36,745 nt of DNA from Anaerolineae bacterium (lineage in GTDB: Bacteria; Chloroflexota; Anaerolineae; J102). Below are positions 1 through 36,745 of this stretch, one piece after another. The notes under the pieces are model-generated. The model was not told the DNA's origin. It ran no database searches and saw only the letters and a program-made list of their open reading frames with translations. Both the position numbers and the translations under genes were made by a program. Location: positions 1 through 36,745 of the forward strand of contig JALWZT010000312.1 in assembly GCA_027002405.1 (NCBI GenBank), given 5' to 3'. The number at the start of each line of letters is the position of its first letter. Position 1 is the first letter of the stretch.

Positions 1-874
1 CAGCCCTTGACAGGGCTGGCTGACGGATAGACTGGGCTATGGGTGACGGCGCCGTCCTATCCACCTTATCTCTTTATGGTAAAGTTCTTCATCCCTTCAA
101 TATAAACATATTTCAGGACTTGACAGTTGCGGGGCTAGCCGGATTCATCCGGCGCCGTTTTATAGCCCGGCGACTTCATCGCCGGGCGGGCGTGGTGGAC
201 GCCACTTCGCTCGGCTAAACCACGCCAAATGTCTGAGACGCACACCGTGACCACTTCCGCAGATATTCGTCATGCTGAGCGACCGAAGGGAGCAAAGCAT
301 CTAGCGAGCGAAGCGAGCGCCATGCGGTAGTTTTTTGCGCTTCGCTAGATTCCTCGGTCGCTTCGCTCCCTCGGAATGACGTCGCGGGGCGCTGCTGATT
401 ACTGATAACTGATAACTGATAACTGATTACTCTATTTTCAAAGCAGTCGCCACGAGCGGCGGCTCGCCGATACCGAGGAAAACGCCTCGCGGCTAGGCTG
501 GCGGCCCTGAAACGTGATGCGTAATGCGTGATGCGTAAGGCTCTCACGTTTTACGTTTCACGCATCACGCCCGTTGCCGTCTCGCTCAACGTGGACCTGG
601 CGATCCGCAATCCTAATCCTGATCCGAATCCTATTTACAAAGCAGTCCAACGGCGGGCCAGCCCGCGCCGATACCGACGAAAATGCCTCGCGGCCAGGGC
701 GGCGTGACTCGTATTCCGTATTGCGTATTGCGTAACGACTGGACGGAATACGGAATACGCAATACGAACCTTTGCCGTCTCGCCCAACGTGGGTCTGGCG
801 ATCTTAATCCTAATCCTGATCCGAATCCTATTTTCATAGCAGCCTCTAAGAAGAAGATCGTAGCTATCCAGTAG
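1..874. repeat. Repeat-mosaic spacer, no gene
   Basis: No credible gene is present; open frames here are translations of repeats. From left to right it holds the following. A small hairpin lies at 1-18. One arm of a 133-bp dispersed inverted repeat lies at 124-256. A ~118-bp palindromic repeat lies at 268-385. A period-7 array of the ACTGATA type lies at about 397-430. CTATTT-bounded modules start near 431, 631 and 828. Period-7 arrays of the GTGATGC and CACGTTT type lie at about 515-575, and another of the GTATTCC type, in inverted pairs, at 708-768. Two period-6 AATCCT-type arrays lie near 605-630 and 805-829. The right edge runs into the 3' end of the thiamine pyrophosphokinase gene. Confidence 0.85.
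124..256 (+). repeat. 133-bp dispersed repeat, arm A
   Basis: This segment reappears in inverted orientation at 18159-18291 with only about four mismatches, clustered near position 195-202. It contains two short hairpins: CCGGAT/ATCCGG with a 2-nt loop at 139-152, and GCCCGGCGA/TCGCCGGGC at 165-187. Shorter pieces containing the second hairpin recur at 36708-36745 and, degraded, near 9241-9278. It has no coding potential. Confidence 0.85.
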
Positions 875-1534
875 TTAAAAATGAGCCATAAGTGAAGGGG
901 CTGCCCGGTGGATGACCAAAATAACGCCTGAGCGTAAGGTGATGTGGGCTTGATGGCCCACCATTTGATTGCTGACGCCACGGCTGCTTCCCAAAAAGAG
1001 GGTGGCTTGGCGGAGATGCCATCGCAGGCCCGTGTAGGTCAGGCCGTGGACTTCGGGGGTCAGGGGCAGGACCGAGACCAGATCCCCTGGCTGGCCATAC
1101 AGGGTGATGCTTTGGTCCACCACCCAGGCCCGCTCCGGCCCATGGACCAGGGTCACGGGCAGGTGGCGATAGCGTGGGTGGGCCAGCAAGAAGACGTTGG
1201 CCAGGGTTTGATCCAACCGTCCCCCCAGGGCGGCCAGAAGAAGCACCTTTTTGGGGTGGCGTGCTTCCGCTGCCTGAAGGGCCAATTCCAGGTCGGTGTA
1301 GTCTTTATCCCGAGGAAAGCGCTGCAATGTAACACCCTCTTGGGCCAGGCGCTGCGCCATGGCTGGGTCCAGGCTATCGAAATCACCGATAACCAGGTGT
1401 GGGGTCAGGCCCAAAGCCAGGGCGTGGCGCGTCCCTCCATCCGCGCACAGGATAAAGTCGTCGGGCTGAATCAGCGCGCGGGCCGATTCGGGGTCAGGGA
1501 GTTCGCCATTGGCGAAGAGCACGATGCGGGACAT
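875..1534 (-). CDS. thiN: Thiamine pyrophosphokinase
   Basis: Thiamine pyrophosphokinase (EC 2.7.6.2) transfers pyrophosphate from ATP to thiamine to make TPP in the cytosol. The 219-residue length fits the family. The N-terminal half carries the nucleotide-binding signature: NGE near residue 9, ADGGTRHAL near 31 and GDFDSL near 50, then PRDKDYTDLELAL and a LGGRLDQTLAN segment typical of the catalytic domain. The C-terminal half is the beta-rich thiamine-binding domain, with the GVSNQ motif. The start is ATG at 1534, with no Shine-Dalgarno sequence visible. A TPP riboswitch with promoter and terminator lies upstream on the same strand, but about 470 bp of repeats separate it from the gene. 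The last codons (MAHF, stop TAA) lie in a sequence resembling the end of the repeat element near 22451-22466. Confidence 0.93.
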   Translation of the reverse strand: MSRIVLFANGELPDPESARALIQPDDFILCADGGTRHALALGLTPHLVIGDFDSLDPAMAQRLAQEGVTLQRFPRDKDYTDLELALQAAEARHPKKVLLLAALGGRLDQTLANVFLLAHPRYRHLPVTLVHGPERAWVVDQSITLYGQPGDLVSVLPLTPEVHGLTYTGLRWHLRQATLFLGSSRGVSNQMVGHQAHITLRSGVILVIHRAAPSLMAHF

Positions 1535-2005
1535 GGTGAGGGGTTGGGTCTACGAAGGGGAAAGGAAGCGCTGAATCACGCAGATGCTTCGCGGCGCGGA
1601 TTTTCACAGACGTTCGTCATGCTGAGCGACCGGCGGGAGCGAAGCATCTAGCGAGCAAAGCGAGCGCCATAGCGAGCGCCATGCGGTGGTTTTTTGCGCT
1701 TCGCTAGGTTTCCATCAACTGCGCTCAGGACATGCCTCAGTCGCTGCGCTCCCTCGGAATGACGTTTCGATGTCGCATTTTCATAATGACTGGAGTCTGG
1801 CGAAACTTATTTCGGTCGCTTTTCACGCCATTTTTCGACACGAATTAAACGAATTTGGCGAATTTTTCTTATTCTTTTTCGTGAAATTCGCGTTCATTCG
1901 TGCCAAGATCAAAAAACGCCAGTGTCCAGATAATGAGTGTTTGATTTTATCTGCGTGAATCTGCCTCTACCAGCATTCATCTGCGTCCTCTTTTCAAAGC
2001 AAATC
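1535..2005. repeat. Repeat spacer between riboswitch and thiN
   Basis: This is the presumed 5' leader of thiN and contains no gene. A copy of the ~120-bp palindromic repeat, here about 150 bp because of internal duplications, lies at 1615-1764. A second word-repeat of the ATTCGTG/GAATTTGGCG type forms a loose palindrome at about 1838-1903. Period ~10 CTGCGTnAAT units follow at 1950-1990 and a CTnTTTTC boundary near 1988. If thiN is read from the riboswitch promoter, all this repeat DNA is transcribed as its leader. Confidence 0.75.
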
Positions 2006-2037
2006 AAAAAAGCCGCCTGCCGGAGTAAGCAGACGGC
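2006..2037 (-). terminator. Riboswitch-associated intrinsic terminator
   Basis: Read on the minus strand, GCCGTCTGC and GCAGGCGGC form a 9-bp stem (one G-U pair) with an 8-nt loop, followed by six U. It lies about 20 nt downstream of the 3' edge of the TPP aptamer, where the expression platform of a transcription-terminating riboswitch is expected. An antiterminator partner was not worked out. Confidence 0.85.
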
Positions 2038-2057
2038 CATTTCACAAGGCATATGCA

Positions 2058-2157
2058 TCCATCTCCCTACGCCGGCATTACCCGGATCAGGTTCAGGGGT
2101 CGGTGACGGATCCTGGTCACCCTCTCAGCCGGGCTCACCCCAGCTCCCCCGAAGGAG
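2058..2157 (-). promoter_or_regulatory. TPP riboswitch (THI box)
   Basis: On the minus strand the conserved TPP aptamer core is clear. GGGG(G)AGC and GGCTGAGAGGGTGACC form the pyrimidine-sensor side, and CCCTGAACCTGATCCGG followed by TAATGCCGGCGTAGGGAG forms the other arm. A consensus promoter lies about 90 nt upstream and a terminator directly downstream, so TPP binding is expected to stop transcription. The next gene on this strand is thiamine pyrophosphokinase, a plausible TPP-regulated target, although 470 bp of repeats intervene. Confidence 0.95.
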
Positions 2158-2245
2158 GTGTTCATCTGATTGTAGAGTTTTTCAAGAGTGCGCAGCCATG
2201 GATTTTGGGTTTCCGTGAACGACGCACGCTTGAGTTTACGCTATA

Positions 2246-2274
2246 AGTATAACCTCAGAGATGCAGATTGTCAA
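2246..2274 (-). promoter_or_regulatory. Sigma70 promoter of the TPP riboswitch transcript
   Basis: On the minus strand, a perfect TTGACA (2269-2274) is separated by 17 nt from TATACT (2246-2251). The start of transcription would fall near 2239, about 80 nt before the aptamer. Both hexamers and the spacing are near consensus, so this is the best promoter in the window. About 90 bp to its right, before the acetyltransferase gene, I see nothing else. Confidence 0.85.
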
Positions 2275-2364
2275 TGGGTTTCTGGATGCTGAGCGCGTCC
2301 CGGGAATTTAGCATTACACCCTACCTTTTTCCCTTTGCGCCCTTGGCACCTTGGCGTGAGGCCT

Positions 2365-2832
2365 CTATTTTCGGAACAAATCCTTCAACACAGCCACCTC
2401 ATCACACGCGTGGAATTTGGGACAATACACGCACTCACTCCAGATTTTGGGGCTGATCTCCCACCGATCGACGACGCGGAATCCCTGACGGACGAAAAAG
2501 TCGGGAGCCAGGGTCAAAGCGCAAATTTGACGCAAGCCCCGGGCCCGGGCCATGGTCACCAGGGCTTCAACCAGTTGGCCGCCCACCCCCTGTCCATGCC
2601 AGTCGGGGTGAACGGCCAGGGAGCGCAGTTCCACCAGGTCTGGACCAAGATAGGCCAGATATCCGCAACCGATCACCTTGCCTTCAGCTTCGGCGACCAG
2701 AAAATCCCCCAACGCGCGGCGCACCTGTTCGGGGGTGCGATGCAGCATCAGGTTTTGGTCCGCGAAGGCATTGACCAGCTCGCAAATGGGCTGGATATCG
2801 GCCTCGGTAGCCGGGCGGATGATGGGCTTCAC
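2365..2832 (-). CDS. Short GNAT N-acetylglutamate synthase (ArgA-like)
   Basis: A GNAT-fold acetyltransferase of 155 residues that probably acetylates glutamate with acetyl-CoA, the first step of arginine synthesis. Visible are the N-terminal IRPATEADI strand, the acetyl-CoA loop around HGQGVGGQLVEAL (residues 79-91) and the ALTLAPDFFVRQGF segment shared with short stand-alone NAG synthases such as the mycobacterial type. The tail has a CVYC-x4-C cysteine group. The start is GTG at 2832, three nucleotides after the argD stop, so the two are probably translationally coupled. The stop TAG lies inside GTTCCGAAAATAG, the boundary motif of the dispersed CTATTTnC element, so the final LFRK residues overlap repeat sequence. 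Assignment as NAG synthase rather than a generic GNAT rests mainly on context. Confidence 0.8.
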   Translation of the reverse strand: MKPIIRPATEADIQPICELVNAFADQNLMLHRTPEQVRRALGDFLVAEAEGKVIGCGYLAYLGPDLVELRSLAVHPDWHGQGVGGQLVEALVTMARARGLRQICALTLAPDFFVRQGFRVVDRWEISPKIWSECVYCPKFHACDEVAVLKDLFRK

Positions 2833-2835
2833 AGC

Positions 2836-4020
2836 TCACCCCACGTCTTGCAAAGCGGCGGCCAGGCGCTCTACAGCCAGGTCGATTTCGTTGCGAGTGA
2901 TGATCAGCGGCGGAACCAACCGTAACACATCCGCGCCCGCGTTCAGAAGCAAAAGCCCATGTCGATAGCCTGCCTCCACCACGTTGACGGCCGGTATGTC
3001 CAGTTGAACCCCCAGCATCAGACCTTTCCCCCGCACTTCCTGGATGGCCCGGTGTTTCAAAGCCTCCAACCGCTCTTTGAAATAGGCACCGACCTCCCGC
3101 ACGTGTTGCAGAAACGCGGGCTGGCTGATGCGATGGACCACCACATTGGCCACGGAACTGACAAATGGCCCGCCCGCAAAGGTGGTCCCATGATCCCCGG
3201 GGTGGATCACCTGGGCCACCCGTTCGGTGACCAGCACCGCGCCCATGGGCAAACCATTGGCCAGGGGCTTGGCTGCACAGAGGATATCGGGCAGGACCCC
3301 GAGCTGTTCATGAGCCCAAAAGGTTCCGCTGCGTCCCACACCGCATTGCACTTCGTCGAAGATAAGAAGCGCGTGGTGTTTGTGGGTCAGTTCTCGCAGA
3401 GCTAGCATGAAATCCACCTGGGCCGGATGAATGCCCCCTTCCCCCTGGATGGGCTCCACAATGACCGCGCACACGTGATCATCGATGGTTTCACGCACGC
3501 TTTCGATGTCGTTGAAGCGGGCGAATCGCACGCCGGGCATCAACGGTCGATAAGGGGCCTGGTATTTTTCCCGCGGGGTCATGGCCAGTGCGCCCATGGT
3601 GCGGCCATGAAACGCGCCGGTGAACGCGATGATATCGGTTTTGCCTTCACCAAAATGGGTGCGTGCATATTTGCGCGCAAATTTGATGGCGGCTTCGGTG
3701 CTTTCGGTGCCGCTGTTCTGGAAATGGACGCGGTCCGCAAAGGGGGTAAGCTCGACCAGGGTTTTGGCCAGGCGGGCCATAGGCTCGTTGTGGTAGAGAT
3801 TGGAATAATGCAGGGGTTTTTTCCCTGCTTGGCAGATGGTTTCTGCGATTTCCGGGTCGCCATAGCCCAGCGCGTTGACCGCGATCCCCGCGACCAGGTC
3901 CAGGTAACGGCGCCCCTCCACGTCTTGCAGCCACACACCTTGCCCATCCACCCATACGATGGGCGGGCGGTTATAGGCATGGACCACGTAAGTTTGTTCC
4001 AGTTCGATGATATCGTTCAT
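2836..4020 (-). CDS. argD: Acetylornithine aminotransferase
   Basis: A class III PLP-dependent aminotransferase that converts N-acetylglutamate semialdehyde to N-acetylornithine with glutamate; members of this family can also act in lysine synthesis. The 394 residues match the family length. Seen are the GTESTEAAIKFARKYA phosphate-binding region, FTGAFHGRTMGAL, the EPIQGEGG segment, the PLP-ring aspartate in LIFDEVQCGVGRSG, and the Schiff-base lysine in AAKPLANGLPMG. The ATG at 4020 is preceded by AGAGGA at good spacing. The CTATTTACAAAGCAG repeat boundary directly overlaps the start of that ribosome site. It follows argB in the same direction, but a 212-bp repeat spacer separates the two. 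Confidence 0.95.
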   Translation of the reverse strand: MNDIIELEQTYVVHAYNRPPIVWVDGQGVWLQDVEGRRYLDLVAGIAVNALGYGDPEIAETICQAGKKPLHYSNLYHNEPMARLAKTLVELTPFADRVHFQNSGTESTEAAIKFARKYARTHFGEGKTDIIAFTGAFHGRTMGALAMTPREKYQAPYRPLMPGVRFARFNDIESVRETIDDHVCAVIVEPIQGEGGIHPAQVDFMLALRELTHKHHALLIFDEVQCGVGRSGTFWAHEQLGVLPDILCAAKPLANGLPMGAVLVTERVAQVIHPGDHGTTFAGGPFVSSVANVVVHRISQPAFLQHVREVGAYFKERLEALKHRAIQEVRGKGLMLGVQLDIPAVNVVEAGYRHGLLLLNAGADVLRLVPPLIITRNEIDLAVERLAAALQDVG

Positions 4021-4232
4021 GATGGTATCCTCTGCTTTGTAAATAGGATTCGGATCAGGATTAGGATTGAGATCCTCAGGACAACGTTGAGCGAGGCAAC
4101 AATGGGAGTGTTCAGTATTCAGTGTTCAGTGGGTTGGCTGTTTCTTGGTGTCTTTGTGCTCTTTGAGTCCTTTGTGGTGAAAGATTATCTGCGTCAATCT
4201 GCGTTGTATCTGCGCAAATCTGCGTTCTCTTT
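4021..4232. repeat. Repeat spacer inside the arg gene set
   Basis: It holds a CTATTTAC boundary near 4029-4043, a period-6 array (GGATTC/GGATCA/GGATTA units) at about 4042-4070, and a CAACGTTGAGCGAGGCAACAA module. A short period-7 array of the GTTCAGT type, a CTTTGTG word-repeat at 4145-4180 and CTGCGTCAAT units follow. Its right edge continues into the last codons of argB. Confidence 0.8.
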
Positions 4233-5045
4233 TCATTCGTATCGGTGCTCTGCCGCGTGTGGCGCAGGCGAGCCTTGGGTCACGACCACATAGGTTCCTT
4301 CGCCTTGCTGGTAGCGCTCCAGGTTGGTGATGATGGCGCTGGGGACCCCTTGCCGGACTGCGGACGCGGCGGCTCGCACTTTGGGGATCATGCCCCCGGT
4401 GATAAATTGGCCGAAGATCAGGTCTTCGATTTGCTCGACTGCCAGAACCCGCACCGTACGGCCTGCGATGGCCACCCCGGGCACATTGGTAAGGAAAACC
4501 AGATGGGCGGCGTTCAGAGCCACGGCCAGGGCCTCGGCCACCTGGTCCGCATTCACATTGTAACTCAGGCCATCATACCCCAAGCTCACGGGCGCGATGA
4601 CAGGCACGATCTCCTCCTTGATCAGGGGACGCAATCTTTCTGCATACACCGCATCCACCTTGCCCACGCGGCCCAGGTCCATCCCTTCTACCGTCATCTT
4701 TTCCACCCGGATAAGCCCCAGGTCAATGCCGTTGAGCCCCATGGCCTGGATGCCGCCATTCACCAGCCAGCGCACGACGCGCAAATTGGCAATACCTGCC
4801 AGGGCCATTTTCACCAGGCGCATGGATTGTTCCGAAGTCACCCGCAAGCCCTGCACAAAGTCGAAGGGGACCCCCAACTCGTCGTGCAAGCGCGCGATCT
4901 CCTGACCGCCGCCATGGACAATGACGGGACGCACCCCTTGCTTTTGAACGGCGTGTATCGTTTCGACCATGCGAGCCAGAAAATCGCGATCATCGATCTG
5001 GCTACCACCAATTTTGATGACGTGGATAGGATGACGTGGGGACAT
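4233..5045 (-). CDS. argB: Acetylglutamate kinase
   Basis: Phosphorylates N-acetylglutamate with ATP, the second step of arginine synthesis. The amino-acid-kinase fold is clear: VIKIGGS at the N-terminus (ATP), VIVHGGGQEI (substrate-binding glycines), the LNGIDLGLI and NVNADQVAEALA segments, FLTNVPGV, and FITGGMIPKVRAA near the C-terminus. I start it at ATG 5045, which follows AGAGGAAAGG at good spacing and gives 270 residues, the usual size; an in-frame extension to 5162 would run through the upstream terminator. The last ten or so residues (PHAAEHRYE) and the TGA lie within a copy of the dispersed module that elsewhere reads GCTCGCCGATACCGAGGAAAA, so the native C-terminus appears to have been replaced by repeat sequence. 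Confidence 0.93.
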   Translation of the reverse strand: MSPRHPIHVIKIGGSQIDDRDFLARMVETIHAVQKQGVRPVIVHGGGQEIARLHDELGVPFDFVQGLRVTSEQSMRLVKMALAGIANLRVVRWLVNGGIQAMGLNGIDLGLIRVEKMTVEGMDLGRVGKVDAVYAERLRPLIKEEIVPVIAPVSLGYDGLSYNVNADQVAEALAVALNAAHLVFLTNVPGVAIAGRTVRVLAVEQIEDLIFGQFITGGMIPKVRAAASAVRQGVPSAIITNLERYQQGEGTYVVVTQGSPAPHAAEHRYE

Positions 5046-5095
5046 GTGAACCTTTCCTCTCTTCAAGTGTAAACATATTTCAGGATAAGACAAAC

Positions 5096-5120
5096 AAAAA
5101 CCCTCCGGAAGGGGGAGGGT
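5096..5120 (-). terminator. Intrinsic terminator after the CBS gene
   Basis: On the minus strand, ACCCTCC and GGAGGGT form a 7-bp stem with a short CCCTTCC-like loop, followed by a run of five T and then G. It lies between the stop of the CBS-pair gene at 5164 and the start of argB, so argB probably has its own promoter. A 16-nt stretch, TAAACATATTTCAGGA, in this gap (near 5069-5085) also occurs at about 102-117. Confidence 0.8.
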
Positions 5121-5163
5121 GGTGATAAGAAAAGCATACCGCGCAGGTTCGACCTTTGTCAAT

Positions 5164-5589
5164 TCATTCCTCTTCCCATTCCTTCAGGAGCAAGCGGAAA
5201 ATATCCGATTCGGTGATCACGCCCAAGGGGCGCCTTTTTTCATCAATCACGGGCACGCCTCCGATTTTATGCTCCAGCATGAGTTGCACCACCTGACGCA
5301 GATGCTCCTCCGGCCCGACGGAGAACACGGGCGCGGACATAACTTCATCCACAGCCAACAGGATCTCATCCTGGTCGGGCGCGTAGGGATTGGTCAGGTT
5401 GTAAATGGAAAGGGCTTCCCGCACATCACCATCACTGATGATGCCAATCAACACATTGTCTTCATCCACCACCGGCAGCCGACGGATATCCATCTCTTCC
5501 ATCAGCGCAGAGGCCTCTAGAACCGTGGCATCCCAACGGATGGAGACGGCAGGCGTGGTCATGATATCTCGGGCTAGATAGGATCGCAT
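5164..5589 (-). CDS. CBS-pair protein
   Basis: A stand-alone Bateman module of 141 residues with two CBS domains (about 8-65 and 83-137). Each shows the typical pattern of a hydrophobic IMTTPAVSI or VMSAPVFSV start, a helix, and the IRRLPVVDEDNVLIGIIS or IGGVPVIDEKRRPLGVIT core strands. Such proteins bind adenine nucleotides or related ligands; no catalytic domain is attached, so the target is unknown. The ATG at 5589 follows CAGGAG at seven nucleotides. The gene follows a second CBS-pair gene on the same strand, 123 nt away, and ends just before an intrinsic terminator, so the two probably form a short unit. Confidence 0.88.
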   Translation of the reverse strand: MRSYLARDIMTTPAVSIRWDATVLEASALMEEMDIRRLPVVDEDNVLIGIISDGDVREALSIYNLTNPYAPDQDEILLAVDEVMSAPVFSVGPEEHLRQVVQLMLEHKIGGVPVIDEKRRPLGVITESDIFRLLLKEWEEE

Positions 5590-5646
5590 GGCATGCTCCT
5601 GGAGGGAATCGACGAGTAAGAAAAGACATCACCATGGAGAGACAGC

Positions 5647-5671
5647 CCTTGTCTGAGATTCTCAGAAAAGG
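5647..5671. other. Stem-loop between the two CBS genes
   Basis: A near-perfect hairpin: CCTT, then TCTGAG, a 3-nt ATT loop, CTCAGA and AAGG, with a single unpaired base on each side. On the minus strand it has no U-run after it, so it is not a standard terminator. It may affect readthrough or mRNA stability between the paired CBS genes. Confidence 0.5.
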
Positions 5672-5712
5672 ACAGGACGAAGAAAGCAAACAGGGAGAAA
5701 GGGACGTCTGGA

Positions 5713-6162
5713 TTATACCTCGGGTAGGCTATACCTTTTCTCGCTTTCCTCAGCTTTTTCTAAAATACGCTCGAGATAATCCAACAGGTCGGTTTCAGTG
5801 AGAATCCCGACCAGTTTGCCAGAGTCCACCACCGGCACGCCGCCAACCTTATGTTTACGCATCAGGCGTACCGCTTTCAAAAGCGGATCGTCCGCCTCCA
5901 CCGTGATGGGGTCGGGGGTCATGCAGCTTCTGACTTCAATATGTTCCATGAGATAGCTATCATACCACCCTTCGCTCAACACATAAGGGGAGTTCATGGC
6001 CAAACGCAAATCCCTATCGGTGATAATCCCCACCAGTTTCCCATTGTCCACCACGGGTAATCGTCGAAAGCCCCCCCGGCGCATGCGCGAAAGAGCTGCC
6101 CCAATGGAATGATTCGGGCTGATGGTGATGGGATCGGGGGTCATGACATCACGAACACGCAT
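5713..6162 (-). CDS. CBS-pair protein
   Basis: A second stand-alone Bateman module, 149 residues. CBS1 spans about residues 1-60 (VMTPDPITI, FRRLPVVDNGKLVGIITDRD) and CBS2 about 75-135 (CMTPDPITVEADDPLLKAVRLM, VGGVPVVDSGKLVGILTETDLL). A short charged helix (LERILEKAEESEK) ends the protein. The two repeats are closer to each other than to the neighbouring CBS gene. The ATG at 6162 follows GGAG at nine nucleotides. It lies 58 nt downstream of recR on the same strand and may be read from the dnaX operon. The ligand and partner cannot be told from sequence. Confidence 0.88.
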   Translation of the reverse strand: MRVRDVMTPDPITISPNHSIGAALSRMRRGGFRRLPVVDNGKLVGIITDRDLRLAMNSPYVLSEGWYDSYLMEHIEVRSCMTPDPITVEADDPLLKAVRLMRKHKVGGVPVVDSGKLVGILTETDLLDYLERILEKAEESEKRYSLPEV

Positions 6163-6220
6163 GAGCTATTGTCTCCGAAACCATTTTTTCATACGCGAGG
6201 CGTTTTGACCATGACTCAGA

Positions 6221-6820
6221 TCATATTTCTCGTCGACCTTCCAGCGCGCGGCTTAATGTGATTTCATCCGCATATTCCAGATCACCACCCACGGGGAGTC
6301 CTCGAGCCAAACGAGTAACCCGCACCCCCCTGGCATGGAGGAGCCGGGCCAGGTACATGGCCGTGGCTTCGCCTTCCATGTTGGGGTTGGTGGCGATGAT
6401 GACTTCTTCGATGGGCTCTTTTTCCAAACGTTGAAGGAGCGCATCGACCCGTAAATCTTCCGGCCCGACCCCTTCAACAGGGTTGATGACGCCATGCAAC
6501 ACATGGTAGACCCCCTTGTACGTGCCCGTGCGCTCGATAGCCACCACATCCAGAGGGTCTTCGACCACACAGACCAGGTGCTGATCCCGATGGGGGTCAC
6601 GACAAATGGCGCAAGGATCGGTCTGGGATAGGTTCTGGCACCGGGAGCAATAAACAATGTTTTCCTTGAGCGTGGCGATGGCTTGGGCCAGGTCTTGAAC
6701 CTGGTCGTCGGGCATGCGCAAGATATAAAAGGCCAGTCGCGAGGCGCTTTTGGGCCCGATGCCCGGTAATCGCTCCAGGGCCTGGATGAGTCGTTGAATG
6801 GGTTCGGCTACACCATGCAT
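6221..6820 (-). CDS. recR: Recombination protein RecR
   Basis: RecR acts with RecO (and RecF) to load RecA on gapped DNA. The 199 residues have the complete family layout. A helix-hairpin-helix (LPGIGPKSASRLAFYIL, residues 18-34) is followed by a four-cysteine zinc finger (CSRCQNLSQTDPCAIC, about 58-73). Then comes a Toprim domain starting at LVCVVEDPLDVVAIE with ATNPNMEGEATAMYLARLL, and a C-terminal LARGLPVGGDLEYADEITL motif that is nearly invariant in RecR. The ATG at 6820 follows AAAGG. It starts 11 nt after the ybaB stop, completing the conserved dnaX-ybaB-recR order. Confidence 0.97.
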   Translation of the reverse strand: MHGVAEPIQRLIQALERLPGIGPKSASRLAFYILRMPDDQVQDLAQAIATLKENIVYCSRCQNLSQTDPCAICRDPHRDQHLVCVVEDPLDVVAIERTGTYKGVYHVLHGVINPVEGVGPEDLRVDALLQRLEKEPIEEVIIATNPNMEGEATAMYLARLLHARGVRVTRLARGLPVGGDLEYADEITLSRALEGRREI

Positions 6821-6831
6821 ACGCGTGCCTT

Positions 6832-7212
6832 TCAGAGCAATCCCGGGGGCAAGCCCGCGGTGAGTCCGCCCAGGCGTTCTTCGGCCAGTTGGCGAGATCG
6901 CTCCAAAGCCTGGTTGACCGCACTGAGGACCATGTCTTCCAGCATCTCCACATCCTCAGGGTCCACGACCTCGGGCTGGATGGAGATGGATACGATTTCC
7001 TGTTGGCCCGTGGCCACCACGGTGACCATGCCGCCGCCCGCGCTGACCTCGACAGTCTCCTCAGCCAGCAGGGCCTGCTGTTTGGCCATTTCTTCTTGCA
7101 AAGCCTGAAGTTGGGCCAGCATATTCATGCCACCCGGCCCACCCGCCTTGGGGGTCTTGGGCCGGGAACCCGGAGAACGATATCCTTTGGGGGCTTTCTT
7201 GCGTTTTGCCAT
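6832..7212 (-). CDS. YbaB/EbfC nucleoid-associated protein
   Basis: A small DNA-binding protein of the YbaB/EbfC family, which forms tweezer-like dimers on DNA. The core (residues about 29-110) shows the two long helices flanking a beta-sheet: LAQLQALQEEMAKQQALL, then ETVEVSAGGGMVTVVATGQQEIVSI and a final helix ending LAEERLGGLT. Unlike the typical ~105-residue protein it has a basic, Pro/Gly-rich N-terminal extension (MAKRKKAPKGYRSPGSRPK). I start it at ATG 7212, which follows AGGAAGAG inside the end of dnaX; an internal Met at residue 29 is an alternative start giving a standard-length protein. It starts seven nucleotides after dnaX stops. Confidence 0.92.
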   Translation of the reverse strand: MAKRKKAPKGYRSPGSRPKTPKAGGPGGMNMLAQLQALQEEMAKQQALLAEETVEVSAGGGMVTVVATGQQEIVSISIQPEVVDPEDVEMLEDMVLSAVNQALERSRQLAEERLGGLTAGLPPGLL

Positions 7213-7219
7213 GGCAGAA

Positions 7220-8872
7220 TCACTCTTCCTTGAGCACCCCACCCCAATGATCCAGGGCCCGTTGCACCACGGGATGATCCACGAGGCGGGGTGGTGGAGT
7301 AGGATCAGGATCAGGATTAGGATTAGGATTAGGATTAGGATTGGGGTTGGATTCGGGGATGGGATCATCCGGGCTGAGGATGACCACGCTCATGGGCCGT
7401 CCTACGATCTGAGAAAGGCTTTGGTTGAGATGGTCAAGCCCGGCTTTGACTTGATTGCGATGGAATTCGTAGCGGAAACGAATGAAAAAGCGGTCTTTCT
7501 GCAAGGCCAGGGGTTCCCCCGAACGCAGCAGGGCCTGGAGTTTGGGGTCCACACGGCGGATGGCCCGGAGCAGTTGCTTCCAAACGTCGGCCAGCTCGCC
7601 GGACGCGGTGGGGGGGGATTCGGGCGGAGGGGAAGCCCCCCGGCTGTATCTGGGGGCTTGACGAGGGGGAGATGAGGCGGGAGGCCTTGCGGGAGCCGAG
7701 GGAGTAGTAGCAGGCCCAGGCGAGGGCGCAGTAACTTTTGGGGAAGGGGAAGACGCCGGGGCGGATGCTTTGGGCTGTTCCAGGCTTTCTCCCACGTGCA
7801 ACGCGTCCAGGAGGGCCAATTCCACCGGCAGATAGCCGGCAAAGGGGGTCTTCAGGGCCTGAGCTGCTTCGGTCAGGGCCCGGATGGTATGAATGAGCTG
7901 GGAGGCAGTGAAGCGTTTGGCCTGGGCCTGGGCCTGAGCCAGAAGACTGTCGGGCAAATCCACCAGGCTGGGGTCTTTGCCCACATTGAGCAACAGAAGC
8001 GTGCGGAGTTGGTCGATGAGCTGACTGACAAACTGGCTGAGTTCGATTCCCTTATCGATGAGCTCATGGAGCCGGGCCAGGACCTCGGCCGGGTCTCCCC
8101 CCGCCAGGGCATCCACAAACTCACTGATAGCCAGGCCCGAGACCATGCCCAAGACCTCCTGGACCAGGAGCTCGTCGATATCGGTGTGCCCATAGGCTGC
8201 CACTTGATCCAAAAGGCTGATGGCATCACGCATGGAGCCCGTGGCACTGCGGGCAATGATGCCCAGGGCCTCCGGAGTGATGGTCAGACCTTCTTTTTGT
8301 GCGATCTCGGCCAGATGCTGGCTTATCTGCCGGGTGCTGATGCGATGAAAATCGAAACGCTGGCAACGGGAAAGGATGGTGGCCGGGATTTTATGGGGTT
8401 CGGTGGTGGCCAGGATGAAGATGACATGAGCCGGGGGCTCTTCCAGGGTCTTCAGCAGCGCGTTGAACGCGCTGGTGGAGAGCATGTGCACTTCGTCGAT
8501 GACGTAGACTTTGTAGCGGGCCTCGCTGGGCGCGAACGCTACTTTTTCGATCAAAGCCCGGACGTCATCGACGCTGGTGTTGGAGGCCGCGTCAATCTCG
8601 ATGAGGTCCATGAGCCGCCCCTGGTTGATGGCTGTGCAAATGGAACAGCGATTATCGGGGCGTGCGTTCACATCTTCGGCCAGGCAGTTGACCGCTTTGG
8701 CCAGGATGCGGGCAGTACTGGTTTTACCCGTGCCGCGAGGCCCGGTAAACAGATACGCGTGGCCGATCCGTTGCTGGCGTAGGGCATTGCGTAGCGTTTC
8801 GGCCACGTGGTGTTGGCCCACGATCTCTTCAAAGGTCTGGGGCCGGTATCGCAAATACAGGGCATCGCTCAT
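7220..8872 (-). CDS. dnaX: DNA polymerase III subunit gamma/tau
   Basis: The clamp-loader ATPase. Domain I (about 1-180) has Walker A GPRGTGKTSTARI near residue 44, a Cys zinc module (NCLAEDVNARPDNRCSIC) and Walker B VYVIDEVHML; the sensor-1 region follows, then domains II and III to about residue 365. A Pro/Ser/Ala-rich linker (370-425) leads to a tau-type C-terminal domain (about 428-500). Between that domain and a short conserved-looking tail (DHPVVQRALDHWGG) lies an Asn-Pro x6, Asp-Pro x2 tract (residues 509-524). It is encoded by the same period-6 array found in many spacers of this window. The promoter -10 lies six nucleotides before the ATG, suggesting a leaderless message. Length is 550 residues. 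Confidence 0.96.
   Translation of the reverse strand: MSDALYLRYRPQTFEEIVGQHHVAETLRNALRQQRIGHAYLFTGPRGTGKTSTARILAKAVNCLAEDVNARPDNRCSICTAINQGRLMDLIEIDAASNTSVDDVRALIEKVAFAPSEARYKVYVIDEVHMLSTSAFNALLKTLEEPPAHVIFILATTEPHKIPATILSRCQRFDFHRISTRQISQHLAEIAQKEGLTITPEALGIIARSATGSMRDAISLLDQVAAYGHTDIDELLVQEVLGMVSGLAISEFVDALAGGDPAEVLARLHELIDKGIELSQFVSQLIDQLRTLLLLNVGKDPSLVDLPDSLLAQAQAQAKRFTASQLIHTIRALTEAAQALKTPFAGYLPVELALLDALHVGESLEQPKASAPASSPSPKVTAPSPGPATTPSAPARPPASSPPRQAPRYSRGASPPPESPPTASGELADVWKQLLRAIRRVDPKLQALLRSGEPLALQKDRFFIRFRYEFHRNQVKAGLDHLNQSLSQIVGRPMSVVILSPDDPIPESNPNPNPNPNPNPDPDPTPPPRLVDHPVVQRALDHWGGVLKEE
7301..7353 (-). repeat. Period-6 array inside dnaX
   Basis: On the plus strand, two AGGATC and five AGGATT units are followed by degenerate GGGGTT and GGATTC. 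The same array, often in the order AATCCT-GATCCGAATCC, is found in at least nine spacers here, for example near 605-630, 4042-4070, 11488-11512, 18036-18068 and 33780-33803. Here it is in frame and read as Asn-Pro and Asp-Pro dipeptides. Confidence 0.93.
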
Positions 8873-8878
8873 ATCTTG

Positions 8879-8907
8879 ATGGTAACATGTTCCGCAAGCC
8901 CCGTCAA
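8879..8907 (-). promoter_or_regulatory. dnaX: dnaX promoter, probable leaderless start
   Basis: On the minus strand, TTGACG (8902-8907), a 17-nt spacer and TACCAT (8879-8884) are preceded by TG one base before the -10 (extended -10). The -10 ends only six nucleotides before the ATG at 8872, so transcription should begin at or next to the start codon, and no Shine-Dalgarno sequence is seen. Confidence 0.65.
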
Positions 8908-9343
8908 GCCTGCTCCGTAAATAGGATCAGGATCAGGATTGAGGATTGTCAGGCCGAGGTTAGGCGCGAGCAGCACTAATCAGTAATCAGTTATCAGTTA
9001 TCAGTAGAGCCTTGCGACGTCATTCCGAGGGAGCGAAGCGACCGAGGCATGCCCTTCGCTTCCTCAGGGCAGGCTTCGCTCCCTCCGGTTGCTCAGCATG
9101 ACGAACATCTGCGGAGCATCTGCGCAAATCTGCGTCCTGTTTTCGTCGTTATGATGCTTCGCTCCCTCCGGTTGCTCAGCATGACAATATCTGCGTCAAT
9201 CTGTATCGCATCGGCGTCAATCTGCGTTCCCTTTTCATCGCCGTATCGACTTCATCGCCGGACGGGCGTAGCAAACGCCATACCCAATATCCAATACCCA
9301 ATATCCAATATCCAATATCCAGTATCCAATACCCCTATGGTAG
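8908..9343. repeat. Repeat-mosaic spacer upstream of dnaX
   Basis: No gene is seen. It has a CTATTTACGGAGCAG boundary (as its complement at 8911-8925), a period-6 array at about 8923-8945 and a period-7 ATCAGTA array at 8977-9006. A reversed copy of the ~120-bp palindrome lies at 9015-9103, with a fragment at 9151-9184, and CTGCGTCAAT units at 9106-9230. A fragment of the 133-bp repeat lies near 9241-9278 and a period-7 CCAATAT/CCAATAC array at about 9282-9333. At the right edge TGGTAGAAT (9338-9346) looks like an extended -10 promoter reading rightward. Confidence 0.8.
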
Positions 9344-9549
9344 AATAGAAAAGGGTGCGTCCTAAATGAGTTGGCGCCAGCCTCCTATCCGAGTGAACTC
9401 GGACTCTTTTAGGCGCTTCGCGCCGACGGTCGACCTCCGTCGACCGGATGACTGGACGGCGAAGGCCGTCCATTGGCCATAGGCCTTAAGTGTCCGACTT
9501 CAGTCGGTGAGTACAGCCTCAACCGAAATAGGACGCACCCAATAGAAAA
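9344..9549. mobile_element. 188-bp MITE-like insertion with 9-bp target duplication
   Basis: The element spans 9353-9540. Its ends are perfect 12-bp inverted repeats, GGGTGCGTCCTA (9353-9364) and TAGGACGCACCC (9529-9540), with further partial pairing inside. It is flanked on both sides by AATAGAAAA (9344-9352 and 9541-9549), a 9-bp direct repeat as expected from transposition. There is no transposase, so it would need one in trans. Inside lie successive short hairpins: CCGAGT/ACTCGG (9389-9402), GGCGC/GCGCC (9412-9424), GGTCGAC/GTCGACC (9428-9445), GGACGGC/GCCGTCC (9454-9471), GGCC/GGCC (9475-9485) and CCGACT/AGTCGG (9494-9507). The insertion falls between a candidate -10 and the TPR-type reading frame. 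Confidence 0.88.
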
Positions 9550-9559
9550 ACACCACAAC

Positions 9560-9724
9560 GTGGCCCTCATCCATGCCCAACGCCGGGATTGGGATGAAGC
9601 CATCCGGTGGTTCGAAGAAGCTATCCGGGCCAATCCCGCGGACCAGGACGCCCGCTCTGGGTTGGAAAAGGCCCGCCGTGCCCGGGACGCGGACGATATC
9701 TCATCTCCCGATCCTTCCTCCTGA
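9560..9724 (+). pseudogene. TPR-repeat remnant or tiny TPR protein
   Basis: The frame encodes one clear tetratricopeptide unit: [20 protein letters not shown] followed by [20 protein letters not shown] and a short acidic tail. A TPR protein normally has several units and an upstream helix start; here the reading frame begins abruptly at a possible GTG (9560) with no ribosome site. The 188-bp MITE-like element ends 19 nt upstream. Joining the flanks across one copy of the target duplication leaves no longer reading frame, because the sequence left of the element is a period-7 repeat. It could be a genuine 54-residue protein read from the extended -10 at 9338-9346, now separated from it by the element, or the 3' remnant of a longer gene. 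Confidence 0.5.
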
Positions 9725-9747
9725 TACGGTCTACCGGAGATTTTCCC

Positions 9748-10035
9748 ATGAAGGAACCTCGTCAACGCCTGGAAGCCCGCATCTACGGACGGGTCCAGGG
9801 GGTCGGATTCCGGATGTTCGTGCAGGATAAAGCCCGAGCCCTGGGCCTGACAGGTTATGCCAAGAATCGGTATGCCCCCCAACGCCATGTGGAAGTGGTG
9901 GCCGAAGGCCCCCGTCCCAGGCTGGAAACCCTGCTCCATCATCTTCATCAAGGCCCTCCCTTGGCCTGGGTGGAGCGGGTGGATGTGCAGTGGGGACCGG
10001 CCACGGGCGAGTTCCACGCGTTTTCCATAGGGTAA
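9748..10035 (+). CDS. acyP: Acylphosphatase
   Basis: A small cytosolic hydrolase of acyl phosphates, 95 residues as usual. The catalytic signature [16 protein letters not shown] (about residues 14-29) includes the phosphate-binding Arg, and GYAKNRY (about 37-43) supplies the catalytic Asn. In place of the usual NxxDGxVE turn there is a slightly longer [11 protein letters not shown]. The ATG at 9748 follows GGAGA at eight nucleotides. It is followed three nucleotides after its stop by the FecR-like gene, with which it is likely co-transcribed; no functional link is evident. Confidence 0.93.
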
Positions 10036-10038
10036 TGT

Positions 10039-11313
10039 ATGACCTCATCCACCGTTGAATCCCTGCCCCCCGAAACCTACGAGCGGGTCGGTCGCCAGGC
10101 ATGGGTCATCCTCTGGCTGGCTTTTGCCGCGTTTATCCTCATCATCACGGGAACGCCCCTGGGGCTGAACTGGTACATCCACAACGCCACCCGGCCCATG
10201 GCCGTGCGAGTGGAAGCGGTCACCGGCACGACGTTGATCCTGCCGGAGGATAAAGGGGAACCCATCGCGGTGGTGGAAAACACCTTGCTGCGGGAAGGGG
10301 ACCGGGTGCGTACCGATGAGGATGCCCGAGCCAACCTCTCTATCTTCGACTCCCCTGAAGACGTGGAGAGCCTGGCTTCGGTCCAACTACGCACCAATAG
10401 CGAGGTGGTGTTGGTCCGGGCCCGGCGTCCTCGATTTCAACGCAGTTCGCTGCCACGCCAGCTCGAACTGCACTTGCTTTCGGGGCGGGCACGGGTGACC
10501 AGTGGGAGCGAAGGGATGGATACCCACCCCCTGGAAGTGCATATTCGCACCCCTCAGGCCCTGATCAAAGTGCGCAATGGGAGCGCGGCCATCGCGGTCA
10601 ATAACGAAATGACCGAAGTCACCTCTCGCAATGGCCAGGTTTTGGTCAGTGCCCAGGGGCACGTGGTGGTGCTGGAAAAAGGTCGACGCACTACCGTGGC
10701 CATTGGTGAACCCCCTTCCGAACCCCAACCCGCGGATAAAAACCTGGTCCAAAATGGGGATTTCAGCCAACCACTGGAAAGTACCTGGCAGGTGGAAAGC
10801 ATTGTCGACGCCCGCGATTTGAGCAATGTCACCTTTGGCGAGGTGAGCGTCATCAACACGGGCGGCCGCAAGGCGGCTTACTTCCAAAGGGATGCTCAGG
10901 GCGAAGATGCCAATTTGCATAGCGAAACCGCGATCGTCCAAAACATCGACGCGGATGTGTTGGATGCCGAAAGTCTGATCTTGCGTTTTGATGTCCGTCT
11001 TATCAGCCAAAGCCTGCCCGGAGGCGGCATCCAATCTTCGGAATTCCCCATGATGGTTCGGATTGATTTCATTGACATTTACGGCAAACCTCAATTTTGG
11101 ACCCATGGGTTTTACATGATTGATCCCCCGCAGAACTGGCCGTTACGGGATGGGGATAAAATCCCGGGCCTGGTGTGGTATGCCTATGAATCCCCTGACT
11201 TCATGCAGAGCCAGACCTTCCCCCGACCGGCCAAAGTGACTCGGATCCGCATCTATGCCAGCGGCCATAACTACCGCAGCCAGGCGGCAGATATCGAGCT
11301 GATAGCCAAATAA
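10039..11313 (+). CDS. FecR-like single-pass membrane protein
   Basis: A 424-residue protein of unknown role. An N-terminal cytoplasmic stretch of about 20 residues is followed by one membrane helix (WVILWLAFAAFILIITGTP, about 22-42), so most of the protein should lie outside the membrane. Residues about 55-225 resemble a FecR-type domain: VENTLLREGDRVRTDEDARA, then HLLSGRARV and IRTPQALIKVRNGSAAI, the usual order in proteins that sense or scaffold at the cell surface. A C-terminal beta-rich region (about 235-424, starting NLVQNGDFSQPLESTWQVE) looks like a galactose-binding or carbohydrate-binding-like jelly roll. No FecI sigma factor lies nearby, so classical FecIR signalling is not indicated. 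A repeat module begins within 40 bp of the stop. Confidence 0.75.
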   Translation: MTSSTVESLPPETYERVGRQAWVILWLAFAAFILIITGTPLGLNWYIHNATRPMAVRVEAVTGTTLILPEDKGEPIAVVENTLLREGDRVRTDEDARANLSIFDSPEDVESLASVQLRTNSEVVLVRARRPRFQRSSLPRQLELHLLSGRARVTSGSEGMDTHPLEVHIRTPQALIKVRNGSAAIAVNNEMTEVTSRNGQVLVSAQGHVVVLEKGRRTTVAIGEPPSEPQPADKNLVQNGDFSQPLESTWQVESIVDARDLSNVTFGEVSVINTGGRKAAYFQRDAQGEDANLHSETAIVQNIDADVLDAESLILRFDVRLISQSLPGGGIQSSEFPMMVRIDFIDIYGKPQFWTHGFYMIDPPQNWPLRDGDKIPGLVWYAYESPDFMQSQTFPRPAKVTRIRIYASGHNYRSQAADIELIAK

Positions 11314-11520
11314 TGACCAGAGCGCGACGAATGCCCGCTCCCCGATACCGAGAAAAAGAGAACGCAGATTTGCGCAGACGCTTCGCAACGCTAATTCCCG
11401 CAGATGGCTTTATGTTTGGCTGCTGAACACTGAACACTGAATACTGAACACTCCCATTGTCGCATCGCTCAACGTTGTCCTGACGATCTCAATCCTAATC
11501 CTGATCCGAATCCTATTTTC
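11314..11520. repeat. Repeat spacer before the ACP gene
   Basis: It holds a GCCCGCTCCCCGATACCGAG module just after the FecR-like stop, and GCAGATTTGCGCAGA units at 11361-11406. A period-7 array of the ACTGAAC/ACTGAAT type lies at about 11421-11453, a CAACGTTG module follows, then a period-6 AATCCT array at 11488-11512. It ends with CCTATTTTCAAACCAG, whose last bases form part of the AGGAG ribosome site of the acyl carrier protein gene. Confidence 0.8.
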
Positions 11521-11536
11521 AAACCAGGAGCCTCCT

Positions 11537-11791
11537 ATGCCCCAATGGAATGAAACCACCGTCCGCGAAAAAATCCGTGACTACATCTTACGAGAGCTGG
11601 TCCGAGACCCCGATTACCCTCTGGCCGATGACGAAGGGATCATCACAGGTGGATTGATGGATTCCTTTGCCCTGGCCGATTTTGCGGTTTTTGTGGAGCA
11701 GGAGTTCGGGGTGTATATCCCAGACCCGGACCTCACGGTAGAAAAGATGGACACGCTGAATCAAATGGTCGCCCGCGTGCTGCGAGGATAA
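11537..11791 (+). CDS. Acyl carrier protein-like protein
   Basis: An 84-residue phosphopantetheine-binding carrier protein. The four-helix fold is visible with the attachment serine in GGLMDSFALADF (Ser at about residue 42), followed by VFVEQEFGVYIPDPDLTVE, the helix II/III region typical of ACPs that serve specialised pathways (D-alanyl-carrier or amino-acyl carrier types as well as polyketide). The ATG at 11537 has an AGGAG site contributed partly by the adjoining repeat boundary. No acyltransferase, ketosynthase or adenylating enzyme lies nearby, so its load is unknown. It is followed four nucleotides later by a TIGR00725-type gene. Confidence 0.85.
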   Translation: MPQWNETTVREKIRDYILRELVRDPDYPLADDEGIITGGLMDSFALADFAVFVEQEFGVYIPDPDLTVEKMDTLNQMVARVLRG

Positions 11792-11795
11792 CAGG

Positions 11796-12251
11796 ATGAA
11801 GGATTTCCGCATTCCTCTTGTGGCGGTGATTGGCGGCGCCCGGTGTTCGGAGCAGGAGGCCGCGTGGGCCGAGGCGGTTGGGCGCTTATTGGCCCGGCAG
11901 GGATTTGGCGTGGTGTGCGGAGGACGCGGTGGGGTCATGGCCGCTGCGTGCAAGGGTGCCAATCAAATGGGGGGTGTGACCGTAGGGTTGCTGCCCGGGG
12001 AGGATGATGGGGAAGCGAATCCCTGGGTGCAGATCGTGCTGCCCACAGGTCTGGGCGAAGCTCGCAATGCCCTGGTGGTTCGGGCCGGCGTGGGGGTCAT
12101 CGCCATTGGGGGCGGATATGGCACGTTATCCGAATTGGCCTTTGCCCTCAAATGGGGCAAGCCCGTGGCGGGCCTGGGGACATGGGAGCTGCCCGGCGTC
12201 TATGCCGCGGCTTCTCCCCAAGACGCCGTGCAATATGTATTGGCTTCATGA
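11796..12251 (+). CDS. TIGR00725-family Rossmann nucleotide-binding protein
   Basis: A 151-residue protein of the SLOG/LOG-like superfamily (TIGR00725 type). The family fold is clear: VAVIGGARCSEQE at the N-terminus, VVCGGRGGVMAAACKGA (residues about 39-55), VQIVLPTGLGEARNALVV, and IAIGGGYGTLSELAFALKWGKPV (about 103-125), the GGGxGTxxE signature. Related proteins bind nucleotides or sugar nucleotides and include cytokinin-type phosphoribohydrolases (LOG); substrate and role of this subgroup are not established. ATG 11796 follows GAGGATAACAGG. It is probably co-translated with the acyl carrier protein gene. Confidence 0.87.
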   Translation: MKDFRIPLVAVIGGARCSEQEAAWAEAVGRLLARQGFGVVCGGRGGVMAAACKGANQMGGVTVGLLPGEDDGEANPWVQIVLPTGLGEARNALVVRAGVGVIAIGGGYGTLSELAFALKWGKPVAGLGTWELPGVYAAASPQDAVQYVLAS

Positions 12252-12306
12252 AAAAACTGTCATCATCCCGCACCGCGACCTTCATCCATTGTTCATCCCA
12301 TGCTGG

Positions 12307-12312
12307 TAAACT
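12307..12312 (+). promoter_or_regulatory. Candidate extended -10, leaderless start
   Basis: TGGTAAACT, an extended -10 with TAAACT at 12307-12312, ends seven nucleotides before the ATG at 12320, the same geometry as at dnaX. No good -35 hexamer was found. It supports the signal-peptide start of the secreted protein over the upstream in-frame ATG. Confidence 0.4.
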
Positions 12313-12319
12313 GAAGGAT

Positions 12320-13459
12320 ATGAGCCGCTCATTGCTTTTTGCCATCCTTCTTTTTGCAGGCATCCCTCTCTTCATACTAGCCTCGTCTCTGGCCGGGCCC
12401 GCGTTGGCCCATCCTCAAGTGACCCCGACCGCGGTCCATACCCTGGACCTGCGGGTGCAAGCTTCGGCCGACGATACCAGTGTTCGCCTTTTAACGCAGG
12501 AGAACCTGGAGGACTGGGTGTTTTTGCGGTTGGGGTCCAGTGAAACGGGGTATGTGAATGGGCTGCGGTTTCAAGCCGTGGGCATCCCTCGGGGCGCTCG
12601 TATCCTGGAAGCGCATCTTCGCCTTTACAAAGGGAGCTGGCACAAGGCGTTTCCGGTGCGTTTGATCATCCAGGGAGAAGCCACAGGTGACGCCCAGGAC
12701 TTTCGCGACGCGCACCCCCTGGCCAGCCAACGCCCCCGTACAGGAGCATTGGTAGCCTGGACTCTGGATTCCCCTCCAGCCAACCTGGATTGGTTCGAAT
12801 CCCCCGACATGGCCCCTGTCATCCAGGAGATTGTGAACCGGCCCGACTGGGCTTCTGATCACGCGCTCAATGTGTTCCTGGCCGCGGCGTCAGGCAATGA
12901 ACTCAATCATTACCTGGATGTGATGAGCTACGATTGGGCGCCCCAATTCGCGCCCACATTGATGATTCGCTTTGAAGATTCCGGCGTACAACCCACAGCT
13001 ACGCCCACCAGTACCCCTACTGCGACGCCAGAGCCCGGCCGTTTGGCCGTTGAGCAAGCCCTGGACCTGGCTTGCAACACTCAGATGCAAGGCGACACCC
13101 GGCCGTGGCGCAACAATGTCACCCTTTATCACGCCTGCCAGCCCTATTGGCATGAAACCGGCCCCGAAGCCGTTTACCGGATATACATCCCCCAAGATGA
13201 TACCGACCTCACGGTTCAGTTGTATCCTCAGGTCGGGGAGGACCTGGATCTCTTTCTTCTGACGGGTGCGTATCCAGATGATTGTCTGAAAGGAGCGGAT
13301 GCCAGTTTGACCATGCCTCAACTGCGGGCGGGGACTTACTACCTGGCCGTGGATGGGTACGAAGGCGCGGCCGGGACCTTTGCCCTAACCACCTCGTGCC
13401 AAGTGCATCTGGGTTCGAGCCTTTACCTACCCTGGGTATGGAAGGAAAGTAATCAGTAA
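12320..13459 (+). CDS. Secreted protein: DNRLRE-like domain, Thr-Pro linker, PPC-like domain
   Basis: A 379-residue exported protein of unknown function. A signal peptide (LLFAILLFAGIPLFILASSL to about residue 29, AxA-type end ALA) is followed by a beta-rich domain of the DNRLRE/carbohydrate-binding type (about 40-215). That domain is marked by VFLRLGS, VGIPRGARILEAHLRLYKG, LIIQGEATGDAQDF and the near-diagnostic PVIQEIVNRPDWASDHALNV. A PTATPTSTPTATPEP linker leads to a C-terminal PPC-like domain (AVYRIYIPQDDTDLTVQLYP, DLDLFLL, AGTYYLAVDGYEG). The end, SLYLPWVWK, resembles the YLPLV tails common on secreted Chloroflexota proteins. The final ESNQ and TAA are read from a period-7 AATCAGT array. 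An upstream in-frame ATG at 12248 overlaps the previous stop and would add 24 residues. Confidence 0.8.
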   Translation: MSRSLLFAILLFAGIPLFILASSLAGPALAHPQVTPTAVHTLDLRVQASADDTSVRLLTQENLEDWVFLRLGSSETGYVNGLRFQAVGIPRGARILEAHLRLYKGSWHKAFPVRLIIQGEATGDAQDFRDAHPLASQRPRTGALVAWTLDSPPANLDWFESPDMAPVIQEIVNRPDWASDHALNVFLAAASGNELNHYLDVMSYDWAPQFAPTLMIRFEDSGVQPTATPTSTPTATPEPGRLAVEQALDLACNTQMQGDTRPWRNNVTLYHACQPYWHETGPEAVYRIYIPQDDTDLTVQLYPQVGEDLDLFLLTGAYPDDCLKGADASLTMPQLRAGTYYLAVDGYEGAAGTFALTTSCQVHLGSSLYLPWVWKESNQ

Positions 13460-13905
13460 TCAGTGATCAGTAATCAGTGAGAATCTGCTATGAAAATAGA
13501 ATGATCGCTGGTTGCTGAGAAATCGCCAGGCCGACGTTGGGCGAGGCGACAACGGGCGTGATGCGTGAAACGTGAAACGTGAGCTCATTACGCATTACGT
13601 ATTACGCATCACGAACTCGGCTTCCCGCGCCAACCTGGCCGCGAGGCGTTTTCATTCGTATCGGCGAACTGCCGTTCGTGGCGCCTGCTATGTAAATAGG
13701 ATTCGGATCAGGATTAGGATTGAGATCATCAGGACAACGTTGAGCGAGGCAACAACGGGCGTGATGCGTGAAAGCGTGAAACGTGAGAACCTTACGCATC
13801 ACGCATTACGCATTACGTACTCGGCTTCCCGCGCCAGCCTGGGCGAGGCGCTTTCATCGGTATCGGCGGGCAGCCGCTCGTGAAACCTGTTCCGAAAGTT
13901 CGAAA
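13460..13905. repeat. Repeat-mosaic spacer
   Basis: A period-7 AATCAGT array (13450-13481) runs out of the preceding stop codon. CTATTTnC boundaries, as complement, lie near 13492 and 13693. Paired inverted period-7 arrays (CGTGAAACGTGAAACGTGAG against ATTACGCATTACGTATTACG) lie at 13559-13613, and a second such pair at 13761-13820. GAGGCGTTTTCATTCGTATCGG modules lie at 13642 and 13847, and a period-6 array at about 13698-13714. No gene is seen. Confidence 0.8.
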
Positions 13906-15078
13906 TTACGCTGCCAACAGTTGGGCATAGTATGTCAGCAATTTTTGCATTTCCCGCTCTGCATTGAGTGTCTTTGCGGCCTCCAGGGAACGTTGCTTCA
14001 TGGTATGGATGGTGTCTGGCTCCAGGGCGTTGAGCTGATGGGCCAGGGTGGTGGGATGAAAGTCGGCCGCGACAATGCCGTTTTCATACCGTTGCACCAG
14101 GGCGGCCATGGCAGGCGATGGCCCAATGGCCACGGCCAGCCCGGCCATGATGAATTCAAAGAACTTGTTGGGCAGGGCCATGGCATAGCTGAAATTCACC
14201 GGCGGGATGAGAAAAAGCCCGATATCATATGCGTTAATAGTCTGAGGGATTTCGTGCGGGGCCACAGGCTCGCGGAAATGGATGCGGCCCGGAGCCCGAG
14301 CCTGGGCCCTTTCCTTGAGTTCCCGCAGGTAGCGCCCGCCTGGGTCCGGGAGCAGCATAAAGTCCAGCGAAAAGCGCGGCTCGGTATGGGCCATCATCTC
14401 GATCATCCCCTCCAACCGGCGTTCACGAATGGCGCCTCCGTGGTGAATGAGGCGGATGTGTTCCGGATCGACGGGGTGGAAGGGGAGGGCCTGGTAGAAG
14501 GGCGCGTTGAGGATGACTTCCACGTGGAGGCCGAAGGTTTCTTCGTAGCGACGGGCGATGTGGGCTTCCACCGTGGTCATCAAGTGGGCCTGAGGCGCAT
14601 AAGTGGCAATGAGATAGGTATAAAGGGGTTGGGCCAGAAGCCGCCAGCGCCAGTCATTGGCCCGGTGTGCAGGGCTGTATTCGTGAGCGTCGAACAGGAC
14701 TTTGGCCCCAGTACGGCGAGCCGCCTCGATGGCGATGGGCAGACTGATGATCTCGTTGGCGTGGATGATATGGGGGCGGGAGTCGACCACCGCCTGGAGG
14801 GCCTGATGATGGTCGGGTTTGGCCCAGTACCAGGCTTCAAAGGCCCGCGTGGTGACGCGCCCCCCCAACATGCGCGCGACCTGCAAGGCTCGTTTTGGGG
14901 TAGGGAGAATAACCCTCTGCACTGGCCGCATGGTCACGTGGGGCCGTGGGTGGTCCAGATGCCCCCATCCCACCACAGTGACCTCGTAATCCTGGCTGGC
15001 CGCGTCGATTTCTCGCAGAACGCGGCCGTCCTGGTGGATGAGGGAAAGGGAGAGGATGGTGAGGCGGGGACGGGGCAT
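13906..15078 (-). CDS. Glycosyltransferase, GT4-like
   Basis: A 390-residue retaining glycosyltransferase of GT-B fold that would add a sugar to a surface glycan. The N-terminal Rossmann half shows LSLSLIHQDGRVLREID and HIIHANEIISLPIAIEAARRTG followed by LFDAHEYSP, the arrangement seen in group-1 transferases. The C-terminal half has RLIHHGGAIRERRLEGMIEMM, FMLLPDPGG, the HEIPQTINAYDIGLFLIPP segment, and ALPNKFFEFIMAGLAVAIG, the E-x7-type donor-sugar region in a divergent form. The ATG at 15078 has no ribosome site; repeat sequence (TTTGTAAAT) reaches to two bases before it. The gene lies in a run of minus-strand surface-glycan genes but is separated from the next by 276 bp of repeats. Donor and acceptor are unknown. 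Confidence 0.85.
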   Translation of the reverse strand: MPRPRLTILSLSLIHQDGRVLREIDAASQDYEVTVVGWGHLDHPRPHVTMRPVQRVILPTPKRALQVARMLGGRVTTRAFEAWYWAKPDHHQALQAVVDSRPHIIHANEIISLPIAIEAARRTGAKVLFDAHEYSPAHRANDWRWRLLAQPLYTYLIATYAPQAHLMTTVEAHIARRYEETFGLHVEVILNAPFYQALPFHPVDPEHIRLIHHGGAIRERRLEGMIEMMAHTEPRFSLDFMLLPDPGGRYLRELKERAQARAPGRIHFREPVAPHEIPQTINAYDIGLFLIPPVNFSYAMALPNKFFEFIMAGLAVAIGPSPAMAALVQRYENGIVAADFHPTTLAHQLNALEPDTIHTMKQRSLEAAKTLNAEREMQKLLTYYAQLLAA

Positions 15079-15354
15079 GATTTACAAAAGAACGCAGATT
15101 CCTACTGATTACTGATCACTGATCACTGATTACTCTATTTACAAAGCAGTCGCCACGAGCGGCGGCTCGCCGATACCGAGGAAAACGCCTCGCGGCCAGG
15201 CTGGCGGTCCTGAAACGTGATGCGTAATGCGTAATGCGTGATGCGTGATGCGTGATGCGTAAGGTTCTCACGTTTCACGTTTCACTCATCACGCCCATTG
15301 CTGCCTCGCCCAACGTGGGCTTCGAGTTGCTTTTGCAAACGAACGCAACGCTAT
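15079..15354. repeat. Repeat-mosaic spacer
   Basis: A period-7 ACTGATT/ACTGATC array lies at 15102-15133. A CTATTTACAAAGCAG-started module follows (15133-15147), with GAGCGGCGGCTCGCCGATACC, then period-7 GTGATGC arrays (15218-15262) opposite CACGTTT arrays (15269-15284). The spacer ends with CTATTTACGGAACAG, which overlaps the stop codon of the deacetylase gene. No gene is seen. Confidence 0.8.
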
Positions 15355-16725
15355 TTACGGAACAGTCGCGGGGGCTGTCACAAAACGACGATAGACTTCC
15401 ATCCAGGGGCGGCGGTTGGGGGGCGTGAGGGTATTGTGCCATAAGAGATGCATCTCGCCCCCGACTTCCTGTACGCGACGGGCCAGATGGCGCAGACGGG
15501 CCAGGCCCTGGGCCGGGGTGAGACCGCGATAAGTGATGAGGGTGCTATCCATCACATGGAGGGGATGTTCACGCACGGGCAGGGTGTGGTCGGCTATGAG
15601 ATCGAAAACAGGGAAGGGATGGGCCGTGCCACAGCGGAATCCTTCGTGATCGTGGTAGCCCAGGGTGGCGTCTTCGACAACCCCGGCCTGGGCCGCGATA
15701 CGCCAGGTATCGGGCACGCGAAAGCGCAGGTAGTGTTGGCGGGCGTGGTGGATGTTTCGGCCGAGGGTGGTTTCCAGCCGGGCTTTTTCCGCCTGATAGC
15801 GGATAGGGTCAAGATAGGTATGATAGCCTGGATGGATGCCGATAATGTGACCGCGAGCGCTGAGTTCGCGGAGACGTCGCACCAGGGCGGGCGTGTGGAC
15901 TGGGAATCCCTCGTCGTAGGCTGCGGGGACCGCGGCCATGATGTAAAAGACCCCTCGGTAGCCGGCCTGTTCATCCAGTTGGGCCAGATTATCCATCGCG
16001 CTCAAGTAGGGGTTGTGGTCGAGCCAAAGCCGCCCCATGAGAAAATCCCGGATGTCTTCCAGCGCCCAGACAGGACGTTTTTGTCGCCACAGGTCGTGGA
16101 TGGTTTGGCGCAAGGCTTCATTGGGATGGAGGAATCGACGCAGATGATCGATGTCATGACTCAGACGCAGGCTGAAACCGCGTTGGGGTCGCTGCCAGGA
16201 AGGAAAACGTTTTTGCAACCATGCCTGCAAGATTATGGCGTAGCGGTCCACCACGGGTTGATCCAAAAAGCCCTGGCGATAGGCCACCGACGCGGTAGCA
16301 GGAAGGCGATCATGGGAATCGCGCTGAGCGATGACGATTTCCTCCCAACGGGTAAGCATGAAGAGGATGGTGGCAATGAGATCGATCGCGAAGAGGATCG
16401 AACCATCCTCCCTCACCCTCACAGGCGGTCTTTTCCCGGCCGTTTCACCCCAGAAGAGGACGGGCAGGGCATCATCAAAGGGACGGGGATAGCCGGGTGG
16501 GAAAAGGGCTTCCGCGGGCAGCCAATTCAGAGAGTTGGGGGGAAGCTGAATGAGCTGCTCCCAGGCCTCGGCGGCCGCGGGGGAAATGATCACGCCCGGT
16601 GCAGGGAGGGGGGTGTGAGGTGGGCCGTAGACACGGGGAATGGTGAGTTCCTCGGCACCGGCCAGGGCCCAAAGCCGTTCCCAGGCATAGGCGATGGCGT
16701 TGGGGGTGAGGGGCGGCTCAATCAT
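15355..16725 (-). CDS. Polysaccharide deacetylase-like protein with N-terminal accessory domain
   Basis: A 456-residue carbohydrate esterase 4-like protein. Residues 1 to about 190 form an accessory domain of the kind found before such deacetylases in surface-polysaccharide clusters. The NodB-like region begins at FSLRLSHDIDHLRRF (about 194-208), where the paired Asp and His would bind metal, and contains GHIIGIHPGYHTYLDP (about 300-315) with the HxxxH metal motif; later come FRVPDTWRIAAQAG and GYHDHEGFRCGTAHPF. I start it at ATG 16725, after GGAGGATGCTTC, overlapping the end of the FemAB-like gene by eight nucleotides. The stop TAA is inside GTTCCGTAAATAG, the repeat boundary. It probably removes acetyl groups from a surface glycan; no signal peptide is seen. 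Confidence 0.85.
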   Translation of the reverse strand: MIEPPLTPNAIAYAWERLWALAGAEELTIPRVYGPPHTPLPAPGVIISPAAAEAWEQLIQLPPNSLNWLPAEALFPPGYPRPFDDALPVLFWGETAGKRPPVRVREDGSILFAIDLIATILFMLTRWEEIVIAQRDSHDRLPATASVAYRQGFLDQPVVDRYAIILQAWLQKRFPSWQRPQRGFSLRLSHDIDHLRRFLHPNEALRQTIHDLWRQKRPVWALEDIRDFLMGRLWLDHNPYLSAMDNLAQLDEQAGYRGVFYIMAAVPAAYDEGFPVHTPALVRRLRELSARGHIIGIHPGYHTYLDPIRYQAEKARLETTLGRNIHHARQHYLRFRVPDTWRIAAQAGVVEDATLGYHDHEGFRCGTAHPFPVFDLIADHTLPVREHPLHVMDSTLITYRGLTPAQGLARLRHLARRVQEVGGEMHLLWHNTLTPPNRRPWMEVYRRFVTAPATVP

Positions 16726-17650
16726 GAAGCATCCTCCACCAGGCGCGCAGGTCTTGACGCACGCGAAAGGCCAGGGAGGTGGTTTTCGTGAGATGGAAGT
16801 AGGGGGTTTGGCGGGCGCCAAAGGAACGGAAGAAGCGCTCCACCCCAGGGATCATCGACCCTTCAAAGTCAAAAACATGGGTGACCCCCGCGGCGAACTG
16901 GATGGCTTCCCACATGAGCAGGCTGGGCGCGCCACTGGCCTGCAACGCGGGATCGTTGCCACCCATGAGGTAGTAGGCTGCGTGGTCATCCCATACCAAA
17001 TAGAGCGCGGCGTGGATGCGGCCCTGGGCATCTTCGGCGAAGAAGATGCGCCGCTGATGATGGGCGGCGCACGCCGCGTCGATACGCATCAGGTCCTCCA
17101 GGCTGTAGGATGGCTGCAGGCCCTGGCGTTGGAATGTCATTTGATTGAGTCGCCAAAAGGTGGCCACATCCCCTTCGGTATGGACAACGACTTGCTTTTG
17201 AGCTTTGCGGATGGCCCGCTTGATATTGGGCCGAAACGCGTCCCACACCTGATCCAGGTCAGTCAAGTCATCGATAAGATAGGTGTAGTAGGTGGTTTGC
17301 CGGAAGCCTCGCCAGTAAAAAGGCAGCCAATTGGTAAAACGCGGATGAAAGCGTTGGGAAAAGAAGTCAAAGGGGGGGAGTTGCTGAATCAGGGCATTCA
17401 GGAGTTGATGTTCTCGTGAAAGACGGGTGGCGTATTTGCCCGGCAAGGGCGCTAGCCACGGCCCCAGATAGGGCGTGAGCCGTGGCATGTCCATTACTGA
17501 AAGATGGCGGTGTCGGCGGTAGATGTAGGGCATGGAGGCAATGACACGGCCATTTTCTTCGATGGTAGCCACATGCCAGGCCCCTGGCGCGACAGCTTCC
17601 AGCCACCAGTCCTGGAAAAAGATGGGCAGATGGGAAAGGGAATCAGTCAT
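16718..17650 (-). CDS. FemAB/GNAT-like acyltransferase
   Basis: A 310-residue protein of the FemAB/BioF2-like acyltransferase group, two tandem GNAT folds that use acyl-CoA or aminoacyl-tRNA. Supporting segments are the N-terminal HLPIFFQDWWLEAVAPGAWH, the central FRPNIKRAIRKAQKQVVVH (residues about 140-158, the KRxIRKA pattern of this family), MTFQRQGLQPSYS, and the second GNAT core AALYLVWDDHAAYYLMGGND, with FDFEGSMIPGVERFFRSFGA near the C-terminus. I start it at ATG 17650. An earlier in-frame ATG (17767) would encode only repeat translation. A period-7 GTCCGAT-type array reaches almost to this start, with no ribosome site. Its stop overlaps the deacetylase start, so the two are coupled. 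Confidence 0.82.
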   Translation of the reverse strand: MTDSLSHLPIFFQDWWLEAVAPGAWHVATIEENGRVIASMPYIYRRHRHLSVMDMPRLTPYLGPWLAPLPGKYATRLSREHQLLNALIQQLPPFDFFSQRFHPRFTNWLPFYWRGFRQTTYYTYLIDDLTDLDQVWDAFRPNIKRAIRKAQKQVVVHTEGDVATFWRLNQMTFQRQGLQPSYSLEDLMRIDAACAAHHQRRIFFAEDAQGRIHAALYLVWDDHAAYYLMGGNDPALQASGAPSLLMWEAIQFAAGVTHVFDFEGSMIPGVERFFRSFGARQTPYFHLTKTTSLAFRVRQDLRAWWRMLHD

Positions 17651-18068
17651 GTGTCTGATGTCCGATGTCCGATGTCTAATGTCCAATGTCCGATGAAAAT
17701 AGAATGCAGATGCATGCAGATTTCCGCAGATATTCGTCATGCTGAGCGACCGGAGGGAGCGAAGCATCTAGCGAGCGAAGCGAGCGCCATGCCGTGGTTT
17801 TTTGCGCTTCGCTAGATTCCTCGGTCGCTTCGCTCCCTCGGAATGACGTCGCACGGCTCTATTTTCATAGCAGGCGCCACGAACGGCAGCTCGCTGATAC
17901 CAATGAAAACGCCTCGCAGCCAGGCTGGCGGTCCTGAAACGTGATGCGTAATGCGTGATGCGTAAGGCTCTCACGTTTCACGTTTCACGCATCACGCCCG
18001 TTGCCGCCTCGCTCAACGTAGGCCTGGCGATCTTAATCCTAATCCTAATCCTAATCCTAATCCTGATC

Positions 18069-18123
18069 CTATTTTCGGAACAGTCACCATGAGCGACAGC
18101 TCACCACATAACAATGAAAATAG
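18069..18123. mobile_element. Compact 55-bp CTATTTTC-bounded element
   Basis: This is the clearest single unit of the family. It starts CTATTTTCGGAACAG, contains the CATGAGCGACAGCTCACC core with a GAGC/GCTC mini-hairpin, and ends GAAAATAG, the inverse of its first eight bases. Near-identical units are at about 29768-29820 (reversed), 36272-36324 and 36592-36644. Mobility is inferred from dispersal; no target duplication was identified. Confidence 0.6.
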
Positions 18124-18158
18124 GGACGCAGTCTGCAGGTTTGCAGGTGGCACGTGGC

Positions 18159-18291
18159 AAGTGGTCACGGTGTGCGTCTCAGACATTTGGCGTGGTTTAG
18201 CCGAGCGAAGTAGCGTTTGCCACGCCCGCCCGGCGATGAAGTCGCCGGGCTATAAAACGGCGCCGGATGAATCCGGCTAGCCCCGCAACTG
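18159..18291 (-). repeat. 133-bp dispersed repeat, arm B
   Basis: Inverted copy of 124-256, with about four mismatches over 133 bp, 18 kb away. The near-identity shows recent duplication, or conversion between the copies. It carries the same two short hairpins. It ends eight bases before the stop codon of the sulfotransferase gene. Confidence 0.85.
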
Positions 18292-18299
18292 ATTACTGA

Positions 18300-19268
18300 T
18301 CACTGATTACTGATTACTGATTTACGGAACAATCGGCCTTGCTGTGCCGCCACATAAGCCCGCAGCGCGTCCTCCAGATCGGGCTCCAGGGTACCGCCCG
18401 AGGAGATGGGAAAGTGGGTGGGGATCCCCCCAGGACGCCGGGCGAGGGAGGCTCCTCGGGCGGATAGGAAATGGTTGATGCGCGCCAGGCTGCTTTGCAC
18501 ATCCTGGCAAAAAGATTCATATTGGATATCCAGGAATCGCTGTGGGCCCATGATGGGACGCGCAGCATCGATGGCTTCGTGGATAGCGATTATCTGTTCC
18601 ACCACCTGTTGATGCGGGGGTAGACGCTCCAGGTCCGCCACCTGGGCAGGGCGGGCAGACCACCAGGGCCGATAGTCGCCGTGAATGCGTTTGCGGGCGA
18701 CCAGTAAGGAACGGGCGTTGGCCAGGGGATCGCGATGAACAACGATGAAGCTGGCTTCGGGCAGGGCCCGGGCCAGGGGGAGCAGGCGCAGGGAGTTTAT
18801 CAGGTTTTTGAAAAGGAAAGGACGCCTGGCCGCCACGATGAGATGTGCGATGGCCACGCGCAACGTTCGCTCTTTGGAGGCGGGGATGGAAGTCACGGCC
18901 TGGGGGCGATGCGGAAAGAAGCGGTACCAGAAATCACCGCATTCACTGGGTGCGGTGCGCCCCCGAGTGCGTCCGTATTCGGAAGTGAAGTCAAGTGCGG
19001 GGCGGGCGATGTGGGGGAAGAGCCAGCGTTCCACCAGCGCGGGCGCGCCGAAAAAGCGACAATGCAGGTTGGAAAGATAACCCACATCCAAAGCTTCCAC
19101 CAGGGTCTGGTAGAGGAGGGTGCTGCCCGAACGGGGGGCGCCGATGATGAAGATGGGGGGATGAGGCAGCGGTGCGGGAGGGGAGGACCGTGCTCGGACA
19201 TCCCAGGCGTGCAATCCTCGATTCAATGCGCTGAGCAGGCGTCTGCGGAGTGAGGGAAAAGCGTTCAT
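18300..19268 (-). CDS. Sulfotransferase
   Basis: A 322-residue PAPS-dependent sulfotransferase, probably modifying a surface glycan. The 5'-phosphosulfate loop IFIIGAPRSGSTLLYQTL (about residues 39-56) and the 3'-phosphate motif FIVVHRDPLANARSLL (about 173-188) are both present, and QRFLDIQYESFCQDVQSSL matches the usual third element. The ATG at 19268 lies six nucleotides after the methyltransferase stop, so the genes form one operon. The end is odd. After LFR the frame runs through GTTCCGTAAATC and a period-7 AATCAGT array, giving KSVISNQ and then TGA. The native stop seems to have been lost, and the repeat supplies the last seven residues and the stop. Confidence 0.9.
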   Translation of the reverse strand: MNAFPSLRRRLLSALNRGLHAWDVRARSSPPAPLPHPPIFIIGAPRSGSTLLYQTLVEALDVGYLSNLHCRFFGAPALVERWLFPHIARPALDFTSEYGRTRGRTAPSECGDFWYRFFPHRPQAVTSIPASKERTLRVAIAHLIVAARRPFLFKNLINSLRLLPLARALPEASFIVVHRDPLANARSLLVARKRIHGDYRPWWSARPAQVADLERLPPHQQVVEQIIAIHEAIDAARPIMGPQRFLDIQYESFCQDVQSSLARINHFLSARGASLARRPGGIPTHFPISSGGTLEPDLEDALRAYVAAQQGRLFRKSVISNQ

Positions 19269-19274
19269 CGGGCC

Positions 19275-19943
19275 TCAACGGGCGTCGCAACGTTCGAAGG
19301 CGTAAAAAAGATAGGTGCCCCAAACTTCCTCGCGGCGACGCAAACAAAATCCTGCCTGGGCAAAGGTAGCTTCGAGTTTCTGCCTGGTAATTTGCTGAAA
19401 ATCAACTTCCCAGAAATGGTGAGGAGTGGTTATGGCGCCGATTTTGCGGGTCAGACGCCAGGAGATAGGTTTGAGCTTGGGGAGTTTCAAATCGAGATGG
19501 AAAAATGTCGCCCGATTCATGGGGACACTGATAAAAATCATGCGCCGACAAACGGCATGGAGACGCGGCAATAATGTTTCCACTTGTTCAAAGGGGATGT
19601 GCTCCAGGACTTCGAAGGCGAGGATATGGTCATATGCCTGCGCGGCGAAATCATGTGTGACGATATTGGCGACGATATCGGGGTGTTTCTCTTCGTCGAT
19701 GTCGATGGTGGTTACTTTGAAGCCTTTGGATCGTAGATAATTGGCCGTAAACCCGGACCCCACCCCGATTTCCAGGATGTGCTCCCCGGGCTGGATCCAT
19801 CCTTGCATGATTTTTTGCTGATGCCAGTAATGCCGCCAACGCTTTTCCGGTTCTAATTCATGAATCCAGGCGGTGGAATAGCGATAGACAACATTATCAA
19901 CGATCTGCTGTTTTTCGTCGGGATGCGATTTGTTTGCGGTCAT
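19275..19943 (-). CDS. Class I SAM-dependent methyltransferase
   Basis: A 222-residue methyltransferase. The SAM-binding core is clear: ILEIGVGSGFTANYLRSKGF (about residues 55-74, motif I), VTTIDIDEEKHPDIV (acidic ribose-binding strand), and YDHILAFEVLEHIPFEQVETLL (motif IV). The N-terminal VVYRYSTAWIHELEPEKRWRHYW segment is characteristic of methyltransferases in surface-polysaccharide clusters. I start it at ATG 19943, which overlaps the flippase stop as ATGA; an in-frame ATG at 19991 would lie inside the flippase gene. The substrate is unknown, probably a glycan or lipid-linked sugar. Confidence 0.87.
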   Translation of the reverse strand: MTANKSHPDEKQQIVDNVVYRYSTAWIHELEPEKRWRHYWHQQKIMQGWIQPGEHILEIGVGSGFTANYLRSKGFKVTTIDIDEEKHPDIVANIVTHDFAAQAYDHILAFEVLEHIPFEQVETLLPRLHAVCRRMIFISVPMNRATFFHLDLKLPKLKPISWRLTRKIGAITTPHHFWEVDFQQITRQKLEATFAQAGFCLRRREEVWGTYLFYAFERCDAR

Positions 19944-21403
19944 GGTTTCCGATTCAACAGAGAGGCGCGTAATTGCGGCTCCTTTTGCCATTGGTATAAG
20001 CCATACAGGGCCAGGAGCCCGGCCGCCACCGAGATGACACCAAGGGCACTGACTTCAAGCCTTTGTAGCGCGAGGAGCAAGGCCCCCGCAGGGAGAATGG
20101 GCCAGCCTTTCATCCAAAGGATATGGAGGGCTTGGCGCAAGGGCACTCCAGACGAGCGAAGAACGATCAAGCTGAGGGAACCGTACAGGAAAATGCCCGA
20201 TAAAGCAAACAACCCCAGCATTATCCTGGGGCTCTCCAACCAACCGCCCAGGCCCAGAGCCAGGAAACGGGAGGTCAAGATGGCCGCGTTGAGGCGGAAG
20301 CTCCATTCTTGTTTTTCCAGCACGCTGAACATGGTGCTCATGGGGGAAGAGATAAACCAAAAGAAGATCCAAGGGGCCAGGATCTGGGTGTACACCCCGG
20401 CCTCACGCCAGCGGTCGCCGAAAAGGACCTGGAAAAGATCGGGAGCGATGAAAAACAGAAGCATGAGAGGGAAAAAGCTAAGGGTGACCAGGGAACGAAA
20501 GGTGTTCATCACCACTTGGTCCAGATTCCCCTCGTGTCGGGCCGCCGAAGCCCGCTGGAAAAACACCTGGGCGATGGAACTGCCCACCAACCGCATGGGC
20601 AATTCGATAACGCGGTTCCCCAGGGCAAAGAACCCCACTTCGATGGGCGAAAAGAAGAAGGAAAGGAAGAAGGTAGGTAGTTGCCAGGAGATGCTGTTCA
20701 TCAGGGTGGCGCCCACGTTGTAGCGAGGGAATTTGCGGTAGCGCCGGGCCGCGCCCATCATGCCCGCGCGGGTGACATGCTGGCGGAGCACGCGTCCCAT
20801 GCCGCGACCACTCATGGCAGCCAGGGTGACTGCTCCGGTGATCTGCCCAATGACGACGCCGGCGATAAGCCCGCCTCCTTCAACATGCCCCATCCCTCCC
20901 ACAACCAACTGGGTTCCGGCCTGGGTGCCGGACTGCACCATGCGCACCAGGGAAAGGCGCCCAAAGTTGCGATGGCGGGAATGCCAGTAGTTAAGCACCA
21001 GCAATGCGCCACCGAATAAGACCGAAACAGGGATGAGCCCCAGATAGGGGATGAGTGCGGTTGCGTGGAGCCATCGGGCCAGGGGCGGGCCTGCCAGCAA
21101 GAGGATGGGGGTCAAAACCAGCGCCGTAATCAGCACCACCAAAAGCGCAAGGCCAAAGACCTCTGTAGCGTCCTCATCCTTTTCGGGCAACATGATGGCC
21201 AGTTCGTACCGCAGGCCCGAAATCTGGGTAAGGACCCGTGTCACCGCGATAAAAAGGCCCAACGCGCCAAAGGCGGCGGGGCCGTACAGTCGAGTAAGAA
21301 AGGGCGCGGCCAGGAGGGCTATCCCCTGAGCCAGGGTCGCGCCCGACATCAATTTCAGCGCATCAAAGGCGAAGCTTCCGGATGGATCTCTCTTCGCAGT
21401 CAC
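19940..21403 (-). CDS. Polysaccharide flippase (Wzx/MOP-like)
   Basis: A 487-residue inner-membrane protein of the polysaccharide-exporter branch of the MOP superfamily, expected to flip lipid-linked oligosaccharide across the membrane. About a dozen hydrophobic helices are evident. The N-terminus (LKLMSGATLAQGIALLAAPFLTRLYGPAAFGALGLF, read in two parts) is the family hallmark; KFPRYNVGATLMNSISWQLPTF and EVGFFALGNRVIELPMRLVGSSI mark the second half. It starts with GTG at 21403, preceded by TAGGAGATT, which overlaps the stop of the helix-hairpin-helix gene. It overlaps the methyltransferase by four bases. Confidence 0.9.
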   Translation of the reverse strand: MTAKRDPSGSFAFDALKLMSGATLAQGIALLAAPFLTRLYGPAAFGALGLFIAVTRVLTQISGLRYELAIMLPEKDEDATEVFGLALLVVLITALVLTPILLLAGPPLARWLHATALIPYLGLIPVSVLFGGALLVLNYWHSRHRNFGRLSLVRMVQSGTQAGTQLVVGGMGHVEGGGLIAGVVIGQITGAVTLAAMSGRGMGRVLRQHVTRAGMMGAARRYRKFPRYNVGATLMNSISWQLPTFFLSFFFSPIEVGFFALGNRVIELPMRLVGSSIAQVFFQRASAARHEGNLDQVVMNTFRSLVTLSFFPLMLLFFIAPDLFQVLFGDRWREAGVYTQILAPWIFFWFISSPMSTMFSVLEKQEWSFRLNAAILTSRFLALGLGGWLESPRIMLGLFALSGIFLYGSLSLIVLRSSGVPLRQALHILWMKGWPILPAGALLLALQRLEVSALGVISVAAGLLALYGLYQWQKEPQLRASLLNRKP

Positions 21404-21409
21404 AATCTC

Positions 21410-22243
21410 CTAATCCCAGTCCTCATCCCAATCCGATGACGTATCCGTGGCTTCTTCGCCCAACACGCGGCGTTTCAGTTCCCCTGCGGTGTGTTTGAGC
21501 TCATAATTGATGAGGAACCACACGCCTTTCCAGGTTTCGGGGTTCAGGAATTCCTCGGGCGGAGTGTCTTGCAGCATCTCCTTCAGGTCCGCCAGGGTGC
21601 TCACCCCGGGCAGATGGGTCAGGCGTTCCCGAAGGGATTGCGAACGTTCGGCAGCCTCCAGCTTCACCAGATAATTGATGGTGAACCATACCCCTTTCCA
21701 GGTCTCGAAATCTTTGAAGTCTTCCAGGGTGGTTCCTTCCAGGCTTTCTTGCAGGCTTTTGATGGTTTCGGGCGCCAGGCGATCCAGGTTTTCGGTCAAA
21801 AGGGCCTTCATGCGCCGGGGGGTGTAGGGCGGCGGCTGGAATTGAGGGGCAAGATGTCGGAGTTCTTCGGCCAGTTGGTTGAGTTCGGCCACCAGGTCCT
21901 GGAGTTCGGCTTGCAGTTCGGCCGCGGTTTCTTCTCCGGGTTGGGCCGGAGCAGGCTGGGGCTCTGTTTCCTCTAGCTGCACCGGGGCCGGAGGCTCAGA
22001 TTCGAGCCCGGTTTCTTCCTGAGTGGGGGCCGATGCTTCCCGGGCCTTCTCCTGCAATCGTTCTTGCGCCTGTCGAATCCAATCGTCGTACCGGGCCAAA
22101 GCCCCTCGAGCCTGAACAATCGCCTGGAGTTGTTCGGGCGTTGCCGTGGCCAGGTCTTCCAGGGTGAGGATCCCCGCGTCTGCCAGTTGGCGGGCGTATT
22201 TGGGGCCGATGCCTTTAATGGTTTGTAATTCTTGGATGCTCAT
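21410..22243 (-). CDS. Helix-hairpin-helix protein with duplicated ETWKGVW module
   Basis: A 277-residue protein I cannot assign to a named family. Residues 1-45 are a helix-hairpin-helix pair (IQELQTIKGIGPKYARQLADAG and the LTLEDLATATPEQL arm). A Glu/Pro-rich linker (70-110) and a coiled-coil-like helix (107-131) follow. Then come two copies of one module, each with a basic helix leading into ETWKGVWFTINYLVK (180-194) and ETWKGVWFLINYELK (236-250), 56 residues apart. The tail is acidic with Trp (DWDEDWD). No membrane segment is seen. The ATG at 22243 has no ribosome site. It is the first gene of the flippase operon, which suggests a link to surface glycan synthesis or merely shared transcription. 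The DNA of the tail resembles a degenerate period-6 array. Confidence 0.75.
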   Translation of the reverse strand: MSIQELQTIKGIGPKYARQLADAGILTLEDLATATPEQLQAIVQARGALARYDDWIRQAQERLQEKAREASAPTQEETGLESEPPAPVQLEETEPQPAPAQPGEETAAELQAELQDLVAELNQLAEELRHLAPQFQPPPYTPRRMKALLTENLDRLAPETIKSLQESLEGTTLEDFKDFETWKGVWFTINYLVKLEAAERSQSLRERLTHLPGVSTLADLKEMLQDTPPEEFLNPETWKGVWFLINYELKHTAGELKRRVLGEEATDTSSDWDEDWD

Positions 22244-22745
22244 AATGAGTAAATAGGATTAGGATGGGGGTTAAATAGATAGATCATGGTTCACATGGAC
22301 GTTTTGTAGCTTGACAAATTGGCTGTGAGAGCATGATATTGGATATTCCCCTGTCTCAAGGCGATTCGAATACCCAATATCGAATACCCAATACCAGATG
22401 TCGACTATCTTGCTACAAAAGCCTGACAGCATTTGTCAAGCTCATTGTAGTCAAAAATGAACCATGCCATAGATAGTTAAGCTTATATCACATTTTGGAA
22501 AAGACGCCAAACATGGTTCATGTGTAACCCATCCTGCGCCATGTTCATCTAACGATTCGACCCCAAGGCACGGAGAGAAGAAAGTAATCAGTATTCAGTG
22601 ATCAGTGTTCAGTAGGTTAGCTGTTTCTTGGTGTCCTTTGTGGTTAAAAGATTATCTGCGTCAATTTGCGTTTTCTTCACTTGCCACCTGCCACTTGCAA
22701 ACTTGCATATCCGCTATTCGTCAAATCCCTCACCAGAGTTCAAGA
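22244..22745. repeat. Divergent intergenic region with inverted-repeat element
   Basis: No gene is seen. It lies between the minus-strand glycan operon and the plus-strand disulfide oxidoreductase. It has two AAATAG boundaries (22253, 22275) and an imperfect inverted-repeat element (22285-22466). A period-7 array of CGAATAC/CCAATAT units (22367-22396) lies within it. AATCAGTA units (22585-22612) and the CTTTGTG/CTGCGTCAAT word-repeats (22620-22680) follow, then period-7 CACTTGC/CACCTGC units (22678-22706). Promoters must lie here for both directions, but none was convincing. Confidence 0.7.
22285..22466. mobile_element. Inverted-repeat element of about 182 bp
   Basis: Its ends are imperfect inverted repeats of about 36 bp. 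The left arm begins CATGGTTCA and ends GCTTGACAAAT; the right arm is the complement of the same landmarks (ATTTGTCAAGC to TGAACCATG). Sixty bases of the right half (22381-22440) recur inverted at 26881-26940 with about nine differences. The tip sequence TCAAAAATGAACCAT resembles the 3' ends of thiN (near 872-887) and of the pseudouridine synthase gene (30048-30060). No coding capacity and no clear target duplication. Confidence 0.6.
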
Positions 22746-22760
22746 TAAGGAGTTTTCATC

Positions 22761-23444
22761 ATGCCTCTTCTCAATCCCAGTGATGCCCGTGCTGTGCAGC
22801 AGCAGTTTCAAGAAAAAATCACCCGCCCAGTTAAAATGATTGTAGTCACCTCGGAGCATAACTGCATGTATTGCCGCGAGGTGAAGATGCTGGCCGAAGA
22901 GCTGGCCGAGCTTTCGCCCCTGATCAGCGTGGAGGCCTACGACCTGGACAAAGACAAGGCCATTGTGAATCTTTACGGCATTGATAAGGCCCCTGCCATT
23001 GTCGTGGTGGCCGATGGCCGTGGGCAGGAACCCGACGTCGACTACGGGATCCGCTTCTACGGCATCCCCAGCGGGTATGAATTCATGTCCCTGCTGGACG
23101 CACTGAACACAGTGGGCAACAATGGGGCAGAGCTTAGAATCATGCCCGAAACCCTGGAATTTTTGAAAAACCTGGACCAAGACCTGCACATCCAGGTTTT
23201 CATCACCCCCACCTGCCCTTATTGCCCCCGGGCGGTCATGATGGCCCATCATTTCGCGTTTGTCAGCCCGCGGGTGAAGGCCGACATGGTGGAAGCCATG
23301 GAATTCCCCGATCTTTCCAACAAGTACCATGTGTACGGCGTCCCGCGCACGGTGATCAACGAAGTAGTGCACCAGGAAGGCGCGGTGCCCGAGCCCATGA
23401 TGTTGCAAAAACTGCGCGAAGCCGTGGCTGTCACCGCGGCTTGA
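22761..23444 (+). CDS. Protein disulfide oxidoreductase (two-thioredoxin-fold, PDO type)
   Basis: A 227-residue glutaredoxin-like protein with two tandem thioredoxin folds, the PDO type best known from hyperthermophilic archaea and thermophilic bacteria, where it maintains intracellular protein disulfides. The first fold has a CMYC site (Cys35, Cys38; in the classical enzyme this site is less active), the second the strong CPYC site (Cys152, Cys155) in ITPTCPYCPRAVMMAH, followed by the cis-proline in YGVPRTVIN. No signal peptide is seen, so it is cytosolic. The ATG at 22761 follows AAGGAG at eight to nine nucleotides. It is transcribed alone and followed by a strong hairpin. This is the best single hint of a thermophilic lifestyle here. 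Confidence 0.92.
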   Translation: MPLLNPSDARAVQQQFQEKITRPVKMIVVTSEHNCMYCREVKMLAEELAELSPLISVEAYDLDKDKAIVNLYGIDKAPAIVVVADGRGQEPDVDYGIRFYGIPSGYEFMSLLDALNTVGNNGAELRIMPETLEFLKNLDQDLHIQVFITPTCPYCPRAVMMAHHFAFVSPRVKADMVEAMEFPDLSNKYHVYGVPRTVINEVVHQEGAVPEPMMLQKLREAVAVTAA

Positions 23445-23470
23445 TGCCAACCTGACTTCCATCCTATCAC

Positions 23471-23507
23471 CAGGCGCATGGCGATTCCGCTGGAACCCAT
23501 GCGCCTG
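23471..23507 (+). terminator. 11-bp hairpin after the disulfide oxidoreductase gene
   Basis: CAGGCGCATGG (23471-23481) and CCATGCGCCTG (23497-23507) pair perfectly with a 15-nt loop, followed by TTGTGTT, a weak U-run. It lies 26 nt after the stop of the preceding gene and ends seven nucleotides before the -10 of the Lon promoter, so it covers that promoter's -35 region. It may be a terminator, an operator, or both. Confidence 0.65.
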
Positions 23508-23510
23508 TTG

Positions 23511-23519
23511 TGTTATAAT
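23511..23519 (+). promoter_or_regulatory. Extended -10 promoter of the lon-ubiX unit
   Basis: TGTTATAAT: perfect TATAAT (23514-23519) with the TG extension; the -35 position (TGGAAC) is poor and lies in the hairpin above. The transcription start would be near 23526, giving a leader of about 64 nt. Confidence 0.65.
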
Positions 23520-23589
23520 GACCCCGGATATGGATATTTTTGGGTTTCCCTCGTGACATGCCCTCCCACACAAGCACCTCCTCAACATC

Positions 23590-26028
23590 ATGAATACGCC
23601 TACACCCCTCCCCCCAGAAAAATTGCGCCCCCATTGTGACCCTGCGCAATTCTCCTTTCATTCCACCTCGGAATTGCCCGCACTGATGGATATCATCGGG
23701 CAAAAGCGAGCCGTGCGGGCCTTGCATTTTGGCATGGGCGTCAAAAATGATGGGTACAATATCTACATCTCCGGGGTTCCGGGGACCGGGAAGCTCACGG
23801 CCGCGCGACAATTTTTGGAACAACAGGCCCAAAAGCGTCCCCCTGCTGATGATTGGGTTTATGTGAATAATTTCAAAACTCCCTCGCAGCCCAATGCCAT
23901 CCGTTTGCCCGCGGGATGGGGCCGGGCCTTCCGCGATGACCTGGAGGCGCTGATCAAAGAGCTGCGTCGGGATGTGCCGGCCGCGTTCGAAAGCGAGGAA
24001 TACCAAAAAGAACGGGATCGCATTTTTGAAGAACTGAAACGGCTGCAAGAAGAAACCTGGCAAAAACTTAACGAGTACGTAGAACAATACAGCTTCGGCA
24101 TTGTGCGCATCCCCGGGGGCTTTGTGCTTACCCCTATGATCAAAGGCAAACCCCTCAGCGATGAGCAGTTTGAAAAACTCAGCGAGGAGCAAAAGGAAAA
24201 ACTGCGTAAAATCCGGGAGATGCTCACCCAGCAGGTGGAACGCACCATGCGCCTGATGCGCCAGATGGAGCGGGAAGCCCGGAAAAAATTGGCCGAGCTG
24301 GATGAACGGGTGGCTCGCTACACCATCCAGCAGCCCGTGGAAGAACTGAAGGAAAAGTATCGGGCCATCCCTGAAGTGCCCCAATATCTGGATGCCATGC
24401 AGGCCGATATGGTGGCCAATGCCGAAGCCTTCAAACAAGGGGAAGAAGCGCCATCTCCTCAACCCCTTCCCTTGAACCTGCCCACCCCTTTAGATGGGTT
24501 CCTGAATCGCTACAAGGCCAACCTGTTGGTGGATCATTCTGAAGATCATGGCGCGCCCGTGGTCTACGAAAGCAACCCCAACTTTTCCAACCTGGTGGGA
24601 CGGATCGAACACCGGGTGGTCATGGGCGCACTGGTCACCGACTTTACCATGATCCGCCCCGGCGCGTTGCATCGGGCCAATGGCGGGTATCTGGTTCTGG
24701 AAGCCCTCTCCCTCTTCCAGCGCCCCCAGGCCTGGGACGCGCTCAAGCGCGCGCTCAAAGAAGGGGAAATCCGGGTGGAAGAATACGCCCAATCCCTGGG
24801 CCTGGTCTCCACCGCGGTGCTGGAGCCCGAACCCATCCCTTTGCAAGTCAAAGTCGTGCTGGCAGGTCCAGCCTGGCTCTACTATCTGCTGGCCGAATAC
24901 GATGACGACTTCCTGGAGCTGTTCAAAGTCCAGGCCGATTTCGATGACCGCATGCCCCGCACCCCCGACGCCATCCAGGCCTATGCCCGGTTTATCGCCA
25001 CCATCTGCCAGCGGGAAAACATCCGTCATTTTTCGCCCGAAGCCGTGGCCCGGGTGGTGGATCACAGCTCCCGGCTGGTTTCGGACCAGAAATACCTTTC
25101 CGCATGCTTCCGCGACATCTCCGACCTGGTCATCGAAGCCAGTTATTGGGCCGGGCAAAATGGCCATGAGCTCGTCATGGCTTCGGATGTACAACAGGCC
25201 ATTGACGAGAAACATTACCGGGGCAATCGTTACGAAGAACGGTTGCAAGAAGCTATTGCCCGGGAGATCTTGCTCATTGATGTGACAGGAGCTCGGACCG
25301 GGCAGATCAATGGGCTTTCGGTCTTGCCCTTGGGCCAGATTTCCTTTGGCGCTCCCAGCCGCATCACGGCCCGCACCTACATGGGCCGTGGCGGGGTGGT
25401 GGATATCCAACGGGAGGTCAAATTGGGCGGGCCTATCCATTCCAAGGGGGTGATGATCCTTTCGGCCTTCTTGGGTAGCCGCTACGCGCAGGAAGAACCC
25501 CTGAGCCTGCGGGCCACTTTGGTTTTTGAACAGACGTATTCCATGGTGGAAGGGGACAGCGCGTCCCTGGCCGAGCTTTGCGCGTTGATCTCCTCCATTG
25601 CCGATGCCCCTCTGCGACAAAATCTGGCTGTCACCGGGTCGGTCAACCAGCATGGGGATGTACAGGCCATCGGTGGGGTCAATGAAAAGATCGAAGGCTT
25701 TTTCGACGCCTGTCGGCTGCATGGGGAACTGACCGGGGACCAGGGCGTCATCATCCCCCAGGCCAATGTTCAACATCTGGCTTTGCGTCAGGATGTGGTG
25801 GATGCCGTGGCCGCGGGCCGGTTCCACATCTACCCGGTGAAAACCGTGGACGAAGCCCTGGCCTTGCTCAGCGACATCCCCGTGGGCGAACCGGACGAAA
25901 CGGGCCACTATCCGCCCGAAACCCTCCATGGTCGGGTCTTCGCGGCCTTGCAAGCTATGAATCAACGCTGGAAAGAGCTCAGCGAGACTTCAGAAGAAGA
26001 GGAAGAGGATGCCCGTCAAGCCGCCTGA
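23590..26028 (+). CDS. LonB-like ATP-dependent protease
   Basis: An 812-residue AAA+ protease of the LonB-like group (COG1067), which degrades unfolded or regulatory proteins. Walker A is GVPGTGKLT (residues 62-70), in a RuvB-like fold that here has a long coiled-coil insertion (about 130-300, rich in Glu, Lys and Arg). The second half of the AAA module includes HRANGGYLVLEAL (Walker B-like region) and DQKYLSACFRDISDLV. The C-terminal protease domain has GQINGLSVLPLG, the catalytic Ser657 in EGDSASLAELCALIS and Lys700 in GGVNEKIEGFF; the 43-residue spacing equals that of E. coli Lon. There is no transmembrane region and no N-terminal LonA domain. The start at ATG 23590 lacks a clear ribosome site. 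The gene overlaps ubiX by 20 bp. Confidence 0.93.
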   Translation: MNTPTPLPPEKLRPHCDPAQFSFHSTSELPALMDIIGQKRAVRALHFGMGVKNDGYNIYISGVPGTGKLTAARQFLEQQAQKRPPADDWVYVNNFKTPSQPNAIRLPAGWGRAFRDDLEALIKELRRDVPAAFESEEYQKERDRIFEELKRLQEETWQKLNEYVEQYSFGIVRIPGGFVLTPMIKGKPLSDEQFEKLSEEQKEKLRKIREMLTQQVERTMRLMRQMEREARKKLAELDERVARYTIQQPVEELKEKYRAIPEVPQYLDAMQADMVANAEAFKQGEEAPSPQPLPLNLPTPLDGFLNRYKANLLVDHSEDHGAPVVYESNPNFSNLVGRIEHRVVMGALVTDFTMIRPGALHRANGGYLVLEALSLFQRPQAWDALKRALKEGEIRVEEYAQSLGLVSTAVLEPEPIPLQVKVVLAGPAWLYYLLAEYDDDFLELFKVQADFDDRMPRTPDAIQAYARFIATICQRENIRHFSPEAVARVVDHSSRLVSDQKYLSACFRDISDLVIEASYWAGQNGHELVMASDVQQAIDEKHYRGNRYEERLQEAIAREILLIDVTGARTGQINGLSVLPLGQISFGAPSRITARTYMGRGGVVDIQREVKLGGPIHSKGVMILSAFLGSRYAQEEPLSLRATLVFEQTYSMVEGDSASLAELCALISSIADAPLRQNLAVTGSVNQHGDVQAIGGVNEKIEGFFDACRLHGELTGDQGVIIPQANVQHLALRQDVVDAVAAGRFHIYPVKTVDEALALLSDIPVGEPDETGHYPPETLHGRVFAALQAMNQRWKELSETSEEEEEDARQAA

Positions 26029-26614
26029 CGCCCCCCAACGGCTTATTGTGGCTATGACCGGCGCGTCGGGGCAGATCCTGGGGGTGCGCCTTTTGCAGCT
26101 TTTGCAGGCCCGGCCCGATATCGAAACCCATCTTATCCTCTCTCGGGCCGCGCGCATCACCCTGGCCCAGGAAACCGACTTCACCCCGGCCCAGGTCGAG
26201 GCCATGGCCCGGGAGGTGTATCGGCCGGGGGATATCGCCGCGGCCATTGCCTCGGGCTCCTTCCCTGTAATGGGCATGGTGGTGGTCCCCTGTTCCATCA
26301 AAACCCTCAGCGCCATCGCGCATAGCTATGCCAGCGACCTCATCACCCGGGCCGCGGACGTGCAGCTCAAAGAAGGCCGGCCGCTGCTCCTCGCGGTGCG
26401 AGAAACCCCCCTGCATTTGGGGCATCTGCGCCTGATGACCCAGGCCGCGGAACTGGGGGCCATCCTTTTCCCTCCGGTGCCCGCGTTTTACGCGCGACCG
26501 GCCTCGCTGGATGAGATGGTCACCCATCTTGCGGGGCGCATCCTGGCTCGCATCGGCATTGCCAACGACGCGTACCCCACCTGGTCGGGCCCGGGCGCGT
26601 CCTCTTTGGGTTGA
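26009..26614 (+). CDS. ubiX: UbiX/Pad1-family flavin prenyltransferase
   Basis: A 201-residue FMN-binding enzyme of the UbiX family, which prenylates FMN to make the cofactor of UbiD-type decarboxylases. The family marks are present: LIVAMTGASGQILGVRLLQLL at the N-terminus, VVVPCSIKTLSAIAHSYASDLITRAADVQLKEGR (in parts, about residues 90-123), PLLLAVRETPLHLGHLRLM and a C-terminal IGI. No ubiD gene is in this window. It starts inside the end of the Lon gene (ATG 26009 after GAGGAAGAGG), so it is translationally coupled to it, an unusual pairing. An alternative FMN-dependent decarboxylase role is less likely given the match. Confidence 0.92.
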   Translation: MPVKPPDAPQRLIVAMTGASGQILGVRLLQLLQARPDIETHLILSRAARITLAQETDFTPAQVEAMAREVYRPGDIAAAIASGSFPVMGMVVVPCSIKTLSAIAHSYASDLITRAADVQLKEGRPLLLAVRETPLHLGHLRLMTQAAELGAILFPPVPAFYARPASLDEMVTHLAGRILARIGIANDAYPTWSGPGASSLG

Positions 26615-27002
26615 TGGGCACCCCTGGCTGCTTTGTAAATAGAGTAATCAGTGATCAGTTATCAGTAATCAGTAGCGCCGTGCGACGTCATTCCGAGGGA
26701 GCGCAGCGACCGAGGAATCTAGCGAAGCGCAAAAACCACGGCATGGCGCTCGCTTCGCTCGCTAGATGCTTCGCTCCCTCCGGTCGCTCAGCATGACGAA
26801 CATCTGCGTCAATCTGCGCCGCATCTGTGGAAATCTGCGTTCTCATTTTCATCGGTATCGGCGAGCCGTGGTAGGGGGAACTTGATAAATGCTGCCAGGT
26901 CTTTCGTAGCAAGATAGTCGGATATTTGGTATTGGGTAACGGTTATTCTATCACATCGTCCCCGGGAGGGGAATCATGCCTTGTCTCTACCGCCCGAACG
27001 GC
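26615..27002. repeat. Repeat-mosaic spacer
   Basis: A CTATTTACAAAGCAG boundary, as complement, is at 26628-26642, followed by a period-7 AATCAGTG array (26645-26672), a reversed palindromic repeat copy (26682-26798) and CTGCGTCAAT units. A GATAAATGCTGCCAGG segment (26881-26940) matches the right half of the inverted-repeat element near 22381-22440. Sequence from 26941 to the ftsK stop shows no gene or clear terminator. Confidence 0.78.
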
Positions 27003-29531
27003 CTACAAAGGTTCGGAGGGGTCCTCCCATTCCTCATCTTCCAAGTCATCCCACGGTGGGGGTTCAGGCGCGGCCTCGGCCGGTGGTTCCATCGGGGGCG
27101 CGGGTTCAGCAGGTTCTTCTTCAGCAGGAGGCGGAGGAGGCGCCGAAGGGGTCGTGGGCTCCACCAAGATCGGACGCCCGCGACCACCGCCTAAATCTGG
27201 GCCGATCACGCCTTCCTCTTCCAGCATATCGATAAGACGCGCTGCCCGGGTGTACCCGATCTGCAATTTGCGTTGCAATAGGCTCACGCTGGCACGACCA
27301 GCTTCCATGACGACTTGGACGGCCTCGTCGTATAAGGGATCGCGGCGGGCCTGAGCCTTTTCTTGCGCCACCACCTCTTCCCAAAGAGGACGCTGCACCT
27401 GCTGAGGTGGGCCCGCGGCCAGTTCCGACGCAGGCTCTACCAGACCCCGCTGCCCGCGCCAATAACGGACCAAACGGTGCACCTCGGCATCCGAGACGAA
27501 CGCGCCCTGCAACCGGGCCAATTTGGATGAATCGGGCCGCATGAAGAGCATATCCCCTCGCCCCAAAAGCTTCTCCGCTCCGGGCGTGTCCAAAATCACC
27601 CGCGAATCCACCTGGCTGGTGACCGCGAAGGCGATGCGGGAGGGGAAATTGGCCTTGATAAGCCCGGTCACCACATTCACCGAAGGCCGTTGGGTCGCCA
27701 GGACCAGATGAATCCCCACGGCCCGGGCCATCTGGGCCAGCCGCACCAACAGCTTCTCCACCTCGTCCGGCGACATGAGCATGATGTCGGCTAATTCATC
27801 AATGACAATGACGGTGTAGGGCATTTTCGGGCGCCCTTCGGTCACCATGCGCGCATTATACCCCTCGATATGACGCACCCCGGCCTTTTCCAGGCGCTTA
27901 TAACGGGTTTCCATCTCTCGCACGGCCCATCCCAAAACCGCAATGACCGTCTCCACATCCGTAATCACATTGTCGATGAGATGAGGAATGCCGTTGTAGA
28001 CGGTGAGCTCCACCCGCTTGGGGTCCACCATGATGAAACGCAAATCATCCGGGGTGTATTGGAAAAGCAAGGAGCAGATGATGGCATTCACACACACCGA
28101 CTTGCCCGACCCTGTGGCCCCTGCAATCAACAGATGGGGCATCCGGGCCAGGCTTGCGGCCACGGGCCGCCCCGACACATCCTGCCCCAGACCGATTTTG
28201 AGAGGGGCTTTCAGCGCGGCAAATTCCTCCGATTCCAAAATACTGCGCAAGGTGACCATGCTCGCGGCCTGATTCGGCACCTCGATGCCCACGATATTCC
28301 GGCCCGGCACCGGGGCTTCGATACGGATGGGCGCGGCGGCCAGGGCCAGGGCAAGATCATTGGCCAGATTCTGAATCTTACTCACCCGCACTTTCATGCG
28401 CTTTTCCTCCCCCCGCACCTTGCGCACCACATAACCCGGTTTGACTCCAAACTGGGTGACCACCGGGCCCTTGTTCACCTCCACCACGGTGACAGGCACG
28501 CCAAACGCGTTGAGGGTATCTTCGATGATGCGGGCCCGTTCGGCCAAATCTTCCTCTGTCATCTCGCCCGAGGGAGCGGGGTCCAGAATATCTTCAATGC
28601 GGGGCAAACGCCATTCGGTGGCTTCTCCGCCCACAATCCGCACCGGAGGCTCCAAAGGCGATTCCACCACCGTGGACGGGGTATCGGAAGGCAGGGTGCT
28701 GACCGCGCCTGTGGCTACTGCTTCGGGTTGGGGCGCTGAAGCCGTGGGCGCAGCGGGCATGGTGTGGACCTTACGCCAGCCTCGGACCCGGCGGCTGAGA
28801 GCCAGCCAGGCCGCTCCCAGATTTTTGGTGAGATGCGGGCCACGAGCGGCCCAGGCCGCGCGCAATTGCTGCCATCCCTGGCCCAGCCATCCCCCCAGTT
28901 CCACAACCCCTTGCCACAACCTTTGTCGGCTTGTGCCCAGCATGAGGATGATCCCGATCCCCATGATGCCCAGAATAAGCACCCCGGCCAACCCTGTTCC
29001 CAAGGTGGCAATCAGGGCCTGGGCTAGCCCCCATCCCATCAGCCCGCCATAATCGCCAGGGCGGGGGGAATCCAGCATCGCGCCCCGGGTGACCCCTATC
29101 CAATGAATAAACCCTTGCAACGCCGCCCAAAAGAGTAGAAATCCCAAGAACTGCCAGGGAGAAAAACGGCCATGGTGGCCCTGGCTCAGCAAAAAGAGAT
29201 ACACCCCGGTGATCACCAATACCCCAGGCAACCAGTACACGCCCACTCCGAAGAGCAAACTCATCAGATCAATCCACCAGGCGGTCACCACGCCCCGTTG
29301 GCTGCTTAACAAAGCCAGCAGGGTAAAAATCCCGGTCAATGCCAGGATGACTCCCATACTCTGGCCACTGACCAATTTCTCGATGGCAACCTGCCATCCC
29401 GAGGTTTTTTTCTTGCGGGACTTCGAGCCTTTTCGGTTATTTTTCCCTCCGCTTTTCTTACGCGTGGCCGCGTAGCGCTTTTTGGAAGCAGCGCCTTTGG
29501 CTCGGGCAGAGGAAGAGGAACGCTTGGTCAT
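27003..29531 (-). CDS. ftsK: DNA translocase FtsK/SpoIIIE
   Basis: An 842-residue septal DNA pump that moves chromosome ends during division. A very basic N-terminal tail (residues 1-45, Lys/Arg/Ser) precedes about four membrane helices (about 58-200). An Ala/Pro linker leads to the FtsK alpha/beta motor: NKGPVVTQFGVKPG, PVPGRNIVGIEVPN, Walker A LLIAGATGSGKSVCVNAI (about 468-485), VDPKRVELTVYNGIPHL, Walker B YTVIVIDELADIMLM, and LATQRPSVNVVTGLIKANFP. A winged-helix gamma domain (DPLYDEAVQVVMEAGRASVS to IGPDLGGGRGRPIL) recognises orienting DNA sequences. An acidic Pro/Glu-rich tail ends the protein. The ATG at 29531 follows a pyrimidine-rich leader without a ribosome site. Confidence 0.97.
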   Translation of the reverse strand: MTKRSSSSARAKGAASKKRYAATRKKSGGKNNRKGSKSRKKKTSGWQVAIEKLVSGQSMGVILALTGIFTLLALLSSQRGVVTAWWIDLMSLLFGVGVYWLPGVLVITGVYLFLLSQGHHGRFSPWQFLGFLLFWAALQGFIHWIGVTRGAMLDSPRPGDYGGLMGWGLAQALIATLGTGLAGVLILGIMGIGIILMLGTSRQRLWQGVVELGGWLGQGWQQLRAAWAARGPHLTKNLGAAWLALSRRVRGWRKVHTMPAAPTASAPQPEAVATGAVSTLPSDTPSTVVESPLEPPVRIVGGEATEWRLPRIEDILDPAPSGEMTEEDLAERARIIEDTLNAFGVPVTVVEVNKGPVVTQFGVKPGYVVRKVRGEEKRMKVRVSKIQNLANDLALALAAAPIRIEAPVPGRNIVGIEVPNQAASMVTLRSILESEEFAALKAPLKIGLGQDVSGRPVAASLARMPHLLIAGATGSGKSVCVNAIICSLLFQYTPDDLRFIMVDPKRVELTVYNGIPHLIDNVITDVETVIAVLGWAVREMETRYKRLEKAGVRHIEGYNARMVTEGRPKMPYTVIVIDELADIMLMSPDEVEKLLVRLAQMARAVGIHLVLATQRPSVNVVTGLIKANFPSRIAFAVTSQVDSRVILDTPGAEKLLGRGDMLFMRPDSSKLARLQGAFVSDAEVHRLVRYWRGQRGLVEPASELAAGPPQQVQRPLWEEVVAQEKAQARRDPLYDEAVQVVMEAGRASVSLLQRKLQIGYTRAARLIDMLEEEGVIGPDLGGGRGRPILVEPTTPSAPPPPPAEEEPAEPAPPMEPPAEAAPEPPPWDDLEDEEWEDPSEPL

Positions 29532-29587
29532 AGTGAGTTGGGGGATGGGGGATGGAAGGAGGTTAGCTCATGTGTTCGTTGCCTTGC

Positions 29588-29596
29588 ATTATAACA
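29588..29596 (-). promoter_or_regulatory. ftsK: Extended -10 promoter of ftsK
   Basis: On the minus strand TGTTATAAT, with a perfect TATAAT (29588-29593) and TG extension, lies 57 bp before the ftsK start. The region where a -35 would lie is inside the repeat boundary GTTCCGTAAATAG and has no good hexamer. This motif matches the -10 of the Lon promoter exactly. Confidence 0.6.
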
Positions 29597-30057
29597 AGAA
29601 AAGCCCTGTTCCGTAAATAGAGCCACGAAGGCTCGAAGGCCCTCCTCCGGCTTCCCCGCACGCGGGGGAGGGGAAGGCACGAAGAAGAAAAGTGGCAGGT
29701 GGCAGGTGGCAGGTAGCAGGTGTGATGATCACTTGCCACTTGCGACTTGCCACTTGCAAACCTGCATCCTATTTTCATCGTTATGTGGTGAGCTCTTGCT
29801 CATGGTGACTGTTCCGAAAATAGAGCCTCGCGTCGTCATTCCGAGGGAGCGAAGCGACCGAGGAATCTAGCGAAGCGCCAAAACCACGGCATGGCGCTCG
29901 CTTCGCTCGCTAGATGCTTCGCTCCCTTCGGTCGCTCAGCATGACGAACATCTGCGGAAATCAGCGCTGCGGAGCATCGGCGCAAATCAGCGTCCCCACT
30001 TTCCTCGGTATCGGCGGGCCGTTGCTTGGGCCGACCGCCGAGAAAGGTGGACCATTT
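29597..30057. repeat. Repeat-mosaic spacer upstream of ftsK
   Basis: A CTATTTACGGAACAG boundary, as complement (29608-29622), is followed by period-7 GGCAGGT/AGCAGGT units (29692-29721) facing CACTTGC/GACTTGC units (29730-29758), which can pair with them. Then come a reversed compact CTATTTTC-type element (about 29768-29820), a reversed palindromic repeat copy (29830-29946), GCGGAAATCAGCG-type units and a CTCGGTATCGGCGGGCCGTTGC module ending near the pseudouridine synthase stop. No gene is seen. Confidence 0.8.
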
Positions 30058-30696
30058 TTAGCGTCGGGGTTTGCGTTTGCCTCGTTTCTGGGGTCGGGAA
30101 TGAAACCTGGGCCCGGGCGGAGGAGAGAAATCCAACCCCAAGGCTCGAAAGAGGGCCTCACGTTCAGTCGGGGTGAGTTCTCGCCACGCGCCCGGTGGAA
30201 GGTCCCCCAACTGCAACGGGCCAATGGCGACCCGTACCAGGCGCAGGGTGGGATGCCCCACGGCCGCGGTCATGCGTCGTATCTGGCGCTTACGGCCTTC
30301 GCGCAGGGTGATGCGCAACCAGGGCGTGGGATGATAGTCCCGCACCGGGCGAGGGGGAAGGGAGGGAGGGGATTCCAGCACCTCCACCTCGGCGGGCCTG
30401 GTTTTCTGGCCCTTGACCACGACCCCTTCGCGCAGGTGTTGGAGCGCGGCTTTGCTGGGGATCCCCTCCACCTGCACCAGATAGGTCTTGGGAAGTTTCC
30501 ATCGGGGATGGGTCACTCGGTGTAAGACGCGGCCATCATCGGTAAGGAGCAAAAGCCCCTCGCTGTTTTTATCCAATCGGCCCGCGGGGTAGACCCCAGG
30601 GATGGGGATATACTGGGCCAACGTGGGACGCCCTTCCGCGTCGGTAAACTGGGTGAGCACCCCGTACGGCTTGTGAAAAAGGATGTAGCGAGGCAT
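30058..30696 (-). CDS. RsuA/RluE-type pseudouridine synthase
   Basis: A 212-residue rRNA pseudouridine synthase, most like RluE (which modifies 23S rRNA U2457 in E. coli). There is no N-terminal S4 domain, as in RluE. Seen are YILFHKPYGVLTQFTDAEGR at the start, the catalytic Asp in PAGRLDKNSEGLLLLTDDGR (about 38-57), KTYLVQVEG, ITLREGRKRQIRRMTAAVGHP and LVRVAIGPLQLGDLPPGAWR. The tail is basic. I start it at ATG 30696, seven nucleotides after the asd stop; upstream in-frame ATGs lie inside asd in another frame. The stop TAA continues as AAAATGGTCC, similar to the tip of the inverted-repeat element. Confidence 0.9.
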   Translation of the reverse strand: MPRYILFHKPYGVLTQFTDAEGRPTLAQYIPIPGVYPAGRLDKNSEGLLLLTDDGRVLHRVTHPRWKLPKTYLVQVEGIPSKAALQHLREGVVVKGQKTRPAEVEVLESPPSLPPRPVRDYHPTPWLRITLREGRKRQIRRMTAAVGHPTLRLVRVAIGPLQLGDLPPGAWRELTPTEREALFRALGLDFSPPPGPRFHSRPQKRGKRKPRR

Positions 30697-30703
30697 AACC
30701 GAC

Positions 30704-31756
30704 CTATAACCGGCCCCAATAGGCCATGAGCTCGGCATTGAGGATAGAGCCTCCCGCAGCCCCGCGGATGGTGTTGTGTCCCAGCAATGAAAAACGCCAA
30801 TCCAAAAGTTTGCAGGGACGAATGCGCCCCACCACCGTCGCCATGCCCTGGCCCGCCATGCGATCCAATCGGGGCTGAGGGCGATGCATGCCATCGACCA
30901 CCACCACGGCCGGATCCGGGGCGCTGGGCAGCCCGAGTTCCTGAGGCAGCCGCCGGTAGCTTCGGAACGCGTCCAGGATGTCATCTTTAGACGCCTCCCA
31001 GGCCAAGGCGACAGACACCGCTTCGGTGTGGCCATCCAGCACAGGTACCCGATGACAATGCGCGGTGATGGTCATGTCGGCAAAGTGAACACGTCCATCT
31101 TTCAACTCCCCCATAATCTTAAGGGGTTCGGTTTCTACCTTTTCTTCTTCGCCATAACTGTGGGGAACCACATTGTCGATCAAATCCATGGAAGGGATGC
31201 CAGGATACCCGGCGCCCGAAGCGGCCTGCAGCGTGGCCACGAACACCTTTTCCACACCAAAAGCCACATGCAAGGGATGCAAGGCTCCAATGAGATGGGT
31301 GGAGGTACAGTTGGCATTGCAGACAATGAAGCCGTCCCACCCCCGGCGCTGCTGTTGAACGGGGATCATATCCAGATGTTCGGGGTTGACTTCGGTGATC
31401 ACCAGGGGCACATCCTCTTCCATGCGAAAAGCCGAGGCATTGGAGAAGATGTAATGGCCCTGGGACGCGAAGAGGGGTTCCAAAACCCGGGCTTCGGACG
31501 CGGGCAAGGCCGAAAAGAGGACTCGGGCCCAGGCCTGGCCTTGATCGGCCCGGCTCACGGTCATATCAGCCACCCGAGAGGGCAGAGGGTCACTCAAGAC
31601 CCAGCGGACCACATCGCCGTAACGCTGGCCCGCGGAACGTTCCGAAGCCAGCAAATCCGTGATTTCAAACCAGGGATGATCCGCCAGGAGCGCGATGAAA
31701 CGTTGTCCCACCGCACCCGTGGCGCCGATGATGCCGACAGGGATTTTGTTCGTCAT
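30704..31756 (-). CDS. asd: Aspartate-semialdehyde dehydrogenase (archaeal/fungal type)
   Basis: Makes aspartate semialdehyde from aspartyl phosphate with NADPH, the branch point to lysine, threonine and methionine. Its 350 residues match the archaeal/fungal-type subfamily: VGIIGATGAVGQRFIALLAD for NADP at the N-terminus, the catalytic Cys in GFIVCNANCTSTHLIGAL, AASGAGYPGIPSMDLIDNV and the catalytic His in HCHRVPVLDGHTEAV. The C-terminal NTIRGAAGGSILNAELM is typical. The ATG at 31756 follows a weak GAGG. It is 84 bp downstream of the TrpF-like gene, a gap that holds a short period-6 array and a GGTTCA/TGAACC dyad. Confidence 0.95.
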   Translation of the reverse strand: MTNKIPVGIIGATGAVGQRFIALLADHPWFEITDLLASERSAGQRYGDVVRWVLSDPLPSRVADMTVSRADQGQAWARVLFSALPASEARVLEPLFASQGHYIFSNASAFRMEEDVPLVITEVNPEHLDMIPVQQQRRGWDGFIVCNANCTSTHLIGALHPLHVAFGVEKVFVATLQAASGAGYPGIPSMDLIDNVVPHSYGEEEKVETEPLKIMGELKDGRVHFADMTITAHCHRVPVLDGHTEAVSVALAWEASKDDILDAFRSYRRLPQELGLPSAPDPAVVVVDGMHRPQPRLDRMAGQGMATVVGRIRPCKLLDWRFSLLGHNTIRGAAGGSILNAELMAYWGRL

Positions 31757-31808
31757 AAGGAAAACCTCGTGGGATGAAGGTTAGGATCAGGATTAGGGGT
31801 GAGGGCGT

Positions 31809-31822
31809 GGTTCACCTGAACC
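31809..31822. promoter_or_regulatory. GGTTCA-CC-TGAACC dyad
   Basis: A perfect 6-bp inverted repeat with 2-bp centre between the TrpF-like gene and asd. The adjoining sequence to TTTTGGAG resembles the left tip of the inverted-repeat element at 22289-22310, so it may be an element remnant rather than an operator. Confidence 0.35.
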
Positions 31823-31840
31823 TTTTGGAGCCCCTCGGTA

Positions 31841-32521
31841 TCAGTGCAGATGCGCCTGCCGCTGGACGGCCTGGATAAAGGCTCTTATGGCCGAGGGGTC
31901 TTTGACCCCAGGGCTCGTTTCCACCCCCGCGTCCACATCCACACCCCAGGGATGGACCTGGGCTACGGCTTGGGCCACGTTTTCGGGGGTCAGGCCACCG
32001 GCCAGGAGGATGCTGCGCAGGCGGGCCATTTGGCTCGCCACCCGCCAATGTGCGGCGAGATCTGTGTCGGGCGTGGGCAGGTCCAAAAGCAAGCGCGGGC
32101 CCCAACGAGGGGTCAGCGCCGCGTAAAAGCTGGCCTCTGCGTCCGCTTCCTCGTAAGTCCGAGGCCGGATAGCCTTATAAGCCCGTTTTTTCAGGGCTTC
32201 CAGCACGCCTACGGGCTCCGAGCCGCTGAGTTGAGCCCAATCCAGCCCCACCAGGGCCATGATGGCCGCGATATAGGCCGCGGGTTGGTCCACAAAGACC
32301 CCCACTGTCCGATAGCGTGGTTTGTCAGGATCCACAGGATAGCGGCGATGAAGCTCAATCACGATATCCCGGGCCTGTTCAGGGGACACAAATCGAGGCG
32401 AAGCCGGGTGAAAGACAAAACCCAGCAGGTCGGCACCGGCTTCTACCGCGACAATGGCATCTTCAAGTCGCGTAAGCCCGCCGATTTTAACTTTGGGAAT
32501 CCGTTGGCGAGGAGGTTTCAT
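31841..32521 (-). CDS. Phosphoribosylanthranilate isomerase-like protein (TrpF family, altered catalytic site)
   Basis: A 226-residue (beta/alpha)8 protein of the TrpF family; TrpF isomerises phosphoribosylanthranilate in tryptophan synthesis. Overall order fits: VKIGGLTRLEDAIVAVEAGADLLGFVF, PRFVSPEQARDIV, TVGVFVD, LLLDLP, ILLAGGLTPENVAQAV and GVDVDAGVETSPGVKDP. Key differences stand out. The invariant KICGxT catalytic Cys is Gly14 (codon GGC). The VQLHG motif is AQLSG. The GGTG phosphate loop before FDW is absent. The LLLD aspartate is kept. No other trp gene is nearby. Either this protein has a changed chemistry or it is a paralog with a different substrate. The ATG is at 32521, with AGGAGG eight nucleotides before it partly inside the coding start; initiation is uncertain. 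Confidence 0.75.
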   Translation of the reverse strand: MKPPRQRIPKVKIGGLTRLEDAIVAVEAGADLLGFVFHPASPRFVSPEQARDIVIELHRRYPVDPDKPRYRTVGVFVDQPAAYIAAIMALVGLDWAQLSGSEPVGVLEALKKRAYKAIRPRTYEEADAEASFYAALTPRWGPRLLLDLPTPDTDLAAHWRVASQMARLRSILLAGGLTPENVAQAVAQVHPWGVDVDAGVETSPGVKDPSAIRAFIQAVQRQAHLH

Positions 32522-32751
32522 GAAGGGCAGGGGGTAGGGGGATGGAACGCAGATTTGCGCCGATGCAGCGCAGATTTCCGCAGCTATTCGTCATGCTGAG
32601 CGACCGAAGGGAGCGAAGCATCTAGCGAGCGAAGCGAGCGCTATGCCGTGGTTTTTGCGCTTCGCTAGATTCCTCGGTCGCTTCGCTCCCTCGGAATGAC
32701 GTCGCGAGGCTCTACTGAACACTGATTACTGATAACTGATTACTGATAACT
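32522..32751. repeat. Repeat spacer
   Basis: It holds GCAGATTTGCGCCGA units, a palindromic repeat copy (32589-32705), a period-7 ACTGATT/ACTGATA array (32714-32750) and CTATTTACGCAGCAG, which covers the stop codon of the TIGR01777-type gene. Confidence 0.82.
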
Positions 32752-33678
32752 CTATTTACGCAGCAGTTCCTCCAATGCCATCTCGAGGGTAGGGAATGCA
32801 AACTGGAAGCCCAGGTCAAGCAATCGCTTGGGGAGCACGCGCTGGCCTTTCAGAAGCAGGTCCGCGAGCTCTCCCAGGGTCAGGCGTAGCAGCCAGCCCG
32901 GGGTGGGAAGAAAGGCCGGTCGGCCCATCACCTGCCCCAGGGTCAGGGCAAATTCTCGGTTGGTAACCGGATGGGGCGCGGTCAGGTTGAAAGGCCCCGA
33001 GGCTTGCGGGTGAGTGAGCAGAAAGTGCAGAGCCCGGACTTCATCCTGCAGATGAATCCATGACCACCATTGCTGGCCCGAGCCCAACGGCCCGCCCAGG
33101 AAGAATCGGAAGGGCAGCATAGTGGGGGGCAATGAGCCTCCCTGAGTGCTGAGCACCAGGCCGGTGCGGGCCAGCACGCGACGGACGCCCCAGGCTTCCA
33201 CAGGCTCACTGGCGGCTTCCCATTGCCGAACCACCTGAGCCAGGAAATCCTGGCCCGGCGGCGCGTTCTCATCCAGGATGGTGTCATCCACCCGGCCGCC
33301 GTAGTAGCCAATGGCGGAGCCCTGAACCAGCACCTGGGGCTTTTCCCGTGCCTGGTCGATGGCTTCGACCACGGCCCGGGTCGCGTGCACGCGGCTTTCC
33401 AGAATACGTTGTTTTCGGGCTTTCGTCCAACGAGCGGGGATAAGACCTGTCCCCGCGATGCTCTCTCCGGCCAGATTCACGATCGCGGTGGCCCCTTCCA
33501 CCCAGTGGCCCCAACCGGACGCGGTGCGCGCGTCCCAGGGAACCACCTGAACGTCCGCGGGCAGGCGGGCCTGAGAGGGATGACGAGAAAGCACCACAAT
33601 CTGGTAGCCTTCTTGCAGCAAAAGAGGGACGAGGGCCCGGCCGATCAGACCGGTTCCTCCCGTTATGATCACGCGCAT
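32752..33678 (-). CDS. TIGR01777-family NAD(P)-binding epimerase-like protein
   Basis: A 308-residue extended-SDR protein of the TIGR01777 (YfcH-like) family; the substrate of the family is not established. It has the N-terminal VIITGGTGLIGRALVPLLL dinucleotide-binding motif, IVNLAGESIAG, RWTKARKQRILESRV, the GSAIGYYGG active-site Tyr region (about 122-130), VLARTGLVLS, and WWSWIHLQDEVRAL. The C-terminal DUF1731-type tail ends with the L(L)DLGFQFAFPTLEMALEEL pattern. I start it at ATG 33678 after AGGAG; GTG at 33684 is also possible. The stop TAA/TAG is in the CTGCGTAAATAG repeat boundary. Confidence 0.92.
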   Translation of the reverse strand: MRVIITGGTGLIGRALVPLLLQEGYQIVVLSRHPSQARLPADVQVVPWDARTASGWGHWVEGATAIVNLAGESIAGTGLIPARWTKARKQRILESRVHATRAVVEAIDQAREKPQVLVQGSAIGYYGGRVDDTILDENAPPGQDFLAQVVRQWEAASEPVEAWGVRRVLARTGLVLSTQGGSLPPTMLPFRFFLGGPLGSGQQWWSWIHLQDEVRALHFLLTHPQASGPFNLTAPHPVTNREFALTLGQVMGRPAFLPTPGWLLRLTLGELADLLLKGQRVLPKRLLDLGFQFAFPTLEMALEELLRK

Positions 33679-33730
33679 AAGCACTCTCCTGGAGTGACTG
33701 GCTGAGGACGTCCCATGCGATTGCCACCTT

Positions 33731-33739
33731 ATTGTATCA
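33731..33739 (-). promoter_or_regulatory. Extended -10 promoter of the TIGR01777 gene
   Basis: On the minus strand TGATACAAT: TACAAT (33731-33736) with TG extension, about 53 bp upstream of the start codon. No convincing -35 is present. Confidence 0.5.
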
Positions 33740-33957
33740 GAAACTCTTCTACGGCACGAACCCGGTCTGATTTGTAAATAGGATTCGGATCAGGATTAGG
33801 ATTGAGGATCGTCAGGACAACGTTGAGCGAGGCGACAACGGGCGTCAAACGTAAAACGTGAAACGTGATAACTTTACGCATCACGCATTACGCATCACGT
33901 TTCACGGCCCGCCAGTCTGGCTGCGAGGCGTTTTCATTCGTATCGGCGAGTCGTCGC
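33740..33957. repeat. Repeat spacer
   Basis: A CTATTTACAAATCAG boundary (as complement, 33768-33782), a period-6 array (33779-33803) and a CAACGTTGAGCGAGGC module come first. Paired period-7 arrays follow (CGTAAAACGTGAAACGTGA against TTACGCATCACGCATTACG, 33847-33900), then a GAGGCGTTTTCATTCGTATCGG module that runs into the 3' end of the Cys-rich gene. Confidence 0.8.
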
Positions 33958-34257
33958 TTATGGTGACTGTTCCAACGCGCATTGGGGGCAATAGAGCGGA
34001 TCTTCCAGTTCGATCATATGCCGGGCGCACACTGCGTACACCTCCACCCGGTCGACCAGGCCCCACTTGCGCACCACCGTGGCTTCCAGCGCGATCTCCT
34101 GGCAATTGGTATGAAGCAGGATATGGGGAACCGGGCAGGTTTTACACAGGCCCGGCTTCCAGGGCCGGGATTGAGGATTGCGTTTAATGAGGCGGCATTC
34201 CTTGGTTTCCCGTCCGCGATGATAATCCTCGTGATAGTAGCGGCAGGGGATGGACAT
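33958..34257 (-). CDS. Small Cys-rich protein, function unknown
   Basis: A 99-residue protein with eight cysteines, several as metal-binding pairs: CRYYHEDYHRGRETKEC (5 and 21), CKTC (about 39-42), NC, VCARH and YCPQC near the end. The layout suggests one or two zinc sites. I do not recognise a family. I start it at ATG 34257; no ribosome site is seen, but a near-consensus promoter lies 77 bp upstream. The last residues, EQSP and TAA, come from GAACAGTCACCATAAGC, which is the core of the CTATTTnC element with ATGAGC changed to ATAAGC. The gene is divergent from moeA. Confidence 0.7.
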   Translation of the reverse strand: MSIPCRYYHEDYHRGRETKECRLIKRNPQSRPWKPGLCKTCPVPHILLHTNCQEIALEATVVRKWGLVDRVEVYAVCARHMIELEDPLYCPQCALEQSP

Positions 34258-34333
34258 GGTGGGTGGATTCGGATTGGATGAGAGGGTGGCGCGGCCTTTC
34301 CTGCTCGGGTATACTAATGGTGTGTTCGTGCCA

Positions 34334-34361
34334 AGTATACGCCGGAATCCGATGATGTCAA
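34334..34361 (-). promoter_or_regulatory. Sigma70 promoter of the Cys-rich gene
   Basis: On the minus strand a perfect TTGACA (34356-34361) is followed after 16 nt by TATACT (34334-34339). It lies between the divergent genes, 25 bp before the moeA start, so the two transcription units may interfere. A second TATACT on the plus strand (34310-34315) could serve moeA but lacks a -35. Confidence 0.75.
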
Positions 34362-34386
34362 ACTGGCCCCGCGGAGGGGGTGTCTC

Positions 34387-36270
34387 ATGCGTTTTTCCGA
34401 CCTTCATCCTCTAGATCAAGCGCTGACTCGTTGGCGCGCCGCGCTGGCAGAGATCGGCGCGTTGCAGCCTTTGCCCGCGGAAACGATTCCCACCGCACAG
34501 GCTTTGGGCCGCGTCACCGCGGCCGCGGTGTGGGCGCGCCTATCCGTCCCCCATTATCACGCGGTGGCTATGGATGGCTATGCTGTCCGTTCACAGCAAA
34601 CCCAATCCGCCACCCCTCTGTCACCCCTGCGCTTACGGGTGGGGCAGGCTGCCTTCTATGTCAACACGGGAGACCCCCTTCCGCCCGGTTGTGATGCGGT
34701 GATTCCCCAGGAAGATGCCCAGGTGCACGCCCAGGACCTGCTTCTCACTCATCCTGTGCCAGCCTGGCAACACATCCGACTGTTGGGCGAAGATATCGTG
34801 GCCACGGAATTGGTTATTCCCGCGCATCATCGTCTGCGCCCCCAAGACCTGGGCGCGATTTTGGGGAGTGGGCATCATGGGGTGCGGGTGTTTCGCAGGC
34901 CGCGCATCGCCCTTCTGCCCCTGGGGCAACGATTGGTACCGGCCAGCCCTCATGTGGGCCCGGGGCAGATCATCGAATTCAACAGCACGGTGTTGGCGGC
35001 CATGGCCGAAACCTGGGGCGCTCAGGCCATCACCTACCCGCCTTTGGCCCCTGAGCTGGATATCACCCTGGAGCAAGTCCGAGTGGCATTGGAAGACCAC
35101 GATCTGGTTGTGCTCAATGCAGGGGCCGCGGGAGGTGCTCGGGACCGGGCCGCGTCCATTATCGCTCATTTGGGGCATATTGTCGTCCAAGGGGTAGCTT
35201 TGCGCCCGGGACATGCCGTGATCTTGGGACACGCGCTGGGCAAACCCATCGCGGCCATCCCCGGCTTTCCGGTCAGTGCCATCACCGCGTTTGAACAGAT
35301 TGTACATCCGCTTCTGGAAGCCTGGCACGGTCAATCCTACGCACGACCTCCTCATATCCGGGCCATGGTGGCCCAGTCGATCCCTTCAGACCCGCAGATG
35401 GATGAATTTGTGCGGGTTACTGTGGCTCATACCTATCGGGGGAAAGTGGCCCGGCCCTTGCCTCGCGGTGCCGGAGCCATCATGAGCATGGTGCGTGCGG
35501 ATGGGGTGGTGCACATCCCCCGAGGCCAGGCCGAAATCCCGGCCTCCAGCCAGGTGGAGGTGGCTCTTCTGCGCCCGCATCAGGCCTTGCCCCAGACCAT
35601 CCTTCACATCGGCAGCCACGATCTGGCTCTGGATATTCTGGCCGACCAACTGCGCCGGGCTCATCCCACTCGCTACCTCAACTCCCTGCATGTGGGGTCG
35701 GAAGAAGGCCTGCGGGCCCTGGCCCGGGGTGAGGCGCATTTCGCGGGCGTGCATCTTCTGGACCCTGACACCGGTGAGTACAACCGGCCCGCCGTGAAAC
35801 GCCATCTGGCTCATGTGCCGGTGGTGATCCTGCCCTTTTTGATCCGGGTTCAGGGCTTATTGGTTGCGGCTGGGAATCCCAAAAACATCCAGAGCCTGGC
35901 CGACCTGGTCCGGCCCGATGTGTGCTTTGTCAATCGTCAAGCTGGGTCGGGCACACGGGTGTTGCTGGATTATCACTTGCAACGTTTGGGATTGGACCCT
36001 GCGCAGATTCAGGGGTATCAGCGGGAAGAGCATTCCCATCTGGCCGTTGCCGCAGCCGTGGCCCATGGCGCGGCCGATGTAGGCTTGGGCATCCTGGCCG
36101 CGGCCCGGGCTTTGGACCTGGATTTCATCCCTCTTTTCCGCGAACCTTACGATCTGGTCATGCCACGGGCCCATTATGAAAGCGACCTGCTGGCCCCCTT
36201 GCTCGATTTGATCCACTCGGATCACTTCCGTCACACAGTCATCGCCCTGGGCGGCTATGAGCCCGAATAA
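34387..36270 (+). CDS. moeA: MoeA molybdotransferase fused to a PBP-like domain
   Basis: A 627-residue fusion. Residues 1 to about 408 are MoeA, which inserts molybdate into molybdopterin. Seen are RVTAAAVWARLSVPHYHAVAMDGYAV (parts), NTGDPLPPGCDAVIPQED, HIRLLGEDIV, the RIALLPLGQRL-GQIIEFNS substrate region, VVLNAGAAGGARD (the usual TTGGxSxGxxD is altered here), and AAIPGFPVSAITAFEQIV. Residues about 414-627 form a periplasmic-binding-like (LysR-effector/ModA-like) domain: HIGSHDLALDILADQL, GLRALARGEAHFAGVHLLDPDTGEYN, CFVNRQAGSGTRVLLDYHL, AVAHGAADVGLGIL. Such fusions may bind an oxyanion or cofactor. GGAGGGGGT precedes the ATG by five nucleotides. The stop is followed directly by CTATTTAC. Confidence 0.93.
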   Translation: MRFSDLHPLDQALTRWRAALAEIGALQPLPAETIPTAQALGRVTAAAVWARLSVPHYHAVAMDGYAVRSQQTQSATPLSPLRLRVGQAAFYVNTGDPLPPGCDAVIPQEDAQVHAQDLLLTHPVPAWQHIRLLGEDIVATELVIPAHHRLRPQDLGAILGSGHHGVRVFRRPRIALLPLGQRLVPASPHVGPGQIIEFNSTVLAAMAETWGAQAITYPPLAPELDITLEQVRVALEDHDLVVLNAGAAGGARDRAASIIAHLGHIVVQGVALRPGHAVILGHALGKPIAAIPGFPVSAITAFEQIVHPLLEAWHGQSYARPPHIRAMVAQSIPSDPQMDEFVRVTVAHTYRGKVARPLPRGAGAIMSMVRADGVVHIPRGQAEIPASSQVEVALLRPHQALPQTILHIGSHDLALDILADQLRRAHPTRYLNSLHVGSEEGLRALARGEAHFAGVHLLDPDTGEYNRPAVKRHLAHVPVVILPFLIRVQGLLVAAGNPKNIQSLADLVRPDVCFVNRQAGSGTRVLLDYHLQRLGLDPAQIQGYQREEHSHLAVAAAVAHGAADVGLGILAAARALDLDFIPLFREPYDLVMPRAHYESDLLAPLLDLIHSDHFRHTVIALGGYEPE

Positions 36271-36745
36271 CTATTTACGGAGCAGGCGACATGAGCGGTA
36301 GTTCGCCGCATAACGATGAAAATGGGGCACATTTGCAGGTTTGCAGGTGGCACGTGGCAAGTGGCAGGTGGAGGGGACGCAGATTTGCGCAGATGCGACG
36401 CAGATTTCCGCAGATATTCGTCATGCTGAGCGACCGGAGGGAGCGAAAGCCTGCCCTGAGGAATCGAAGGGCATCTAGCGAGCGAAGCGAGCGCCATGCC
36501 GTGGTTTTTGCGCTTCGCTAGATTTCCTTCGTCTGCGCTCAGGACATGCCTCGGTCGCTTCGCTCCCTCGGAATGACATCGCGAGGCCCTATTTACGGAA
36601 CAGTCACCATGAGCGATAAGCTCACCGCATAACGACGAAAATAGGACGCAGGTGGCGGGTGAGCATGAGACCTCGGAGGGTCTGCGCAGACCTCCGAGGT
36701 CTGGGGCCACCACGCCCGCCCGGCGATGAAGTCGCCGGGCTATAA
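36271..36745. repeat. Repeat-mosaic spacer at the window end
   Basis: A compact CTATTTAC-type element begins one base after the moeA stop (36272-36324). GCAGGT/GGCACGT period-7 units (36333-36370), GCAGATTTGCGCAGA units, an enlarged palindromic repeat copy (36419-36582), a second compact element (36592-36644), and a hairpin GACCTCGGAGG/CCTCCGAGGTC (36670-36701) follow. The end is a fragment of the 133-bp repeat (36708-36745). No gene is seen; the next gene is outside the window. Confidence 0.82.

Follow-up and report, generated by a model that had tools for sequence, protein, structure and literature searches.

A gene-less mobile element of Anaerolineae in which ISKra4-type ends very probably enclose an IS200/IS605-type hairpin array

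A 188-bp element in the genome of an Anaerolineae bacterium is very probably a nested mobile element without genes of its own, in which the shell of an ISKra4-family MITE surrounds a hairpin array of IS200/IS605 type that lacks tnpA. An ISKra4 transposase supplied in trans would recognise the GGGTGCGTCC... ends and would move the element as double-stranded DNA, leaving a 9-bp duplication at AT-rich sites. The array within would retain, after the loss of tnpA, hairpins readable by Y1 enzymes on single-stranded DNA, and the complete inner transposon would have the layout A' E D - tnpA - C B A, with three hairpins per side. The order of nesting would be that of an array taken up between ISKra4-type ends. 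The features of the element and its site are as follows, numbered within the window, i.e. the whole stretch of 36,745 nucleotides that was analysed (contig JALWZT010000312.1 of assembly GCA_027002405.1).

9344 to 9352, no strand: 9-bp target-site duplication, left copy, AATAGAAAA
9353 to 9540: MITE-like element, 188 bp, coordinates exact
9353 to 9373, forward strand: left terminal inverted repeat, GGGTGCGTCCTA, perfect; the first 22 bp read GGGTGCGTCCTAAATGAGTTGG
9389 to 9507, forward strand: inner array of six hairpins (covariance model R1, 131.9 bits)
9389 to 9402, forward strand: hairpin A, CCGAG-TGAA-CTCGG (folding, covariation)
9412 to 9424, forward strand: hairpin B, GGCGC-TTC-GCGCC (folding, covariation)
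9428 to 9445, forward strand: hairpin C, GGTCGAC-CTCC-GTCGACC (folding, covariation)
9446 to 9453, forward strand: spacer between C and D, the place of the Y1 transposase gene in loci L200, L203, L217 and L202 of related genomes
9454 to 9471, forward strand: hairpin D, GGACGGC-GAAG-GCCGTCC (folding, covariation)
9475 to 9485, forward strand: hairpin E, GGCC-ATA-GGCC (folding, covariation)
9494 to 9507, forward strand: hairpin A', CCGAC-TTCA-GTCGG (folding, covariation)
9520 to 9540, reverse strand: right terminal inverted repeat, end TAGGACGCACCC
9541 to 9549, no strand: 9-bp target-site duplication, right copy, AATAGAAAA, an exact match to the left copy
9551 to 9724, forward strand: 3' remnant of a TPR gene (about 187 aa, intact in congeners)

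The sequence-only reading had described a non-autonomous element of 188 bp with perfect 12-bp ends and an exact 9-bp duplication, and both coordinates and ends match that description exactly. Complementarity between GGGTGCGTCCTA and TAGGACGCACCC is perfect over 12 bp and reaches 81% over 21 bp. In the 4.3-Mb genome the exact 12-mer end has 59 occurrences and the reversed control a single one, and therefore the ends are not due to chance. The 188 bp hold no transposase frame, and multiple near-identical copies are present in the genome: a sequence search with the whole element gave 47 matches, corresponding to about 45 copies or fragments, 34 of them with both ends. Flanks could be read in 33 of these (one, at a contig end, is untestable), and the 9-bp duplication is perfect in 26, has one mismatch in five and fails in two, so that 31 of 33 keep one, as expected from the clean insertion that had been proposed. 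The 42 distinct perfect duplications collected from this genome and related ones, where loci L080-L116 overlap in part with genomes G001, G006, G007 and G013 (duplicate sampling), give the symmetric, AT-rich consensus WWWTSAWWW. Element lengths in the own genome are 114, 187-188, 196-198, 239-240, 255 and 307 bp, the longer copies being due to extra modules inserted within the hairpins. One such module, of 67 bp (ATGGAGTTTTACAAA..., with nearly inverted ends), occupies the same point of the hairpin A loop in L041:598-852, L042:318-572, L037 and L049:873-1179, and has opposite orientations in L041 and L042. Exact lone ends on contigs C187, C221, C241 and C325, beside which a first scan revealed no transposase, are solo or truncated ends. 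Contig C187 (L048:1781-1879 and 3988-4086) carries two half elements with the right end only, separated by 2.2 kb, equally oriented and each with 93.9% identity to the query, a pattern as from local duplication. Other dispersed repeat families, of 60-176 bp, are also found in the intergenic regions of the window, e.g. at 244-323, 1591-1670, 17711-17790, 32565-32644 and 36395-36474.

The TPR frame to the right of the element had been proposed as a gene that the insertion may have cut off from its promoter, a suggestion that is contradicted by the comparison with congeners. The frame corresponds to the last ~58 codons of a gene of ~187 aa, which congeners have in intact form, ahead of the same acylphosphatase gene. 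Homology to this gene starts at 9551, two bases past the right duplication. Since the target duplication is intact, truncation of the TPR gene preceded the insertion, and the empty site already held no more than the 3' remnant. Upstream of the site lie intergenic repeats and dnaX, and in relatives a permease-like gene is found there.

The outer ends lead to a known family of insertion sequences. The exact 22-bp left end GGGTGCGTCCTAAATGAGTTGG is present in two genomes from the bacterial family of the host, in 10 and 8 copies, and many of the contigs concerned end about 5-150 bp from it, as is typical where an IS in many copies interrupts assembly. In related genomes, IS-like copies with this end run into the start of an ORF, MSSNS..IVQEIR.EF, and the N-terminus preserved in a decayed 623-bp copy from a congener matches intact, orthologous proteins of 505-539 aa in the class. 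Two of these transposases were tested with the curated ISKra4 model and scored 296.5 and 281.3 bits (cut-off 205). A full-length IS with matching ends had been named as the thing to look for, and one was found in the class: it is complete at 1668 bp, encodes a 514-aa transposase that is one of the two tested, is flanked by a perfect 9-bp duplication, AAATTAGCC, and agrees with the 22-bp end of the element at 19 of 22 positions. Congeners also have ISKra4 transposase genes between other GGGTG.GT ends. The ISs that bear the exact 22-bp end are known only as contig-end fragments or decayed remnants, none of them whole; a search of the own genome, whose assembly is fragmented, revealed no ISKra4 transposase, a scan of viral_contigs for the 21-bp end gave no match, and neither did a search of plasmids for the transposase N-terminus. 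ISKra4, or p-MULT 4, belongs to the Mutator-superfamily DDE transposases (PMC3942029). On sequence grounds the outer shell is an ISKra4-type MITE, and the element is presumably moved in trans by an ISKra4 transposase.

Other MITEs of related genomes, in L084, L086, L111, L112 (163 bp), L128 (218 bp) and L107 (111 bp), share the 22-bp left end and have unrelated interiors, that of L107 being mostly one long hairpin. The 22-bp ends also occur in L084, L088 and L092 of JAAENL, a MAG labelled Halieaceae and binned as a gammaproteobacterium; the contigs come from the same metagenome as Bse_26, and misbinning is possible.

The interior is indeed the ladder of hairpins that had been read from the sequence, with six of them in the element. 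Folding of the whole element against shuffled sequences gave z = -8.2 and -9.2 for the two strands as RNA, and -6.6 as DNA. Compensatory changes, looked for across copies, are well above those in shuffled alignments. In 29 copies the six local hairpins are paired in 97.7% of cells and 10 pairs are changed on both sides; 43 cells are double-changed, against 9.3 in shuffles, none of 500 reaching that number. A class-wide alignment of 22 sequences agrees (95.7% paired, 18 of 34 pairs changed on both sides, 80 double-changed cells against 23 when shuffled, 0 of 500 shuffles as high), with a covariation score of 0.325, compared with 0.106 for shuffled and at most 0.063 for slid alignments. Both RNAalifold and single-sequence energy folding favour a long-range pairing between the two ends of the array; it was rejected as a feature of the array, since it scores no better than chance for covariation and includes two columns that hardly ever pair.

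Paired changes can also be produced by template switching alone. The hairpins might accordingly be unselected, if template switching in replication (quasi-palindrome correction) matched the arms and flipped the loops, with paired changes arising in one step. Traces of such a process are visible: near-identical copies differ by inversion of a loop, GGAG/CTCC in hairpin D (L102 vs L100 and L089) and AAGC/TTGC in an inserted hairpin (L110 vs L116), and the 67-bp module of hairpin A occurs in both orientations. Because near-identical copies show these loop inversions, template switching does act on the hairpins, and it may do so alongside selection, both contributing. As the whole explanation it is unlikely, however, in that it leaves unexplained the persistence of the six-hairpin order across families and classes, and the long-range quasi-palindromic arms have not been corrected in the same way.

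The array is widespread in the class. The interior covariance model, whose E-values are rough, has matches in 62 of 249 genomes of the class and in 19 of 301 genomes of a phylum-wide draw that includes other classes; within the window, where the sequence-only reading had likened the hairpins to those of a 133-bp repeat, it detects no further copy. Tandem arrays without ISKra4 ends are present in several genomes, and within the genus the same array lies between at least four types of ISKra4-type ends:

End type A: the ends of the 188-bp element
End type B: GGGTGCGTTTCAATTTGGGG
End type C: GGGTGCGTCCCAAATTATTGG, similar to those of an ISKra4 IS (L139)
End type D: GGGTGTGTCCAATTTCGGTTGG

Other inverted ends enclose it as well, e.g. 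on contigs C117 and C198 of the own genome, with flanks like CCAGAAATAACTTCC. By inspection, many copies of types B and C have duplications of 8-9 bp, and their right flanks carry -35/-10-like sequences at a distance of ~15 bp more commonly than random flanks do (12 copies, p 1.6e-5), a placement consistent with targeting of sigma-A promoters by part of the ISKra4 group. Among loci L261-L272 (G007, G001), with types B and C, downstream sequences include TTGACA-17-TAAAAT and TTGACA-17-TATAAT. The arrays are old, widespread in the class and repeatedly placed between ISKra4-type ends. A second type of hairpin array (GGGCGCTTCGCGCCC, CCGGGGGATGAAGTCCCCCGG, CCGGATTTATCCGG, CCCGGCGACTTCATCGCCGGG) is located between ISKra4-type ends in L054:473-1083 and L078:1282-1491 and beside one in L094, so that such ends may carry several array families.

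A partner for the array emerged from a search for Y1 transposases (PF01797), in which ±1.2 kb around strong gene regions was scanned for arrays and several Y1 genes were found to adjoin them. In array-bearing genomes 14 of 26 Y1 loci have array matches, against none of 20 random regions (Fisher p 5e-5); in genomes without array matches, a clear array was present at one of 14 Y1 loci. All 16 Y1 proteins encoded beside arrays, at 15 loci, fall into a single clade (support 99/98), which contains none of the 25 others. Structural matches of the Y1 protein are the HUH transposases 2f4f and 2a6m, and the IS200/IS605 model NF033573 (cut-off 55) gives 75.7 bits to the protein of the own genome and 58.3 to another. 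In four loci tnpA lies between hairpins D and C, at a site that corresponds to an array spacer of variable length. The layout is not uniform: L201, from the own genome, and L212 have a complete array before tnpA and only C B A after it. Because of the position of tnpA in those four loci, the array is most simply read as an IS200/IS605-type transposon without tnpA. It is established for this family that its transposases recognise hairpins on single-stranded DNA (PMC6006769), and as the enzymes read such hairpins, recognition would be a natural cause of conservation, probably the one that keeps the structure of the array. The array is presumably moved in trans by the Y1 enzyme. The earlier suggestion of selection for structure in the transposing DNA strand thus pointed in a plausible direction, while the reason appears to be a different one from that given, namely that the hairpins would belong to an IS200/IS605-type element set between ISKra4-type ends.

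On the other hand, the array could be a structured RNA (a terminator, mRNA stabiliser or small RNA) whose pairs are kept for RNA function and whose link with the Y1 gene is secondary. The strong covariation of the local helices would fit such a role, as would the intergenic location of the arrays, e.g. in L178, where two genes on the same strand enclose a tandem of arrays. This is nevertheless improbable, given that the two strands fold about equally well, that a single Y1 clade is flanked by the array, which tnpA splits, and that changing ends and tandem copies are as for mobile DNA. A scan of the whole window against Rfam at the gathering score also gave no match to the array; a TPP riboswitch was detected elsewhere in the window only, at 2047-2160 on the reverse strand (71.7 bits, gathering score 54.3).

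About as improbable is a reading of the interior as a true REP/BIME element that is moved by a RAYT, a domesticated REP-associated transposase. In its favour are palindromes in many copies, arrays in tandem and a Y1 gene with arrays at its flanks. The REP element of a RAYT is a single hairpin tagged by GTAG or CGTC, whereas each unit here has six hairpins, and no such tag, 5' GTAG included, was noticed at the feet of the hairpins among the sequences inspected. The Y1 protein itself passes the IS200/IS605 model and not that of RAYTs: the curated model NF047646 gives 32.6 bits to the own-genome protein and 25.4 to the other, against a cut-off of 80, and on that model a RAYT was rejected as the partner protein.

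That the element is an ordinary MITE, derived by internal deletion of a parent IS and with interior hairpins of no significance, has next to no probability, for although its ends and 9-bp duplications are usual for the family, IS fragments that bear these ends do not contain the interior, which is found class-wide without them and between other ends. As an internally deleted IS the interior was likewise rejected, the IS interiors known here being without the array.

The nested element favoured here, an ISKra4-type shell around a tnpA-less array, allows a bolder reading, which is tentative and on balance doubtful. The element might be dual-mode, mobilised as double-stranded DNA by ISKra4-type enzymes through its outer ends and as single-stranded DNA by the Y1 clade through the inner three-plus-three hairpins, such arrays being a cargo that recurs in DDE elements and is perhaps selected, at least four sets of ends having captured it independently. 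No earlier description of the six-hairpin array or of the nesting was found in searches of an open-access library. The association links abundant hairpin repeats in a class of uncultured bacteria with one particular clade of single-strand transposases, and it shows these repeats spreading further inside unrelated double-strand transposons. Whether hairpin-rich interiors of MITEs travel as passengers, survive as relics or serve a second enzyme as substrates is a question that can now be tested.

Several known systems share part of these properties. Like ISKra4 ISs and their MITEs, the element has GGGTG.GT.. ends and a 9-bp duplication, with matching autonomous ISs in related genomes; unlike the ISs, it has no transposase, and its interior would come from another class of transposon. 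Part of the ISKra4 group is reported to sit near promoters (-35/-10; PMC3942029), and end types B and C resemble that part in having many copies ~15 bp upstream of -35/-10-like sequences, whereas end type A, that of the element, uses the AT-rich WWWTSAWWW sites and has no clear preference for promoters. PATEs, transposase-free relatives of IS200/IS605-type elements that carry palindromes in Haloquadratum (PMC3119063), resemble the array as high-copy, tnpA-less derivatives that keep the palindromes of a Y1 transposon. They have one hairpin near each end, whereas the array has three per side, is bacterial and class-wide, and is packed between inverted repeats of DDE type. With REP/RAYT systems the array shares a Y1 gene that has multi-copy palindromes on both sides, several structures on each, and terminal hairpins that usually start with CCGA, CTGA or TCGA (CnGA). 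It differs from them in the tyrosine motif of its Y1 protein (YINGQ, not YV[VI]xEQ), in the failure of that protein on the RAYT model, and in the fixed order of its six hairpins.
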